Below are positions 1 to 64,000 of a stretch of DNA of 64,000 nt, one piece after another. Each line of letters opens with the position of its first letter. Positions within the stretch are counted from its first letter, which is position 1. This DNA is from Comamonas denitrificans (GTDB lineage: Bacteria > Pseudomonadota > Gammaproteobacteria > Burkholderiales > Burkholderiaceae_C), in contig NZ_JAFNME010000018.1 of assembly GCF_017368815.1 (NCBI RefSeq), forward strand, positions 1 through 64,000, written 5' to 3'. The notes beneath the pieces are model-generated. The model ran no database searches and was not told the origin of the DNA. It saw nothing but the letters and a program-made list of their open reading frames with translations. Both the position numbers and the translations under genes were made by a program.

Positions 1-852
1 GCCCCCACCGGCCGGACTGCCCCCGCCCGGCAAGGCCACCGCCAGGGCCGCTTGGGCCTGGGCCCAGGCCACGGGGACTTTGAGCATCAAACTCATGCCC
101 CGCGTGCCATCTTGGGCCGCAATGCTGCCTTGCAGCACCAGCCAGTTTTGCAACGCAGGAATGGTGACCGCCTTGCCCTGCCCCTGCTGCGCGGCCATCG
201 CCATGGCTGCGCCCTGGCTGTGCCCAGAGGGCGGGCCCGCTGGCGCTGAGGGCGCAGATCGCCCCGCTTGCTGTAGCACGGCCTGCAGCAAGTTTTGCGG
301 CCAGGCCTGGGCACTGAGCAATTGCTGCGGCAAGGCCTGCCCCGCCGTGGCCTGCTGCACCAAGCTGCTGAGCAAGGCCAGCACCGCTGCAGGCACCCCA
401 TTGGCCGGCCAAGCCGTAGCGGCCAGCGGCCCGCCAGCGCCGACCTGCTGCACCAATTGCGCCACCAGCTGGGTAAAGGCCTCCACCCGCACCGTTTGCT
501 GCGCTTGTGGGGAAAGATTGACCGAACTGCCCGCAGCCGCCTGCGCCTGGGCCACCGCCGCAGTGGCCGCAGGTGCCTGGGGGGCGCTCACCGGGGCCGC
601 AGCAGGCACCGCCGTTGCCGGGGTGGCCGCATTGGTGGCGGCAGGCTGCTTGCTTACAGGAGCACTTCCCGCTGATTGCTCCTGTATTTTTTGATTAAAA
701 CTAGCATCTTCTGCTGAATTACCAGCGGATGCAGCTAGCATTGTTGAAGCATTGGCCGCCGCCGTGGAGGCCGCAGCCACCGCTGACGCAGCCGCCGCCG
801 CCACTGCGGGAGGGGCCGCAGCGGCATTGCTGGGCGGCAAAATATCGCTCAC
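1..852 (-). CDS. Ala/Gln-rich FliK-like protein, N-terminal part (runs off left edge)
   Basis: The 5' part of a minus-strand gene; 284 codons stay open to base 1, so the 3' end lies outside. The most plausible start is the GTG at 850-852, 21 bases after the serA stop, suggesting cotranscription with serA. The product is very rich in Ala, Gln and Pro: a disordered Ala-rich first ~110 residues, then helical segments, then from about residue 230 a stretch (IPALQNWLVLQG) that I associate with FliK-like hook-length control proteins. FliK is a secreted ruler that sets flagellar hook length. Its diagnostic C-terminal domain would be outside the window, so the assignment is tentative. An AT-rich patch (654-735) containing the inverted repeat ACAGGAGCA/TGCTCCTGT interrupts the otherwise GC-rich coding sequence. 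Confidence 0.5.
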   Translation of the reverse strand, partial: MSDILPPSNAAAAPPAVAAAAASAVAAASTAAANASTMLAASAGNSAEDASFNQKIQEQSAGSAPVSKQPAATNAATPATAVPAAAPVSAPQAPAATAAVAQAQAAAGSSVNLSPQAQQTVRVEAFTQLVAQLVQQVGAGGPLAATAWPANGVPAAVLALLSSLVQQATAGQALPQQLLSAQAWPQNLLQAVLQQAGRSAPSAPAGPPSGHSQGAAMAMAAQQGQGKAVTIPALQNWLVLQGSIAAQDGTRGMSLMLKVPVAWAQAQAALAVALPGGGSPAGGG

Positions 853-873
853 AACCCGGCCACCCGCAGCGTT

Positions 874-2103
874 TTAGAACAGCACCCGGCAGCGCACCGT
901 GCCCGGCACTTGTGCCAGTTTTTCCAGCGCCAGGGCCGATGAGCCAGGCTCCAGATCAATCACCACATAGCCCAGTTTTTCGTGGGTGCGCAAATACTGG
1001 CCCGCCACGTTGATGCCGTTTTCAGCAAACACTTGGTTGATGGCCGAGAGCACGCCCGGCACGTTGTGGTGTACGTGCAGGATGCGGTTTTGCCCCGGAT
1101 GCTCGGGCAGCGCCACTTCGGGGAAGTTCACCGCCGAAATGGTGGTGCCGTTGTCGCTGTAACGCACCAGTTTGTCGGCCACTTCCAGGCCGATATTGGC
1201 CTGCGCCTCCATGGTCGAGCCGCCAATGTGCGGGGTCAAAATCACATTGTCCAGCCCGCGCAAAGGCGAGATGAATTCATCCTTGTTGCTCTTGGGTTCG
1301 ACCGGAAACACATCCACCGCCGCGCCCAGCAGCTTGCCGCTTTTGAGCGCCTTGGCCAGCGCATCAATCACCACCACCGTGCCCCGCGCCGCGTTGATAA
1401 AGATGCTGCCAGGCTTCATGGCGGCAAACTCTTTTTCGCCCATCATCCATTGCGTGGACGGCAACTCGGGCACGTGCAAGGTCACGATGTCGCTGCGCGA
1501 GAGCAAATCCTCCAGCGAGGCGGCCTGGTGCGCATTGCCCAGCGGCAACTTGGCCACCACGTCGTGGAACAGCACGTGCATGCCCAAGCCCTCGGCCAGC
1601 ACCGACAGCTGTGTGCCGATCGAGCCGTAGCCCACAATGCCCAGCGTTTTGCCACGAATCTCAAACGCGTTGTCGGCCGATTTCAACCAGCCACCCCGGT
1701 GCGCTACGGCGTTTTTCTCGGGAATGCCGCGCAGCAACAAAATCGCCTCGGCCAAGACCAACTCAGCCACCGAGCGGGTGTTGGAGTACGGGGCGTTAAA
1801 CACCACAATGCCTTTTTCCTGCGCGGCGATCAAATCCACCTGGTTGGTGCCAATGCAAAAGCAGCCAATGCCCACCAGCTTTTTCGCCGCCTCCAGCACC
1901 TCGCGCGTCAGCTGGGTGCGCGAACGCACGCCCACAAAATGCACATCGGCAATCTTGGCCTTGAGCTCATCGCCCTCCAGCGCGTGCGCGAGCAGCTCCA
2001 CATTGCTGTAACCAGCCTTGGTAAAGGTTTGCACAGCACTGCTGTGAACCCCTTCCAAGAGCAAAATTTTGATTTTTGATTTGTCCAGCGAGGTTTTTGT
2101 CAT
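874..2103 (-). CDS. serA: D-3-phosphoglycerate dehydrogenase
   Basis: Oxidises 3-phosphoglycerate to 3-phosphohydroxypyruvate with NAD+, the first step of serine synthesis in the cytoplasm. The 409 residues match the length of E. coli SerA. Visible are the Rossmann motif GIVGYGSIG, the catalytic Arg in NAARGTVV, the catalytic His in LTPHIGGST, and a C-terminal ACT domain (NRILHVHHNVPGVL onward), the usual site of serine feedback binding. The ATG at 2101-2103 is chosen because GGAAAG lies 7 bases upstream; an in-frame TTG 15 bases earlier overlaps that ribosome-binding site and is unlikely. It is followed at 21 bases by the FliK-like gene, an unusual partner for serA. Confidence 0.95.
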   Translation of the reverse strand: MTKTSLDKSKIKILLLEGVHSSAVQTFTKAGYSNVELLAHALEGDELKAKIADVHFVGVRSRTQLTREVLEAAKKLVGIGCFCIGTNQVDLIAAQEKGIVVFNAPYSNTRSVAELVLAEAILLLRGIPEKNAVAHRGGWLKSADNAFEIRGKTLGIVGYGSIGTQLSVLAEGLGMHVLFHDVVAKLPLGNAHQAASLEDLLSRSDIVTLHVPELPSTQWMMGEKEFAAMKPGSIFINAARGTVVVIDALAKALKSGKLLGAAVDVFPVEPKSNKDEFISPLRGLDNVILTPHIGGSTMEAQANIGLEVADKLVRYSDNGTTISAVNFPEVALPEHPGQNRILHVHHNVPGVLSAINQVFAENGINVAGQYLRTHEKLGYVVIDLEPGSSALALEKLAQVPGTVRCRVLF

Positions 2104-2232
2104 GAAGATACTTTCCAAAGTTAGCTTCGGCGATTACAGCGGATTCCCTTTAGGCCCACCGCCACTGTGCGCCAGATCAAGGCGGCAAGTATGGCCTAGC
2201 CGAGATAGCAGCACCAAGGTCATATCCTGATA

Positions 2233-2238
2233 TATAAT
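2233..2238 (+). promoter_or_regulatory. -10 box of the tRNA-Thr promoter
   Basis: A perfect TATAAT lies 10 bases before the tRNA 5' end, placing initiation at or just before the mature tRNA. I see no convincing -35 box at the expected distance. Confidence 0.55.
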
Positions 2239-2248
2239 CTTTGGCTTC

Positions 2249-2323
<75 letters not shown>

Positions 2324-2330
2324 CACAACA

Positions 2331-2366
2331 AAACCCGCTAATTTTTTCGAATTAGCGGGTTTTTTT
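2331..2366 (+). terminator. Rho-independent terminator after tRNA-Thr
   Basis: A 13-bp perfect stem (AAACCCGCTAATT with its complement), 6-base loop, then a T run. The convergent prfC ends at 2394, so the hairpin may serve it from the other side as well. Confidence 0.9.
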
Positions 2367-2393
2367 ATTGCTCAGTGGGCACCCTGGGCCAGC

Positions 2394-4022
2394 CTAGCCA
2401 CGGGCCTGCAGCTCCAGCCCGGCATGCTCGCGCAGCGGATGGAAGTGGATTTTTGGAAAGCGCTCCTGCGCCAGGCGCACGTCGTAGGGGCTGGTGCAGA
2501 GGAAGGCCAGGGTATTGGCCGCATCGTGCGCCAGGCGCAGCGGGTAGGCGGCCTCAAACTGGCGCAGTTCGGCAGGGGTGTCGGCCGTGATCCAGCGCGC
2601 GCCGGTGTACTGGCAGCCTTCCAGGCGAATGTCGCAGTCGTACTCGGTTTTCAGGCGGTGCTGCACCACTTCAAACTGCAACTGGCCCACGGCACCCAGC
2701 AGCATGTTGCCGCCCGCATCGGGCTTGAACACCTGGATGGCACCTTCTTCGCCCAGCTCCATCAAACCCTGTTGCAGCTGCTTGGAACGCAAAGGATTTT
2801 TCAGCACCACGGTCATGAACATTTCCGGCGCAAAGAACGGCAGGCCGGTGAACTGCAGGTTGGGGCCGTCGGTGATCGAATCACCCAGCTGCACGCCGCC
2901 GTGGATGGTGAAGCCGATGATGTCGCCCGCGTAGGCTTCGTCCACCGCCTCGCGCCGCTGGCTCATGAAGGTGACGACGCTGGTGGGGCGCAGTTCTTTG
3001 CCGGTGCGCTGCACCTTCATCTTCATGCCGGGCGTGTATTTGCCGCTGGCCACGCGCACAAAGGCGATGCGGTCGCGGTGGTTGGCATCCATATTGGCCT
3101 GCACCTTGAACACCACACCGGCAAAGCCCTTGTCCTCGGGGCGAATCGTCACCTCTTGGCGCTGGCGGTTCACTTCCTGGTAGGCCAGGCGCGTGCCCGG
3201 CGGCGGCGACATGTCCACCACGGCATTGAGCACTTCCTGCACACCAAAATTGTTCACCCCCGAGCCAAAAAACACCGGGGTGAGCTTGGCCGCCAGAAAC
3301 TGCTCGTGGTTCCATGCAGCCGAGGCACCCACGGCCAGCTCCATGCTCTCCAGGGCATCGTCAAAGGCTTTGCCAAAGCGCTGGCGCAGCTTGTCGGCTT
3401 CAGCCAGCGGGATAACTTCAAAATCTTGCGGGCGCTTTTCACTGCCCGCCTCAAACACCGTCATGCTTTGCGTGCGCAGGTCGATGATGCCGCCGAACTG
3501 CTTGCCCTGGCCCACCGGCCAGGTGATGGGGCAGCAGGGCATGCCCAGCTCGCGCTCGACCTCGTCCAAGATGTCCAGGGGGTCGCGCACCTCGCGGTCC
3601 ATTTTGTTCACAAAGCTGATGATGGGCGTATCGCGCTGGCGGCACACCTCGATCAGGCGGCGGGTCATCTCCTCCACCCCATTGGCGGCATCGACCACCA
3701 TCAGGGCCGAATCCACGGCCGTGAGCACGCGGTAGGTGTCCTCGCTGAAGTCCTTGTGGCCGGGCGTGTCCAGCAGGTTGATGACGTGGTCGCGGTAGCT
3801 CATCTGCATCACGCTGGAGGCCACCGAAATGCCACGCTGTTTTTCAATCTCCATCCAGTCCGAGGTGGCGTGGCGGCTGGCTTTGCGCCCTTTCACCGCC
3901 CCGGCAATCTGGATGGCACCGGAGAACAGCAACAGCTTTTCCGTCAGCGTGGTTTTACCCGCGTCCGGGTGGGAGATGATGGCAAAGGTGCGGCGGCGCC
4001 GCGTTTCTGAAGCGTAAGACAC
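2394..4022 (-). CDS. prfC: Peptide chain release factor 3
   Basis: RF3 is the translational GTPase that recycles class I release factors from the ribosome. The protein (542 aa) has the P-loop SHPDAGKTT near the N-terminus, the switch II motif DTPGHKDF, the NKMD guanine motif, a domain-2 barrel and a C-terminal RF3 domain (QFEVVQHRLKTEY). I chose GTG at 4020-4022, giving MSYASETRRRR, because this matches the conserved start of the family; the open frame extends to a TTG at 4046 but neither start has a clear ribosome-binding site. The MFS gene lies 107 bases upstream on the same strand, with a terminator-like hairpin between them. Confidence 0.95.
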   Translation of the reverse strand: MSYASETRRRRTFAIISHPDAGKTTLTEKLLLFSGAIQIAGAVKGRKASRHATSDWMEIEKQRGISVASSVMQMSYRDHVINLLDTPGHKDFSEDTYRVLTAVDSALMVVDAANGVEEMTRRLIEVCRQRDTPIISFVNKMDREVRDPLDILDEVERELGMPCCPITWPVGQGKQFGGIIDLRTQSMTVFEAGSEKRPQDFEVIPLAEADKLRQRFGKAFDDALESMELAVGASAAWNHEQFLAAKLTPVFFGSGVNNFGVQEVLNAVVDMSPPPGTRLAYQEVNRQRQEVTIRPEDKGFAGVVFKVQANMDANHRDRIAFVRVASGKYTPGMKMKVQRTGKELRPTSVVTFMSQRREAVDEAYAGDIIGFTIHGGVQLGDSITDGPNLQFTGLPFFAPEMFMTVVLKNPLRSKQLQQGLMELGEEGAIQVFKPDAGGNMLLGAVGQLQFEVVQHRLKTEYDCDIRLEGCQYTGARWITADTPAELRQFEAAYPLRLAHDAANTLAFLCTSPYDVRLAQERFPKIHFHPLREHAGLELQARG

Positions 4023-4041
4023 AGTAAAAAATAAAAAAGCA

Positions 4042-4080
4042 ATCAAAAGACAAAGACAGGCCCGAGTTTCCCCGGGCCTG
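4042..4080 (-). terminator. Terminator between the MFS gene and prfC
   Basis: Read on the minus strand, an 8-bp stem CAGGCCCG/CGGGCCTG is followed by a T-rich but interrupted tract. It lies downstream of the MFS gene and upstream of prfC. Confidence 0.55.
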
Positions 4081-4117
4081 CAGCAATGGGTGCGATTGTA
4101 AAAGCCTGCTGTGCTTT

Positions 4118-4132
4118 TAAAACACGTTCTTA
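4118..4132. repeat. End fragment of dispersed repeat family 1
   Basis: The sequence TAAAACACGTTCTTA matches one terminus of the family seen in full at 5390-5510 and 47310-47477. On the minus strand it begins with the TAA stop codon of the MFS gene, so the repeat end supplies or abuts the stop. Confidence 0.6.
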
Positions 4133-5380
4133 AATCGCTTGCAGGCGCTGTTGCTGCACCTGGGAGCCCACAGCCCCAGCGGCCAGCACGCTCACCGCCA
4201 GCGCCAACGCCGCCCCGTAAAAAACCCCCTGGGGCTGCTGGTGGTCCATCAACCAGCCAAAAATGGGCGCGGCCACGCTAAAGCCCAAATCCAGCCCCGA
4301 ATACACCGTGCCATACACCCGGCCCGTGGCCCCAGGCGGCGCCGCTTGCTTGATCAACATATCGCGCGAAGGCCCGGCCAGGCCTTGACCAAAACCTGCC
4401 GCAGCGCCCACCGCCAAGGCCAAATAGCCAGGCAACCAACCCGTTCCCGCCAAGGCCAACAACGCCCCAGCCAGCAGCAAAAAGACCGCAATCACCCGGT
4501 CCAGCCGCAGCACTCGGGCTGCCAAAAAGCCGCCCCCCACCATGCCAACGGCGCTGCACAGCATAAAGCCCGTCACCATCCAATACGTGACTGCCAAACT
4601 TAGCTGCGGATACAGGCTGTGAAGCGCCGGACTGGCAAAGCTTTGCACCGCACTTAAACCCGCCGTCGTAAAGAAAAAGAAAGCAAAGCACAGCCATACA
4701 ACAGGCAATGCAAGAAAGGAAAAGGGGTTTTCTTCTGTTTTAACAGCGGCTACAGCTATACCTTTTGATGCACCCGCCGTTAAATGCGGACGATCATCCA
4801 GCCAGCGGCGCTGGTGCACAACGATGGCCAACACCACCAAGGCCAAAACCGCGCCGCTGAAGCAGGCGATGCGCCACGAGCCGGTCCAGCTGGTGATCCC
4901 CGCCATGAACACCGGGGCCGCAGCCCAGCCCACATTGCCCGAAATGCCATGGACAGAAAACGCGTGGCCCATGTTCTGGGGCGAAACACGCTGGTTCAAA
5001 ATCGTGAAATCAACGGGGTGAAAGGGCGCATTGCCCAAACCGGCCAACACCGCGGCCGCCACCAGCATGGCGTAGTTTTGCGCACTGGCGGCCACCAAAC
5101 CGGCCAGCGCAAAACTGGCCAAGGCCGCAAACAGAATGGGCCGCGCCCCCACTTTGTCCACCAAAAAACCGGCCAGCATTTGCCCTACGCCAGAGACAAC
5201 AAAAAACACCGACACCACTGTGCCCAGCTCGACATAGCTGTAGCCAAACTCCGCCATCAACCACGGAAACAATGGCGGCAGCAGCAGATGAAAGAAATGC
5301 GAAGCCCCGTGGGCCAAACCCACCAGGCCAATGGTGCGGGCATCGTGCCCCAAAGAAGTGCTTGCAGTGGCATTGGTCAT
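4130..5380 (-). CDS. MFS transporter, fosmidomycin-resistance-like
   Basis: A 416-residue major facilitator protein with about 12 hydrophobic segments, probably a proton-coupled inner-membrane efflux pump. The N-terminal half carries HGASHFFHLLLPPLFPWL and the MFS loop GFLVDKVGARP; GNAPFHPVDFTILNQRVSP resembles the Fsr-type subgroup. The substrate cannot be told from sequence. The central cytoplasmic loop (KGIAVAAVKTEENPF) is encoded by an AT-rich patch at about 4729-4760 whose reverse complement matches an arm of repeat family 2, so the loop probably contains an in-frame insertion. The start is ATG at 5378-5380; a full family 1 repeat sits immediately upstream. Confidence 0.85.
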   Translation of the reverse strand: MTNATASTSLGHDARTIGLVGLAHGASHFFHLLLPPLFPWLMAEFGYSYVELGTVVSVFFVVSGVGQMLAGFLVDKVGARPILFAALASFALAGLVAASAQNYAMLVAAAVLAGLGNAPFHPVDFTILNQRVSPQNMGHAFSVHGISGNVGWAAAPVFMAGITSWTGSWRIACFSGAVLALVVLAIVVHQRRWLDDRPHLTAGASKGIAVAAVKTEENPFSFLALPVVWLCFAFFFFTTAGLSAVQSFASPALHSLYPQLSLAVTYWMVTGFMLCSAVGMVGGGFLAARVLRLDRVIAVFLLLAGALLALAGTGWLPGYLALAVGAAAGFGQGLAGPSRDMLIKQAAPPGATGRVYGTVYSGLDLGFSVAAPIFGWLMDHQQPQGVFYGAALALAVSVLAAGAVGSQVQQQRLQAI

Positions 5381-5389
5381 GCCGGCATC

Positions 5390-5510
5390 TTAGAACGTGT
5401 TCATGATCTCGAATGAAGGTGTGGGGGATGCGGTTCGGGATGGATTGCGAGGCGCAAACCACCCGAAGCCGCGCCCACATACCCATGAGGAGATCGTGAA
5501 CACGTTCTTA
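5390..5510. repeat. Dispersed repeat family 1, short full copy
   Basis: A 121-base element between divergent genes with near-inverted ends: TTAGAACGTGTTCATGATCT on the left and the reverse complement of TAAGAACGTGTTCACGATCT on the right. It matches the 168-base copy at 47310-47477 along its length except that the central hairpin of about 45 bases is missing. It encodes no protein. Confidence 0.85.
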
Positions 5511-5529
5511 GAAGCCTGACAATGCGCCA

Positions 5530-6051
5530 ATGTCCACCACCATGCCCCCTGCCACCACGCGCAAAATGCTGCTGATCGTTTACCACTCACTGACCGGCGG
5601 CACAGCCCAGATGGCGCAAGCCGCGCAGGCTGGCGCACAGACCGTGCCCGGCGTATCCACACTGTGGCTGCATGCCGCGCAGGCCAGCCCGCCGCAGGTG
5701 CTGCAGGCCGACGGCTACCTCTTTGCCACGCCAGAGAACCTGGCGGCAATGAGCGGCATGCTCAAAGACTTTTTCGACCGCTGCTACTACCCGGTGCTTG
5801 ATCGCATCAGCGGCCGCCCCTACGCCAGCCTGGTGTGCGCCGGCAGCGACGGCGCGGGCGCAGCACGCCAAATCGCGCGCATTGCCACCGGCTGGCGCCT
5901 CAAGGCCGTGGCCGAGCCGCTCATCGTCTGCACCCACGCCCAGACCCCCGAGGCCATCCTGGCCGCCAAACAGATCGGCAAACACGACCTGGAGCGCTGC
6001 CACGCCCTGGGCGAGGCGCTGGCGCAGGGGCTGGCGTTGGGGGTGTTCTGA
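5530..6051 (+). CDS. Flavodoxin-like NAD(P)H-dependent oxidoreductase
   Basis: 173 residues with a flavodoxin-like fold: the first strand MLLIVYHSLTGGTAQMA ends in the phosphate-binding loop for FMN, ATPENLAAMSGMLKDFFDR resembles the second flavin-contact loop, and SLVCAGSDGAGA the third. It is probably a small cytoplasmic FMN-dependent reductase; electron partner and substrate are unknown. The start at ATG 5530 gives an 11-residue leader before the first strand, so the downstream ATG 5566 (MLLIVYHS) is also possible. It is divergent from the MFS gene, with the repeat in between. Confidence 0.75.
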   Translation: MSTTMPPATTRKMLLIVYHSLTGGTAQMAQAAQAGAQTVPGVSTLWLHAAQASPPQVLQADGYLFATPENLAAMSGMLKDFFDRCYYPVLDRISGRPYASLVCAGSDGAGAARQIARIATGWRLKAVAEPLIVCTHAQTPEAILAAKQIGKHDLERCHALGEALAQGLALGVF

Positions 6052-6071
6052 GGCGCAAACGCGGCGGCTAC

Positions 6072-6087
6072 GGTTTCACGTGGAACG
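6072..6087. other. parS-like ParB-binding site 1
   Basis: GGTTTCACGTGGAACG matches the bacterial parS consensus TGTTNCACGTGNAACA at all positions except the first and last. The TGA stop codon of the methyltransferase gene (6076-6078 read in reverse) lies inside the site. Confidence 0.75.
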
Positions 6088-6963
6088 CCGCCGTCCGCCC
6101 GGGCGGCGGGGCAAGGGATACAGGCGCTGGCCGCGCACCATCACGCCGTCGGGGGTCAGCGCCGCCGTGTGGCCAGCGGCTTCGTGGGCAGCAATTTCTT
6201 GCGCATCCATGCTGGCAATGGGGCATTGGTAGGCATACACCGCCCGGCCATCGGGCAAGCTGGCGCTGAGTGTGGGCGGGGTATCGGGCAAGGGAAAGTT
6301 CAAACTGACCAGCCAGGCCCCAGGTGGCATTTCTGCCATGGATTTCACCGCGGCCCGGCTCATGCTCTCTGGCCGTTGAAACAAATACACCAGGTGGTAA
6401 GGCCCCCAGTCGGCCACCCACATATTGCCCTGGCGCACGCTGGCCCAGGGGCAGCGCAGGGCGCAGGCCCAGCGCAGCACCCAGCTCCATTCCACCCCGT
6501 GAATGCGCGCCTGCGGCCAGGCCTGGCGCAACGCCCGCAGGCCATCCCCCAGGCCGCAACCGGCATCCAGCACCTTGGCCCCCGGCGGCAGCGCCAACTG
6601 TGCTGCCAGTCCCTGCAACGCCCCGGAAGGCGTGGGAAAAATCGGCGCATCGCGCCAGGCATTCAAGGGATAAACCAGCAACAGGCCGCCCAGCAGCAGC
6701 AGCCAGCCCCAGCCAGGCAAGCTGCCCGCCACCAGCACCGCAAACGACAGCGGAAACCCCGCCGCAATCCAGCCCCGCCGCCACCAGGTACTACCCCACA
6801 GGCTGGCACCGACACTGAACACCACCGCCAAACCAGCGGCGGCCCACCAAGGCAGCCAGCGCTGCCCACCGACAAACAACAACCAAGCGCCACCCCAGAC
6901 CAGCAGCGCGGGCAAAGGCCAGACCAAGGACAGCAACCCGCGCTGCCAAAAAGAGGTTTTCAT
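6076..6963 (-). CDS. Membrane-anchored class I SAM-dependent methyltransferase
   Basis: 295 residues in two parts. The first ~105 are four hydrophobic helices (LLSLVWPLPALLVWGGAWLLF onward). The rest is a Rossmann methyltransferase core with motif I VLDAGCGLGDGLRAL and a following acidic strand end (HGVEWS). It is likely a cytosolic catalytic domain tethered to the inner membrane; the substrate is not evident. ATG 6961-6963 is chosen over an in-frame TTG 18 bases upstream because GAAAG lies before the ATG. The gene converges with the flavodoxin-like gene, and its stop codon sits inside a parS-like site. Confidence 0.75.
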   Translation of the reverse strand: MKTSFWQRGLLSLVWPLPALLVWGGAWLLFVGGQRWLPWWAAAGLAVVFSVGASLWGSTWWRRGWIAAGFPLSFAVLVAGSLPGWGWLLLLGGLLLVYPLNAWRDAPIFPTPSGALQGLAAQLALPPGAKVLDAGCGLGDGLRALRQAWPQARIHGVEWSWVLRWACALRCPWASVRQGNMWVADWGPYHLVYLFQRPESMSRAAVKSMAEMPPGAWLVSLNFPLPDTPPTLSASLPDGRAVYAYQCPIASMDAQEIAAHEAAGHTAALTPDGVMVRGQRLYPLPRRPGGRRRST

Positions 6964-7074
6964 CGTTGAATGCTTTCGCAAAAAAATACGTGTGCCGTAG
7001 TAGGAAGGATTGCCACGATTTATAGTTTTCCCCTATGCTCCCGACCTATTTAATCCATAGGAAAGACTGTCCCC

Positions 7075-7686
7075 ATGCGATCCCTATCCTGGACTGGAGC
7101 GGCATGCGCCCTGATTTTGGCAGGCTGCGCGGCACAAACACCACAATCGCAAGTTACCACCCCAGAGACCGTACGCATCTGCACAGGCAACAGCTGCACC
7201 GATCAGCCGCGCAGCGCCGCACTGCCGCAGGCAGCACCCAGCGCCCACGAAGCACAAGCCCAGCTGCGACTGCAGCAACTGGAAGCCTTGGCCGAAAACA
7301 GCCCCCATGCGGCCTACGATCTGGGGCTGCGCCTGATGCGGGGTGACGGAGTGCCCCACAACAGCTACCAAGGCCTGCAATGGCTGCGCAAGGCCGGAGA
7401 ACAAAATCTGGTAGATGCCCAGCTGCTGCTGGGGCGTTTGTACCTCTCGGGCGTTGCCGAGATGGGCAGCGATGCCGCCGAAGCCCAGCAATGGCTCAGC
7501 CGCGCCGCCGCCCAAGGCAGTGCCCAAGCCCGCAAGCTGCTGGCCCAGGCTGAAAAAATCAAGAACGACGAGCAGGCACAATACCAAGCGCGTGAACAGG
7601 CACGCAAAGATTGGGAGCGCTGGATGCAATCTACGCCCTCCCCCTATTACTGGCACTGGGGCCACCACGGCTGGCAGCGCTACTGA
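7075..7686 (+). CDS. Sel1-repeat lipoprotein
   Basis: A 203-residue lipoprotein. The signal peptide ends in the lipobox LAGC, with Cys18 as the predicted lipidated residue. After a Gln/Pro-rich spacer, two Sel1-like (TPR-type) repeats follow: AAYDLGLRLMRGDGVPHNSYQGLQWLRKAGEQ and a second one ending at QQWLSRAAAQGSAQA. These are protein-protein interaction modules, so a role in envelope scaffolding is plausible but unproven. A basic/acidic helix and an aromatic tail (YYWHWGHHGW) end the protein. It lies 89 bases upstream of the CsgG-like gene and may be cotranscribed with it. Confidence 0.75.
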   Translation: MRSLSWTGAACALILAGCAAQTPQSQVTTPETVRICTGNSCTDQPRSAALPQAAPSAHEAQAQLRLQQLEALAENSPHAAYDLGLRLMRGDGVPHNSYQGLQWLRKAGEQNLVDAQLLLGRLYLSGVAEMGSDAAEAQQWLSRAAAQGSAQARKLLAQAEKIKNDEQAQYQAREQARKDWERWMQSTPSPYYWHWGHHGWQRY

Positions 7687-7775
7687 TGTGCGTTGGTGCC
7701 ATGCGCACCAATGTGCATCGCCTCCCCCTATTCCCTTTGTTTTGATCTTTAGCAATTAGAAAGAAAGCACTCTTC

Positions 7776-8600
7776 ATGCGTAAACCTTCCCTGCGTCTTC
7801 TGGCTCTGCTCTCCACTTTGGCTTTGACGGCCTGTGTCACCCCCGGTGGTGGCAGCATTACCACTGGCAACGCCGCCACCGCCTCCACCGGTGCAGCCGG
7901 TGGTGCCAGCAGCGTCAATGCCAACCCGTCGCTGGAGCGCTGCGATGCGCCCCTGGGCACCCTGGCTGTGGACGATGGTCGCGACAAAGAGTGGTACGGC
8001 AGCTTTGGCGCAGCCACCAAAATCACCACCATTGAGCCCCTCATCCGCCTGGCCGTACAGCAATCGAACTGCTTTGTGATCACCTCCATCGGCAGTGGCC
8101 GCACCGAGAGCAAGCTCTCCGCCATCACCGACAAGCAGCGCAACTCTGGCGAGTTCCGTGCCGGCTCCAAACAGCAAAAAGGCCAGCGCGTGGCCGCCGA
8201 TTACTACCTGGAGCCGTCCATCATCATTGACAACGATGCCGTCGGTGGCATGGCCGCCGGTGTGGGTGGCCTGTTTGGCAGCGTGGGCGCGGCCATCGGT
8301 GGCGCCATGCAGAGCAAGGCTTCGGTCGTGACCTTGAGCATGTTCGACATCCGTTCTGGCGTGCAAATTTCCATCTCTGAGGGCAACGCCACGGCCACCA
8401 ACTTTGGCGCCGCCATGGGTGCGCTGGGTGGTGCCGGTGGTGCCGGCCTGGGTGGCTTCTCGCGCTCGCCCGAAGGCAAAGCCACCGTCGCTGCATTCAT
8501 GGATGCCTACAACAACATGGTGGTGTCCCTGCGCAACTACAAAGCCCAGGAAGTCAAAGGCGGTCTGGGCCGTGGTGGCCAGCTGAAAGTGGGCAACTAA
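7776..8600 (+). CDS. CsgG/HfaB-like outer-membrane lipoprotein
   Basis: 274 residues. The signal peptide ends in LTAC (lipidated Cys20), followed by a Gly/Ala/Ser-rich linker. The core resembles the CsgG family: LGTLAVDDGRDKEWYG, then EPLIRLAVQQSNCFVI (strand and helix with the conserved Asn-Cys-Phe), then DYYLEPSIII. A glycine-zipper insert (GGMAAGVGGLFGSVGAAIGG) occupies the place of the family's membrane-spanning loop region, and VVTLSMFDIRSGVQI follows. CsgG-type proteins form secretion pores or scaffold surface polymers. No curli subunit genes are nearby, so the function is open. A bidirectional terminator separates it from parB. Confidence 0.65.
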   Translation: MRKPSLRLLALLSTLALTACVTPGGGSITTGNAATASTGAAGGASSVNANPSLERCDAPLGTLAVDDGRDKEWYGSFGAATKITTIEPLIRLAVQQSNCFVITSIGSGRTESKLSAITDKQRNSGEFRAGSKQQKGQRVAADYYLEPSIIIDNDAVGGMAAGVGGLFGSVGAAIGGAMQSKASVVTLSMFDIRSGVQISISEGNATATNFGAAMGALGGAGGAGLGGFSRSPEGKATVAAFMDAYNNMVVSLRNYKAQEVKGGLGRGGQLKVGN

Positions 8601-8633
8601 GCCCCACCCCCGTGGGGGCCGCTGTGCCATGCA

Positions 8634-8649
8634 GCGGCCACGTGGAACA
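8634..8649. other. Degenerate parS half-site
   Basis: GCGGCCACGTGGAACA keeps the CACGTG core and a perfect right half but not the left half. Probably weak or non-functional. Confidence 0.3.
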
Positions 8650-8650
8650 T

Positions 8651-8684
8651 AAAAAAACCTTCGCCACTTTGCGAAGGTTTTTTT
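8651..8684. terminator. Bidirectional terminator between csgG-like gene and parB
   Basis: A run of seven A, the stem CCTTCGC/GCGAAGG with a 6-base loop, then a run of T. It serves the converging csgG-like gene (+) and parB (-). Confidence 0.9.
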
Positions 8685-8700
8685 ATGGGCAGCGCCAAGC

Positions 8701-9606
8701 CTATGGGCACTGGCGCAAGCGCTCGATCAGCCCATTGAGCGCCTCCAGCGAGCCAAATGCAATGGCCACCTCCCCGGTGTGCTGCTTGCCCGATTTTTTC
8801 AGGCGCACCTGCACCTGGGCCATGAGCAGGTCGGACAGCTCCTCCTCCACGCGCAGCACATCGCCCGATTTGGCCGCCACACTGCGGGCGCTGGGGCTGC
8901 GGCCGTCGTCCCCGGCAGCAACTTTTTTCACCAGCGCTTCGGTCTCGCGCACCGACAGCTTGCGCGCCGCCACTTGGTTGGCGGTGGTGATTTGCTCGGC
9001 CTTGTCCAAACTTAGCAGCGCCCGGGCATGGCCCATGTCAATGTCCCCGGCGATGAGCATGGTTTGCACCGGCTCGGCCAGGTGCAGCAGGCGCAGCAAA
9101 TTGCTGGCCGCCGAGCGGCTGCGCCCCACTGCGGCCGCCGCCTGCTCGTGCGTGTGGCCAAACTCGTGTACCAGGCGCTGCAGGCCCTGGGCCTCTTCCA
9201 GCGGGTTGAGGTCTTCGCGCTGAATGTTTTCAATCAAGGCCATGGCGGCGGCGGCCTCGTCGGGCACATCGCGCACCAGCACGGGCACGTCGGTCAATCC
9301 CGCCAAGGTGGCAGCGCGAAAACGGCGTTCCCCGGCAATGATTTCGTACTGCCCAGCCTGCGGCCCCGCGGCCAGCTTGCGCACCAAAATGGGCTGCATG
9401 ATGCCCTGGGCGCGAATGCTTTCGGCCAGCTCGTACAACGCGCCCTCGTCCATGCGCGTGCGCGGCTGGTATTGGCCGGGCACCAGGGCGGTGAGGGGCA
9501 GCGTGGAAGGGGCATCGGAGGCCGCGGCCGGGCTGGCCTCACTCACTTTGGGGCCTAACAAGGCTTCCAGCCCCCGGCCCAAACCTTTGGGTTTAGCGCT
9601 TGCCAT
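8701..9606 (-). CDS. parB: Chromosome-partitioning protein ParB
   Basis: ParB binds parS sites near the origin, spreads as a CTP-dependent clamp and works with ParA to segregate origins. The 301 residues show the N-terminal ParA-interaction motif (KGLGRGLEALLG), the ParB/Srx fold with GERRFRAA, the ENIQREDLNPLEEA box, a helix-turn-helix (HEQAAAAVGRSRSAASNLLRLL) and a C-terminal dimerisation domain. The start ATG at 9604-9606 overlaps the upstream hydrolase stop by 14 bases, so translation is likely coupled. Four good parS-like sites lie within 6 kb, two of them inside rsmG and mnmG of the same operon. Confidence 0.97.
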   Translation of the reverse strand: MASAKPKGLGRGLEALLGPKVSEASPAAASDAPSTLPLTALVPGQYQPRTRMDEGALYELAESIRAQGIMQPILVRKLAAGPQAGQYEIIAGERRFRAATLAGLTDVPVLVRDVPDEAAAAMALIENIQREDLNPLEEAQGLQRLVHEFGHTHEQAAAAVGRSRSAASNLLRLLHLAEPVQTMLIAGDIDMGHARALLSLDKAEQITTANQVAARKLSVRETEALVKKVAAGDDGRSPSARSVAAKSGDVLRVEEELSDLLMAQVQVRLKKSGKQHTGEVAIAFGSLEALNGLIERLRQCP

Positions 9607-10159
9607 GAACAGTGTCCTTTACTAAATCTTGCAATAGCGCGTGGCCCTGCGGCCAATCGCCCAGCTGGCTGGCGCTATTGATATGGCCGGCCGCACCGGC
9701 ATCCACCCACTGCGCGCCCCAATCGGCGGCCAGCTGCTGGGCCCGCGCCAAACGGCAATAGGGGTCATTTTGGCTGCCGACCACTACCGCCGCAAACGGC
9801 AAGCGCTGGCGGGCAATGGGCACCCAGCCAGGCAGGTGCTGGCGCAGGTCGGCTTGCTCAACATCGCCCGGTGCCACCAACAGGGCCGCCTGCACTTTGC
9901 CCACCACCGCAGGCGGAGCATGGCGGGCCCACCAAGCCGTCAAGATGCAGCCCAGGCTGTGCGCCACCAGCACCACCGCCGTGGGCGCAGCAAGCACGGC
10001 TTCATTCAACTGCACCGTCCAATCGCCACGCAGGGGCTGCTGCCAGTTGTGCTGCTGCACCCGCTGGTAGCCATGCGCCTGCTCCCAGCGGCTTTGCCAA
10101 TGGTCGGCATCGGAGTTTTGCCAACCGGGCAAAAGCAAGACCGAATACTCTTTATTCAT
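9593..10159 (-). CDS. RBBP9/YdeN-type alpha/beta hydrolase
   Basis: A 188-residue serine hydrolase. The nucleophile elbow is VAHSLGC, a later Asp is in SQNDPYC, and the catalytic His is in GHINSASQLGDWPQG, a hallmark of the RBBP9 family. The N-terminus (LLLPGWQNSDADHWQSRWE) also fits. The substrate is unknown in bacteria. It is inserted between parA and parB: its stop overlaps the parB start by 14 bases, and a family 2 repeat fills the whole 77-base gap to parA and touches its start codon. Its conserved place in the operon does not by itself imply a segregation role. Confidence 0.85.
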   Translation of the reverse strand: MNKEYSVLLLPGWQNSDADHWQSRWEQAHGYQRVQQHNWQQPLRGDWTVQLNEAVLAAPTAVVLVAHSLGCILTAWWARHAPPAVVGKVQAALLVAPGDVEQADLRQHLPGWVPIARQRLPFAAVVVGSQNDPYCRLARAQQLAADWGAQWVDAGAAGHINSASQLGDWPQGHALLQDLVKDTVHGKR

Positions 10160-10237
10160 AGCTGTTACCGCTGAAATTTAAACGATTAAAAGATAAAAAC
10201 ACTAAAAATAACTGAAGAATCAAGCGCAAACTGCTAT
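10158..10237. repeat. AT-rich palindromic repeat, family 2
   Basis: The left arm ATAGCTGTTACCGCT and the right arm AAGCGCAAACTGCTAT enclose an A/T-rich centre. The element exactly fills the gap between the parA stop and the hydrolase start. Related copies are at 25996, 36107, 56566 and 62138. Confidence 0.7.
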
Positions 10238-11007
10238 TACATTTTTTTAATGCGCTGCACCATTTCCTGGGCAAACTCAATAAACGCTTTGCTGCCCTTG
10301 GCCGAAGGGTCAAACACCACACCGGGCAAACCGTAGCTGGGCGCTTCGGCCAGGCGCACATTGCGCGGAATCACGCTGTTGAACACCTTGTCGCCAAAAT
10401 GCTCTTTGAGCTGATCGCTCACCTGCTGCTGCAGCGTGGTGCGCGGGTCAAACATCACGCGCAGCAGGCCAATGATTTGCAAGTCCGGGTTCATATTGGC
10501 ATGCACCTGCTTGATGGTGTTCACCAAATCGGTCAGCCCCTCCAGCGCAAAATATTCGCACTGCATGGGCACGATCACGCCATGCGCCGCGCACAGCCCG
10601 TTCAGCGTCAGCATGGACAGGCTGGGCGGGCAGTCAATCAGCACAAAATCAAAATCACGATCGGCCTGCGCCAAAGCCGCTTTCAGGCGCTCGGTGCGCC
10701 GCTCCAGGGTGACCAGCTCAATCTCGGCACCGCTCAGTTCCCGGTTGGCCCCCAGCACAGAAAACCCGCATTGTTCAGAGCGCACCGCCGCCTCGGCCAC
10801 GCTGGCCGATTCGAGCAACACGTCGTACACGCTCAGGGCCAAAGTCCGCTTGTCCACGCCGGCACCCATGGTGGCGTTGCCCTGCGGATCCAAATCAACC
10901 AACAAAACCCGCTGGCCAATTTTGGCCAAGCCTGCGGCCAAATTCACCGCCGTGGTGGTTTTACCGACTCCGCCCTTTTGGTTGGCAATACAAAAAACCT
11001 TGGCCAT
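10237..11007 (-). CDS. parA: Chromosome-partitioning ATPase ParA
   Basis: A 256-residue Walker-type ATPase that binds DNA non-specifically and moves ParB-parS complexes. Visible are the deviant Walker A motif KGGVGKTTTAVNLA at residues 10-23, Walker A' LLVDLDPQGNAT, and Walker B FVLIDCPPSLSMLT. The length is that of chromosomal Soj/ParA rather than the longer plasmid type. It lies 61 bases after rsmG in the mnmG-rsmG-parA-hydrolase-parB unit. Confidence 0.97.
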   Translation of the reverse strand: MAKVFCIANQKGGVGKTTTAVNLAAGLAKIGQRVLLVDLDPQGNATMGAGVDKRTLALSVYDVLLESASVAEAAVRSEQCGFSVLGANRELSGAEIELVTLERRTERLKAALAQADRDFDFVLIDCPPSLSMLTLNGLCAAHGVIVPMQCEYFALEGLTDLVNTIKQVHANMNPDLQIIGLLRVMFDPRTTLQQQVSDQLKEHFGDKVFNSVIPRNVRLAEAPSYGLPGVVFDPSAKGSKAFIEFAQEMVQRIKKM

Positions 11008-11068
11008 GCAACGTCCCTACCCGAATGTCAAAAATGGCGGCTAGTGTAAATCAGCGCCTGAATTTAAA

Positions 11069-11743
11069 TTACGCCGCCCGCACGGGGCGCAACCAAACAA
11101 TGCAACGCTGTGCATCCAAGCCGGGCACGGTCAAAGGTTCCACGTGAAACACCTGGGCAATCTGGGCATCAAGGGCCGCGATTTCATCGTCGGGCTGTTT
11201 GCCCTTCATCGCCAGCCACACCCCATCGGCCGCAATGGCCGAGCGCGACCAGGCAGTAAAGTCGGCCAGCGCAGCAAAGGCCCGGCTGCTCACCACCGCA
11301 TAGGGGCCGGTCAGCGACTCCACCCGGGCATGAATGCCCGTCAAATTGGGCAAATGCAAACTGGCCGCCGCCTGCTGGATAAAGGCCGCTTTTTTGGCCA
11401 CGGTATCCACGCAATGCACCGTCAGCTGCGGGCAGCAAATGGCAAACACCACGCCGGGCAAACCACCACCGCAGCCCACATCCAACAGCCGCGCAGCCCC
11501 AGGCTGGGTGGCCAAATGGCGCTGCAAGGCGGGCACCGCCGCCAAACTATCGAGCAAATGGTGGGTGAGCATTTCCTGCGGGTTGCGCACTGCTGTCAGG
11601 TTGTACACCTTGTTCCACTTTTGCAGCAGGTCTAAAAAATCCAACAAGCTTTGCTGCTGGGCGCTGCTCAAGTCCAAGCCCAAAGCCTGCACACCGGCCT
11701 GCAAAGTGGCCGCCAAATCATGATGCGACGCGGCGGGCTTCAT
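11069..11743 (-). CDS. rsmG: 16S rRNA (guanine-527-N7)-methyltransferase
   Basis: RsmG (GidB) methylates G527 of 16S rRNA; loss in other bacteria gives low-level streptomycin resistance. The 224 residues include the conserved start [33 protein letters not shown], the SAM motif [17 protein letters not shown] and VSSRAFAAL. Its ATG overlaps the mnmG stop by 4 bases (ATGA), indicating translational coupling. A parS-like site (11136-11151) lies inside the coding sequence near the 3' end. Confidence 0.96.
11136..11151. other. parS-like ParB-binding site 2 (inside rsmG)
   Basis: GGTTCCACGTGAAACA matches TGTTNCACGTGNAACA at 15 of 16 positions. Confidence 0.85.
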
Positions 11744-13698
11744 GCCTGCACCTGCGCCACGGCAAAGCCTTTAAAGCCGCCTTTTTTCAGGTGAATCATC
11801 AGCAGCGACACCGCCGCCGGGGTCACCCCAGAAATGCGCGAGGCCTGGCCCAGGGTTTCAGGGCGGTGCTTTTGCAGCGTTTGCCGCACCTCAATCGACA
11901 GCGCAGCCACTTGCATGTAATCCAAATCGGCCGGCAGCTTCAGACTCTCGTAATGCGCCGCCCGCTGCACCTCTTCTTTTTGGCGGTCGATGTAGCCGGA
12001 ATACTTGGCGGCAATCTCCACCTGCTCCACCACTGCCGCCTGCAAATCGCCCAAGGTTTCACGTGAAACATCGGCACTGGCGTATTTGCCATCGTCCATG
12101 CCCAGCAGGCTGGTGTAATCCACGCCGGGGCGGCGCAGCAGATCAAACAGGTTGTATTCGTGGTCAATGCCCTTGCCCAGCACCCGCTCGGCTTCACTCT
12201 GCGGCAGGATGCGCGGGTTCACCCACGTGGCTTTGAGCCGCTCGGTTTCACGCGCCACCGCATCGCGCTTGCGGTTGAACAAATCCCACTGGGCATCGGC
12301 CACCACGCCCAGGCTGCGCCCCACTTCGGTCAGGCGCATATCGGCGTTGTCTTCGCGCAGCTGCAAGCGGAACTCGGCCCGGCTGGTAAACATGCGGTAA
12401 GGCTCGGTCACGCCTTTGGTAATCAGGTCGTCAATCAGCACGCCCAAATACGCCTCATCGCGGCGCGGCAGCCAGGGGCCCTGGCCACGCACTTGCAGGC
12501 CGGCATTAATCCCGGCAAACATGCCCTGGGCCGCAGCCTCTTCGTAGCCGGTGGTGCCATTGATTTGCCCAGCAAAAAACAGGCCTTGAATTTGGCGTGT
12601 TTCAAAACTGCTTTTCAGCTCGCGCGGATCGAAGTAGTCGTACTCAATCGCATAGCCAGGGCGCAGGATGTGGGCGTTCTCCAGCCCTTTGATCGAACGC
12701 ACCAGCGCGTACTGAATATCAAAGGGCAAGCTGGTCGAAATGCCGTTGGGGTAATACTCGTTGGTCGTCAGCCCTTCGGGCTCCAAGAAAATCTGGTGGC
12801 TGTCTTTGTCGGCAAAACGGTTGATTTTGTCTTCCACGCTGGGGCAATAGCGCGGCCCCACGCCTTCGATCTTGCCGGTGAACATGGGGCTGCGGTCAAA
12901 GCCGCTGCGAATGATGTCGTGCGTCTGCTGGTTGGTGTGCGTCACCCAGCACGGCATTTGCTGCGGGTGCATGCTGGCATGGCCCCGGTAGCTGAACACT
13001 GGCAGCACCCCCTCATTCACGCCGCCGGGCATGCCATCGCCGGGCTGCTCGGAGCACTGGCTAAAGTCAATGCTGCGGCCATCAATGCGCGGCGGCGTGC
13101 CCGTTTTCAAGCGGCCCTGGGGCAACTTCAATTCTTTCAAGCGTGCGGACAAGCCCATGGAAGGGGGGTCGCCCGCGCGGCCGCCTTCGTGGTTGCGCAG
13201 GCCAACGTGGATTTTTCCGTCCAAAAACGTCCCCACGGTCAGCACCACCGCACGGGCACGAAACTGAATGCCAATTTGCGTCACCGCACCCACCACGCGA
13301 TCGCCCTCGACCAGCAAATCATCCACCGCCTGCTGAAACAGCCACAGGTTGGGCTGGTTCTCCAGCATCTCGCGGATGGCTGCTTTGTACAAAATCCGGT
13401 CGGCCTGGGCACGGGTGGCCCGCACGGCCGGGCCTTTGGAGCTGTTCAAAATACGAAATTGAATGCCCGCTTTATCAGTCGCCAGGGCCATGGCACCGCC
13501 CATGGCATCGACCTCTTTGACCAAATGGCCTTTGCCAATCCCCCCAATCGAAGGGTTGCAACTCATTTGCCCGAGGGTTTCAATATTGTGGGTAAGCAGC
13601 AGGGTTTTACAGCCCATGCGAGCGGCGGCCAGGGCGGCCTCGGTGCCAGCGTGGCCACCACCGACCACGATGACATCAAATTCTTGGGGGTACAGCAT
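11740..13698 (-). CDS. mnmG: tRNA uridine-5-carboxymethylaminomethyl modification enzyme, FAD subunit
   Basis: MnmG (GidA) with MnmE modifies the wobble uridine of certain tRNAs. The 652 residues begin with the FAD-binding [22 protein letters not shown] and contain the family motifs [24 protein letters not shown]-like (here with MGGAMA), [11 protein letters not shown] and [19 protein letters not shown] 13696-13698 has GGAG 9 bases upstream and matches the conserved N-terminus; the frame is open for 54 more codons but that stretch is unrelated to the family. First gene of the parAB operon. A near-perfect parS-like site lies in its 3' part. Confidence 0.97.
12055..12070. other. parS-like ParB-binding site 3 (inside mnmG)
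   Basis: GGTTTCACGTGAAACA matches 15 of 16 consensus positions, with a perfect 12-bp palindromic core TTTCACGTGAAA. Confidence 0.88.
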
Positions 13699-13914
13699 GA
13701 TTAAAAACTCCAAACCAAGGCCGCGTTGTACGGCACAGCCCTGTTGCGCCAGGGATAAAAAATAGAAAAAGGGAGGTGCGTTAAAACACTGTTGGCGCAA
13801 GAAAAACCAGCGATTTTCCCATTCTTTCGCACTTTTTGCAGATAGTGACAATGCGGCCAAGGCCTTGAAAAAGTTCTACGATGCCACGCTTATCAACCAC
13901 CTTTGCCCTGCACC

Positions 13915-14523
13915 ATGAAACTCTATTACAGCCCCGGCGCTTGCTCCCTCGCACCCCATATCGTTGCTTGCGAAGCGGGCTTGGCCGTCGAAGCCATTGT
14001 GGCCAGCACCAAAACTCACCAACTGGCCGATGGCACCGACTTTTACACCATCAACCCGCTGGGCTACGTGCCCTTCTTGGTCTTGGACGATGGCCAAACC
14101 CTGCGCGAAGGCCCGGTCATCAGCCAATACCTGGCCGACCAAGCCCCAGACAAAGGCCTGATCGGCCCCGTGGGCAGCATGCAGCGCTACCGCGCACTGG
14201 AATGGCTCAACTTCATTGGCACCGAATTGCACAAAGGCTTCTCGCCCTTGTTCGTGCCCGGCACCCCGGAAGACTTCAAGCCCACCGTCAAGCAGCGCCT
14301 GTTGCAGCGTTTCACCTGGGTGAATGAGCAACTGGCCGGCAAAGACTATGTGCTGGGCGATGCCTTCAGCGTGGCCGATGCGTATTTGTTCACCGTCTCC
14401 AACTGGGGCAAATTTGTTGGTGTCGATTTGTCTGGGTTTGCCAACCTGCAGGCTTACCTGGCCCGCGTTGCTGCCCGCCCCGGCGTACAAGCGGCACTGA
14501 AAGCCGAGGGACTGCTGAAGTAA
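13915..14523 (+). CDS. Glutathione S-transferase
   Basis: A 202-residue cytosolic GST of the bacterial beta type. The thioredoxin-like N-terminal domain has KLYYSPGACSLAPHI, where the Cys is the residue that forms the mixed disulfide with glutathione in beta-class enzymes, and the cis-Pro loop GYVPFLVLDDGQTL followed by EGPVISQYLA. The helical C-terminal domain includes the N-capping motif DAFSVADAYLF. The start is ATG 13915; an in-frame TTG 12 bases earlier has no better support. It is transcribed away from mnmG, and its terminator coincides with a parS-like palindrome. Confidence 0.92.
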   Translation: MKLYYSPGACSLAPHIVACEAGLAVEAIVASTKTHQLADGTDFYTINPLGYVPFLVLDDGQTLREGPVISQYLADQAPDKGLIGPVGSMQRYRALEWLNFIGTELHKGFSPLFVPGTPEDFKPTVKQRLLQRFTWVNEQLAGKDYVLGDAFSVADAYLFTVSNWGKFVGVDLSGFANLQAYLARVAARPGVQAALKAEGLLK

Positions 14524-14539
14524 TTCCACCCGCCATTGC

Positions 14540-14573
14540 ATAAAAAAAGGTTCCACGTGGAACCTTTTTTTAT
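14540..14573. terminator. Perfect 34-bp palindromic terminator after GST
   Basis: A fully self-complementary sequence: an A-rich arm, GGTTCCACGTGGAACC in the middle, a T-rich arm. It can terminate both the GST gene (+) and the chemoreceptor gene (-), and its centre is a parS-like site. Confidence 0.88.
14549..14564. other. parS-like ParB-binding site 4 (centre of terminator)
   Basis: GGTTCCACGTGGAACC matches the consensus except for the outermost base on each side. It is a perfect 16-bp palindrome. Confidence 0.8.
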
Positions 14574-14591
14574 GCCTGGCAGCCAGCAGCA

Positions 14592-16214
14592 TCACTGCAG
14601 CAAATAAGGTGCCGCGGCGGGCCCCGGCTGGCTGGTGGCCCGGCCCTGCCCGGCGGCCAATTTAAATTGCCCCACCACTTGGGCCAGGCGTTGCGCCTGC
14701 TCGTTCAGCGACTGGGCTGCCGCCGCAGACTGCTCGACCAAAGCGGCATTTTGCTGGGTCATTTGGTCAATATGGCCCACGGCCTGGTTCACTTCGGCAA
14801 TACCGCTGGATTGCTCATTGGCGGTCGCAGTGATGTCGCGAATAATGCCCACCACCTTTTCAATGCCACTGACGATCTCTTGCATGGTCGTGCCCGCATC
14901 TTGCGCATTGCGCACCCCACCATCCACGGCGGCAACACTGGTGCCAATCAGCTTTTTAATCTCATTGGCGGCATCTGCGCTGCGGTGCGCCAAAGAGCGC
15001 ACCTCCCCCGCCACCACCGCAAAGCCCCGGCCCTGCTCGCCGGCGCGGGCAGCTTCAACCGCCGCGTTCAGGGCCAAGATATTGGTTTGAAACGCAATGG
15101 AATCAATCAGGCCAATGATGTCGGCAATGCGGCGGCTGGAATCGGCAATCTCTTGCATGCTGACCACCGCCCCTTGCACCACCGCCCCGCCCTGCCCCGC
15201 TGTTTGCGAAGCCACTGCGGCCAGTTGGTTGGCCTGGCCTGCCGCATCCGCCGTTTGCTGCACCGTGCTGGTCAGCTCCTCCAGTGAAGCCACCGTTTGC
15301 TGCAAGTTGCTAGCCGTTTGCTCCGTGCGCGAAGACAAATCGGTATTGCCGCTGGCAATTTCTTGGCTCGCAATGGCAATGCTGTTGCTGGCCAATTGCA
15401 CCTGCCCCACCAGCTGGGCCAAATTGCTTTGCATGGCTTGCAAATCTCTTTGCAAATCGGCCACTTCGTCTTTCCCCGTGCTATCAATGCTTTGGGTTAA
15501 ATCCCCCATGGCAATGGCTTTGGCCAGTTTTTGTGCCTGGGCCAGAGGGCGGCAAATGGCCAGCATATTCATCCACGTCAGTGGCCCCACCACCAGCACA
15601 GTGAGCAACACCGCCGCCAAAAACAGCCATTGCGCCTCATCCTTCACCGAGGCCCCTTTGGCCTCAAAGGCTTGGGCCTGTTCGTGCAATTGCATTTGCA
15701 AAGCGCCCAAAGCTTGCTGGGCGGCCAGCAGGTGTTGGTAGGGCACATTCGCCGCTTCCAAGGTTTCTTCCATACTCACATAAGGGTTGGCTTGCAAACC
15801 TTGCACCAATGGGCCAAAGCCATCAACATAAGCTTGCACCGATTGGCCCAATTTTTCAAGATTGGTTTTCTGGCTGGCATCGATGGTTTGGCTGATTTGC
15901 TGCATCTGTCCCTGCACGGCCTGCACGCCTGCCTTCCATTGGCTATACGAATCATCCAGATTGGCACTGCGCGAGAAGGTGATGAGCACCTCTTTTTCTT
16001 TCAATTGCAACGCATCCAACTTGCTTTGCATTTGCTGCAATTGCTGGTTTTGCTGCCAGGGCACTTGCATAAAGTCTTGGTGCAAGTCATGAATGCGCAG
16101 CATGCTCCACATGCCAACGCCACCGAGCAAACCTAACAGCAACAAGACCACGCCAATGGCGCCTTCCATCCGCAATCGAATGGTAAACATGCGTATCAAG
16201 GCCATTAAATTCAT
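14592..16214 (-). CDS. Methyl-accepting chemotaxis protein
   Basis: A 540-residue inner-membrane chemoreceptor. TM1 lies around residues 16-38, then a ~155-residue periplasmic four-helix-type sensor rich in Gln and Leu, TM2 (WLFLAAVLLTVLVVGPLTW), a HAMP linker and a long cytoplasmic coiled coil. The signalling hairpin is intact ([40 protein letters not shown]). There is no C-terminal CheR-tethering pentapeptide. Start ATG 16212-16214 with GAAGG upstream. Codon use is somewhat less GC-rich than the neighbours. The ligand is unknown. Confidence 0.92.
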   Translation of the reverse strand: MNLMALIRMFTIRLRMEGAIGVVLLLLGLLGGVGMWSMLRIHDLHQDFMQVPWQQNQQLQQMQSKLDALQLKEKEVLITFSRSANLDDSYSQWKAGVQAVQGQMQQISQTIDASQKTNLEKLGQSVQAYVDGFGPLVQGLQANPYVSMEETLEAANVPYQHLLAAQQALGALQMQLHEQAQAFEAKGASVKDEAQWLFLAAVLLTVLVVGPLTWMNMLAICRPLAQAQKLAKAIAMGDLTQSIDSTGKDEVADLQRDLQAMQSNLAQLVGQVQLASNSIAIASQEIASGNTDLSSRTEQTASNLQQTVASLEELTSTVQQTADAAGQANQLAAVASQTAGQGGAVVQGAVVSMQEIADSSRRIADIIGLIDSIAFQTNILALNAAVEAARAGEQGRGFAVVAGEVRSLAHRSADAANEIKKLIGTSVAAVDGGVRNAQDAGTTMQEIVSGIEKVVGIIRDITATANEQSSGIAEVNQAVGHIDQMTQQNAALVEQSAAAAQSLNEQAQRLAQVVGQFKLAAGQGRATSQPGPAAAPYLLQ

Positions 16215-16321
16215 AAAAACACCTTCTTTATCGGTTTTTTTGCATAAAAACTGCACTGGCAGATGAAAAAGTCAGGGGCTATTGTCAGCCAATTTGTGAA
16301 GAATTGTTGCAAGAATAACGC

Positions 16322-16347
16322 TTGACCTTGACATGGTGCAAAGGAGC
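16322..16347 (+). promoter_or_regulatory. Putative CueR operator/promoter of the copper chaperone gene
   Basis: A TTGACC hexamer is followed by the dyad CCTTG-N7-CAAAGG, the arrangement of MerR-family metal promoters in which the operator sits in a long spacer. A matching cueR gene overlaps the chaperone gene downstream. The -10 box is not clear. Confidence 0.5.
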
Positions 16348-16389
16348 ACCATCCTAGGCTTGTTGCAATATTTTGAAAGAGGAAAACCC

Positions 16390-16587
16390 ATGGAACACAT
16401 TTTTACTGTCACCGGCATGACCTGCGGCCACTGCGAACGCGCAGTACAACAAGCCCTGCACGGGGTGGATGCCCAGGCGCACATTCAGATTGATCGCCCC
16501 GCCAACAAGGTGGTCGTCCAATCCGAGCATGCCAGCCGCGAGGCCCTGGCCGCCGCCATCGCTGAAGAAGGCTATGCCGTCGCCTAA
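16390..16587 (+). CDS. copZ: Heavy-metal-associated domain copper chaperone
   Basis: A 65-residue single HMA domain. The metal site is GMTCGHCERAV near residues 8-18, with both Cys present. Such proteins carry Cu(I) in the cytoplasm to a P-type ATPase exporter and to the sensor CueR. The ATG at 16390 follows GAAAGAGGAAA. It overlaps cueR by 14 bases, so chaperone and sensor are translationally coupled. No copper ATPase gene lies in the window. Confidence 0.9.
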   Translation: MEHIFTVTGMTCGHCERAVQQALHGVDAQAHIQIDRPANKVVVQSEHASREALAAAIAEEGYAVA

Positions 16588-16996
16588 ACCGTGGACCTGG
16601 CCGGTTCCCATTGGCACAGCGGCAACGCGGGCAGGGGTATCGGCACGGATGGTGCGCCATTACGAGGCGCTGGGGCTGCTCCCCGAAGTGGCCCGCACCG
16701 ACAGCGGCTACCGCCAGTACACCACCAACGATGTGCACACCCTGCGCTTTATCCGCCGCTGCCGCGATTTGGGCTTTTCTATAGAAGAAATCCGCCAGCT
16801 CTTGGCCCTGTGGCGCGACAAACTGCGGGCCAGTGCCCAGGTCAAGCACATTGCCCAGGCACACATCCACCAACTCAACGAACGCATCGCCGCCATGCAA
16901 GCCATGCAACGCAGCCTGCAAACGCTAGTGTCCTGCTGCAAAGGCGACGAACGCCCGGACTGCCCCATCCTGGACGATTTGGGCTCACCGCTTTAA
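16574..16996 (+). CDS. cueR: Cu(I)-responsive MerR-family regulator CueR
   Basis: A 140-residue regulator. The winged helix reads [26 protein letters not shown], followed by [35 protein letters not shown] and a dimerisation helix. The metal loop [13 protein letters not shown] has the two Cys with the spacing that binds Cu(I) in CueR. Start ATG 16574 is inside copZ and has GAAGAAGG upstream. CueR is likely to act on the dyad at 16322-16347, giving autoregulation. The stop overlaps, tail to tail, the end of the hsdR remnant. Confidence 0.92.
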
Positions 16997-17465
16997 AGCG
17001 CCCCGCCCACCCCTTTAAATTTCTCCACAAACGCGGCGATCTTCTGAAACACGGTTTGCTTTTTGCTCAGGTACTGCGGGTTCAGCGGGCTCATTTTGGG
17101 CAGCACCGCATTCAGCTCGGTGCCGTTGTCGCTGGCAAATTCGCGTTTAAGAGAGGTGCTGATGTAGCGCTTGGCCGCAGCGGCATTGAGCTGTTCCTCA
17201 TCAATCAAGGCTTGGGCTTCGCGCTGTAGCTCGGCCTGGGCAAACGTAAAAAACGCTTCAATCACGCTGGCTTTATCGCCAATGGGGTCTAAGTTGGTCT
17301 GCTGGATAAAGTCCACCACCAACCCTTCTTTGGCGCGGTTGCCAATGCTGGCGCGGATTGCGCGGCGCACTGCTTGAAGTCCCAGCCGTCCACGGCCCCC
17401 CGGACATCGTTGGCGATTTGCCAAATGCGGCGTTGCAGTTCTGCGCGTTGTTGTGTGCTGGTCAT
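16993..17465 (-). pseudogene. Type I restriction-modification remnant: start of hsdM fused to end of hsdR
   Basis: Reading from 17465 on the minus strand, 32 codons encode the conserved start of HsdM ([23 protein letters not shown] to WDFKQ). At about 17370 the sequence switches, out of frame, to the C-terminal ~125 residues of HsdR ([18 protein letters not shown] to the stop). Everything between (most of hsdM, hsdS, most of hsdR) is missing. This looks like one large deletion of an hsdMSR operon. The first frame runs past the join only as nonsense, so no functional product is expected. Confidence 0.85.
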
Positions 17466-17804
17466 GTATCTTTCTCGAAGTGTTGGCGGTGCGTGCCCCC
17501 TGCTGGGAGCCGATGCCACGATGGCAGCGATGGTAGTGGGGCGCAGGAGCCAAAACAGCAAGGCACCGATGGATGCCTTAATTTTTTATAAGACAAATTG
17601 GCACTTAGCGATTGCTGGATAAGCGCAAGCAGCTATTGTTTTTAAGTTCTTTATTTGCTTTTGTGTGTCAGTCTCTCCAAGGCTGCAGTGATGGCACCAC
17701 AGAATTACGGACGCAAGGTCACTGCAGCGCAAGGCCCAGCCTATTGGCTCTGGAATGGGCAGCTGCTATCAAAAATCAACAACGTAACCACCTGAGAGGA
17801 TGGC
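17466..17804. other. Gene-free stretch between hsd remnant and nuclease gene
   Basis: 339 bases without a supported gene. It contains the former hsdM upstream region, one right arm of repeat family 2 (AAGCGCAAGCAGCTATTG near 17625), and the leader of the nuclease gene ending in GAGAGGA. Confidence 0.6.
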
Positions 17805-18599
17805 ATGGTGCATGAACTGACATGGAAAGAGGCAATCAATCAAGTGCTGGCACAGTTTCCGAACGGCCTTCACTACAACGAAATTGCCGAAAAGATCATC
17901 GACCAGGGCCTGCGCACCTCCGTCGGTGCCACCCCTGCCGCAACGGTCAATGCGCAGATTTCTGCCTCCATCAAGCACGAAGGAGATGCATCGCCGTACG
18001 TCCGCACGAACAAGGGCGTTTTTGCGCTCAAGTCCGGACTGTCACCAACTGAGAGTGCTCACCTCGCAGCACAGTCTCCTTTGATGGTGGAACAGGATGA
18101 AGCGCAGTCACAAATCATCACCGCGTTCGGCATGTATTGGCGGCGGGATGCTGTGGCCTGGAAAAACAACCCAAAACTGTGGGGTTTCAATAAGGAGTTC
18201 GCCGACAAAGTCGATTTTGGTGGGCAGCGGGGTATTTACCTGCTCCATGATGGGCGGGATGTGATTTACGTAGGCCGCTCGACAGATGACTCGATTGGCC
18301 AGCGCCTGCTCCAGCACACAAAAAACAGGCTGTCATTTCGGTGGGATCGGTTTTCTTGGTTCGGCCTAAATCCGGTGGAGGAAGACGGAACGCTAGGTCA
18401 GATGCCCGCCAACTATTCAGCCAACAACATGATTGCAACACTGGAAGCCATTCTGATTGAAGCCATGGAGCCCGGATTGAATCGTCAGCGGGGGCAGGAC
18501 CTTGAGGCCTTCGAATATTTTCAACACGAAGATCCGCAGCTGAAGACCGCAAAGTTAATGACGGATGTCGCCAGTGTCTTGGCCAAGAATCACCTGTGA
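17805..18599 (+). CDS. HARE-HTH plus GIY-YIG domain nuclease
   Basis: 264 residues, two domains. Residues 5-76 (TWKEAINQVLAQFPNGLHYNEIAEKII to GVFALK) form a HARE-HTH winged helix, a DNA-reading module found in restriction enzymes, RpoE delta and ASXL proteins. Residues ~140-230 form a GIY-YIG nuclease: GIY 143-145, YVG 155-157, Arg167, a Glu at 214 or 219, and Asn226 in PGLNRQRG, so the catalytic set looks complete. It is probably a DNA-cleaving protein of restriction or homing type. Codon use is less GC-biased than neighbours, and it stands beside a restriction-system scar, suggesting an acquired defence locus. No partner methyltransferase is present. Confidence 0.8.
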   Translation: MVHELTWKEAINQVLAQFPNGLHYNEIAEKIIDQGLRTSVGATPAATVNAQISASIKHEGDASPYVRTNKGVFALKSGLSPTESAHLAAQSPLMVEQDEAQSQIITAFGMYWRRDAVAWKNNPKLWGFNKEFADKVDFGGQRGIYLLHDGRDVIYVGRSTDDSIGQRLLQHTKNRLSFRWDRFSWFGLNPVEEDGTLGQMPANYSANNMIATLEAILIEAMEPGLNRQRGQDLEAFEYFQHEDPQLKTAKLMTDVASVLAKNHL

Positions 18600-18608
18600 C
18601 CCGACGAC

Positions 18609-19646
18609 TTAAAACGGCGCATCGTTCGGCGCAGTGTCCACGGGGGCTTGGCCTGGCCCGGTGGTGATGTTGGTGGTGGTGTCCTTGCCTTGGCGCGGTG
18701 GGGTTTTAGCGGGTGCCGTGGGGGGTGCGGCCGTGGTGTTTTCCATGGTCTCTAAGCCCAGGCTGCGGCCTTCGCCGTCCAAAGCGGCGAGCAAGTCGGG
18801 CACCAGCAAGCGCAGCTCGCCCGTGGCGATGGCCATATCGGCATCCAGGCCGCCCTCGTCTTTGCCCTCGCTTTGTACGGGCTCTTGAAAAATAATTTTC
18901 TTCAGCTGCAGCGCTTCGGTCAGCACAAAACTGACGCGCCCCTGCCAGGTCATGGCCAGTTGGGTGGGCAGCTTGCCGTGCGCAATATGGGTGCGCACTT
19001 CGTCAATATCCAAAGGGTGGCGGGTGTAGCGCACCACGGCTTTGCTGTCATCGCTGGCTTTGAGCTCGCAGCTTTGGTCAATCGAAAATTCCGCCGGGGC
19101 CTCGTGCGTTAGCAGCCACTGCGCCATGGCCGCCTGGGGGCTGGTGCGGGTGTCAATCAAAGCCAGGGCCAAGCCCGGGACATGCTCGACCAAGCTGCTG
19201 ACCACGGCATCGGCCTTGGTTTGGGCGCTGGCATCGACTACCAGCAAATGCGCCTGCGGGTCAATCCACACCCACACGCTGCTTTGCTTGGTAAATGCCT
19301 GGGGCAGCAAGTCCAGCCGGGCTTCTTCTTTGAGATCGCGCTGCTCTTTTTTGCCGGGTTTGCGGCCCGATTCACGTTCAATGGCGCTGCACTTGTCCTG
19401 CACCCGTTGCTGCACCACGCTGGCCGGGAGGATTTTGCTTTCGCTGTGAAAGCGCAGCAGCCACTGCCCGCCAATGCTTTCCACCAAGGCCCCATGGGCT
19501 TCGCCCCGGGGGGGCACCCAGCCATCAGACGCTTCTTGGGTGGCCGAACAAGGGCTGAACAGCGCTTGTTGCAACGCCTGCTCCACCGCCACCAAATCGC
19601 CTTGCCATTGCGCCGCAATGCGGTACATCACCATGTTTTTAAACAT
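18609..19646 (-). CDS. rdgC: Recombination-associated protein RdgC
   Basis: RdgC forms a ring dimer around DNA and limits RecA activity; it matters for replication restart. The N-terminus MFKNMVMYRI and the blocks GWVPPRG, FHSESKILPASVVQQRV, RKPGKKEQRDLKEE and LLPQAFTKQSSVWVWIDP are diagnostic. At 345 residues it is about 45 longer than E. coli RdgC because of a Pro/Thr-rich disordered tail. It converges with the nuclease gene at 9 bases and lies beside the putative origin. Confidence 0.95.
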   Translation of the reverse strand: MFKNMVMYRIAAQWQGDLVAVEQALQQALFSPCSATQEASDGWVPPRGEAHGALVESIGGQWLLRFHSESKILPASVVQQRVQDKCSAIERESGRKPGKKEQRDLKEEARLDLLPQAFTKQSSVWVWIDPQAHLLVVDASAQTKADAVVSSLVEHVPGLALALIDTRTSPQAAMAQWLLTHEAPAEFSIDQSCELKASDDSKAVVRYTRHPLDIDEVRTHIAHGKLPTQLAMTWQGRVSFVLTEALQLKKIIFQEPVQSEGKDEGGLDADMAIATGELRLLVPDLLAALDGEGRSLGLETMENTTAAPPTAPAKTPPRQGKDTTTNITTGPGQAPVDTAPNDAPF

Positions 19647-19659
19647 ATTGCTTTATAAA

Positions 19660-19737
19660 AAAAATAGCTACTTGCGCTTTACTGGTAAGCGTTTTTGCCT
19701 GTTTTGATTCAAATTAAATAGGCTTTGCGCTACTTTA
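19660..19737. repeat. Family 2 repeat, diverged copy
   Basis: AATAGCTACTTGCGCTT near the left end and GGCTTTGCGCTACT near the right enclose an A/T-rich centre, between rdgC and the small periplasmic protein gene. Arms are imperfect. Confidence 0.4.
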
Positions 19738-19870
19738 CCTAAGCGCCGCAAAGCCACACCAAAACCTTACATGCGCCCGACACACTAGCGGCCATGCACT
19801 GCCCGAAAGCTGAAATTGTTTTTTCTGGCAGCTTTTATTCTCTCTTGTCCCTGCTTTGAAAGGATGGATC

Positions 19871-20368
19871 ATGAACCGCACGTCTGTACTGCGCCTGGCC
19901 GCTATGGTCAGTTTTTCTGGCCTGCTGGCTACCACGGCCATAGCCCAAGCCAGCCCCGCTGCTGCACCTGCAGCCCAAGTCCAAACCCAAGCGCCGCATG
20001 AGCGCTTGGCCCAGCATCAGGCTGAGCGCCACGCACGGCACCAAGAAAAGCAGCAGCAGCACTGGGAGCGCCAGAAAAATCTTTTGCAGCTGCAACCCCA
20101 GCAACAAGCCCAGTGGGAGGCTTATGTGGCCGCCATGCAACCGCCACCCCGCGTGGCCCCGGCCAAACATCCGAAAGACATGAACACCTTAGAGCGCTTG
20201 GACTGGAAGGCCCAAATGCGCACCAGCCACCAAAAACACGCCGAACGACGTGACCAGGCGACGCGCAGCTTTTACGCCAGCTTGAATGCGCAGCAGCAAA
20301 AAGCCTTTGACAGCTTGCCCCACGCAGGGCGCAGCCAGATGGGCAAGCGCCGGGGTGACTGGCGCTAA
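19871..20368 (+). CDS. Small periplasmic LTXXQ/Spy-like protein
   Basis: 165 residues. A signal peptide (MNRTSVLRLAAMVSFSGLLATTAIAQA) is followed by a His/Gln/Arg-rich helical region. LQLQPQQQAQWEAYVAAM and FYASLNAQQQKAFDSL resemble the paired LTxxQ motifs of Spy/CpxP periplasmic chaperones. It is therefore probably an envelope-stress or metal-related helical protein; the match is by pattern only. The ATG 19871 has AAAGGA upstream. A strong terminator follows, and beyond it lies the origin-like region. Confidence 0.65.
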   Translation: MNRTSVLRLAAMVSFSGLLATTAIAQASPAAAPAAQVQTQAPHERLAQHQAERHARHQEKQQQHWERQKNLLQLQPQQQAQWEAYVAAMQPPPRVAPAKHPKDMNTLERLDWKAQMRTSHQKHAERRDQATRSFYASLNAQQQKAFDSLPHAGRSQMGKRRGDWR

Positions 20369-20390
20369 CGCGGCAGCGAATGTCATTTTT

Positions 20391-20417
20391 AACAGGCCTT
20401 CGGGCCTGTTTTTTTAT
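20391..20417 (+). terminator. Terminator after the Spy-like gene
   Basis: Stem AACAGGCC/GGCCTGTT with a TTCG tetraloop and a run of T. Confidence 0.93.
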
Positions 20418-20595
20418 GCCTTTTTTTTAAAAATCTGTGTGGATAAGCCTGTGGTGTGTTGGCGATCAACTACCGCTTTGTCCACAGAGAAAAAATTTTT
20501 TAGCCATCTACCCACATTCCGGGTACCGCCGCCAGCCGTGCTGACCCCAGGCTTTGACCAAGCTTAAGCCCTTGAAATTTAAAAAATAGTGAGGG

Positions 20596-20632
20596 TTATG
20601 CACAAAAACAGCGGGGCTTACTATTACTACTA
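20596..20632 (+). other. oriC unwinding module 1: DnaA box plus DnaA-trio-like repeats
   Basis: TTATGCACA, a 13-base GC-containing spacer, then TTACTATTACTACTA, followed by an A/T tract to about 20657. Confidence 0.65.
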
Positions 20633-20963
20633 TCTATCAATATTAAATATAAAGAATAGTGGCGGCAGCCAACCCCCCAGCCGTGCTGGCCTTGTTTTGC
20701 TCACGCAAGACAGCAAACGGCCAGTTGGTGTGCAGCAATGGCTATCCACAGCCTGAAAATTGCAATAAAACTATTTATTTTCAATAACTTGCTTTGATTT
20801 TTTGACTGCGCGGGCCTGTGCATCGTTGAGCGAACAACCTTGGGTTATCCACAAATTTTTCACGATCTTGAATCTTGTTCAGCCCTTGTTCCTGCGCAAA
20901 CAGGGCCCAGGCCCCCATGGTTGGCGGCGCGCTAATGCAATGAAAAAAATAAAAAAAACAGGC

Positions 20964-20999
20964 TTATCCACAAAAAGACAAGCCTTACTACTACTACCT
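20964..20999 (+). other. oriC unwinding module 2: DnaA box plus DnaA-trio-like repeats
   Basis: TTATCCACA, a 12-base spacer, then TTACTACTACTACCT, followed by a tract to about 21030 that is nearly all A and T. Same orientation and layout as module 1, 368 bases away. Confidence 0.68.
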
Positions 21000-21175
21000 A
21001 CTAAATATTTAAAATAAATAAAATAAAACTAGCAAAACGCTGAACAGAAAAAAATTCAAAACAACGCTGTGCTGTGGAAATACTTTGAATAATTTGTGTA
21101 AATAACGAAAAGAAAAATATTTTTCAGCCAAAACGCTTACAAAAACAACGTTTCCTGCTATCTATTTTAAAAAAA

Positions 21176-23353
21176 TTAATTGTGCGCAAGCTGTGCAAAA
21201 CGCTGCTGAAACGAAAAATCAGGCAAGCTTTTTTGAATTTGCTGGCCATAACTGGTGACACACAGCCGCCGGTCATAGCAATACACCTGGGCCTGGTCGT
21301 GCTCGGTGCGAATGGCCCGCCCAACCCATTGCGCCAAGCGGATGGCGGTGGCCGGAACAACCAAATCGGTAAACGGATTGCGCCCGCTGCTGCGCAACCA
21401 TTCGGCCCGGGCCTCTCCCACGGGGTCGTCTGGGGGCGCAAAGGGCAGTTTGGTGATGAACAGGCTGGCGCACAACGCGCCGGGCAGGTCCAGCCCTTCG
21501 CCAAACGATTGCATGCCAAAAATGATCGAGGCTTGCCCGGCTTCAACCTGCTCGCGGTGCTTGTTGAGCAGCGCAAACCGCGGCATGGTGTTTTGCACCA
21601 GGACTTTGGAGCGCAGGGCACTGGGCAAGGCATCCACAGCCTGGCGCATTTGCTCTTTCGATGTGAATAACACCAAGGCCCCGGTCTGCACGCTGGCCAA
21701 GTCGTGCAGCAAGGTGTGCACCATCTCTTGGGTAAAGGGCCCGGCGTGTTTGGGGTCGGCCTGGGTGTGGTGGGCCCACAGCACGCCTTGGCTGGGGTAG
21801 TCAAAGGGGCTGGCCACCTCCAAGGTGGCCAGTGTGGGCAGGTCGTGCAGCCCCACTTCGCGCAGAAAAAAATCAAAACTGCCGCAACTGGTCAGCGTGG
21901 CCGAGGTCAGCACCCCGCCGCGTACCTGGCTCCACAAATGCTGGCGCAGCGTGCTGCCGGGCAGGATCGGGCTGGCGTGGGCTTGCAGAGCGATCCATTC
22001 GCCATCCATTTCCAGGGTGAACCATTTGGCGGCAGGGGCTTGGCCGGGGGCGGGGGTGTGCAGCAGCAGCTCGGTGGTGGCAAAAACCGCTTCCAGGCGT
22101 GGGGCCAGGCTGCCCAACTGCGCGTACAGGGCGGCCAAGCGCGGGGCTTCGTCCGGGGTTTCTTTGATGGTGCTGCGCAGGGCCTTGGCAATGGCGCGCA
22201 AAACGTCCAGCAAGCCCGTGCTGTGCGCCAAGACGGCCTCCAGCGGCGGCAGGAGCGCTTCGGGCAGCACGCCCCGGGGGATGCGGGCACTGGCCGGGCC
22301 AAAGCGCGCCTCGGGGCTTTTCAGGGTTTCGCCGTACTGCGCCATGGCGGCCTGGGCCAGCTGCCCCATGGCTTGGCGCAAGCCGCTGCTGTGCTGCGGG
22401 ATGTCGGCAATTTCTTCTACTTCCAGCAGCTGGCCAATGCGCAAGGCCCGGCTGGTGAGCTTGTCCAGCCACTGCAGGCGGGATAAATCCATATTGCTGG
22501 CAAATTGCGCCAGGGCGGTGGCGGGCAGGTGGTGGGCCTCGTCCAGCACCAGCAGGCAGTTGTCCAGCTCGGGCAGCAGGCGTGCGCCCAGGGAGGACAG
22601 CAGCAGGTCGTGATTGACGACGATGACCTGGGCGGCGACCAATTCCTTGCGCCGCTCGTAGTAGCTGCAGCTTTGGAACGCCGGGCAATGCCGCCCGGTG
22701 CAGGAGCTGCCTTCGGCGGCCACGGGGCTCCAGGCTTCGGGGGCGGGGGGCGTGTCCAGGCTGTCGCGGTCGCCGTCCCAGCGGCCTTGGGCCAGGGCCT
22801 CGGCCATGCTGGCGTAGAACTGTTGCTGGGCTTGGCGTTCAGCCTGGGCCACCGGCTTGGCGGGCAAGGTTTCGCCAAATAAATCATCGGCTTCTTCGGG
22901 GTACAAATCGCTGGAGCCGACCAGGCGCTCGAGTTTGAGCTGGCACACAAAGCGCCCTCGCCCTTTGGCCAGGGCATAGCGAAACGGCTGGCCCAAATGT
23001 GCGGCCAGGGCGGGCAAGTCTTTGTTTACCAGCTGCTCTTGCAGGGCCACGGTGGCGGTGGAGATCATCACCCGCGTGCCCCGCTGCAGGGCCATGGCAA
23101 TGGCCGGGGCGCTGTAAGCCAGGGATTTGCCCACGCCGGTGCCCGCTTGGATGACGGCGATAGAGGGGGCCACCGCAGTGTTGGGGGGGCTGTCTTCGCC
23201 CTCGGTGGGTTTGCCCAAGTGGGCGTGGGCAAAGGTGTGGGCCACTTGGGCGGCCATCTCCCGCTGGCCAGCGCGGGGCCGCAAATGGGCTTGGGCGGCG
23301 ACCACGTTGTCAAAGGCCTGGAGGGCGTGTGTGGCCCATGCGGAAGTGCTCAT
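21176..23353 (-). CDS. dinG: ATP-dependent DNA helicase DinG
   Basis: A 725-residue superfamily 2 helicase of the XPD/DinG type, which unwinds 5'-to-3' and helps forks pass R-loops. Walker A is AGTGVGKS, the DEAH box is LVLDEAHHLP, and motif VI is QWVGRAIRTEHD. Four Cys for a 4Fe-4S cluster are visible: one in GRFVCQLKL and three in SCTGRHCPAFQSC. ATG 23351-23353 is chosen; the base run just upstream on the mRNA reads ACCTCCCC, which is anti-Shine-Dalgarno rather than a ribosome-binding site. The gene lies between two AT-rich gaps, the left one the likely origin. Confidence 0.93.
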   Translation of the reverse strand: MSTSAWATHALQAFDNVVAAQAHLRPRAGQREMAAQVAHTFAHAHLGKPTEGEDSPPNTAVAPSIAVIQAGTGVGKSLAYSAPAIAMALQRGTRVMISTATVALQEQLVNKDLPALAAHLGQPFRYALAKGRGRFVCQLKLERLVGSSDLYPEEADDLFGETLPAKPVAQAERQAQQQFYASMAEALAQGRWDGDRDSLDTPPAPEAWSPVAAEGSSCTGRHCPAFQSCSYYERRKELVAAQVIVVNHDLLLSSLGARLLPELDNCLLVLDEAHHLPATALAQFASNMDLSRLQWLDKLTSRALRIGQLLEVEEIADIPQHSSGLRQAMGQLAQAAMAQYGETLKSPEARFGPASARIPRGVLPEALLPPLEAVLAHSTGLLDVLRAIAKALRSTIKETPDEAPRLAALYAQLGSLAPRLEAVFATTELLLHTPAPGQAPAAKWFTLEMDGEWIALQAHASPILPGSTLRQHLWSQVRGGVLTSATLTSCGSFDFFLREVGLHDLPTLATLEVASPFDYPSQGVLWAHHTQADPKHAGPFTQEMVHTLLHDLASVQTGALVLFTSKEQMRQAVDALPSALRSKVLVQNTMPRFALLNKHREQVEAGQASIIFGMQSFGEGLDLPGALCASLFITKLPFAPPDDPVGEARAEWLRSSGRNPFTDLVVPATAIRLAQWVGRAIRTEHDQAQVYCYDRRLCVTSYGQQIQKSLPDFSFQQRFAQLAHN

Positions 23354-23821
23354 AAGGGGAGGTAAAAACAAAAAATTCGACCCTGTGGGCCGATTTATAA
23401 ATATTGAAACAGAAATTGTCGTAGCAAATTTTATGGTGTTTTATTTATGCAGTATTTTTGGCACCCAAAACCCATATCAGTGCGGTGTGGAGCGATGTGC
23501 AAAATGCTGTGGATGTTTTGGCCAACAGCTTTTTTTAAAACATGAAAAAACCTTATCAACACGCTGTGCAGAACTGAAAATTGTTTTTCAAAACGCCGTC
23601 TGGCAAGCAAGCCACACAGCATGAAAAACAGCCTACATTTAATAATAAAAAATACAAAATAAAGAGTTTGAAAATAAGTCTTGCTGTATTTTGTATTTTT
23701 AAATACTGATCAAGCCATCCAGCCACGCCCGCTTGGCGGCATCGCTACACTAGGCCCCCTCTTCCTGGCCCTTTGGTGCGGGGGAATTTGTCGTTGATGG
23801 ATGCGAAAGGCGCTTGTTGTT
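23354..23821. other. Second AT-rich gene-free gap
   Basis: 468 bases between divergent dinG and uppP. A/T-rich, with imperfect DnaA-box-like words: TTATCAACA near 23552, TGTGCAAAA near 23496 and TGTGGATGT near 23509. It has no trinucleotide module. It may hold both promoters and possibly accessory origin sequence; no gene is supported. Confidence 0.5.
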
Positions 23822-24658
23822 ATGTATGCCGCGTTTGGTTGGGTGGATGCCCTGGTGTTGGGGCTGGTGCAGGGCCTGACGGAATTTCTTCCCATTTCTT
23901 CCAGCGCGCATTTGCGCATCCTGGGGCCGCTGTTGCCGGGGGGGGGCGATCCGGGGGCGGCCTTCACCGCCATTACCCAGCTGGGCACCGAGCTGGCGGT
24001 GCTGATTTACTTTCGCCGCGATGTAATGCGGATGCTGCTGGCCTGGTGGCGCAGCCTGCCGCGCTTGGGGCGCGAGGCGCTGAGCGTGGATGCCAAGGTG
24101 GCCTGGCTGGTGATTTTGGGCACCATTCCGATTTGTGTGCTGGGGCTGCTGCTGCGCGACTTGATTGAGACGACGTTTCGCACCCTGCTGCTTACGGCCA
24201 TCATGCTGATTGTGTTTGGCGTGATTTTGGCCTGGGCCGAAAGGCGTGGCAGCCAAACGCGCAGCATCGCCCAGCTGACCGTGAAAGATGGCGTGCTGCT
24301 GGGCTTGGCCCAGGCGATGGCCTTGATTCCGGGGGTGTCGCGCTCGGGCGGCACCATTACGGTGGGCTTGCTGCTGGGGCTGACGCGCGATGCTGCGGCG
24401 CGGTTTTCTTTTTTGCTGGCCATTCCGGCGGTGCTGCTGTCGGGCTTTTACATGCTGTTGTTCAAGCGCGAGCCCATGAGTGGCGAGCAATGGGCCATGA
24501 CGCTGGTGGCCACGGGCGTGGCGTTTGCGGTGGGCTATGCGGTCATCGTCTGGTTTATGCGGCTGATTTCGACCAAGGGCTTTGGCGTGTTTGTGGTGTA
24601 CCGCATCGTGCTGGGCAGTTTGCTGCTGCTGGGCCTGGGCGCTGGGGTGGTGCAGTAA
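23822..24658 (+). CDS. uppP: Undecaprenyl-diphosphatase
   Basis: UppP (BacA) dephosphorylates undecaprenyl pyrophosphate on the outer face of the inner membrane, recycling the lipid carrier for peptidoglycan and other polymers; extra copies confer bacitracin resistance. The 278 residues are mostly transmembrane and carry both signature regions: GLVQGLTEFLPISSSAHLRI near the N-terminus and the PGVSRSGGTI loop. ATG 23822 is preferred to ATG 23801 because AAAGG lies upstream of it and the product then starts at the usual distance from the first motif. Confidence 0.95.
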   Translation: MYAAFGWVDALVLGLVQGLTEFLPISSSAHLRILGPLLPGGGDPGAAFTAITQLGTELAVLIYFRRDVMRMLLAWWRSLPRLGREALSVDAKVAWLVILGTIPICVLGLLLRDLIETTFRTLLLTAIMLIVFGVILAWAERRGSQTRSIAQLTVKDGVLLGLAQAMALIPGVSRSGGTITVGLLLGLTRDAAARFSFLLAIPAVLLSGFYMLLFKREPMSGEQWAMTLVATGVAFAVGYAVIVWFMRLISTKGFGVFVVYRIVLGSLLLLGLGAGVVQ

Positions 24659-24676
24659 TTTTGTGAAAGCCTCACC

Positions 24677-25996
24677 ATGCAAGTGCTGATATTGCTTGGG
24701 CTGATTGTGTTGAATGGCCTGTTTGCCATGGCCGAGATTGCCTTGGTGACGGCCCGCAAGGCACGGCTGCAAAAATACTTGGATGAGGGGGACCGTGCGG
24801 CCGCGGCCGCTTTGGCGCTGGGCGAACATCCCACGCGCTTTCTCTCGACGATTCAAATTGGCATTACCTCGATTGGCGTGCTCAATGGCGTGTTTGGCGA
24901 GGCGGCCTTGGCCCAGCCCATGGCGCAGTGGCTGCAAGCGCACGCGGGTCTGTCAGCGAGCACCGCCAGCACGGTGGGCACGGCCGTGGCGGTGGTGGGA
25001 ATTACTTATTTATCCATCGTCATTGGCGAGCTGGTGCCCAAGCGCCTGGGCCAGTCCAACCCCGAGGCCATCGCCCGGCTGGTGGCCCGCCCGATTCAGT
25101 GGCTGGCGCAGATGACGCGGCCTTTCGTGTTCTTGCTCTCGCTTTCTACCCAAGGCGTGCTGCGCCTGCTGGGCGTGCGCGAGACGGCGGAGCAAGCGGT
25201 CACCGAGGAAGAAATCCACGCGGTTTTGGCCGAGGGCACCACCTCCGGCGCGATTGAGGCGCACGAGCACCGCATGGTGCGCAACCTGTTTCGGCTGGAC
25301 GATCGGCAGATTTCTTCGCTGATGGTGCCGCGCTCAGACGTGGTGTGCCTGGACATCAACGACAGTTTTGAAACCCATTTGGCGCTGATTGCGGCGCATG
25401 GGCACACGCGCTTTCCGGTGATTGATGGCAATCTGGAAAAAATTCTGGGCGTGCTCAATATCCGCCAATGGCTGCTGCACGTCATTCAAAACCAAAGCCC
25501 GCGCAGCCTGGCGCAATTTCAGGCGCTGTGGGAAAAGCCGGTGTACATCCCCGAGACGATCACGGGCTTGGAGCTGTTGGAAAATTTCAAAGCCTGTGGG
25601 GCGCGCCTGTCGTTTGTGATTGATGAGTACGGCGAGGTGCTGGGCGTGGTGGATTTGCGCGATCTGATTGAGGCCATCACCGGCGAATTTGTCCCGGAAG
25701 ACCCCGCCGATGCCTGGGCCGTGCAGCGCAGCGATGGCAGCTGGCTGCTCGATGGCCACATTCCTATTTTTGAGCTCAAAGACCGCCTGGGGCTGAAGCA
25801 CCTGCCCGAGGAAGACAAGGGCCGCTACCAAACCCTGAGCGGCATGCTCATGCTGCTCACAGGCCGCCTGCCGACGGAAACCGACAAGGTCGTTTGGCAG
25901 GGCTGGGAGTTTGAGGTGGTCGATATGGACGGCAAGATCATCGACAAAGTGCAAGCCGTGCAGCTGCCCATGCCCCTGGAGGATGATTTAAATTAA
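24677..25996 (+). CDS. CNNM/CBS/CorC-HlyC domain membrane protein
   Basis: 439 residues. The N-terminal CNNM (DUF21) membrane domain (MQVLILLGLIVLNGLFAMAEIALVTARK, later GELVPKRLGQSNPE) has about four helices. Two CBS motifs follow (VMVPRSDVV-like region here as LMVPRSDVVCLDIND, and KPVYIPETITGLELLENFKA), then a CorC/HlyC domain (DGSWLLDGHIPIFELKDRLGL). The family is old 'hemolysin-like' but members are now seen as Mg2+/Co2+ transport or export proteins. It lies 18 bases after uppP on the same strand, probably one operon. Full family length. Confidence 0.88.
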   Translation: MQVLILLGLIVLNGLFAMAEIALVTARKARLQKYLDEGDRAAAAALALGEHPTRFLSTIQIGITSIGVLNGVFGEAALAQPMAQWLQAHAGLSASTASTVGTAVAVVGITYLSIVIGELVPKRLGQSNPEAIARLVARPIQWLAQMTRPFVFLLSLSTQGVLRLLGVRETAEQAVTEEEIHAVLAEGTTSGAIEAHEHRMVRNLFRLDDRQISSLMVPRSDVVCLDINDSFETHLALIAAHGHTRFPVIDGNLEKILGVLNIRQWLLHVIQNQSPRSLAQFQALWEKPVYIPETITGLELLENFKACGARLSFVIDEYGEVLGVVDLRDLIEAITGEFVPEDPADAWAVQRSDGSWLLDGHIPIFELKDRLGLKHLPEEDKGRYQTLSGMLMLLTGRLPTETDKVVWQGWEFEVVDMDGKIIDKVQAVQLPMPLEDDLN

Positions 25997-26074
25997 TAGC
26001 TTGAAGCGCTTTTAAATAAACGTTTTTTATGATTTTTTAATAAAAAACGACGTATAAAAAGCGCTAAATGCTAT
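25996..26074. repeat. AT-rich palindromic repeat, family 2, with internal hairpin
   Basis: Outer arms ATAGCTTGAAGCGCTTTT and AAAAAGCGCTAAATGCTAT; inner arms CGTTTTTTAT and ATAAAAAACG. It spans the short convergent gap between the CNNM gene and the GGDEF-EAL gene and overlaps both ends, so it may act as a bidirectional terminator. Confidence 0.75.
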
Positions 26075-28229
26075 AGTTTATTTTAGTATCGTGATGGCTG
26101 TGCCACGCTTGCAGCAGGCGCTCGGCTTGGTCAATCGGTTGGGGTTTGGCAAACAGATAGCCCTGAAACAGGTCGCAGCCGTGGGTGCTTAAAAAGGCGT
26201 GCTGCGCTGGGGTCTCAACCCCTTCGGCAATCACCTCCAGCCCCAGCGAGCGCCCCATGGCGATGATGGTTTGCACAATGGCCGCATCGTTGCTGTCGTT
26301 GGTAATGTCGCGCACAAAGCCTTGCTCGATTTTGAGCTGGTCCAGCGGCAGGCGCTTGAGGTATTGCAGCGAGGAGTAGCCGGTGCCAAAGTCGTCCATG
26401 GAAAAACGCACGCCCAGGGCGCGCAGCTGGGCCATTTTTTCGATGGTGTTTTCCACCTCCTCCAGTACCACGCTTTCGGTCAGCTCCAGCTTCAGGCGCT
26501 GCGCGGGCGCACCGCTGGTGGCGATGGCCTGGCAGACCTGCTGCACAAAGTCAGGCTGGCGAAACTGCTTGGCGCTGACATTGACGGCGATGCTCAACGC
26601 GGCCAAATGGGGCTGCTGCGCCCAGGCGTGCAGTTGTTGGCAAGCGCCCTGCAGCACCCACAGGCCGATGGGCAAGATCAGGTCGCTGGCCTCGGCCAGG
26701 GGGATGAATTCGCCGGGCGAGACCATGCCACGCTGCGGGTGCTGCCAGCGCAGCAGCACTTCGGCCCCGCAGGCGCGGCCTTGGCCATCGACTTGCAGTT
26801 GGTAGAACAAGCGCAACTGCTCGCCGGCAATGGCTTGGCGCAAGTCGTTTTCCAGGTGCAGGCGGGCCTCGATGCGGGCTTGGGTGTCGGGGTCAAAAAA
26901 GCGCACCAGGCCGCGCCCGGCGGTCTTGGCCTGGTACATGGCCGCTTCGGCGTGCTGCAGCGGCAGGTCAAGATTGCCCAAGGGGGCCTGGAACAGGGTG
27001 ATGCCGATGCTGGCGCTGATGTAGTGGGTGGTGTGCTGCAGTGGCAGCGGCTCGGCCAGGGCGCTTTGCATGGCCTCGGCCATGCGCTCGGCCTGCGCCG
27101 CGGTGTCGGTGGCAGCGTGGCCCAGGCCGGTGAGCAGTACCGCAAAGCTGTTGCCGCCAGTGCGTGCCAGCACTTCACAGCCCTGGGTGGTGGTGCGCAG
27201 GCGCTGGGCCACGGCTTGCAAAACCTGGTCGCCCACCTGGTGGCCGCAGGAGTCGTTGATGTGCTGAAAGCCGTCCAAATCCAGCGCCAGCAGTGCCAGC
27301 GGGGCGTGGCGGGTCAGCGCCTGCTGCAGGCGTTCGCGCAGCAGGCGGCGGTTGGGCAATTGCGTCAGGGGGTCGTAAAACAGCAGCTCCAGCGCTTGCT
27401 CTTCGGCCTGGTGCTGGCGTTGCAAGGCACGGCGAAAGGCCAGCACCGCACCGGCCAGTTGCTGCACCGGGCCATGGCTTTGTTGGTGCAGTTTTTGGAT
27501 GTGCAGCAAGTTGGGCTGGCTGTGGGGCGCATCCACCATTTGCACCAGCGCATCGGCAATGCTTTGCATGCGCAGGCTGGTGCGCCGGGCCAGCCAGTAG
27601 CTGGCAGCCAGGGCCAGCACCAGCCCACCCAGGCCAATGGCCCCCATGCGTTGCGCCAGTTGCTGGTGGGTTTGGCTTTGCTGCGCATTGCGCTGCAGGG
27701 CGCGGTCCGTCAGGCGCTGCTCAATGCGGGCGGCGAAGAGGGCAAAGTCGTTGTAGTGGCGCTGTGCTTGCGCCCAAAAACGGCTGGCCACGCGCGGATC
27801 GACTGCCAGGACATCGGTGCTCATGATGACAAAGCGGCGGTAGTTTTCAAACTCGCGCAGCAAACCGGCCGCGCTGCCGTGGTTGGCCTCTTGCACCAGT
27901 GTGGATTGGGCCAGCTGGGCCACTTGCTGGCCCAGGGTATGCAGGTCGTTGGCAATGCCGCTGTGGATGCGGTAGAGCTGCAATTCGTCCAGGCTGGCAT
28001 CTTGGGCCCCGCTGAAGGCTTGCTCCATGCGCTGCTGGATTTGCCCCAGGTCGGCGGCAAATTGGCTGGCGTTGTGCAGCACCTGCAGGTCAGCGTATTG
28101 CGCCTGTTGGGTGAGCTCAAATTGCTGGTTGAGCTGGCTTTGCGTGGTGTAAATCAGCACCAATGCGACCAAGGCCACCAGGAAAAAAGGCAACAGCAAC
28201 AGGCGCAGCAGGTGGTGGGTGGTTTTCAT
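26064..28229 (-). CDS. Membrane-bound GGDEF-EAL protein, likely c-di-GMP phosphodiesterase
   Basis: 721 residues. TM1 (LLRLLLLPFFLVALVALVLIY), a ~165-residue helical periplasmic sensor, TM2 (MGAIGLGGLVLALAASYWLA), then GGDEF and EAL domains. The GGDEF site reads GGNSF, so cyclase activity is probably lost. The EAL domain reads EVLLRW in place of EALLRW but keeps DDFGTGYSSLQYLKRL and the Gln/Glu-rich later motifs (AEGVET), so hydrolysis of c-di-GMP is the likely output. ATG 28229 overlaps the phosphatase stop by 4 bases, so the two are cotranscribed. Confidence 0.9.
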   Translation of the reverse strand: MKTTHHLLRLLLLPFFLVALVALVLIYTTQSQLNQQFELTQQAQYADLQVLHNASQFAADLGQIQQRMEQAFSGAQDASLDELQLYRIHSGIANDLHTLGQQVAQLAQSTLVQEANHGSAAGLLREFENYRRFVIMSTDVLAVDPRVASRFWAQAQRHYNDFALFAARIEQRLTDRALQRNAQQSQTHQQLAQRMGAIGLGGLVLALAASYWLARRTSLRMQSIADALVQMVDAPHSQPNLLHIQKLHQQSHGPVQQLAGAVLAFRRALQRQHQAEEQALELLFYDPLTQLPNRRLLRERLQQALTRHAPLALLALDLDGFQHINDSCGHQVGDQVLQAVAQRLRTTTQGCEVLARTGGNSFAVLLTGLGHAATDTAAQAERMAEAMQSALAEPLPLQHTTHYISASIGITLFQAPLGNLDLPLQHAEAAMYQAKTAGRGLVRFFDPDTQARIEARLHLENDLRQAIAGEQLRLFYQLQVDGQGRACGAEVLLRWQHPQRGMVSPGEFIPLAEASDLILPIGLWVLQGACQQLHAWAQQPHLAALSIAVNVSAKQFRQPDFVQQVCQAIATSGAPAQRLKLELTESVVLEEVENTIEKMAQLRALGVRFSMDDFGTGYSSLQYLKRLPLDQLKIEQGFVRDITNDSNDAAIVQTIIAMGRSLGLEVIAEGVETPAQHAFLSTHGCDLFQGYLFAKPQPIDQAERLLQAWHSHHDTKINYSI

Positions 28230-28936
28230 AATGGGGCCAGCTGGCGCAGCAGCGCGGGCCAGTGGTGCGGCTCAATGCTGGCCAGGTATTCAAAACCCAC
28301 CGGGTGTTGCGTGCCCAGGGGCCGAAACAGGAGCACGCCGCCCTCGGGCGGGAGGTGGTCCATGAGTTCGGCAATGTTGGGGCCATGCGCGATGACCACG
28401 CGGTTGTGCCCGGCGCTGGCCACCGGCAACGAAATCCAGTGGCGCGTGCGCTGCACGGCGGGCTGCTTTTCAGCGTCCGGCATGGCGGCGGTGTAGCGCA
28501 GCGCCGGGTCGATGGTGCCGGTGCGGTTGAACACCAGCTGGGCGCTTTCTTGCACCCGGCAAAACGGGCTGATGATGAGCTCGGCGTACGGCAGTTGCAG
28601 CTTGGCAAAGTCGCGGCCAATGGTTTTGAGTAGCGCCCGCCCGGCCTCGGACAGGGGGCGCTGGCTGTCGCAGTTGTCCAGTTGCAGCGGCAATTGGTCG
28701 GGGCGGTGCGCATCGCTGGGGCCGTGGCGCATATACACCACCAAGCCGCCTTGGCGCAGTTGCTGCACATGCGCAGCGGTGGCGGCAATCACTTGGAATG
28801 TGGAGCGCTTGGGCAGCGGTGCCAGGGCCGCAGGTTCAGAGGCTGAAGCGGCAGCGGTGGCTGCGGTGGGGCCGGCAGCCTGGGCACTGGCGCAGAGCGT
28901 TACGCTGAAGAGGAGAAGGTAAAAGCTGCGCAGCAT
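28226..28936 (-). CDS. Periplasmic histidine phosphatase-superfamily protein
   Basis: 236 residues with a signal peptide (MLRSFYLLLFSVTLCASAQA) and an Ala-rich linker. The catalytic core has VYMRHGPSDAHR, the RHG motif with the phosphorylated His, an Arg in SPFCRVQES, and the second His in VIAHGPNIAEL. The protein is thus a secreted branch-2-like phosphatase of unknown substrate. It is the first gene of a two-gene unit with the GGDEF-EAL protein, suggesting a link between periplasmic sensing and c-di-GMP, though this is only inferred. Confidence 0.82.
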   Translation of the reverse strand: MLRSFYLLLFSVTLCASAQAAGPTAATAAASASEPAALAPLPKRSTFQVIAATAAHVQQLRQGGLVVYMRHGPSDAHRPDQLPLQLDNCDSQRPLSEAGRALLKTIGRDFAKLQLPYAELIISPFCRVQESAQLVFNRTGTIDPALRYTAAMPDAEKQPAVQRTRHWISLPVASAGHNRVVIAHGPNIAELMDHLPPEGGVLLFRPLGTQHPVGFEYLASIEPHHWPALLRQLAPL

Positions 28937-29152
28937 GTAAGGGGATGAAAAGTCTGGTAATTGCGCCGAAGTTTACGGTAATTGCCCCAAAAATAGGAAT
29001 AAAAGTGGCCTGACGATGGCCCCCTTCGCACACCCCCTTCGCACCTTCCCTGCGTACATACCCCTGCTGCCAACGCCAGTGCCGCCGGGGCCAGTGAGCA
29101 CACGCGGCGCAGACTTTGCATCATGGGCGCACCGATGGTTGAGGAGTTGCCC

Positions 29153-30082
29153 ATGCCTTGCCCCACTGTGTTGCCTGCTACCGATTTTTCTGAGCTGCTG
29201 GGGCGGCGCGTGCCCGTGGTGGCTGCGCCGTTAGGGGATGCCACGGTGGTACACGGGGTGGGCTGGGCGGCCCATGGCGAGCCGGTGTGGCAAGCCTGCC
29301 TTGGTTTGCACTGGCACAGTGTGGAGGTCACACACCCAAAAAAACACCAACTGATTGCGCAGGCCCGTTCTGCTTGGCAGGCCCTGCAGGCGCAAGAAGC
29401 GGGCGCTGCTGCGGTGGTGGTGCCGGCGGACGAATTGCCAACCGCCTTGGCGGTGCTGGGCATTCCCGTGGTGGCCGATGGCCTTGCCGATGGGCGCAGC
29501 CTGGTGCAAGCGCTTGACCAGGGGGCGCATGGCGGCTGCTTGGCTGCGGATGCCCAGCCCTTGGCCCACGTGCTGGCAGAAGCCAATCGCCTGTGGCCGA
29601 TGTTTGCTGCCTCCAGCGCCGAGCGGGCCTCCCCCGTCTGCTACGCGCCTGAATTGGAACGCGAGCGCAACGCGCCGCTGGTGGCACAGCTCAACGCCGT
29701 GCTGGCCCAGGAGCGCACCCTGGCCCGCGCAGCAGTGCATATCCCGCAACTGGGCGCAGACCACCTGCGCACCACCCTGGCCGCCTGCGCCGCTTTGCGC
29801 CAAAGCGTGCGTGCTTTGGAGGCCGTGGCCTGCACCCGCAGTTTGGACTGGTACACGGCGGTGCGGCACGCCCCGGCCAGTGACCGCCTGGCGCTGTGGC
29901 AAGCCCAATGGCAGCAGGTGCAAAACCAGTGGGAAAAAATAGCAAAAACCCTTATCCCACTGATGGATAACGCTAGCGTTTTAGAAAGTGTTTATGCCCA
30001 GCGCAGCCTTGCGCTACGCCCCCCGCCAGCAGACGCCGATGGAGGCATTGAGTGCCAGCACCGAGGCGCTGGCCGCGCCTGA
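29153..30082 (+). CDS. Protein of unknown function
   Basis: 309 residues; I do not recognise the family. The N-terminal half is Ala/Val-rich alternating strands and helices; LGIPVVADGLADGRSLVQALDQGAHG faintly recalls the phosphate-binding half of TIM-barrel flavoenzymes such as nitronate monooxygenase, but the flavin motifs are not complete. The C-terminal half is helical with repeated Trp and Gln. No signal peptide or membrane helix. I chose ATG 29153 because TTGAGGAG lies 7 bases upstream; earlier ATGs at 29123 and 29135 lack a site. Bases ~29936-29990 are AT-rich and look like a repeat insertion inside the gene. Confidence 0.55.
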   Translation: MPCPTVLPATDFSELLGRRVPVVAAPLGDATVVHGVGWAAHGEPVWQACLGLHWHSVEVTHPKKHQLIAQARSAWQALQAQEAGAAAVVVPADELPTALAVLGIPVVADGLADGRSLVQALDQGAHGGCLAADAQPLAHVLAEANRLWPMFAASSAERASPVCYAPELERERNAPLVAQLNAVLAQERTLARAAVHIPQLGADHLRTTLAACAALRQSVRALEAVACTRSLDWYTAVRHAPASDRLALWQAQWQQVQNQWEKIAKTLIPLMDNASVLESVYAQRSLALRPPPADADGGIECQHRGAGRA

Positions 30083-30196
30083 AAGGGGCGCTGCCTGGGT
30101 GCTTGGCGCGCTTGGCGCATGGGCAAGCCCATGGGGGAGTCAGGCCGTGGGCTAGGATAGGCGGGCTACTTTTTTCCTAACCTTCGGAGCCTGCCT

Positions 30197-31645
30197 ATGC
30201 CCCCCGCGATGTATATCCGTCGTGCTACCAAAATCGTTGCTACTCTCGGCCCTGTTTCAAGTGATTTAGAGGTTCTAACCCGCATGATCTCAACAGGGGT
30301 GAACGTGGTGCGCTTCAACTTTAGCCATGGCAGCGCCCAAGACCATCTTGCCCGGGCCGAGGTCGTGCGCGAAGCCTCGCGCCGCGCCGGGCGCGAGGTG
30401 GCCATCATGGCCGACCTGCAGGGGCCCAAAATCCGCGTGGGCAAGTTTGCCCAGGGCAAGGTGCAGTTGCAGGAAGGGGCCAGTTTTACCCTCGATGCGG
30501 CCCGCAGCACCCTGGGTGACCAAGGCGGCGTGGGGCTGGATTACAAAGAGCTGCCGCGCGATGTGCGCGCGGGCGATGTGCTGCTGCTCAACGATGGCTT
30601 GATCGTGCTGCGCGTGCAGCGGGTGCTGGGCGAGGCGGTACACACCGAAGTGGTGGTGGGCGGTGAGCTGTCCGACAACAAAGGCATCAACAAACAAGGC
30701 GGTGGCCTGACGGCCCCGGCGCTGACCGCCAAGGACATGAAAGACATCGAAACCGCCATACAACTGGGCGCAGACTATGTGGCGGTGAGCTTCCCAAAAA
30801 ACGCCACCGATATGGAAATGGCCCGCCAGCTGTGTACCGTGGCCGCCGCCGGCACCGGCCACCGCCCCGGCCTGATTGCCAAAATGGAACGCGCCGAAGC
30901 CATCCCGCACCTGGAAGACATCTTGCGCGTGAGCGACGGCATCATGGTCGCCCGGGGCGATTTGGCGGTGGAAGTGGGCAACGCCGCCGTGCCTGCACTG
31001 CAGAAAAAAATGATCCGCATGGCGCGGCAGATGGACAAACTGGTTATCACTGCCACGCAGATGATGGAAAGCATGATCACCAACGCCCTGCCCACCCGCG
31101 CCGAGGTCAGCGACGTGGCCAATGCCGTGCTCGATGGCACCGATGCCGTCATGCTCAGCGCCGAAACGGCGGTGGGCAAATACCCGCTGGAAACCGTGCG
31201 CGAAATGGCCCACATCTGCGCCGCCGCCGAGGCCGCAGAAGACATTGGCGCAGACGGCCACTTTGCCCCACGGCACCTGACCCGCATCGACCAATCCATT
31301 GCCCTGGGGGCGCTGTTCACCGCCCACCACCTGGGGGCCAAAGCCATCGTGGCCATGACCGACAGCGGCTCGACCGCGCTGTGGATGAGCCGCCACCGCA
31401 TCCACATTCCCATCTATGCCCTGACCCCCAAAATAGCCACCCAGCGCAAGATGGCGCTGTACCGCAACGTCAGCCCCCTGCTTATGGACACCAGCGCCGA
31501 GCGCGACCGGGCCCTGCAGCAGGCCGAAAACCACCTGCGCGAGCGCGGCATTGTGCAGCCCGGCGATGTGTATGCCATCACCTGCGGCGAACCCATGGGC
31601 CAGCCCGGCGGCACGAATATGCTGCAAATTTGCCGGGTGGCTTAA
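30197..31645 (+). CDS. pyk: Pyruvate kinase
   Basis: Converts phosphoenolpyruvate and ADP to pyruvate and ATP. The 482 residues contain RRATKIVATLGPVSSD, NFSHGSAQDH, MADLQGPKIRVGKF, the catalytic Lys in AKMERAEAI, VARGDLAVEVG and ITATQMMESMI, so the active site is complete. The start ATG 30197 has GGAG 8 bases upstream; it adds a short N-terminal extension (MPPAMYIRR). It lies 116 bases before fba on the same strand and is probably expressed with it. Confidence 0.97.
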   Translation: MPPAMYIRRATKIVATLGPVSSDLEVLTRMISTGVNVVRFNFSHGSAQDHLARAEVVREASRRAGREVAIMADLQGPKIRVGKFAQGKVQLQEGASFTLDAARSTLGDQGGVGLDYKELPRDVRAGDVLLLNDGLIVLRVQRVLGEAVHTEVVVGGELSDNKGINKQGGGLTAPALTAKDMKDIETAIQLGADYVAVSFPKNATDMEMARQLCTVAAAGTGHRPGLIAKMERAEAIPHLEDILRVSDGIMVARGDLAVEVGNAAVPALQKKMIRMARQMDKLVITATQMMESMITNALPTRAEVSDVANAVLDGTDAVMLSAETAVGKYPLETVREMAHICAAAEAAEDIGADGHFAPRHLTRIDQSIALGALFTAHHLGAKAIVAMTDSGSTALWMSRHRIHIPIYALTPKIATQRKMALYRNVSPLLMDTSAERDRALQQAENHLRERGIVQPGDVYAITCGEPMGQPGGTNMLQICRVA

Positions 31646-31761
31646 CCCCGCCCAGGAATAGCCAAGCTGACCCTGTGCATGCAGCGGCCCGCTAAAATCG
31701 CCGGTTACGGCCAAGTTACCAGTTTCAGTTTTTTCTCTTCTTTTTTTGATCGGACACGACC

Positions 31762-32826
31762 ATGCCTTTGATTTCCATGCGCGAAATGCTCGACCACGCC
31801 GCCGAAGCCGGCTACGGCATTCCCGCTTTCAACGTGAACAACCTCGAGCAGGTGCAAGCCGTCATGGCCGCGGCCGATGAAGTGGGTGCCCCCGTCATCC
31901 TGCAGGCCAGTGCCGGTGCCCGCAAATACGCCGGTGAATCCTTCATCAAGCACCTGATCTTGGCCGCCACCGAAGCCTATCCCCACATTCCGCTGGTGAT
32001 GCACCAAGACCACGGCACCAGCCCCGCCATCTGCCAGGGCGCTTTGGAGCTGGGCTTTGGCTCGGTGATGATGGATGGCAGCTTGCTGGCCGATGGCAAA
32101 ACCCCGTCCGACTTTGACTACAACGTGCGCGTCACCCAGGAAGTGGTGGCCATGGCCCACAAAATTGGTGCCACCGTGGAGGGCGAACTCGGTTGCCTGG
32201 GCAGCCTGGAAACCGGCGAAGCCGGGGAAGAAGACGGCGTGGGGGCCGTGGGCAAACTCGACCACAGCCAAATGCTGACCGACCCCGAAGAAGCCGCCCA
32301 GTTCGTGCAAGCCACCCAGCTCGATGCTCTGGCCATTGCCATCGGCACCAGCCATGGTGCGTACAAATTCACCCGCCCGCCCACAGGCGATGTGCTCTCG
32401 ATCCAGCGCGTCAAAGAAATTCACGCCCGCCTGCCCAACACCCATTTGGTGATGCACGGCTCCAGCTCGGTGCCGCAAGACCTGTTGGCCATCATCAACC
32501 AGTTTGGCGGCAAGATGAAGCAGACCTACGGCGTGCCCGTCAAAGAGATTCAAGAAGCCATCAAACACGGCGTGCGCAAGGTAAACATCGACACCGACAT
32601 CCGCATGGCCATGACCGGCGCGGTGCGCAAATTCCAGTTTGAAAACCCCGAGAAATTCGATATGCGCGAATGGATGAAACCCGCGCGCGAAGCGGCCAAG
32701 GCCATTTGCAAACAGCGTTACCTGGAATTTGGCTGCGAAGGCCAGGGCGGCAAAATCAAGGGCTACACCCTGGAGCAAATGGCCAAGAAATACGCGGCCG
32801 GTGAACTCAAACAAACCGTGAACTAA
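31762..32826 (+). CDS. fba: Fructose-bisphosphate aldolase, class II (Calvin-cycle subtype)
   Basis: Zn-dependent cleavage or formation of fructose-1,6-bisphosphate. 354 residues. Visible: [26 protein letters not shown], the Zn ligand region [19 protein letters not shown], a second Zn His in [18 protein letters not shown], and [12 protein letters not shown]. The subtype is shared with carbon-fixing and many heterotrophic Burkholderiales. A possible -10 box TAAAAT lies at 31693. A strong terminator follows the gene. Confidence 0.97.
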
Positions 32827-32890
32827 AGCGCGCGTTCGGCCCCTGAGCGGCCGTTAAACGGCCGCTAAAGCCAACGGCAAACCCCACTGC

Positions 32891-32924
32891 AAACCCGCTG
32901 TGCCCTGCACAGCGGGTTTTTTTT
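32891..32924 (+). terminator. Terminator after fba
   Basis: Stem AAACCCGCTGTG/CACAGCGGGTTT, 5-base loop, then T run. Confidence 0.95.
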
Positions 32925-33067
32925 GGTGCGGCAGGCGTAGGCAAACGCGATGTCGTATTTCTACAAAAGAAACGACCGTGCGGAAAATAATCTGCAATTT
33001 TCAAGTAAGCTTTTTATTAAGAGAATGTAAATATTTATGCTTAAAACGCATAAAAAGGATGGCGAAC

Positions 33068-34642
33068 ATGAAAATTGGTATCCCCTGCGAAATCCTGCCG
33101 CTGGAAAAGCGGGTTGCCACCGTGCCGGAGGTGGTCAGCAAGCTGGTGCAACTGGGCTTTTCCGTGGCCGTGCAATCGGGTGCGGGTGTGGCCGCCCACT
33201 GCGACGATGCGGCCTACCAGGCCGTGGGGGCCGAGGTGCTGCCCGATGCGGCCACGCTGTGGGCAGCGTCGGACATCGTGCTCAAGGTGCGCCCGCCCAC
33301 GGCGGACGAGGTGGCGCTGATGCGCCCCGGCACCTTGCTGATTGGTTTTATCTGGCCCGCGCAAAACCCGGCGCTGATGGAGGCGCTGCAGGCCAAGCAG
33401 GCCACCGTGCTGGCCATCGACTGCCTGCCGCGCACCCTGAGCCGGGCGCAGAAAATGGATGCGCTCACCTCCACCGCCGGGGTGTCCGGCTACCGCGCCG
33501 TGATCGAGGCGGCCAACGCCTTTGGCCGCTATTTCAATGGCCAGATCACCGCCGCAGGCAAAGTGCCCCCGGCCAAAGTGTTTATTGCGGGCGCTGGCGT
33601 GGCCGGTTTGGCCGCGATTGGCACGGCGGCCAACCTGGGCGCCATCGTGCGCGCCAACGACACCCGTGCCGAGGTGGCCGACCAGGTCAAATCCCTGGGC
33701 GGTGAGTTTGTCAAGGTCGATTACGAGGAAGACGGCGCAGGCGGTGGCGGCTACGCCAAGGTCATGAGCGAGGGTTTTCAGGCCGCGCAGCGCCAGATGT
33801 ACGCGCAAGAGGCCAAAAACGCCGACATCATCATCACCACCGCGCTCATTCCGGGCAAACCCGCGCCCAAGCTGATCACCGCCGAGATGGTGCAAAGCAT
33901 GAAGCCCGGCAGCGTCATTGTTGATATGGCTGCCGAGCAAGGCGGCAATTGCGAGCTCACGGTGCCCAACGAGGCCGTGGTGCGCCATGGCGTGACCATT
34001 CTTGGTTACACCGATCTGGCCTCGCGCCTGGCCAAGCAATCGTCCACGCTGTATGCCACCAACCTGCTGCGCCTGCTGGAAGAGCTGTGCAAGGCCAAGG
34101 ATGGCGTGGCCGTGGTGAACATGGAAGATGACGCCATCCGGGGCCTGACCGTGGTCAAAGACGGGGCACTGACCTGGCCCGCGCCCCCGCTCAAAACCGC
34201 CCCGGCCCCGGCCCCCAAGGCGGCTGCGGCCCCGGTGGCCGAGAAAAAATCCGCCCACGGCCCAGGCCAACCCATGTCGGGCAAAACCTTGAGCATCGTG
34301 TTTGCCGTGTTGGCGGGGCTGTTTTGGGTCATTGGTGCCTATGCCCCGGCAGCCTTTTTGGGGCATTTCACGGTGTTTGTGCTGGCCTGCTTTATTGGCT
34401 ACATGGTGGTGTGGAACGTTACCCCCGCCCTGCACACGCCGCTGATGAGTGTGACCAACGCCATCTCCAGCATCATCGCCATTGGGGCGCTGGTGCAAAT
34501 TGCGCCGCCCGAAATGGGCACGGCAGGCCGCCCCGATGGCTTGATTGCCTGGCTGGCGTTTGCCGCCCTGGTGCTGACCGCCATCAACATGTTCGGCGGC
34601 TTTGCCGTCACGCGCCGCATGCTGGCCATGTTCCGTAAGTAA
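33068..34642 (+). CDS. pntA: NAD(P) transhydrogenase, alpha subunit
   Basis: Part of the proton-translocating transhydrogenase that makes NADPH from NADH at the inner membrane. The 524 residues contain the NAD-binding dI domain ([57 protein letters not shown]), a Pro/Ala/Lys-rich linker, and a C-terminal membrane part of about four helices. The alpha chain is the undivided type (dI and dIIa in one gene). ATG 33068 has AAAGGA at the right distance; the ATG 9 bases earlier is too close to it. pntB follows at 27 bases. Confidence 0.96.
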
Positions 34643-34669
34643 GAAGAGCAACAAGAAGGAAACATCGAA

Positions 34670-36088
34670 ATGTCCCAAAGTCTTGCAACCGTGGCCTACC
34701 TGGGGGCGGCCATTCTTTTTATCCTGAGCCTGGGCGGCCTGTCCAACCCCGAAACCTCGCGCCGGGGCAACCTGCTGGGCATGGTTGGCATGGCGCTGGC
34801 GGTGCTGGCCACGGTGTTCGGCCCCCGGGTCGGCCCCTCGGGCCTGGCCTGGATTGTGGGGGCCTTGGCCATTGGCGGCGGCATTGGCCTGTACGCCGCC
34901 CGCGTGGTGAAGATGACGCAAATGCCCGAGCTGGTGGCGCTGATGCACAGCTTGGTTGGCCTGGCCGCCTGCCTGGTAGGCTTTGCCAGCTATGTGGATA
35001 CAGCTATTCTTTTAGAAGGAGTGGAGAAAACCATCCACGAGGTGGAAATCTACATTGGCATCCTCATTGGGGCCATCACCTTCAGCGGCTCGTTGATTGC
35101 CTTTGGCAAGCTGAACGGCAAGATCGGCGGTAAACCGCTGCTGCTGCCCGCCCGCCATTGGCTCAATTTGGTGGCGCTGCTGGTGGTGATTTACTTTGGC
35201 CGCGAATTTCTCAACGCGCCCGATGTGCAGTCCGGCATGGTGCCGCTGATCGTTATGGCGGTGATTGCCCTGCTGTTTGGCATCCACATGGTCATGGCCA
35301 TTGGCGGGGCGGATATGCCGGTGGTAGTCTCCATGCTCAACAGCTACTCCGGCTGGGCTGCGGCGGCCACGGGCTTCATGCTGTCCAACGACCTGCTCAT
35401 CGTCACCGGGGCGCTGGTGGGCTCCAGCGGCGCCATCCTGTCGTACATCATGTGCAACGCCATGAACCGCAACTTCATCAGCGTGATTGCTGGGGGCTTT
35501 GGCGGCGGTGCGCCGACCAAAAAGAAAGCCGCCGCAGGCGAACCGGCCCAGCCGCAAGGCGAGGTGGTGCCCGTCAGCGCTGCCGATACCGCCGAACTGC
35601 TGCGCGAAGCCAAGCGCGTCATCATCGTCCCCGGCTACGGCATGGCCGTGGCGCAGGCACAGCACACCGTGAATGACATCGTCAAAACCCTGCGCGACAA
35701 AGGTGTGCAAGTGCGCTTTGCCATCCACCCCGTCGCCGGCCGCATGCCCGGCCACATGAACGTGCTGCTGGCCGAGGCCAAGGTGCCCTACGACATCGTG
35801 ATGGAGATGGACGAGATCAACGACGACTTCCCGGACACCGACGTGGCCATCGTCATCGGTGCCAACGACATCGTGAACCCCGCCGCCCAGGACGACCCGG
35901 ACAGCCCCATCGCCGGCATGCCCGTGCTGGAGGTGTGGAAGGCCAAGACCAGCATCGTCATGAAGCGCAGCATGGCCAGCGGCTACGCCGGCGTGGACAA
36001 CCCGCTGTTCTACAAAGAGAACAACCGAATGCTGTTTGGCGATGCGAAAAAAATGCTCGATGAAGTGCTCGGGGCCTTGAGGGGGTAA
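34670..36088 (+). CDS. pntB: NAD(P) transhydrogenase, beta subunit
   Basis: 472 residues: about nine transmembrane helices (dIIb) followed by the NADP-binding dIII domain with [31 protein letters not shown] and [13 protein letters not shown]. Together with PntA it forms the energy-linked transhydrogenase. A short stretch at about 34998-35030, encoding TAILLEGVE, is more AT-rich than its surroundings and carries AGCTATTCTTTTA, possibly a trace of repeat family 2. Confidence 0.96.
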
Positions 36089-36106
36089 AAAATCACTCCT
36101 AAATCA

Positions 36107-36184
36107 ATAGCTGCTACCGCTTAATTAAAAATAATTTCAAGGCTTAAACCCCTAAATTTGTTGAAAATTAAGCGCTAGCAGCTT
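36107..36184. repeat. AT-rich palindromic repeat, family 2
   Basis: Outer arms ATAGCTGCTACCGCTTAATT and AATTAAGCGCTAGCAGCT pair well; between them is A/T-rich sequence. It lies between pntB and the chemoreceptor gene. Confidence 0.8.
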
Positions 36185-36301
36185 TGTTTTTAGATCTGGG
36201 TAGACTTCTGCTTTTTTGAAACTGTCCAAGCTTGGCAATAGCAAATCTCTGTTGCGCAGCCTTGGTGGCTTTTTTTGGGGCAAAAAGGGAGGCAGTTGGT
36301 G

Positions 36302-37852
36302 ATGAAATTCACGACCCGTTTGGTGCTGTGCACCGTCATTCCGTCCAGCTTGTTTGTGCTGGCCTTGGGCCTGGCCTTGTGGAGCCTGGTGCGCACCCAG
36401 CACGACTTCAACCGCTATATCGGCGTTGAGCAGGCGGTGGTCACGGGCCTGTCCGAGATGTATGCCCAGGGCCTGCAAAGTGGCCAGGCGCTGCGCAACA
36501 TCTTGCTCGACCCGGCCAACCGCACCGCGTACACCAACTTTGATGCCGCCCAGTCCGCCTTTGCCCAGGCGCACACCGCCACGCTGGCCAGCGCCCGTGG
36601 CACCGCCTTCGAAGCCGATGTGCAGGCCCTGCTGGCGCTGCGCAACCACCAGCTTGCCGCCCAGCAGCAAGTGCAGGCCCTGGCGCAAAGCGATGCGGCC
36701 CAGGCGGCCGCCTTGCTCAACACACAAGAAACCCCGGCCTGGCGGGCACTGCGCTCGGCCTTGCTGCAGCAGCTGGAGACCGCCCGCACGGCCGCCGCTG
36801 CCGCCAATGCCGCCACCCAGGCGCAGGCCAAGCGCATGCAACTGCTGGCCGCCGCCCTGGCCTTGGTGGCGGCAGTGGCCGCGCTGGCCCTGACCGGGGT
36901 CATGCTGCGCACCCTGCGCCGCGAATTGGGCGGCGACCTGGCCCAGGCGCGCAGCGCCTTGCGCCGCGTGGCCGAGGGCGATTTAACGCTGGGCGCAGCC
37001 GACCAGGGCGGCCCGGCCACGCTGGGGCTGATGGCCGACCTGGGGCGCATGCAGGCCAGCTTGCGCCAATTGGTGGCGCAGGTGCGCGATGCTGCGGTGG
37101 GCATTGGCCACGCCTCCGCCGAGATCGCGCAAGGCAACCATGATTTGTCGGCCCGCACCGAAAGCCAGGCCAGCGCCTTGCAGCAAACCGCCGCCTCCAT
37201 GGAAGAGCTGACCGCCACCGTGCGGCAAAACGCCGACAACGCCCGCCAAGCCAACGCGCTGGCAGTGAACGCCTCCAGCGTGGCCGCGCAGGGCGGGGCG
37301 GTGGTCGAGCAGGTCGTGCAGACCATGCGCGGCATCAACGAGGGCTCGCACCGGATTGCCGACATCATTGGCGTGATCGACAGCATTGCCTTTCAAACCA
37401 ACATCCTGGCGCTGAATGCGGCCGTCGAAGCGGCCCGCGCCGGCGAACAGGGGCGCGGCTTTGCCGTCGTGGCCTCCGAAGTGCGCGCCCTGGCCGGGCG
37501 CAGCGCCGAGGCCGCCAAAGAGATCAAGGATTTGATTTCCGCCAGCGTGACCCGCGTCGAACAGGGCAGCACCTTGGCCGATCAGGCCGGGGCCACCATG
37601 GACGAGGTGGTCAGCGCCATCCGCCAGGTAACGGCCATCGTGGGTGAAATCAGCGTCGCCAGCAGCGAGCAAAGCACCGGCGTGGCCCAGGTGGGCGAGG
37701 CCATCATGCAAATGGACCAGGTGACGCAGCAAAACACCGCCCTGGTCGAAGAAAGCGCCGCCGCCGCGACCAGCTTGCAGACCCAGGGCCAAGAGCTGCT
37801 GCACTCCGTGGCCGCGTTCCGCCTGGAAGACCACACCCGCTTGGCGCAGTAG
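36302..37852 (+). CDS. Methyl-accepting chemotaxis protein
   Basis: 516 residues. TM1 at about 10-30 ([20 protein letters not shown]), an Ala/Gln-rich helical periplasmic domain of ~150 residues, TM2 ([22 protein letters not shown]), a HAMP-like linker and the coiled-coil signalling domain with the intact tip [45 protein letters not shown]. No C-terminal pentapeptide. ATG 36302 follows GGGAGG. It differs from the receptor at 14.6 kb in its sensor, so the ligand is probably different. Confidence 0.92.
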
Positions 37853-37931
37853 AGGGCGTAAAAAAACCGCCTAATCCCACCTCGTAGGCCGAAACCATCG
37901 CAAGCTTGAATTTCTGATCGCGTTGCGTCAT

Positions 37932-37974
37932 GAAAAACACCCCAAAGCTTGGAATGCATCCAAGCTTTGGGGTG
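37932..37974 (-). terminator. Terminator of the lipoprotein operon
   Basis: A 15-bp stem (CACCCCAAAGCTTGG with its complement), 7-base loop, and on the minus strand a run of T. It lies between the converging chemoreceptor and lipoprotein genes. Confidence 0.9.
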
Positions 37975-38017
37975 AGTTCAGTACAGGTTTTTTAAATCGT
38001 GAATTATGTGCTGCTGA

Positions 38018-38569
38018 TTATTTCAGCATGCGGCGCACATCCATGTCATTCGGAATCGCGTAATCGTGGCTGCGCATGATGCGACTGTCCGTGGTGCGTA
38101 CCAGTTTCATGCTGATATAGGTGTATTGGCTGGCTTGAGAATATGTACCTACCAAAACCAACCCCGCAGCGTGTTGTGCGGCAATTTCACGAATTTCGCG
38201 TGACAGCAGCAACTCCCCGGTTCCTTCCCGCACATAAACATCGCCGCGCAGTTTCATTTCCGTGACGTTCAAGCCCTTGTTGGCCAGTTGAGATGCATAC
38301 ATCTCACCCAACGTCCTGCCTAAAGGGGCCGAGTTTTTCAAGTCGTTGATATTGACGACTGTGGCTACCAGAACCGGAGCCTTGCCCAGTGATCCTGGAT
38401 CAAATCCGTTCATCAGGGTATCCACCGCTTCACGGCTGCTATTGATAAACGGGTTGCTGGACGCAGCGGTATATGTTGGACCCACGTAGGCTGGGCTTTG
38501 CACGGTTTGGGTTGCACAACCGGCGAGCGCAGCAGCCAGAAAAATTGTCAAAAATGCTTGTTTTTTCAT
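38018..38569 (-). CDS. FlgO-family outer-membrane lipoprotein
   Basis: 183 residues with a lipoprotein signal (FLAAALAGCATQ, Cys18). The body (SREAVDTLMNGFDPGSLGKAPVLVATVVNINDLKNSAPLGRTLGEMYASQLANKGLNVTEMKLR, then SREIREIAAQHAAGLVLVGTYSQASQYTYISMKLVRTTDSRIM) matches the FlgO domain, known from Vibrio and Campylobacter as an outer-membrane protein needed for normal flagellar function. No flagellar genes adjoin, so the role here may be general envelope. The start overlaps the stop of the upstream lipoprotein by one base (TAATG). Confidence 0.8.
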   Translation of the reverse strand: MKKQAFLTIFLAAALAGCATQTVQSPAYVGPTYTAASSNPFINSSREAVDTLMNGFDPGSLGKAPVLVATVVNINDLKNSAPLGRTLGEMYASQLANKGLNVTEMKLRGDVYVREGTGELLLSREIREIAAQHAAGLVLVGTYSQASQYTYISMKLVRTTDSRIMRSHDYAIPNDMDVRRMLK

Positions 38570-39255
38570 TATCGATCCACCACGTTAAAGCGAGTAGCGG
38601 GCACCTGCTTCCAGAACAGCGGGGCATCGACATCTTCTAGGTAATACACATCGGTTTTGCGGGCGAGATATTGATCGCCGCGCTTGACTGAAGTGGTCAA
38701 AATTACCTCCGTGTGGGTGGGACCGCCAGCATTGACGCTGGCTGCAAAATCAGCAGCACCGGCCAAGCCCAACGTGCCCAGCAATTTGACATCTAAATGC
38801 TCCGTGCGCAAACCATATGCGGCCATTAAGCCGCCGGCCAGCATGGTGAACTGGCCGGGGATGAAGTAGGGACGATCGCTCTTATGAACTACCACCTGGG
38901 TGGTATAAGAAATTTGTAAATCAGCACCGCGGTTGTTGTCCAGCACGCTTACGCCGCTTTGCACTAACTTGGTCAGCAGCATTTCTCGGAAACCCTGATC
39001 AAATTCGCTGGCTTGCTTGGGCAGAGCAACATACACAGGGGTGTTGCGCTGAATTCCGATACCTTCAAGTGTCTGCAAACTCTGTACGACAACGTCACGC
39101 GACATGACATCCCAATGCCCTGCCGAACGGGCTTTTTGTTGGGTGGCGTAGTCAAAGTTGGTGGCCACTGGAATGGGTGCCGAACCGCAGGCAGTTAAGA
39201 CGGTCGCGCTGCCGCCCACCAAGGCCATAAGACCAATGCTTTTCCATAAGCGCAT
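38569..39255 (-). CDS. Lipoprotein of unknown function, partner of the FlgO-like protein
   Basis: 228 residues; the signal peptide ends in VLTACGS (lipidated Cys23). The mature part alternates strands and helices (VYVALPKQASEFDQGFREMLLTKLVQSGVSVLDNNRGADLQISYTTQVVVH) in a pattern like periplasmic domains that sense or bind partners, but I do not recognise a named family. It is coupled to the FlgO-like gene by a one-base stop/start overlap, so the two probably form a complex in the outer membrane. Lower GC than neighbours. Confidence 0.6.
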   Translation of the reverse strand: MRLWKSIGLMALVGGSATVLTACGSAPIPVATNFDYATQQKARSAGHWDVMSRDVVVQSLQTLEGIGIQRNTPVYVALPKQASEFDQGFREMLLTKLVQSGVSVLDNNRGADLQISYTTQVVVHKSDRPYFIPGQFTMLAGGLMAAYGLRTEHLDVKLLGTLGLAGAADFAASVNAGGPTHTEVILTTSVKRGDQYLARKTDVYYLEDVDAPLFWKQVPATRFNVVDR

Positions 39256-39692
39256 AGATTTTCCTTGTACTAAATTGGGCTTCTGCCCTGAAGAATGCAG
39301 GGCATGGTTTGATGGCCCGCAAGAAGGTGCACAGCGCTAGGCTGGCGACGCATTAAGCTGGCTATTATTCTAGGAAAAGGATAGGCTTTCTAAGCATATT
39401 GCGGAGAAATGACGTTGCAAAACAACATTTCTTAGGCTCAGCTAAAAAAGTCGTCTGGCTATTGCAAGCGGCTTTTTTTAGGATGGCAAGGCAGTTTTTA
39501 CCTCTGGGCACGTTTTTGCAAAATCGAAAATACTGGCAGTTTTTTGACCTTTAGCACGTCCAATCCAAAAAAATAGAATTTCTAAACATCCTGTTGCCAA
39601 ATGACGTTGCAAAACAACATTTTTCTGGTTTAGATGCAAAAAGCCGCTTGGTTATTACAAGCGGCTTTTTTTGGGTGTATGCAAGGTGGTTG
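39256..39692. repeat. Gene-free stretch holding a degenerate duplication of the pgk 3' end
   Basis: Bases ~39393-39560 align, with many differences, to ~39588-39755: both have AAATGACGTTGCAAAACAAC, then a hairpin ending in CAAGCGGCTTTTTTT, then GCAAGG and a stretch equivalent to the last codons of pgk. The right copy is the real pgk end with its terminator; the left copy is a decayed duplicate. The remaining left part should hold the lipoprotein operon promoter. Confidence 0.7.
39638..39672 (-). terminator. Terminator after pgk
   Basis: Stem AAAAAGCCGCTTG/CAAGCGGCTTTTT with a 7-base loop and T tracts on both strands. Confidence 0.85.
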
Positions 39693-40886
39693 TTAGCCTG
39701 CAGCGCGTTTCTGCAAAACTTCAAACGCGGGCAGGGTTTTGCCTTCCAGCACTTCCAAGAAGGCACCGCCGCCGGTGGAGATGTAGCCCACCTTGTCTTC
39801 GATGCCGTATTTGGCAATGGCAGCCAAGGTGTCGCCACCACCGGCGATGCTGAAGGCTTTTGACTCGGCAATCGCCTGGGCGATGGCTTTTGTGCCACCG
39901 GCAAACTGGTCGAACTCGAACACGCCCACCGGGCCGTTCCAGACGATGGTGCCGGCCGCCTTGAGCTGCGCGGCCAGTTTGGCGGCGGTTTCGGGGCCAA
40001 TATCCAAAATCAGGTCGTCGTCGGCCACTTCGGTGGCTTTTTTCACGGTGGCCACGGCATCGGCGGCAAAGGTTTTGGCGGTCACCACGTCGGTGGGAAT
40101 CGGCACCTCGGCACCGCGCGCGGCCATGGCGGCGATGACGGCTTTGGCCTCGCCGACCAAATCGGGTTCTGCCAAAGATTTGCCGATGTTCAGGCCCGCC
40201 GCCAGCATGAAGGTGTTGGCAATGCCGCCACCCACAATCAGTTGATCGACGTTTTTGGCCAGACTTTGCAGGATGGTCAGTTTGGTCGATACCTTGGAAC
40301 CGGCCACGATGGCTGCCAGCGGGCGTGCCGGGTTGGCCAGGGCGGTTTGAATGGCGTCGATCTCGGCCGACAGCAGCGGGCCGGCGCAGGCGATGGGGGC
40401 GAACTGGGCGATGCCGTAGGTCGTGCCCTCGGCGCGGTGGGCGGTGCCAAAGGCATCGTGCACAAAGATGTCGCACAGCGCGGCCAGCTTTTTCGCCAGC
40501 GCCTCGTTGTTCTTTTTCTCGCCCACGTTCACGCGGCAGTTTTCCAGCAGCACCACTTGGCCAGGTTGCACTTGCACACCATCCACCCAGTTGGCCACCA
40601 AGGGCACTTCACGGCCCAGCAGCTCGGACAGGCGCTTGGCTACGGGGGCCAGCGAGTCTTCGGCTTTGAACTCGCCTTCGGTGGGGCGGCCCAGGTGGCT
40701 GGTGACCATGACGGCAGCGCCTGCTTTCAGCGCCATTTCAATGGCGGGCACCGAGGCACGCACGCGCGTGTCTTCGGTGATCTGGCCGGCATCGTTCAGG
40801 GGCACGTTCAGGTCGGCACGGATAAATACACGCTTGCCTTGGGCTTGGCCCTGGGCGCAGAGGTCGGAAAAACGCAGGATGTGCAT
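39693..40886 (-). CDS. pgk: Phosphoglycerate kinase
   Basis: 397 residues, the usual length. It transfers phosphate between 1,3-bisphosphoglycerate and ADP. Visible: [82 protein letters not shown], and the C-terminal nucleotide loop [10 protein letters not shown] followed by STGGGAFLE. In related genomes pgk commonly stands with pyk and fba; here it is inverted and separated from them by pntAB, a chemoreceptor and two lipoproteins. Confidence 0.97.
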
Positions 40887-40960
40887 GGCAGCTCGATAGA
40901 GAAAGTGAAAAAATTTTTGCGCGGTATTGTAGAGCGTAGCCCCGCCCGGTTACGGGCAGG

Positions 40961-41521
40961 TTACTTCCACAGCACCGGTGCCACAACCGCCATGCCTTGC
41001 TCGCTGGACAGGGTCAGCTCGCCCTCTTGAATCGTCGCTTGCAGCTGCATGCTGCGCTGCGCCAAGGCGGCCAGTTCCTGCGCGGTGTCGGCCGGGATGC
41101 GCCAGACGGCCAGTTTTTTTTGGCGGGCCACTTTGCCCTCCATGCCCTTCCACCACACTTCGGCCGCCGGGCCAAAGGGGTAGAGCAGCACGTGGTCGGC
41201 TTTGCTGCAGGCTTTGCTCAGGGGTTTTTCCTCGGGCTGGCCCACTTCAATCCACAGGCGCTTGGCGCCGGTGAAGTCGGTGATGTGGACGTCCGGATCG
41301 TCCGGGTCAGACAGGCCCGTGCCAAAGGCCAGCGTGCCGTCGCCGTTGCACAGCGCCTGCAACTGCCAGGCGTTCAGCGCCAGCGCCACCAGCCGCACCA
41401 TCATGCGTTCGTCGGTTTCGCTGGGGTGGCGCGCCAGGGTGAGGTTGTGGTCGGCGTAGTAGCCGTGGTCGATGTCGGCAATCGACAGGTTGGCTTTGAA
41501 GATGGTGGATTTCAGGGCCAT
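40961..41521 (-). CDS. yaeQ: YaeQ family protein
   Basis: 186 residues matching the YaeQ family along its length: MALKSTIFKANLSIADIDHGYYADHNLTLARHPSETDERMMVRL, then WIEVGQPEEKPLSKACSKADHVLLYPF and KLAVWRIPADT. YaeQ folds like PD-(D/E)xK nucleases, and the acidic residues of DPDDPD, the Glu of WIEVGQPEE and the Lys of EEKPLSKACSKAD are in place, but its biochemical role is unsettled. It lies 74 bases upstream of pgk on the same strand. Confidence 0.92.
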   Translation of the reverse strand: MALKSTIFKANLSIADIDHGYYADHNLTLARHPSETDERMMVRLVALALNAWQLQALCNGDGTLAFGTGLSDPDDPDVHITDFTGAKRLWIEVGQPEEKPLSKACSKADHVLLYPFGPAAEVWWKGMEGKVARQKKLAVWRIPADTAQELAALAQRSMQLQATIQEGELTLSSEQGMAVVAPVLWK

Positions 41522-41547
41522 AAGGCGTGGGGGTATATAAAAAATAA

Positions 41548-41635
41548 GAGCTGCTAGCGCAGGCTATACCTGGTTTAGCAGCTCTTTATGGATTGAAATG
41601 ATTATTTAATCAGCGGTTGGAGCTATTAAATAGGG
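41548..41635. repeat. Family 2 repeat, compact copy
   Basis: AGAGCTGCTAGCGCAGG...TAGCAGCTCT forms a direct hairpin, followed by AATCAGCGGTTGGAGCTATTAAATA. It fills the gap between purB and yaeQ and may terminate purB transcripts. Confidence 0.55.
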
Positions 41636-41637
41636 CT

Positions 41638-43364
<1,727 letters not shown>

Positions 43365-44321
43365 ATGATTGACATCACGCTAGAGACGTTTGAAACCGAG
43401 GTGATCGCCGCCTCGATGCACACCCCGGTGCTGGTCGATTTTTGGGCCACTTGGTGCGGCCCCTGCAAAACGCTGGTGCCCGTGCTGGAGAAGCTGGAGG
43501 CCGATTACGGCGGGCGCTTTATCTTGGCGAAAGTCGATGTCGATGCCAACCAGCAAATTGCCGCCATGTTTGGCGTGCGCAGCGTGCCCACCTGTGTGCT
43601 GATGGTCGGCGGCCAGCCCGTGGATGGCTTTATGGGCGCACAAACCGAGGGTCAGGTGCGCCAATTCTTGGACAAACACCTGCCCAGCGAAGACGCTTTG
43701 CACGCCGAAGCCGATGCGCAAGAGGCCCAGCAGCTCATGCAGGAGGGCGACACCGAGGCCGCCCTGCAAAAACTGGCCGAAGCCGTGGCCGCCGATCCCA
43801 GCAACGACGATGCCCGCTTTGACTACGTGCGCCTCTTGATCGCCAGCGGCGGCTTGGAAGAAGCCAGCGCACTGCTGCACGAGCCGCTCAAGCGCATCCC
43901 TCAGCCGCTGCGCTTTGCCGCCTTGCAAGAATGGCTGCAGTGTGTGGCCTTTGCCCAAACCGACCCCCGCGCCGACTGGCCGCTGGCGCAGTTTGATGCC
44001 GCCATTGAGCACAACAAGCGTGACTTTGACACCCGCTTTGCCAAGGCCCAGCTGCTGGCTGCGGCCGGGCAGTGGACCGACAGCATGGACGAGTTGCTGG
44101 AAATCATCCTGCGCGACAAAACCTGGAACGAGCAGGCCGCGCGCAAGCTGTTCATCGCCATTTTGGAATTGCTCACCCCGCCCAAGCCGAAAAAGCAAGA
44201 TGCCGTGCCCGGAAAAACCGCCGGTGGCATCGAGCTGCCGGGCAAAAATGCCGCCCAGCAAGACACCGTGACTCAGCTTATCAATAGCTACCGCCGCAAG
44301 CTCAGTATGGCTTTGAACTAA
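43365..44321 (+). CDS. Thioredoxin-domain protein with TPR tail (YbbN/CnoX-like)
   Basis: 318 residues. The N-terminal thioredoxin domain has the active site FWATWCGPCKTL, so unlike E. coli YbbN (which lacks the first active Cys) the CGPC pair is intact. Residues ~115-300 form TPR-like helices (AQQLMQEGDTEAALQKLAEAVAADPSNDDAR; FAALQEWLQCVAF; FDTRFAKAQLLAAAGQWTDSMDELLEIILRD). Such proteins act as a redox chaperone delivering clients to GroEL. Start ATG 43365 has CAGGAG upstream. Confidence 0.9.
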   Translation: MIDITLETFETEVIAASMHTPVLVDFWATWCGPCKTLVPVLEKLEADYGGRFILAKVDVDANQQIAAMFGVRSVPTCVLMVGGQPVDGFMGAQTEGQVRQFLDKHLPSEDALHAEADAQEAQQLMQEGDTEAALQKLAEAVAADPSNDDARFDYVRLLIASGGLEEASALLHEPLKRIPQPLRFAALQEWLQCVAFAQTDPRADWPLAQFDAAIEHNKRDFDTRFAKAQLLAAAGQWTDSMDELLEIILRDKTWNEQAARKLFIAILELLTPPKPKKQDAVPGKTAGGIELPGKNAAQQDTVTQLINSYRRKLSMALN

Positions 44322-44337
44322 AAAATACCTTAAAAAT

Positions 44338-44370
44338 AATAAAGCGCCTGCGGTAGGCGCTTTATTGTTT
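44338..44370 (+). terminator. Terminator after the thioredoxin-TPR gene
   Basis: Stem AATAAAGCGCCT/AGGCGCTTTATT with a 5-base loop. Confidence 0.8.
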
Positions 44371-44400
44371 GTAGCGTATCAGCACCAGGCCGCCCCCCCC

Positions 44401-44904
44401 TCAGAGCGGCACCGCCATGGCCGAAGGCGGGCTAAAAATGCTGGCATCGGCTTGGATCAGGTTCAGGTCAAAGCGCTGACCGGCCAGGTAGTCGCCAATG
44501 CTTTGCAGCACCACGGGGCTGCGGTGCAGGTGGGCGCTGGCTTGCAGCTCTTCGTAGGTGAGCCAGACGGTGCGCACAATGCCCTCGTCCAGCCGCTGCT
44601 GGGCATGGTGCTGGCCCAGGTCGCCGGTGAAGGCAAAGCGCAAATAGGTAATGTCTGCGCCGGTGCGGGTGCGCACAAAGCGGTTCATGTACACGCCAAC
44701 CAGCGCGGTGGGGGTGAAGTCGTAAGCGGCCTCTTCCAGCACCTCGCGCACGCAGGCTTGCTGCGGGGTTTCGGCAGGGTCTAGGTGGCCGGCCGGGGTG
44801 TTCAGGCGCAGACCGTCGCGGGTGTGCTCTTCGACCAAGAGAAAGCGGTCGTGCCGCTGCACAATGGCCGCCACCGTGACATTGGGTTTCCAGCGATCAG
44901 GCAT
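44401..44904 (-). CDS. Nudix hydrolase (NudJ-like)
   Basis: 167 residues. The Nudix box GHLDPAETPQQACVREVLEEAAYDF is complete except that the Gly after EEA is Ala. The strand order and length resemble NudJ-type enzymes that hydrolyse nucleoside tri- or diphosphates and thiamine pyrophosphate precursors; in many proteobacteria this gene lies near purB or mnmA, and here purB is 1.4 kb away. The C-terminal AMAVPL tail is unremarkable. Confidence 0.88.
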   Translation of the reverse strand: MPDRWKPNVTVAAIVQRHDRFLLVEEHTRDGLRLNTPAGHLDPAETPQQACVREVLEEAAYDFTPTALVGVYMNRFVRTRTGADITYLRFAFTGDLGQHHAQQRLDEGIVRTVWLTYEELQASAHLHRSPVVLQSIGDYLAGQRFDLNLIQADASIFSPPSAMAVPL

Positions 44905-45012
44905 AACCGGGCATTATCGGCAGTCCAACCCCCAGGCCGCTGAAAAATGCAGAAATTGTTTGGCGTGCCGCCCTTGCATCTGGTGTGGCCAGGGCAAGAC
45001 GGTGGGGCGCGG

Positions 45013-46176
45013 CTAAGCCAGCGCGACCCGGTTGCGTCCATCGTCTTTGGCGCGGTACAGCGCTTGGTCGGCCGCTTGCAGCAGGGCCTCACTGGTGCGG
45101 CTGGGGTCGGCCGGCGTGTCGGCGCTGGCGGCCACGCCAATGCTGACCGTAAATGGGATGCGCTGGCCTTGCCATTCGCAGGGCGCGGCTTGCACGGCTT
45201 GGCGCAGTTGCTCGGCCAGTTGCGCCGCGCCGTGCAGGTCGGTGTCGGGCAGCAGCAGCATGAATTCTTCACCGCCGTAGCGGCCCAGCACATCGGACGC
45301 ACGCAGGCGCTGGCGCAGCACGCCGACGATGTGGCGCAGCACGTGGTCGCCGGCCAAATGGCCGTAGTGGTCATTGACGCGCTTGAAGTGGTCGATGTCC
45401 ACCATCAGCAGCGCCAGGGGCGTGTGTTGGCGGCTGGCGCGGGCCAGCTCGGTCTCCAGCGCTTGCATCAGGGCGCGGCGGTTGGCGGCACCGGTCAGCG
45501 GGTCTTGGCTGGCCAGGCGCAGGTTGGCCTGATCGGCACGCTCTTTGGCCATAAACACAAAGCCAAATGAGCTGACCAAGGTGGCCAAGAACGAGACCAT
45601 GAAGGTCAGCGTTTGCACCAAATTGCTTTGCAAGATGCTGGCAATGTTGAGGGAGAAAAACAGCGCCGCACCGGCCCGCAGCAGCATGGTCAGCACAATC
45701 AGGCCCAGTCCACAGACCAGCAGCAACGCCCCCCGGCTGCGCTGCTGCTCTGCACCCAACGCGCGCTGGCGCAGTACCCACAGCACCAGCGCCGCCTGCA
45801 GGCCCAGGATCAGCCCCATGATGACCACGCGGCTGGCAAACTGGTGCTGTAACAGCCACATGAGTAGCGCGATGGCGGCAAGCAGTGCCAGCGTGCGGGC
45901 CCAATGCAGTGCCAAGCCATGAAAGCGGCGCACCGCCAGCCAAAAACTGGCCAAGGCCGAGGACAGCAGCGCGTTGCCCAGCACAATGGCCAGAAGGTAC
46001 GGAATACGCCCATACAACAGCAGCAGTGCATGCGCCAAGGCGCTTAGCAGCAGGCCGCCGGCCCAATACTGCAAACCGTCATTGCGCTGGTTGCCGTTGA
46101 GTACCAGCAAGGCCCCAGAAGTTACCAGCGAGGTCACAATGATCATCAACAACAGGGTGGGGACATCGGCGGTCAT
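45013..46176 (-). CDS. Membrane-bound diguanylate cyclase
   Basis: 387 residues. Six or so hydrophobic helices in the first ~215 residues form a membrane sensor. The GGDEF domain follows (DPLTGAANRRALMQAL; MVDIDHFKRVNDHYGHLAGD), with an intact active site GGEEF and, five residues before it, the RASD inhibitory site for product feedback. It should make c-di-GMP. Start ATG 46174-46176; the frame also includes an earlier TTG but no ribosome-binding site is clear for either. Confidence 0.93.
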   Translation of the reverse strand: MTADVPTLLLMIIVTSLVTSGALLVLNGNQRNDGLQYWAGGLLLSALAHALLLLYGRIPYLLAIVLGNALLSSALASFWLAVRRFHGLALHWARTLALLAAIALLMWLLQHQFASRVVIMGLILGLQAALVLWVLRQRALGAEQQRSRGALLLVCGLGLIVLTMLLRAGAALFFSLNIASILQSNLVQTLTFMVSFLATLVSSFGFVFMAKERADQANLRLASQDPLTGAANRRALMQALETELARASRQHTPLALLMVDIDHFKRVNDHYGHLAGDHVLRHIVGVLRQRLRASDVLGRYGGEEFMLLLPDTDLHGAAQLAEQLRQAVQAAPCEWQGQRIPFTVSIGVAASADTPADPSRTSEALLQAADQALYRAKDDGRNRVALA

Positions 46177-46294
46177 AGGGGGCGCTGGGGGCAACAGAAA
46201 AAGTCGCAAAAAGCAAGGATAGCATTGATGCAGATCAGGCTTTTTGCTGTGCTATGCGCCAGCGCGCATGGCGCACCTGCGCTCACAACACACG

Positions 46295-46831
46295 CTACAA
46301 GCGCCGCACCATGTAGTGCGCCCCTGTGCCGTAGCTGGCCAGGTGCTGGCGCTGCGTTGGATCGGAGATTTTGTGTTCCGCAAAGCCATAGCGCTGCCAA
46401 AACCGGGCCGAACCTTGCACGGCAACCAGGCCCATAGAAGTCATGTGCTTGGAGCGTGCTAATTCAATCAGGTGCACCACCAAGGCGTGGGCCACTTTTT
46501 GCCCTGCCAGCGCGGGCAGCACTGAAATATCGTGCAAATACAAGGACGATGGGCCTGCAATCGGCAGCTCAAAATCACCATTCAACGGCGTAATGTGGCC
46601 CGGTGCCGACCAATACGCTGCCGCATAGGCCAGCAGGCTGGCATCGGTGGTGCGCTGCACACCCAGCGAACATTGGTGCCGCGCGGCCAGTCGCCGCGCA
46701 AAGACCGCCTTGTCCTCTTGAAATGGGGCACCATAGGTTTGCGCTTGAATGCGCATCACATCGTCCACATCGGCGGGGGTCAAGGGCCGAAGTGTCCAGG
46801 GTACGGTAGGCAAAAGCAGGTCAGCAGGCAT
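46295..46831 (-). CDS. GNAT-family N-acetyltransferase
   Basis: 178 residues with the GNAT fold: an N-terminal LRPLTPADVDDVMRIQAQTYG, the catalytic strand SSLYLHDISVLPALAGQKVAHALVVHLIELARS (acetyl-CoA loop in the form QKVAHA rather than the common Q/RxxGxG/A), and the C-terminal GSARFWQRYGFAEH. The substrate is unknown. ATG 46829-46831 is preferred over an upstream TTG-led extension. Confidence 0.8.
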   Translation of the reverse strand: MPADLLLPTVPWTLRPLTPADVDDVMRIQAQTYGAPFQEDKAVFARRLAARHQCSLGVQRTTDASLLAYAAAYWSAPGHITPLNGDFELPIAGPSSLYLHDISVLPALAGQKVAHALVVHLIELARSKHMTSMGLVAVQGSARFWQRYGFAEHKISDPTQRQHLASYGTGAHYMVRRL

Positions 46832-46924
46832 GCGAAAGTGGGGAGCGAAGCAAAAGAAACAGGCACTGGGCAAGCGTAATCGAATTTGCAGATTTTGGAG
46901 ATAGGGAAAAAAGATCCATCAGTC

Positions 46925-46940
46925 AATAAGAATCATTATT
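46925..46940 (+). promoter_or_regulatory. Fur-box-like sequence before the DUF2061 gene
   Basis: AATAAGAATCATTATT matches the core AATGATAATCATTATT at 14 of 16 positions, 25 bases before the start codon, so iron-responsive repression is plausible. Confidence 0.45.
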
Positions 46941-46965
46941 ATTTGAGCACCTTGAGGAGATCGCC

Positions 46966-47256
46966 ATGAACACCGCCACTGCCACCACTGCCACCACTGC
47001 CACCGCCCCCATCGTGACAGGTATCAGCGCCTTGCTGCGCCGCCACCGGCACACCCTGCTGAAAACCTTGAGCTATTACTGCCTGCACATCACCGTGGCC
47101 ATTGCGGTGGCCTATGTGGTCACCGGCAATTGGTGGGTGGCCATGACCTTGAGTTTGCTGGAGCCAACGGTGCAGATGCTGTTCTTTTTTCTCCACGAAA
47201 AATTATGGGATCGAAAAAATAAAGAGCATGTTGCGCAAGCCACACCATTGAATTAG
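46966..47256 (+). CDS. DUF2061 small membrane protein
   Basis: 96 residues. After a Thr/Ala-rich start, the segment LLKTLSYYCLHITVAIAVAYVVTGNWWVAMTLSLLEPTVQMLFFFLHEKLWDR matches DUF2061, two transmembrane helices with a conserved HEKxW motif. Function unknown; family members are often linked to metal stress or cation homeostasis by context only. It has GAGGAG before the ATG, and a Fur-box-like sequence upstream. Confidence 0.85.
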   Translation: MNTATATTATTATAPIVTGISALLRRHRHTLLKTLSYYCLHITVAIAVAYVVTGNWWVAMTLSLLEPTVQMLFFFLHEKLWDRKNKEHVAQATPLN

Positions 47257-47651
47257 TGCATTAATAGATATTTTTATTGTATTTACTGCGCTAATAGCTC
47301 TTTTTTTGTTTAGAACGTGTTCACGATCTGCGCGCGAAGGGGTGCGGGATGCGGATCGGGATGGGCTGCAAGGCGCAAACCACAGACATAGCGGTAGCTA
47401 TGGCGAGGATTTGCAACGCCGCAGACCGCCCGAGGCCGCGACTGCACACCCGCGAGGAGATTGTGAACACGTTCTTAGAACCTGCTGGTTCTACCGGGCG
47501 TTTTTCAGTAATTTTTCTCAAGGGCAAGCCTCCTACCCAAGGGCATTTCTTTGGGCAGCAGCCTACAATGCCAAGCTGTTTTTGTTTCATTGACTTGCCT
47601 GCGCCTTGGACTGTGCTCAATGGTCCCAGGCGCAGACACCGCCCGCCTGCC
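47257..47651. other. Gene-free stretch upstream of maeB
   Basis: 395 bases. First a partial family 2 repeat (ATTAATAGATAT...GCGCTAATAGCT, 47262-47298), then a full family 1 repeat (47310-47477), then about 170 bases of maeB leader. The maeB reading frame is open back into the repeat but shows no family similarity there. Confidence 0.7.
47310..47477. repeat. Dispersed repeat family 1, long full copy
   Basis: A 168-base element, ends TTAGAACGTGTTCACGATCT and the reverse complement of TAAGAACGTGTTCACAATCT. Unlike the 121-base copy it includes a central hairpin: GCGCAAACCACAGACATAGC on the left and GCTATGGCGAGGATTTGCAACGCC-like sequence on the right, so the whole element can fold into one long imperfect stem. 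Confidence 0.88.
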
Positions 47652-49964
47652 ATGCCCCAAAACACCACCTCCCCCGCCCTGGTTGATAAAAAAGCACTGT
47701 TGCGCCAGTCCGCACTGGAGTACCACCAGTTTCCCAAGCCCGGCAAATTGGCCATTGCGGCCACCAAACCCATGGCCAACCAGCACGATTTGGCGCTGGC
47801 GTATTCCCCCGGTGTGGCTGCGCCGTGCGAAGAAATCGTGAAAGACCCCGCCGCCGCCTTCAATTACACCAGTCGGGGCAATCTGGTGGGCGTGATCTCC
47901 AACGGCACCGCCGTGCTGGGCCTGGGCGACATTGGTGCGCTGGCCTCCAAGCCGGTGATGGAGGGCAAGGCCGTGCTGTTCAAAAAGTTCGCCGGGGTTG
48001 ATGTGTTTGACATCGAAATCAACGAAAAAGACCCCCAAAAACTGGTGGAAGTGATTGCCGCGCTGGAGCCCACCTTTGGCGCCATCAACCTCGAAGACAT
48101 CAAAGCGCCCGACTGCTTTTACGTCGAGCGCGAGCTGCGCAAGCGCCTGAACATCCCCGTGTTCCACGACGACCAGCACGGTACCGCCATCACCGTGGCG
48201 GCGGCCATGGTCAATGCCTTGAGCGTGGCGGGCAAAAAAATTGAGGAGGTCAAACTGGTGGCCTCTGGTGCCGGTGCGGCGGCCTTGGCCTGCTTGAATT
48301 TGCTGCTGGTGCTGGGCCTGAAGCGCGAAAACGTCTTTGTCACCGACCTGGCCGGTGTGGTCTATGAGGGCCGCGCCGAGTTGATGGACGAGGACAAAGC
48401 CCTGTTTGCCCAAAAAACCGAGCTGCGCACCCTGGCCCAGGTGATTGAGGGGGCCGATGCCTTCCTGGGCCTGTCGGCGGGCAATGTGCTGAAAAAAGAG
48501 ATGGTGGCCACCATGGCCGCCAAGCCCATCATCTTTGCCCTGGCCAACCCCACGCCCGAAATCCTGCCCGAGGATGTCAAAGCCGTGCGCAGCGATGCCA
48601 TCATCGCCACGGGCCGCACCGACTACCCCAACCAGGTGAATAACGTCCTGTGCTTCCCCTACATCTTCCGGGGCGCGCTGGACTGCGGTGCCACCACCAT
48701 CACCAAAGAGATGGAAGTGGCCGCCGTTCACGCCATTGCCGATTTGGCCAAGGCCGAGCAAAGCGAAGAAGTGGCCGCCGCCTACATTGGCCACACCCTG
48801 AGCTTTGGCCCCGAATACCTGATTCCCAAACCGTTTGATCCGCGCCTGATGCTCATCGTGGCACCGGCCGTGGCGCAAGCGGCGGCCGAATGCGGCGTGG
48901 CCCAGCGCCCGATTGCCGACATGGCCGCCTACCGCGAGCAGCTCAAAACCTTTGTCTATGCCTCGGGCACGATGATGAAACCCATCGTCATGGCCGCGAA
49001 AAAGGCGACCAAAAAACGTGTCGCCTTCGCCGAAGGCGAAGAAGAGCGCGTGCTGCGCGCCGCCCAGGTGGTGATTGACGAGCGCATCGCCCGCCCCACC
49101 CTGATTGGCCGGCCCAGCGTGATTGCCAAGCGCATCGAAAAATTCGGCCTGCGCCTGCAAGAAGGGCGCGATTACGACGTGGTCAATGTCGAGCACGACG
49201 CGCGCTACCACGACTTTTGGCAGACCTACCACCAGATGACCGAGCGCAAGGGCATGACCGCCCCCATGGCCAAGATCGAAATGCGCCGCCGCCTGACGCT
49301 GATCGGCTCCATGCTGCTGCACAAGGGCGAAGTCGATGGCCTGATCTGCGGCACCTGGGGCACCACCCAGCTGCACCTGCAGTACATCGACCAGGTCATT
49401 GGCCGCAGCCCCACAGCGCACACCTACGCCTGCATGAACTGCCTGCTGCTGCCCGAGCGCCAGGTGTTCATCGTCGATACCCACGTCAATTACGACCCCA
49501 GCGCCGAGCTGCTGGCCGAGATCACCATCATGGCCGCCGAAGAGGTGCGCCGCTTTGGCATCAAGCCCAAGGTGGCCCTGCTCTCGCACAGCAACTTTGG
49601 CTCCAGCACCCAGCCCAGCGCCGTCAAAATGAGCCAAACCCTGGCGCTGCTGCGCAGCAAAGCCCCGTGGCTGGAAGTCGATGGCGAGATGCACGGCGAT
49701 GTCGCCCTGGATGGCGATGCCCGCCGCGCCCTCATGCCGCGCAGCACCTTGGAGGGCGATGCCAACCTGCTGGTCATGCCCAACATCGACGCGGCCAACA
49801 TCAGCTACAACCTGCTCAAGCAAGCCGCTGGCGGCGGCATCGCCATCGGCCCGGTGCTGCTGGGGGCCAACCGCCCGGTACACATCCTCACCCCCAGCGC
49901 CACCGTGCGCCGCATCGTGAACATGACCGCGCTGACCGTGGCCGATGCCAACGTGGGGCGCTAA
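47652..49964 (+). CDS. maeB: NADP-dependent malic enzyme with phosphotransacetylase domain
   Basis: 770 residues. Decarboxylates malate to pyruvate, supplying NADPH. The N-terminal malic domain has [12 protein letters not shown], the NAD-binding part [16 protein letters not shown], and [13 protein letters not shown]. From about residue 430 a phosphate acetyltransferase-type domain follows ([30 protein letters not shown] to the end), typical of MaeB and probably regulatory, binding acetyl-CoA. ATG 47652 gives the conserved [25 protein letters not shown]. It fits with acetate and organic-acid use (actP, aspA nearby). Confidence 0.95.
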
Positions 49965-50055
49965 TCCGCGCTAAACCTTGCTGGCACAACCTGGGCGCGA
50001 GTTTGTTTTTAAGAGCTGCTCGCGCACACTTCACCTTACTTTTAAGCCTTTATCT

Positions 50056-50466
50056 GTGAAATCTCTTATTTCACTTGCGCAGCGTACTGCAAACCTTGTA
50101 GCACCCCGCCGCTGGCGGCTGGTGGCGGCCGCGCTGGCAGCCAGCGTGTTGCACACCGCCTGCGCCGACCAAACGGCCAGTCAAGTCAGCCTGGCCCAGC
50201 TGCCCGTGCAGGCCCGCACCACCTATGAGCGCATCCACAACGGTGGCCCCTTTCCCTACGACAAAGACGGCAGCATCTTTGGCAACCGCGAGCGCCTGTT
50301 GCCGGCCGAAAAACGCGGCTACTACCGCGAATACACCGTCAAAACCCCGCGCGAACGCAGCCGGGGGGCGCGGCGCATCGTCTGCGGCGGCTGGCAAGCC
50401 ACCCGGCCCGATGCCTGCTACTACACCGCCGACCACTACGCCAGTTTTGCCCGCATCACCCCTTAA
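50056..50466 (+). CDS. Secreted barnase-like guanyl-specific ribonuclease
   Basis: 136 residues. An N-terminal signal (RRWRLVAAALAASVLHTACA) is followed by a compact RNase of the barnase/N1 family: the general base Glu in YREYTV, the Arg in GARRIVCGG and the catalytic His in TADHYASF are in order with the right spacing, and FPYDKDGSIFGNRERLLP is the family's loop. It should cut RNA after guanosine outside the cytoplasm. The start is uncertain: GTG 50056 fits the signal length. The barstar gene follows at 13 bases. Confidence 0.85.
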   Translation: MKSLISLAQRTANLVAPRRWRLVAAALAASVLHTACADQTASQVSLAQLPVQARTTYERIHNGGPFPYDKDGSIFGNRERLLPAEKRGYYREYTVKTPRERSRGARRIVCGGWQATRPDACYYTADHYASFARITP

Positions 50467-50479
50467 GCCCACCCCTGCC

Positions 50480-50893
50480 ATGACTGCTGATACCGCCCAT
50501 TTACTGAGCAACCTCCCACCCCAGGTGGTGCAGTCCATCCGCGCCTTTCGCGTGCCCGACTTGCAAGCCGCCGCGCAGGCCAGCGGCCAGCATTTTCTGT
50601 ATGCCAACCTGGCCCACATCGACACCAAGGCCGAGGCCCTGGAGCTGATTGGCCAGGAATTTCACCTGCCCGCCTACTTTGGCAAAAACTTTGATGCCCT
50701 GTACGACTGCCTGACCACCCCCCTGGCCCGCGCTTGCCAGCAGCCGGGCTTTGTCGTGGTGCTGGACCAACTGCCCGTCACCGCCAAGTTTGACAAAACC
50801 GTGCGCGAGCAATTGCTCGATTGCTTTCAGGATGCGGCCGATTTCTGGGCTGAGCAGGGCGTGGCGTTTCGGTGTTTTTATTCGTATTTGTAA
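50480..50893 (+). CDS. Barstar-family ribonuclease inhibitor
   Basis: 137 residues. Barstar binds barnase-like RNases in the cytoplasm and blocks the active site. The family core is visible: an Asp-rich strand (NLAHIDTKAEALELIGQEFHLPAYFGKNFDALYDCLT) whose FGKNFDALYDCL helix carries the acidic residues that cap the RNase site, then GFVVVLDQLPVTAKFDKTVREQLLDCFQDA. Right behind the RNase gene and in the same direction, so the pair is a classical toxic-enzyme/immunity unit. It has an N-terminal extension of ~25 residues. A terminator follows. Confidence 0.9.
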   Translation: MTADTAHLLSNLPPQVVQSIRAFRVPDLQAAAQASGQHFLYANLAHIDTKAEALELIGQEFHLPAYFGKNFDALYDCLTTPLARACQQPGFVVVLDQLPVTAKFDKTVREQLLDCFQDAADFWAEQGVAFRCFYSYL

Positions 50894-50898
50894 AAAAC

Positions 50899-50950
50899 CA
50901 AGAGCTGCTACCGCTTTAAATAAAACGTTTTCACGGGTTTAACGCCAAAA
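50899..50950. repeat. Family 2 repeat, left-arm copy
   Basis: AGAGCTGCTACCGCTTTAAAT with only a weak right arm, directly after the barstar stop. Confidence 0.45.
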
Positions 50951-50953
50951 ATC

Positions 50954-50986
50954 AAGAAAGCACCTGCGCAAGGTGCTTTCTTTTTT
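50954..50986 (+). terminator. Terminator after barstar
   Basis: Stem AAGAAAGCACCT/AGGTGCTTTCTT with a 5-base loop and T run; it also suits the converging M20 peptidase gene. Confidence 0.9.
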
Positions 50987-51000
50987 AAAGCTTTGCTGCT

Positions 51001-52485
51001 TTACCCCGTGGCTGTGGCTGCCGCGTTGGCTGCCATGGCCGCCACCACCTGCGCCACGGCGGCGGTCAGCTTTTTCGCATAGGGCACATGCAAAAACTCG
51101 TTCGGGCCGTGGGCGTTGCTTTTGGGGCCGAGCACGCCGCAGACCATCATTTGCGCTTTAGGAAAGCCTTGGCTGAGCATGTTCATCAGCGGAATCGTGC
51201 CGCCTTGGCCGATGTAGCCGCAGTCGGCGCCAAAGTGGGCGCGGCTGGCGGCGTGCAGGGCGGTTTCAAACCACGGGGCCATGCCGGGGGCGTTCCAGCC
51301 GTTGGCGCTTGAGGCCCCTTCAAAGGTGACTTTGGCGTGGTAGGGCGCGTTGTCTTCCAGCAGGGTTTTGAGTTCTTCCACACAGGTGGCGGCATCGGCC
51401 AGCGGCGGCAGGCGCAGGCTCAGTTGAAACGCCGTGTAGGGCCGCAGCACATTGCCCGCATCGCGCAGGGCGGGCAGGCCTTCGGCACCGGTGACGGACA
51501 GGGTGGGATGCCAGGTGCGTTGGAGCAGCGCCTGGGCGGGGTCGTCCGTCATGGGCAGGGCAAAACGGGGGCTGCCACTGCCGCAATCGTGCTGCGCCCA
51601 GGGGAAGGTGTTCCAGGTGGTGTTGCCCAAAATGGCGGCAGTGGCCTGCGCCTGCTGCACGCGCTCGGTGGGGATGGTGCAGTGAAAGCTGGCGGGCAGG
51701 ATGCGGCCGGTGGCGCTGTCCTCCAGCCGGTCCAGCACCTGGCGCAGGATGCGAAACGACGAGGGCACCACGCCCGAGGCATCGCCCGAGTGCACACCTT
51801 CGGTCAGGATTTGCACTTTGAGGGTGCCGCTGGCCATGCCGCGCAGGCTGGTGGTCAGCCACAGCTGGTCGTAGTTGCCCGCGCCGCTGTCCAGGCAGAT
51901 CACCAGGCCGATATCGCCCAGCTGGGGTTGGAGTGCGTCGATATAGGGCAGCAGGTCGCCCGAGCCGCTTTCCTCGCTGGTTTCAATCAGGCCGACGATG
52001 CGCGGGTGCGGCGTGTTCTGGCTTTTCAGCGCCTGGATGGCGGCAATGCTGGCGTAAATGGCGTAGCCATCGTCTGCGCCGCCCCGGCCGTAGAGTTTGT
52101 CGCCCTCGAGCACAGGGGTCCACGGCCCCAGATCGCGGCGCCAGCCGTCAAACTCGGGCTGCTTATCGAGGTGGCCATACATCAGCACCGTGGGACGGCT
52201 GGCGGCGTTCTCTTGCGTGCCCGCCACTTCAAAAAACAACAGCGGCGTGCGCCCCGGCAGGCGCAAAATTTCTAGCTTCAGGCCCGCCACCTTTTGCGCC
52301 TCCACCCACTGGGCGGCGTTGCGCACCACTTGGTCGAGCAGGCCTTGCTGCTGCCAGTCGGGCGCAAACATGGGCGATTTGGCGGGAATGGCAATGTAGT
52401 CCTTGAGCTGGGGCAGGATGCTGCGGTCCCACTGGTGGCTCACTTGCGCCAGCGCCTGGCTGGGGTTGAGGGGGGAGTGCGTCAT
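51001..52485 (-). CDS. M20-family metallopeptidase
   Basis: 494 residues. A zinc-dependent dipeptidase or deacylase. Metal-site motifs: LMYGHLDKQPEFDGW, GRGGADDGYAIYASIAAI, LIETSEESGSGDLLPY (catalytic Glu), LDSGAGN and the late His in NAHGPNEFLHVPYAK. A lid/dimer domain is inserted between (LKVQILTEGVHSGDASG). ATG 52483-52485 matches a typical N-terminus; the longer open frame is not similar to the family. Substrate unknown; the LxYGHLDKQP form is common in carnosine/CNDP-like peptidases. Confidence 0.9.
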   Translation of the reverse strand: MTHSPLNPSQALAQVSHQWDRSILPQLKDYIAIPAKSPMFAPDWQQQGLLDQVVRNAAQWVEAQKVAGLKLEILRLPGRTPLLFFEVAGTQENAASRPTVLMYGHLDKQPEFDGWRRDLGPWTPVLEGDKLYGRGGADDGYAIYASIAAIQALKSQNTPHPRIVGLIETSEESGSGDLLPYIDALQPQLGDIGLVICLDSGAGNYDQLWLTTSLRGMASGTLKVQILTEGVHSGDASGVVPSSFRILRQVLDRLEDSATGRILPASFHCTIPTERVQQAQATAAILGNTTWNTFPWAQHDCGSGSPRFALPMTDDPAQALLQRTWHPTLSVTGAEGLPALRDAGNVLRPYTAFQLSLRLPPLADAATCVEELKTLLEDNAPYHAKVTFEGASSANGWNAPGMAPWFETALHAASRAHFGADCGYIGQGGTIPLMNMLSQGFPKAQMMVCGVLGPKSNAHGPNEFLHVPYAKKLTAAVAQVVAAMAANAAATATG

Positions 52486-52559
52486 GGTGAAGTCCGTTGT
52501 GCGCAGGAATGCGCAAAAGTGTGCAGAAGAGGGGGCAAAGAGGGGTGAAAATTTTGCGC

Positions 52560-53294
52560 CTATTGTTGCAACTCGGCCCAGCGCTGGGGCGTGCCCACAT
52601 CGGTCCAGCGGCCGGTGTAGAGGCTGGCCCCCACCCGCCCGGCATCCATGGCGCGGCGCAGCAGTGGGGCCAGGGGGGCGGCCTGGCCGGTGGGGTTGCC
52701 GGGGGCCAGCGCACACCACGGGGCGCTAAACAGTGCCGCTTTGAACAGCCCAATGGTGCTGTAGGTGTAGCGCGGCATGGGGCTGTCGGCAGGAAGGTTG
52801 AGCGCCCGGCCAGCGGCCAGGCCAAAGTCGCCCTGCGGGTTGTGCGCTGGGTTGGGCACCAGCCACAGGTGGGCCAGATCGTCGCTGGCGGCAAAGGCGG
52901 CATGGGCGGCCGGGTCAAACACAAAGTCTGGCACAAACACATCGCCCGCGGCCAGCCAGAACACCGGCGGCAACTGGGGCAGGGCGCGGGCAATGCCGCC
53001 CGCGGTTTCCAGGGCATGGCCAAAATCGTCCTGCTCATGCGAATAGCGCAATTGCAGCGGGCTGCCGCGCCAAGTGGCATCCAGGTGCTGCGGAATGTGT
53101 GCGCCCAGCCAGGCGGTATTGATCAGCACCTGCGCCACGCCATCGCGCAGCAGCGCGGCGATGTGCCAATCCAGCAGCGCTCGGCCCTGCACGGGCAGCA
53201 GGGGTTTTGGGGTGTGGTCGGTCAGCGGGCGCATGCGCTCACCGCGGCCGGCGGCCAGCAGCATGGCCGCCGGCGAGGAAAAAGAAGGAGTCAT
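52560..53294 (-). CDS. murU: N-acetylmuramate-1-phosphate uridylyltransferase
   Basis: 244 residues. Makes UDP-MurNAc from MurNAc-1-phosphate and UTP in the peptidoglycan recycling route that bypasses fosfomycin-sensitive synthesis. The nucleotidyltransferase signature is AMLLAAGRGERMRPLTDHTPKPLLPV, with AAGDVF for the metal site and the MurU-like YTYSTIGLFKAALFS. Start ATG 53292-53294. The AmgK kinase partner, usually the neighbour, is not in the window, so the name rests on sequence pattern; a hexose-1-phosphate uridylyl- or mannosyl-type enzyme cannot be fully excluded. Confidence 0.82.
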   Translation of the reverse strand: MTPSFSSPAAMLLAAGRGERMRPLTDHTPKPLLPVQGRALLDWHIAALLRDGVAQVLINTAWLGAHIPQHLDATWRGSPLQLRYSHEQDDFGHALETAGGIARALPQLPPVFWLAAGDVFVPDFVFDPAAHAAFAASDDLAHLWLVPNPAHNPQGDFGLAAGRALNLPADSPMPRYTYSTIGLFKAALFSAPWCALAPGNPTGQAAPLAPLLRRAMDAGRVGASLYTGRWTDVGTPQRWAELQQ

Positions 53295-53475
53295 ACCAGC
53301 AAGGAACAAAGCAATGGATACGGCAAGAGCCGTGAATGTAGTGGTTGCCCAGTATCCTCACTTACTACCCCCAAGAACCTGGGCTCTGTAACCACGTGGA
53401 AACCCGAGGGCTTTGCGCCGTTAAAATCCGGGGTTTTCTCTCCATTCACTTCCATCCACTCGGAGCTTTTCTCCC

Positions 53476-56539
<3,064 letters not shown>

Positions 56540-56565
56540 GCCGGCACCGTGGTCAATATAAAACC

Positions 56566-56637
56566 ATAGCTTGTTGCGCTTGTAAATAAAGGATTTCAAC
56601 ATCAAAACATATTGAAATCCTTATAAACAAAGCGCTA
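56566..56637. repeat. AT-rich palindromic repeat, family 2, with internal hairpin
   Basis: Outer ATAGCTTGTTGCGCTTGT and AACAAAGCGCTA; inner ATAAAGGATTTCAA and TTGAAATCCTTAT pair perfectly. It lies just after gap. Confidence 0.8.
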
Positions 56638-56646
56638 AAAGATCGC

Positions 56647-56680
56647 AAAAAAAGCCAGTGCGCAAGTGCTGGCTTTTTTT
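56647..56680 (+). terminator. Terminator after gap
   Basis: A run of A and AGCCAG pair with CTGGCT and a run of T around a 10-base loop. Confidence 0.85.
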
Positions 56681-56808
56681 ATGCGGGTAAACCCCTGGAA
56701 ATGTCCCAAAAACCCCAGAGATTGACACCATAGAATCCCCTGCGCGACATTGCTGCACTGCAGCAATTTGCTGTGATACCGAGAACAGTCATTCATCCAG
56801 GGAGCCCT

Positions 56809-57129
56809 ATGTCCAATCCTTTGTACGAACACATCAAGCGCGATCCGCGCTACACCGAGCTGGTGCAGCGGCGCGGGCGCTTTGCCGCCACGCTGGCGCT
56901 GCTGGTGATCGTGGTTTTTTTCAGCTTTGTGCTGCTGGTGGCGTTTGCCCCGCAGGTGATTGCCATCCGCCTGTTTGAGGGGAGCCACCTGACGGTGGGC
57001 ATCGCGCTGGGCTTTGCGCAGTTTGTCTTTTTCTGTGCCCTGACCTGGGTGTACGTGCGCCGCGCCAATGGCGAATTTGACGTTTTGAACGCACAAATTG
57101 TGCAAGATGCCCTGAGGAAAACCGCATGA
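56809..57129 (+). CDS. DUF485 small membrane protein
   Basis: 106 residues, two transmembrane helices ([22 protein letters not shown] and [25 protein letters not shown]) preceded by the DUF485 start [22 protein letters not shown]. The family (YjcH) nearly always stands before the acetate symporter gene and is thought to assist it. ATG 56809 has AGGGAG upstream; the last four bases overlap actP (ATGA), so the pair is translationally coupled. Confidence 0.93.
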
Positions 57130-58811
57130 CCCGCTTACGCACGCATTCCTGGCTGCGCAATGCGGCCGCCGTGGCCCTGCTGGCCACGCCTGCCCTGGCG
57201 CTGGCCGCCCCCGACCTGGGCGCAGCCCAAAAGCAGCCGCTCAACTGGCACGCCATTGGCATGTTTTTTGCCTTTGTGCTGATGACGCTGGGCATCACCT
57301 ACTGGGCCGCGGGGCGCTCTAAATCGGCCTCGGATTTTTACACCGCCGGTGGCGGCATCACCGGCAAGCAAAACGGCCTGGCGATTGCCGGTGACTTCAT
57401 GTCGGCCGCCACGCTGCTGGGCCTGACGGCCATGATCTACGGCGACGGTGTGGATGGCTACATCTACATGGTGGCCTTTTTTGTGGGCTGGCCCATCATT
57501 TTGTTTTTGATGGCCGAGCGCCTGCGCAACCTGGGCAAGTTCACCTTTGCCGACATCACCGCCTACCGCCTGAGCCAAGGCCCGGTGCGCACCATGGCGG
57601 CCATCAGCTCGCTCACGGTGGTGTGCTTCTACCTGGTGGCGCAAATGGTGGGGGCTGGTCAGCTGATCAAGCTGCTGTTTGGTCTGGACTACAACGTGGC
57701 CCTGGTGGTGGTGGGCGTGCTGATGATGGTCTATGTGATCTTTGGCGGCATGGTGGCCACGACCTGGGTGCAGATCATCAAGGCCTGCATGCTGCTGGCC
57801 GGTGGCACGGCCATCATGCTGCTGGCGTTTGCGCAGTTTGGCTTTAGCCTGGATACGCTGCTGACCAAGGCCATGGAAGTGCACCGCCTGGGCACCAACA
57901 TGCTCTCGCCGGGCAAGCTGCTGGCCGATCCGGTCACCGCCCTGTCCATGGGGTTGGGCCTGATGTTTGGTATCGCTGGTCTGCCGCACATTCTGATGCG
58001 CTTTTTTACCGTGACCAACGCCCAAGAGGCGCGCAAATCGGTGTTCTACGCCTCGGGCATCATTGCTTTCTTCTTCAACGTGATCGCCATCATGGGCCTG
58101 AGCGCCATCGTGCTGGTGGGCACCAACCCCGAGTTTTTTGAGGGTGGCGTGGTCGGCGGCAAGCTGATTGGCGGCGGCAACATGGTGGCGCTGCACCTGG
58201 CCAAGGCCGCTGGTGGCAACCTGCTGCTGGGCTTTTTGTCTGCGGTGGCCTTTGCGACGATTTTGGCCGTGGTGGCGGGCTTGGCGCTGGCCGGTGCCTC
58301 GGCCATTTCGCACGACCTGTATGCCCGCGTGATCATGAAAGGCAAGGCCAGCGAGTCCAGCGAAATCCGCGTCTCCAAGATCGCCACGCTGGGCCTGGGC
58401 GTGGTGGCGGTGCTGCTGGGCATGGCCTTTGAAAAGATGAACGTGGCCTTTATGGTGGCCCTGGCGTTTGGCGTGGCCTCGTGTGCCAACTTCCCCGTGC
58501 TGCTCATGTCCATGTACTGGAAGGGGCTGACCACGCGCGGTGCCCTGGTGGGAGGCTACACCGGCTTGATCAGCTCGGTGCTGTTCGTGGTGTTCTCCAA
58601 ATCGGTTTGGGTGGATGTGCTGGGCAACCCCGCCCCGCTGTTCCCCTACACCCAACCGGCCCTGTTTGCCATGCCGTTGGCTTTCCTGGCGATTTATGTG
58701 TTCTCCAAGCTGGACACCAGCGCCCAGGCCCAGGCCGAACGGGCTGCGTTTGACGACCAGTACGTGCGCGCCCAAACCGGCGTAGGGGCGGCCAGCGCTG
58801 CGGCGCACTGA
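57126..58811 (+). CDS. actP: Cation/acetate symporter
   Basis: 561 residues; a signal peptide-like N-terminus then about 13 transmembrane helices of the sodium:solute symporter family. Visible: [41 protein letters not shown], then the sodium-site region [17 protein letters not shown] and [22 protein letters not shown]. Takes up acetate, and perhaps propionate or pyruvate. It pairs with DUF485 upstream; nearby maeB and aspA support use of organic acids. Confidence 0.94.
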
Positions 58812-58836
58812 TTCGGCAGATGGCTGCTGTCCTTGC

Positions 58837-58867
58837 AAAAGAGCTGCGCGAGCGCAGCTCTTTTTTT
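58837..58867 (+). terminator. Terminator after actP
   Basis: Stem GAGCTGCG/CGCAGCTC with a 4-base loop followed by seven T. Confidence 0.95.
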
Positions 58868-59188
58868 ATGGCTGGGCGCATTTTTATCGCACTGCCTTGC
58901 AGGGAAATGCGAAAAAAACAACTTAATAATGCATTTTAAGAATAGTTGTGATTATAAATGAGGCAATAAATTGACTTTTGCACCATAGTGAATCAAATCA
59001 CCCAAGGTTATGCACCAAACATGTGCAGCTCATGCACCAGGGGTTTGATAATTCAGCTTCCGCCTTGTCCCTCTGGGCCGTTGCCTGCGCAACGCCGAAC
59101 GACCCAGAGGAACAAGGCGTTGCTACGTCAGGCTGGGCCTGCAGCGCAGCGTCTATTGGTTTTATTTTTTGACAGTGAGAAACACACC
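58868..59188 (+). other. aspA upstream region with a long leader hairpin
   Basis: About 320 gene-free bases. An AT-rich part (58910-58975) probably holds the promoter. Bases 59061-59119 form a bipartite structure: outer arms CGCCTTGTCCCTCTGGG and CCCAGAGGAACAAGGCG (nearly perfect) enclosing an inner hairpin CGTTGC-CTGC-GCAACG. No T run follows, so it is not a simple terminator. Confidence 0.6.
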
Positions 59189-60589
59189 ATGCGCCAAGAA
59201 AGCGACTTCCTCGGTTCCAAAGATTTGCCTGATACCGCCTACTGGGGCGTGCACGCGGCCCGTGCGGTGGAGAACTTCCCCATCACCGGCCACAGCGTGG
59301 CGCAAATGCCCCACCTGATCCGCGCGTTCGCCTATGTGAAAAAAGCGGCGGCTGCGGCCAACCTGAGCCTGGGCACCATCAATGCCCAGCAGGCCCAGGC
59401 CATCGCCCAAGCCTGCGATGACGTGGCCACCGGCATGCTGGATGCGCATTTCGTCGTGGACGTGCTGCAAGGCGGCGCAGGCACTTCGACCAATATGAAT
59501 GCCAACGAAGTGATTGCCAACCGGGCGCTGGAAATCATCGGCCAACCCAAAGGCGCTTATGACGTGATTCACCCCAATGACCACGTGAACGCTTCGCAAT
59601 CGACCAACGACACCTACCCCACGGCGGTGAAGCTGGCCACTTACTTTGGCATTCAAGATTTGCTGGCCGCCTTGGCCGCGCTGCGCGGGGCTTTCCAGGT
59701 GAAAGCGGAAGAGTTTAAAAATATTCTAAAAATTGGCCGCACCCAGCTGCAAGATGCCGTGCCCATGACCTTGGGCCAAGAATTTACCGCCTTCGCCTCG
59801 ATGATTGCCGCCGACGAAAAACGCCTGCGCGAATCGGCCAGCCTGCTGTGCGAAATCAACATGGGCGGCACCGCCATTGGCACCGGCATCAACGCCCCCG
59901 TGGGCTACGCCGATGTGGTCACCGCCAAGTTGGCCGAGTTTTCCGGCGTGCCCGTCGTCAAAGCCGAGGACATGATTGCCGCCACCGCCGATACCGGGGT
60001 ATTTGCCGATATTTCGGGCATTTTGAAGCGCATCGCCGTCAAGCTCTCCAAGATCAGCAACGATTTGCGCCTGCTGTCGTCCGGCCCGCAGGCCGGCGTG
60101 GGGGATATCAAGCTGCCGGCCCGCCAGGCGGGCTCGTCCATCATGCCCGGCAAGGTCAATCCGGTGATTCCGGAAGTGGTGAGCATTGCCTGCTTTGAAG
60201 CCATTGGCAACGATGCCGCCATCACCATGGCCGTCGAAGCCGGGCAATTGCAGCTCAACGCGTTTGAGCCGCTCATGGCCTGGGCCCTGCACAAAAGCCT
60301 GCGCCACCTGGCCGCTGCCTGCCGCACGCTGCAAGTGCATTGCGTCGAAGGCATCGAGGCCAACACGGTGCTGCTGGATGCGCGCATCAACGAATCGGTC
60401 ACCCTGGTCACGGCGCTGAACCCGCTGATTGGCTACGAAAAAGCCGCCAAGATTGCCAAAGCCGCCATCGCCACGGGCAAGCCCATTGCCCAGGTGGCCG
60501 AAGACCTGGGCATCATGAGCCGGGAGAAAATGCAGGCGTTGCTGGTGGTCGATACGCTGACCGCCCCTGGGGCCCTGCGCGCCAGCTAA
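59189..60589 (+). CDS. aspA: Aspartate ammonia-lyase
   Basis: 466 residues. Converts aspartate to fumarate and ammonia. The fumarase/aspartase family motifs are present: GGAGTSTNMNANEVIANRALE, HPNDHVNASQSTNDTYPTA, and the signature GSSIMPGKVNPVIPE with the catalytic Ser. TGRTQLQDA-like IGRTQLQDAVPMTLGQE distinguishes it from fumarase, though a fumarase C cannot be excluded without comparison. ATG 59189 has GTGAGA upstream. The stop TAA abuts a family 1 repeat end. Confidence 0.92.
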   Translation: MRQESDFLGSKDLPDTAYWGVHAARAVENFPITGHSVAQMPHLIRAFAYVKKAAAAANLSLGTINAQQAQAIAQACDDVATGMLDAHFVVDVLQGGAGTSTNMNANEVIANRALEIIGQPKGAYDVIHPNDHVNASQSTNDTYPTAVKLATYFGIQDLLAALAALRGAFQVKAEEFKNILKIGRTQLQDAVPMTLGQEFTAFASMIAADEKRLRESASLLCEINMGGTAIGTGINAPVGYADVVTAKLAEFSGVPVVKAEDMIAATADTGVFADISGILKRIAVKLSKISNDLRLLSSGPQAGVGDIKLPARQAGSSIMPGKVNPVIPEVVSIACFEAIGNDAAITMAVEAGQLQLNAFEPLMAWALHKSLRHLAAACRTLQVHCVEGIEANTVLLDARINESVTLVTALNPLIGYEKAAKIAKAAIATGKPIAQVAEDLGIMSREKMQALLVVDTLTAPGALRAS

Positions 60590-60608
60590 GATCGTGAACA
60601 CGTTCTAA
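60589..60608. repeat. End fragment of dispersed repeat family 1 at the aspA stop
   Basis: AGATCGTGAACACGTTCTAA equals the right terminus of the full copies. It begins at the last base of the aspA stop codon; the rest of the element is absent. Confidence 0.75.
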
Positions 60609-60621
60609 GGCCCATGGCCAT

Positions 60622-60657
60622 AAACAAACAGGCCCTCGCAAGAGGGCCTGTTTGTTT
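60622..60657. terminator. Bidirectional terminator between aspA and hpf-like gene
   Basis: A 16-bp perfect stem (AAACAAACAGGCCCTC with its complement) and a GCAA tetraloop. Confidence 0.95.
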
Positions 60658-60691
60658 ACCGGTGCCTTATGGTTAAGGCTGGGCGGTTGTT

Positions 60692-61048
60692 TTACACCGT
60701 GTCTTCCACCCCGCGAACGCTTTCACGCCCGTTTTTGTCTTTGACTTTGTCAAGGTCGGTTTCTACGGCACGGCGCAGTTTCTCAAGGGCGGCGGTGAAA
60801 GCATCTTTCACCTTCTCGGCCTCGGCATTCACCGCAATGGGTGGACGGCCATTGGCGCGGGTCTCGAGTACGCATTTTTTCCCGGGACCGCCTGTGCCTT
60901 TCAGGGCATCGACCCCGGAGAGGAAGACCTCCACGCGCACTACGTATTCTTTCAGGCGGGAGAGCTTGGCATTGATCTCCTCTTGGGCCCATTGCGCCAG
61001 GGAGTCACCGCCCTGGATGGAATCGTCGGCATGAACTTGTACTTGCAT
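60692..61048 (-). CDS. HPF/RaiA-type ribosome-associated protein
   Basis: 118 residues with the sigma-54-modulation/HPF fold: MQVQVHADDSIQGGDSLAQWAQEEINAKLSRLKEYVVRVEVFLSG, then VLETRANGRPPIAVNAEAEKVKDAFTAALEKLRRAVETDL. Such proteins bind the 30S decoding centre and idle ribosomes in slow growth. It lacks the long C-terminal domain. ATG 61046-61048 is preceded by a perfect AGGAGG. The gene stands alone. Confidence 0.88.
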   Translation of the reverse strand: MQVQVHADDSIQGGDSLAQWAQEEINAKLSRLKEYVVRVEVFLSGVDALKGTGGPGKKCVLETRANGRPPIAVNAEAEKVKDAFTAALEKLRRAVETDLDKVKDKNGRESVRGVEDTV

Positions 61049-61257
61049 GCATATCCTCCTTGTGCTTGCTGCACTGCACACCATGGCGCAGTGCCAAAAC
61101 CGGTGGAGCCTGTGGGATGAGCGGCTTTTCCACCGACCTGGGTACATCCTAAACCCAAAATACCCGGACGCAAGCCATCTTGAAGAAGAATTGCCCTGAG
61201 GTGACAAAACCCCTTCCTCGGGTTACAACCAACGCACCGCTTTGCCGGGTTTACCGA

Positions 61258-62130
61258 ATGTCTGCACCTGCTTCTCATCGTTTAAAAATTGGCCTCTCGG
61301 CCTGCTTTTCCCATGCCGATGCCACGCGGCCGCTGTTTACGGGCAAAACGCTGCAGTACGTCGAGCAGTCGATTGCCCACTGGATCATGTCCGCCGGGGC
61401 CATGGTGGTGATGGTGCCCTGCCCGACCGGAGAAACGGCCAAGGGCGATGTCAGTTTGGCGCATTACGCCGATTGGCTCGATGGCGTGGTCATGCACGGC
61501 GGTGCCGATGTGTGGCCCGGCAGCTATGGCGAAGAGCCCCTGCGCCCCGAGTGGTTGGGCGACCGGGTGCGCGATTTGTACGATCTGGCGGTGGTCGAGG
61601 CCTTCAGCCAGGCCGGCAAGCCCATTTTTGGGGTGTGCCGGGGCTTGCAACTCATCAACGTGGCGTTTGGCGGCACGCTCTACCAAGATATTTTGACCCA
61701 GGTGCCTGGGGCCCAGGTACACCGCAATGCCCATGCCTACGACCGCCACCAGCACGATATTGAGGTGGTGGACGGCTCGCACCTGGCCCGGCTCTATCCC
61801 GGCGTGCGCACGGCGCGGGTCAATAGCATCCACCACCAAGCGATTAAGGACGTGGCCCCGGGCTTTGCCGTGGATGCCTGGAGCATGCCCGATGGCATTG
61901 CCGAGGCGATTTACCGCCAAAACCGCAGCAAAAGCTATGTGGCTGCGACCCAATGGCACCCAGAGTTTGAAATTGCGGAATGCCCCACGCTCAACAGCCG
62001 GCCTTTGCTGGATGATTTTTTGGCCGCCTGTGCCTTGGCCAAGCAGCGCCCGGCCCGCAGCCACAGCCCCTTTCAGATTCGTGACCGGGCGGCCCGTTTG
62101 CTGCGGCGGGCCTTGCTGCGCATACGCTAA
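61258..62130 (+). CDS. Gamma-glutamyl-GABA hydrolase-like glutamine amidotransferase (PuuD family)
   Basis: 290 residues, class I glutamine amidotransferase fold. The nucleophile Cys is in FGVCRGLQLINVAFGGTLYQD, and the His-Glu pair is in QWHPEFE. VVMHGGADVWPGSYGEEP is the oxyanion strand region of the PuuD/gamma-glutamyl hydrolase family (Gly-Gly-x-Asp). It may hydrolyse gamma-glutamyl compounds in polyamine breakdown, but no other puu genes are near. ATG 61258 is chosen; ribosome-binding site weak. Confidence 0.87.
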   Translation: MSAPASHRLKIGLSACFSHADATRPLFTGKTLQYVEQSIAHWIMSAGAMVVMVPCPTGETAKGDVSLAHYADWLDGVVMHGGADVWPGSYGEEPLRPEWLGDRVRDLYDLAVVEAFSQAGKPIFGVCRGLQLINVAFGGTLYQDILTQVPGAQVHRNAHAYDRHQHDIEVVDGSHLARLYPGVRTARVNSIHHQAIKDVAPGFAVDAWSMPDGIAEAIYRQNRSKSYVAATQWHPEFEIAECPTLNSRPLLDDFLAACALAKQRPARSHSPFQIRDRAARLLRRALLRIR

Positions 62131-62137
62131 AATATTG

Positions 62138-62178
62138 ATAGCTGTAACCGCTTCATTCACCATTGCAAAAGCGCAAAA
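62138..62178. repeat. Short family 2 repeat at the start of the kinase gene
   Basis: ATAGCTGTAACCGCTTCATT and GCAAAAGCGCAAAAAT enclose a few bases. It fills the gap before, and runs into, the open frame of the sensor kinase. Confidence 0.6.
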
Positions 62179-63659
62179 ATACTAAAAAAAATGTTCTCAA
62201 AATTTTCCAACGGGAACAGCGTTCCTTGTTTGGCGAAATTTTGGATTGGATGCTCACGCCCCTGTTATTGCTGTGGCCGCTGAGCTTGGCGCTGACGTGG
62301 CTGGTGGCGCAATCCTTGGCCAACAAGCCGTTTGACCGGGCTTTGGAATACAACGCCCATGCCTTGGCCCAGCAGGTGCGCATCGAGTCCGATGGCCGCG
62401 TTGGTTTTAACCAAGCTTTGGCGGCCTACGAAGTGCTGCGCACGGACGATGCCGATTTGATGTACTACCAAATCAGCCATCTGGATGGCACCTGGATTGC
62501 CGGTGAGCATGACTTTCCCAGTGTGCAGCGCAGCCCCAGCCTGCCCCCCCTGGGGCAAGTGCAGCTGCGCGATGATGAGTTGCGCGGCATCCCCATCCGG
62601 ATTGCCGCCTTGTGGATTGCGCTGCCCTTGCCCTCGGCGGGGCAGGTGCTGGTGCAAGTGGCAGAAACACGGGAAAAGCGCAGCATGCTGGCCGCTGAAA
62701 TCATCAAAGGCGTGATGCTGCCGCAATTTGCCATCCTGCCGCTGGCCGTGCTGCTGGTGTGGCTGGCGCTGGCGCGGGGCATTCAGCCCCTGCACCGGCT
62801 GGAGGAGCGCATTCGTGCCCGCAAGCCCGAAGACCTCTCGCCGCTCAATTCCCGCGCTGTACCGCAAGAGGTGCTGCCCTTGGTGGAGGCGGTGAACGAT
62901 TTGCTGCAGCGCTTGAATGAATCGCTGGGCACGCAAAAACGCTTTTTGGCCGATGCGGCGCACCAGCTCAAAACACCGTTGGCTGGGCTGCGCATGCAGG
63001 CCGACTTGGCCCTGCGCCTGGATGTGAGCGCCGAGGAGTTAAAGCGCTCTTTGCAGCTCATTGGCCGCTCCAGCATGCGGGCCACGCACACGGTGAACCA
63101 ATTGCTGGCCTTGGCCCGTGCCGAAGTGGGCAGCGCCAGCTTGCAGCATGAGCCGTGCAATTTGGTCGCGCTGATGGTGACCGTGGTGCAAGAGGTGCTG
63201 CCCCTGGCCTCGGCCAAAAATACCGATTTGGGCTACGAGGGGGCCGAGGAGGACGACCCCGGCGTTTGGGTCATGGGCAACCCCACGCTGCTGCAAGAGA
63301 TGATGAGCAATTTGATTACCAACGCCATCCACTACAGCCCCTCCACCCCCGAGCGCCCGGCCGTGGTGACCGCCCGGGTGCTGCCCGAGCGTTTTAGCGC
63401 CCATGTGGTGCTCCAGGTGGAAGACAACGGCCCGGGGATTGGTGCGGAGGAAAAAGAGCTGGTACTGCAGCCCTTTTACCGTGCCCTGGGCAATGAGGCC
63501 GATGGCTCGGGCCTGGGCCTGCCCATCGTGCAAGAGATTGCGGCCCAGCATGGGGGTGAGCTGCTCATTTTGGATGCCCACCCAGAGAAAAAGCCGCCGG
63601 GCACCTGCATGACGGTGCGCCTGGCCACGATCGAGGCACCCGCCAGCAACGAAGCGTAG
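62163..63659 (+). CDS. Two-component sensor histidine kinase
   Basis: Up to 498 residues. TM1 (MLTPLLLLWPLSLALTWLVAQ), a ~130-residue periplasmic domain, TM2 (MLPQFAILPLAVLLVWLALA), a HAMP-type linker, then the HisKA box ADAAHQLKTPLAGLRMQADL with the phosphorylated His and the ATPase motifs NLITNAIHYS, DNGPGIG and GSGLGLPIV. TctE/QseC-like. The start is uncertain: TTG 62163 is the earliest in-frame choice, and no in-frame ATG precedes the family's usual start QREQRSLFGEILDW; an ATG at 62191 is out of frame. No response regulator gene adjoins, so it may act with a distant one. Confidence 0.88.
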   Translation: MQKRKNTKKNVLKIFQREQRSLFGEILDWMLTPLLLLWPLSLALTWLVAQSLANKPFDRALEYNAHALAQQVRIESDGRVGFNQALAAYEVLRTDDADLMYYQISHLDGTWIAGEHDFPSVQRSPSLPPLGQVQLRDDELRGIPIRIAALWIALPLPSAGQVLVQVAETREKRSMLAAEIIKGVMLPQFAILPLAVLLVWLALARGIQPLHRLEERIRARKPEDLSPLNSRAVPQEVLPLVEAVNDLLQRLNESLGTQKRFLADAAHQLKTPLAGLRMQADLALRLDVSAEELKRSLQLIGRSSMRATHTVNQLLALARAEVGSASLQHEPCNLVALMVTVVQEVLPLASAKNTDLGYEGAEEDDPGVWVMGNPTLLQEMMSNLITNAIHYSPSTPERPAVVTARVLPERFSAHVVLQVEDNGPGIGAEEKELVLQPFYRALGNEADGSGLGLPIVQEIAAQHGGELLILDAHPEKKPPGTCMTVRLATIEAPASNEA

Positions 63660-63689
63660 TGTGCCGGCGGCGCGGCAATGCATGGTGTT

Positions 63690-63711
63690 TTAGAACGTGA
63701 ACACGTTCTTA
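63690..63711. repeat. Collapsed dispersed repeat family 1 copy
   Basis: TTAGAACGTGAACACGTTCTTA joins the two termini of the family with the interior gone. Its last three bases are the rsmA stop codon read in reverse. Confidence 0.75.
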
Positions 63712-64000
63712 GCTCAGGGCTGCGGCCAAGGCTTGGTATTCTGCGCCGCTGACTTCTTCGGCACGGCGCTGCAGATCGAAAGCACCCGAAAAAGATTTTT
63801 CATCCAGCCAGCGTCCCAAGGTGTTGCGCAAAATTTTTCGGCGTTGGCTAAAGGCCACCTGCACCAACTCTTCCAGGACTGCGCGGTTGAGCACGGCCGG
63901 GGCGCTGCGCGGCAGCATGCGCACCACGGCGCTATTGACTTTGGGCGGGGGGTTGAAACTTTCCGGGGGCACAAACAGTACGTTTTCCATAGCGTAGCGC
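63709..64000 (-). CDS. rsmA: 16S rRNA dimethyladenosine transferase, C-terminal part (runs off right edge)
   Basis: The last ~97 codons of RsmA (KsgA), which dimethylates A1518 and A1519 of 16S rRNA; the frame stays open through the right edge (preceding codons RYA), so the true start is outside. [22 protein letters not shown] is the diagnostic block between the methyltransferase core and C-terminal domain, followed by [13 protein letters not shown]. The sequence ends at a stop that lies inside the collapsed family 1 repeat. Confidence 0.95.

Follow-up and report, generated by a model that had tools for sequence, protein, structure and literature searches.

A probable chromosomal replication origin of Comamonas denitrificans, located away from dnaA and built from two tandem initiation units

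We describe here a gene-free, AT-rich block of the Comamonas denitrificans genome, near mnmG-rsmG-parAB and not at dnaA, which is very probably the chromosomal replication origin of this bacterium and which carries two tandem initiation units on the same strand. The two units are copies of a module of ~170 bp in which a DnaA box, an IHF-like site, a second DnaA box, a short spacer and a run of DnaA-trios succeed one another in this order. The case is built on the location of the block, a turn of the GC skew, a cluster of DnaA boxes, both units, and the conservation and spacing of their parts, all as read from the nucleotide sequence.

The stretch of DNA analysed (hereafter the window) comprises the first 64 kb of a 68.2-kb contig (C10) belonging to a 3.0-Mb draft assembly of 74 contigs. 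The block, which lies between an LTXXQ-domain gene and a helicase gene (Table 1), had been picked out in an earlier sequence-only reading as gene-free and AT-rich, and it is both: its GC content is 41%, compared to 61% for the window, and falls to 0.25 and 0.29 in the 100-bp bins 21001-21100 and 21101-21200, behind unit 2. Judging from this AT-richness, the end of the block is likely to be the main unwinding element. The distance of 6.7 kb to mnmG-rsmG-parAB given in the same reading is essentially right, since mnmG ends ~6.6 kb from the block, and so is the absence of dnaA from the window. Its placement of the block within the parS cluster was inexact: the four parS-like sites are all on the left, the block being ~5.9 kb to their right. 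The switch from mostly minus-strand genes on the left to mostly plus-strand genes on the right holds on the larger scale but breaks down nearby, where the nearest gene to the right, that of the helicase, is read from the minus strand and two genes to the left (17805-18599 and 19865-20368) from the plus strand. The interval separating mnmG from the block also contains, at 16993-18599, a short EcoR124_C-domain frame of 186 aa, which corresponds to the C-terminus only of a type I restriction R-subunit, and a HARE-HTH gene; both are possibly restriction-system remnants.

Table 1. Features of the predicted origin and of its surroundings (positions in the window)
Feature	Position	Strand	Remarks
parS-like site	6073..6086	+	
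parB	8701..9606	-	Pfam ParB_N, HTH_ParB, ParB_C
parA	10237..11007	-	Pfam AAA_31
rsmG (gidB)	11069..11743	-	Pfam GidB
parS-like site	11137..11150	+	
mnmG (gidA)	11740..13860	-	Pfam GIDA, SAM_GIDA_C
parS-like site	12056..12069	+	
parS-like site	14550..14563	+	
LTXXQ-domain gene	19865..20368	+	left flank of block
Probable oriC block	20369..21175	.	gene-free, AT-rich (41% GC), beside GC-skew minimum
Inverted exact DnaA box	20438..20446	-	158 bp before unit-1 core box
Origin unit 1 (upstream)	20477..20637	+	unit-model match 62.8 bits, E 1.2e-18
DnaA box TTGTCCACA	20478..20486	+	118 bp before unit-1 core box
IHF-like site (YAANNNNTTGATW, 1 mismatch)	20565..20577	+	-31 of unit 1
Unit-1 core DnaA box TTATGCACA	20596..20604	+	
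Unit-1 DnaA-trios	20618..20632	+	five repeats after 13-nt spacer
DnaA box CTATCCACA	20742..20750	+	between units
Origin unit 2 (downstream)	20842..21004	+	unit-model match 54.4 bits, E 4.9e-16
Exact DnaA box	20845..20853	+	119 bp before unit-2 core box
Eroded IHF-like site (2 mismatches)	20933..20945	+	-31 of unit 2
Unit-2 core DnaA box TTATCCACA	20964..20972	+	
Unit-2 DnaA-trios	20985..20996	+	four repeats after 12-nt spacer
AT-rich stretch after unit 2	20997..21175	.	GC 0.25 / 0.29 bins; likely main unwinding element
Helicase gene (DinG/XPD-like)	21176..23371	-	right flank of block; Pfam Helicase_C_2, DEAD, DEAD_2

The DnaA boxes reported in the sequence-only reading are all present: three exact TTATCCACA boxes (20438, inverted; 20845; 20964), one TTATGCACA box (20596), and two further boxes with one mismatch, TTGTCCACA and CTATCCACA. 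That reading had recognised the cluster but had missed the DnaA-trios and the tandem double-unit layout. In both units a site resembling YAANNNNTTGATW, which we take to be the IHF consensus on the + strand of the window, lies ahead of the core box. The boxes at 20596 and 20964 are followed, at distances of 13 and 12 bases, by runs of TTA/CTA triplets; seen from the opposite strand, the triplets correspond to the TAG/TAA-type DnaA-trios of B. subtilis, whose sequence is quoted in PMC10316083. The BUS rule, as worded in the accessible part of PMC8287927, calls for a DnaA box with three or more trios no farther than 16 bp from it, with a spacer peak at 10-13 bp, and two modules fitting this published definition were found in the block, with spacers of 13 nt and 12 nt. 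The units of the window are more eroded than most: besides these spacers, the outer boxes of unit 1 are at -158 and -118 instead of -159 and -119, and no recognisable inverted box is present at -147 of unit 2. The A+T content of the 50 bp behind the trios is 0.80 for unit 2 versus 0.56 for unit 1.

The cumulative GC skew of the window reaches its minimum at 21421, and the skew computed by 2-kb steps passes from negative to positive at ~20-22 kb. The dnaA gene is on another contig, C12, at 41 kb (the shortest route via contig ends is ~61 kb), and over the first 80 kb of C12 the skew does not switch clearly, its 5-kb values fluctuating about zero. Because the contigs of the draft cannot be ordered, we resorted to relatives to compare the skew with the position of dnaA. 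Both dnaA and mnmG were located in 18 of them (16 single-contig assemblies, one of two contigs and one of three), and for nine single-contig members of the genus the cumulative skew was computed over spans of 60-260 kb that hold dnaA and the block, the minima thus being those of the spans and not of whole chromosomes. The minimum lies at most 0.5 kb from a module in eight of the nine (G043, G047, G052, G007, G035, G050, G028 and G020) and 9.5 kb off the module in G018, with dnaA being 17.7-186 kb away in the nine genomes. For G018, we sampled 20 stretches of 20 kb: positive values predominate between 0.8 and 2.9 Mb and negative ones from 3.1 Mb onwards, around to 0.4 Mb, with values near zero for three samples, two of which have the other sign. 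In the main, this fits an origin near 0.5 Mb. In G056, which belongs to another genus, the skew over the first 80 kb reaches its minimum at 39,888, beside a unit match at 40,075 (one of three), and dnaA is at 352. The observation singled out beforehand as speaking against an origin here, a skew minimum elsewhere such as at dnaA, was looked for in the window, in the first 80 kb of C12 and in the spans of the nine relatives, and no such minimum was found at dnaA. The proposal of a probable chromosomal origin away from dnaA is supported by these results.

Conservation was examined in the 53 genomes of the genus. The flanking helicase gene served as a handle for locating the homologous locus, which was collected from 51 of them (G027 and G033, in which it was not located, were left out). 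Since whole-block DNA similarity matched 13 of the 53 genomes, the window's own included, and relatives by short pieces only, we used patterns and then a unit model. A strict box-plus-trio pattern (TTATNCACA, 6-20 bases, YTAYTAYTA) was found in 41 of the 53 genomes and is lacking in 12; it occurs in the window's genome at the two unit sites only, and its backward control gave no match in the 53 genomes. By a relaxed scan, the 51 loci contain exactly two modules in 38 cases, one in 12 and none in one (G017), as against no module in reversed-sequence controls. The geometry of the modules is conserved. The two members of a pair are on the same strand in 38/38 cases and 367-439 bp apart, most often 428-429; 78 of the 88 modules have a 14-nt spacer, the others having one of 15 nt (six), 12 nt (three) or 13 nt (one); a box lies at exactly -119 in 35/38 first and 33/38 second modules; and an inverted box lies at exactly -159 in 35/38 first modules and at -147 in 33 second modules. 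The IHF-like site at -31 is exact in 26/38 first modules and has one mismatch in 11/38, the corresponding figures for second modules being 5/38 and 14/38, relative to a background of 0.09% of all positions matching with at most one mismatch. In the 38 two-module origins, the DNA following the trios is about equally rich in A+T for both units (means of 0.67 for unit 1 and 0.66 for unit 2). On average, the paired units share 45% identity from -110 to -5, so any duplication that produced them must be old.

The unit model, a sequence-only model, was built with 55 units from 32 loci (22 from the genus and 10 from the family), the window's units being excluded. In the 51 genus loci, where matches to the 22 loci that supplied training units follow from the way the model was built, it recovers two full units in 42, one full unit plus a trio-less one in seven, a single unit in one (G025) and none in one (G017), with three weak fragments besides. 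The seven trio-less units are all unit 1 (G014, G016, G018, G020, G022, G029 and G040); they have kept the core box, most of them with an IHF-like stretch before it, which implies that one full unit suffices in these genomes. Four genomes with a single module by the relaxed rule (G023, G030, G035 and G043) do possess a partner whose box or trio run departs from the norm; in G030, the interrupted trio run is that of unit 2. The locus of G017 (L258) has an in-frame TGA in the flanking helicase gene and no unit next to the helicase; chosen by means of the helicase, this locus probably does not represent the origin. Two origin modules and a helicase of the Comamonas type (69% identity) also occur in record L218 (NZ_CACSJA010000021.1), a genome whose name, Pantoea sp. 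18069, is probably wrong.

At E <= 0.01, the unit model matched 147 of 150 sampled family genomes, in 123 of 126 genera, with two or more matches in 49 genomes, one in 98 and none in three; 10 of the 150 genomes had supplied training sequences, and the strict filters used may lose weak matches. Weak single matches (E 0.001-0.005) were obtained in G081, G084 and G157. With the same strict filters, the two units of the window are the only ones in its whole assembly. Among the matches listed, the adjacent pairs of 37 genomes with at least two matches are on the same strand in 32 cases, on opposite strands in four and on different contigs in four, and the 36 same-contig pairs among them are separated by less than 700 bp in 13 cases, by 0.7-12 kb in 20 and by more in three, one of which (G167) spans the contig start. 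As a background control, we scanned 25 loci totalling ~172 kb, including 116 kb of the window's genome (around dnaA, on C6 and on C26): only G108 and G069 match at E <= 0.01. These two are likewise the only ones with a unit among 18 dnaA neighbourhoods of 2.3-3.5 kb (11 from the genus and seven from other genera). Elsewhere, a unit lies between the confirmed dnaA and dnaN genes of G132, and G202 (L338, 3204-3675) has two units directly after dnaA, which diverge, unlike the mostly same-strand pairs. That some genera have the unit at dnaA while in other genera it is distant from this gene is suggestive of a relocation of the origin or of dnaA.

The strict box-plus-trio pattern was found in 20 of the 150 family genomes, and comparison with the 147 recognised by the unit model indicates that it underestimates the spread of the unit; among 12 family loci chosen for matching this pattern, six have at least two modules. 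Order-wide, two boxes ~119 bp apart were found in 15 of 299 genomes, of which 12 do not belong to the family; we take this as a hint. Four genomes from another family of the order, f44 (G398, G421, G442 and G463), each have two box pairs with the boxes 116-119 bp apart; in two of the four, the box pairs are on opposite strands, 3.5 and 5.7 kb apart. They are possible distant relatives of the unit.

Can the block be explained otherwise? An AT-rich block does raise the frequency of DnaA boxes a little, but in 5,000 first-order Markov simulations of the block neither three or more exact boxes nor six boxes with at most one mismatch were reached even once (the simulated mean for the latter class was 0.158), and the box spacings are fixed across the genus, so that we give practically no credence to a chance or compositional effect. 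The whole window has 14 boxes with at most one mismatch, compared to a shuffle mean of 5.6, and none of 100 shuffles reached this number. Box clusters do exist outside origins, and the genome contains other small ones. One of them, on contig C26 (20609-20857, L013), has three boxes in 250 bp without trio runs, together with one weak partial unit-model match on the contig (E 0.051), and is a possible regulatory locus or plasmid origin; another, on contig C6 (3982-5488, L014), has three boxes in 1.5 kb, again without trio runs, and the surrounding skew is positive (0.17 to 0.06 per 2.5 kb). Both were rejected as origins on account of the absence of trio runs from the stretches examined, as was dnaA, where there is no clear skew switch in the first 80 kb of C12 and, on the stretch holding the gene, no trio module and no unit match at E <= 0.01. 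These clusters, and the single exact box near dnaA (C12:42098), would be compatible with the block binding DnaA for regulation or titration, as a promoter or a datA- or DARS-like locus, with the true origin at dnaA. Such an assignment is very improbable given that the skew turns at the block in the window and in eight of nine relatives, that the stretches examined on C26, on C6 and at dnaA are devoid of trio runs and of unit matches at E <= 0.01, and that mnmG, parAB and parS-like sites are near the block.

Taking the block as the origin, we infer how it might function by analogy with B. subtilis and E. coli. In B. subtilis, a box-guided DnaA filament forms on the trios, and in E. coli, where an IHF site is found among the DnaA boxes of oriC (PMC13220808), IHF bending helps DnaA to engage the opened strand (both mechanisms as presented in the accessible text of PMC6669920). 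In the Comamonas block, DnaA would bind the outer boxes (the inverted one and the one at -119) and the core box, and a bend introduced at -31 by IHF or a similar protein would bring outer and core boxes together. DnaA would then be handed from the core box, over the fixed short spacer (13 and 12 nt in the window, usually 14 in relatives), to the trios on one of the strands; the resulting filament would stretch this strand, causing the AT-rich DNA on its right to open and to admit the replicative helicase. With both units pointing in the same direction within ~370-440 bp of each other, the outcome would probably be one enlarged bubble or two neighbouring ones. As to a division of labour, unit 2, behind which the DNA is richest in A+T in the window, may be the main opening site and unit 1 a booster or a backup.

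Whether both units open DNA in cells is a finer question, and we put the chances that they do at slightly below even. The maintenance of the tandem pair over most of the genus argues that both are used, and the seven genomes devoid of unit-1 trios argue that unit 2 can suffice. The same seven genomes, in which the unit-1 core box persists, are also what would be expected if unit 2 alone opened the DNA and unit 1 were a DnaA-binding enhancer or a decaying relic with irrelevant trios, as is the more AT-rich DNA downstream of unit 2 in the window. This scheme for the origin is plausible enough to be kept in mind, even though we rather doubt it: the trios, spacer and IHF-like site of unit 1 are kept in most of the genus, the IHF-like site even better than that of unit 2 (exact in 26/38 versus 5/38), and in G030 the interruption affects the trio run of unit 2. 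Moreover, because the 38 origins show no excess of A+T behind the unit-2 trios relative to unit 1, the assignment of unit 2 as the main site draws on the window and on the seven losses.

An oriC is a known kind of element, found here in a known kind of place; it is the twin-unit layout that looks new. E. coli oriC is near mnmG, and origins of the E. coli type have many GATC sites for SeqA/Dam control. The block resembles E. coli oriC in being away from dnaA and near mnmG, with DnaA boxes and a candidate IHF site beside the putative unwinding element, but differs from it by the presence of two GATC sites only, where an E. coli-type origin has many, by its strong trio runs and two units, and by mnmG being 6.6 kb off instead of adjacent. 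With BUS origins (the B. subtilis incC type, as covered by the accessible text of PMC6669920 and PMC8287927), it shares a box, a short spacer, trios in the same orientation and AT-rich DNA behind them; it differs by having two complete tandem modules, each with an IHF-like site (-31) and an outer box (-119; -118 in the window's unit 1), and by not being at dnaA. The program of the BUS survey ends with a single candidate in >99% of genomes (PMC8287927, accessible text), hence module pairs could have been missed there. In the bipartite oriC of B. subtilis and H. pylori, one origin is likewise served by two DnaA-box clusters, but the lobes are split by dnaA and the unwinding element is in one lobe only (as described in the available portions of PMC6669920, PMC10316083 and PMC13220808); the block has no gene between its units, and trio runs in both.

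The earlier remark that an origin at a non-dnaA site would be notable must be toned down, as there is a precedent in the same order. The position away from dnaA stands, but it is not new for the order: on chromosome 1 of Cupriavidus metallidurans CH34, the skew switch and dnaA are separated by ~90 kb, and a stretch of 213 nt next to the switch harbours three perfect boxes (PMC2864759, whose accessible text contains no trio or unit analysis). Double origins with DnaA boxes have been predicted per chromosome by Ori-Finder, for instance in Ralstonia pickettii 12D, where they are 291 kb apart with one at dnaA; the available part of PMC4403523 describes no shared unit for them. Ori-Finder 2022 labels all possible trios, according to what is accessible of PMC10225481, and the unit pair may therefore already stand in someone's plot. 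Within the accessible open-licence PMC literature (including PMC8287927, PMC6323995, PMC2864759, PMC4403523, PMC10225481, PMC6669920, PMC13220808, PMC10316083 and PMC4948915; supplementary tables and most subscription papers fall outside this scope), we encountered no bacterial origin reported to contain two complete unwinding units.

Altogether, a vague origin prediction has become a defined parts list. On a broader scale, we propose, while granting it not quite an even chance, that chromosome replication in the Comamonas family begins at a portable unit of ~170 bp, situated either between dnaA and dnaN or tens to hundreds of kb away near mnmG, and that Comamonas, Delftia and perhaps a third of the family have two or more units that both open DNA, two same-strand sites cooperating. 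Origins in this order are not all well mapped: the exact origin position of Burkholderia cenocepacia chromosome 1, for example, is called uncertain by its authors in the accessible text of PMC4948915. The unit model, with its matches in 147 of 150 family genomes, provides a direct way of placing origins in that family. Finally, a conserved pair of unwinding modules gives access to the questions of how two helicases come to be loaded at a single origin and of whether a second opening site is of benefit; the seven genomes of the genus that have naturally lost the trios of unit 1 provide a ready-made comparison.
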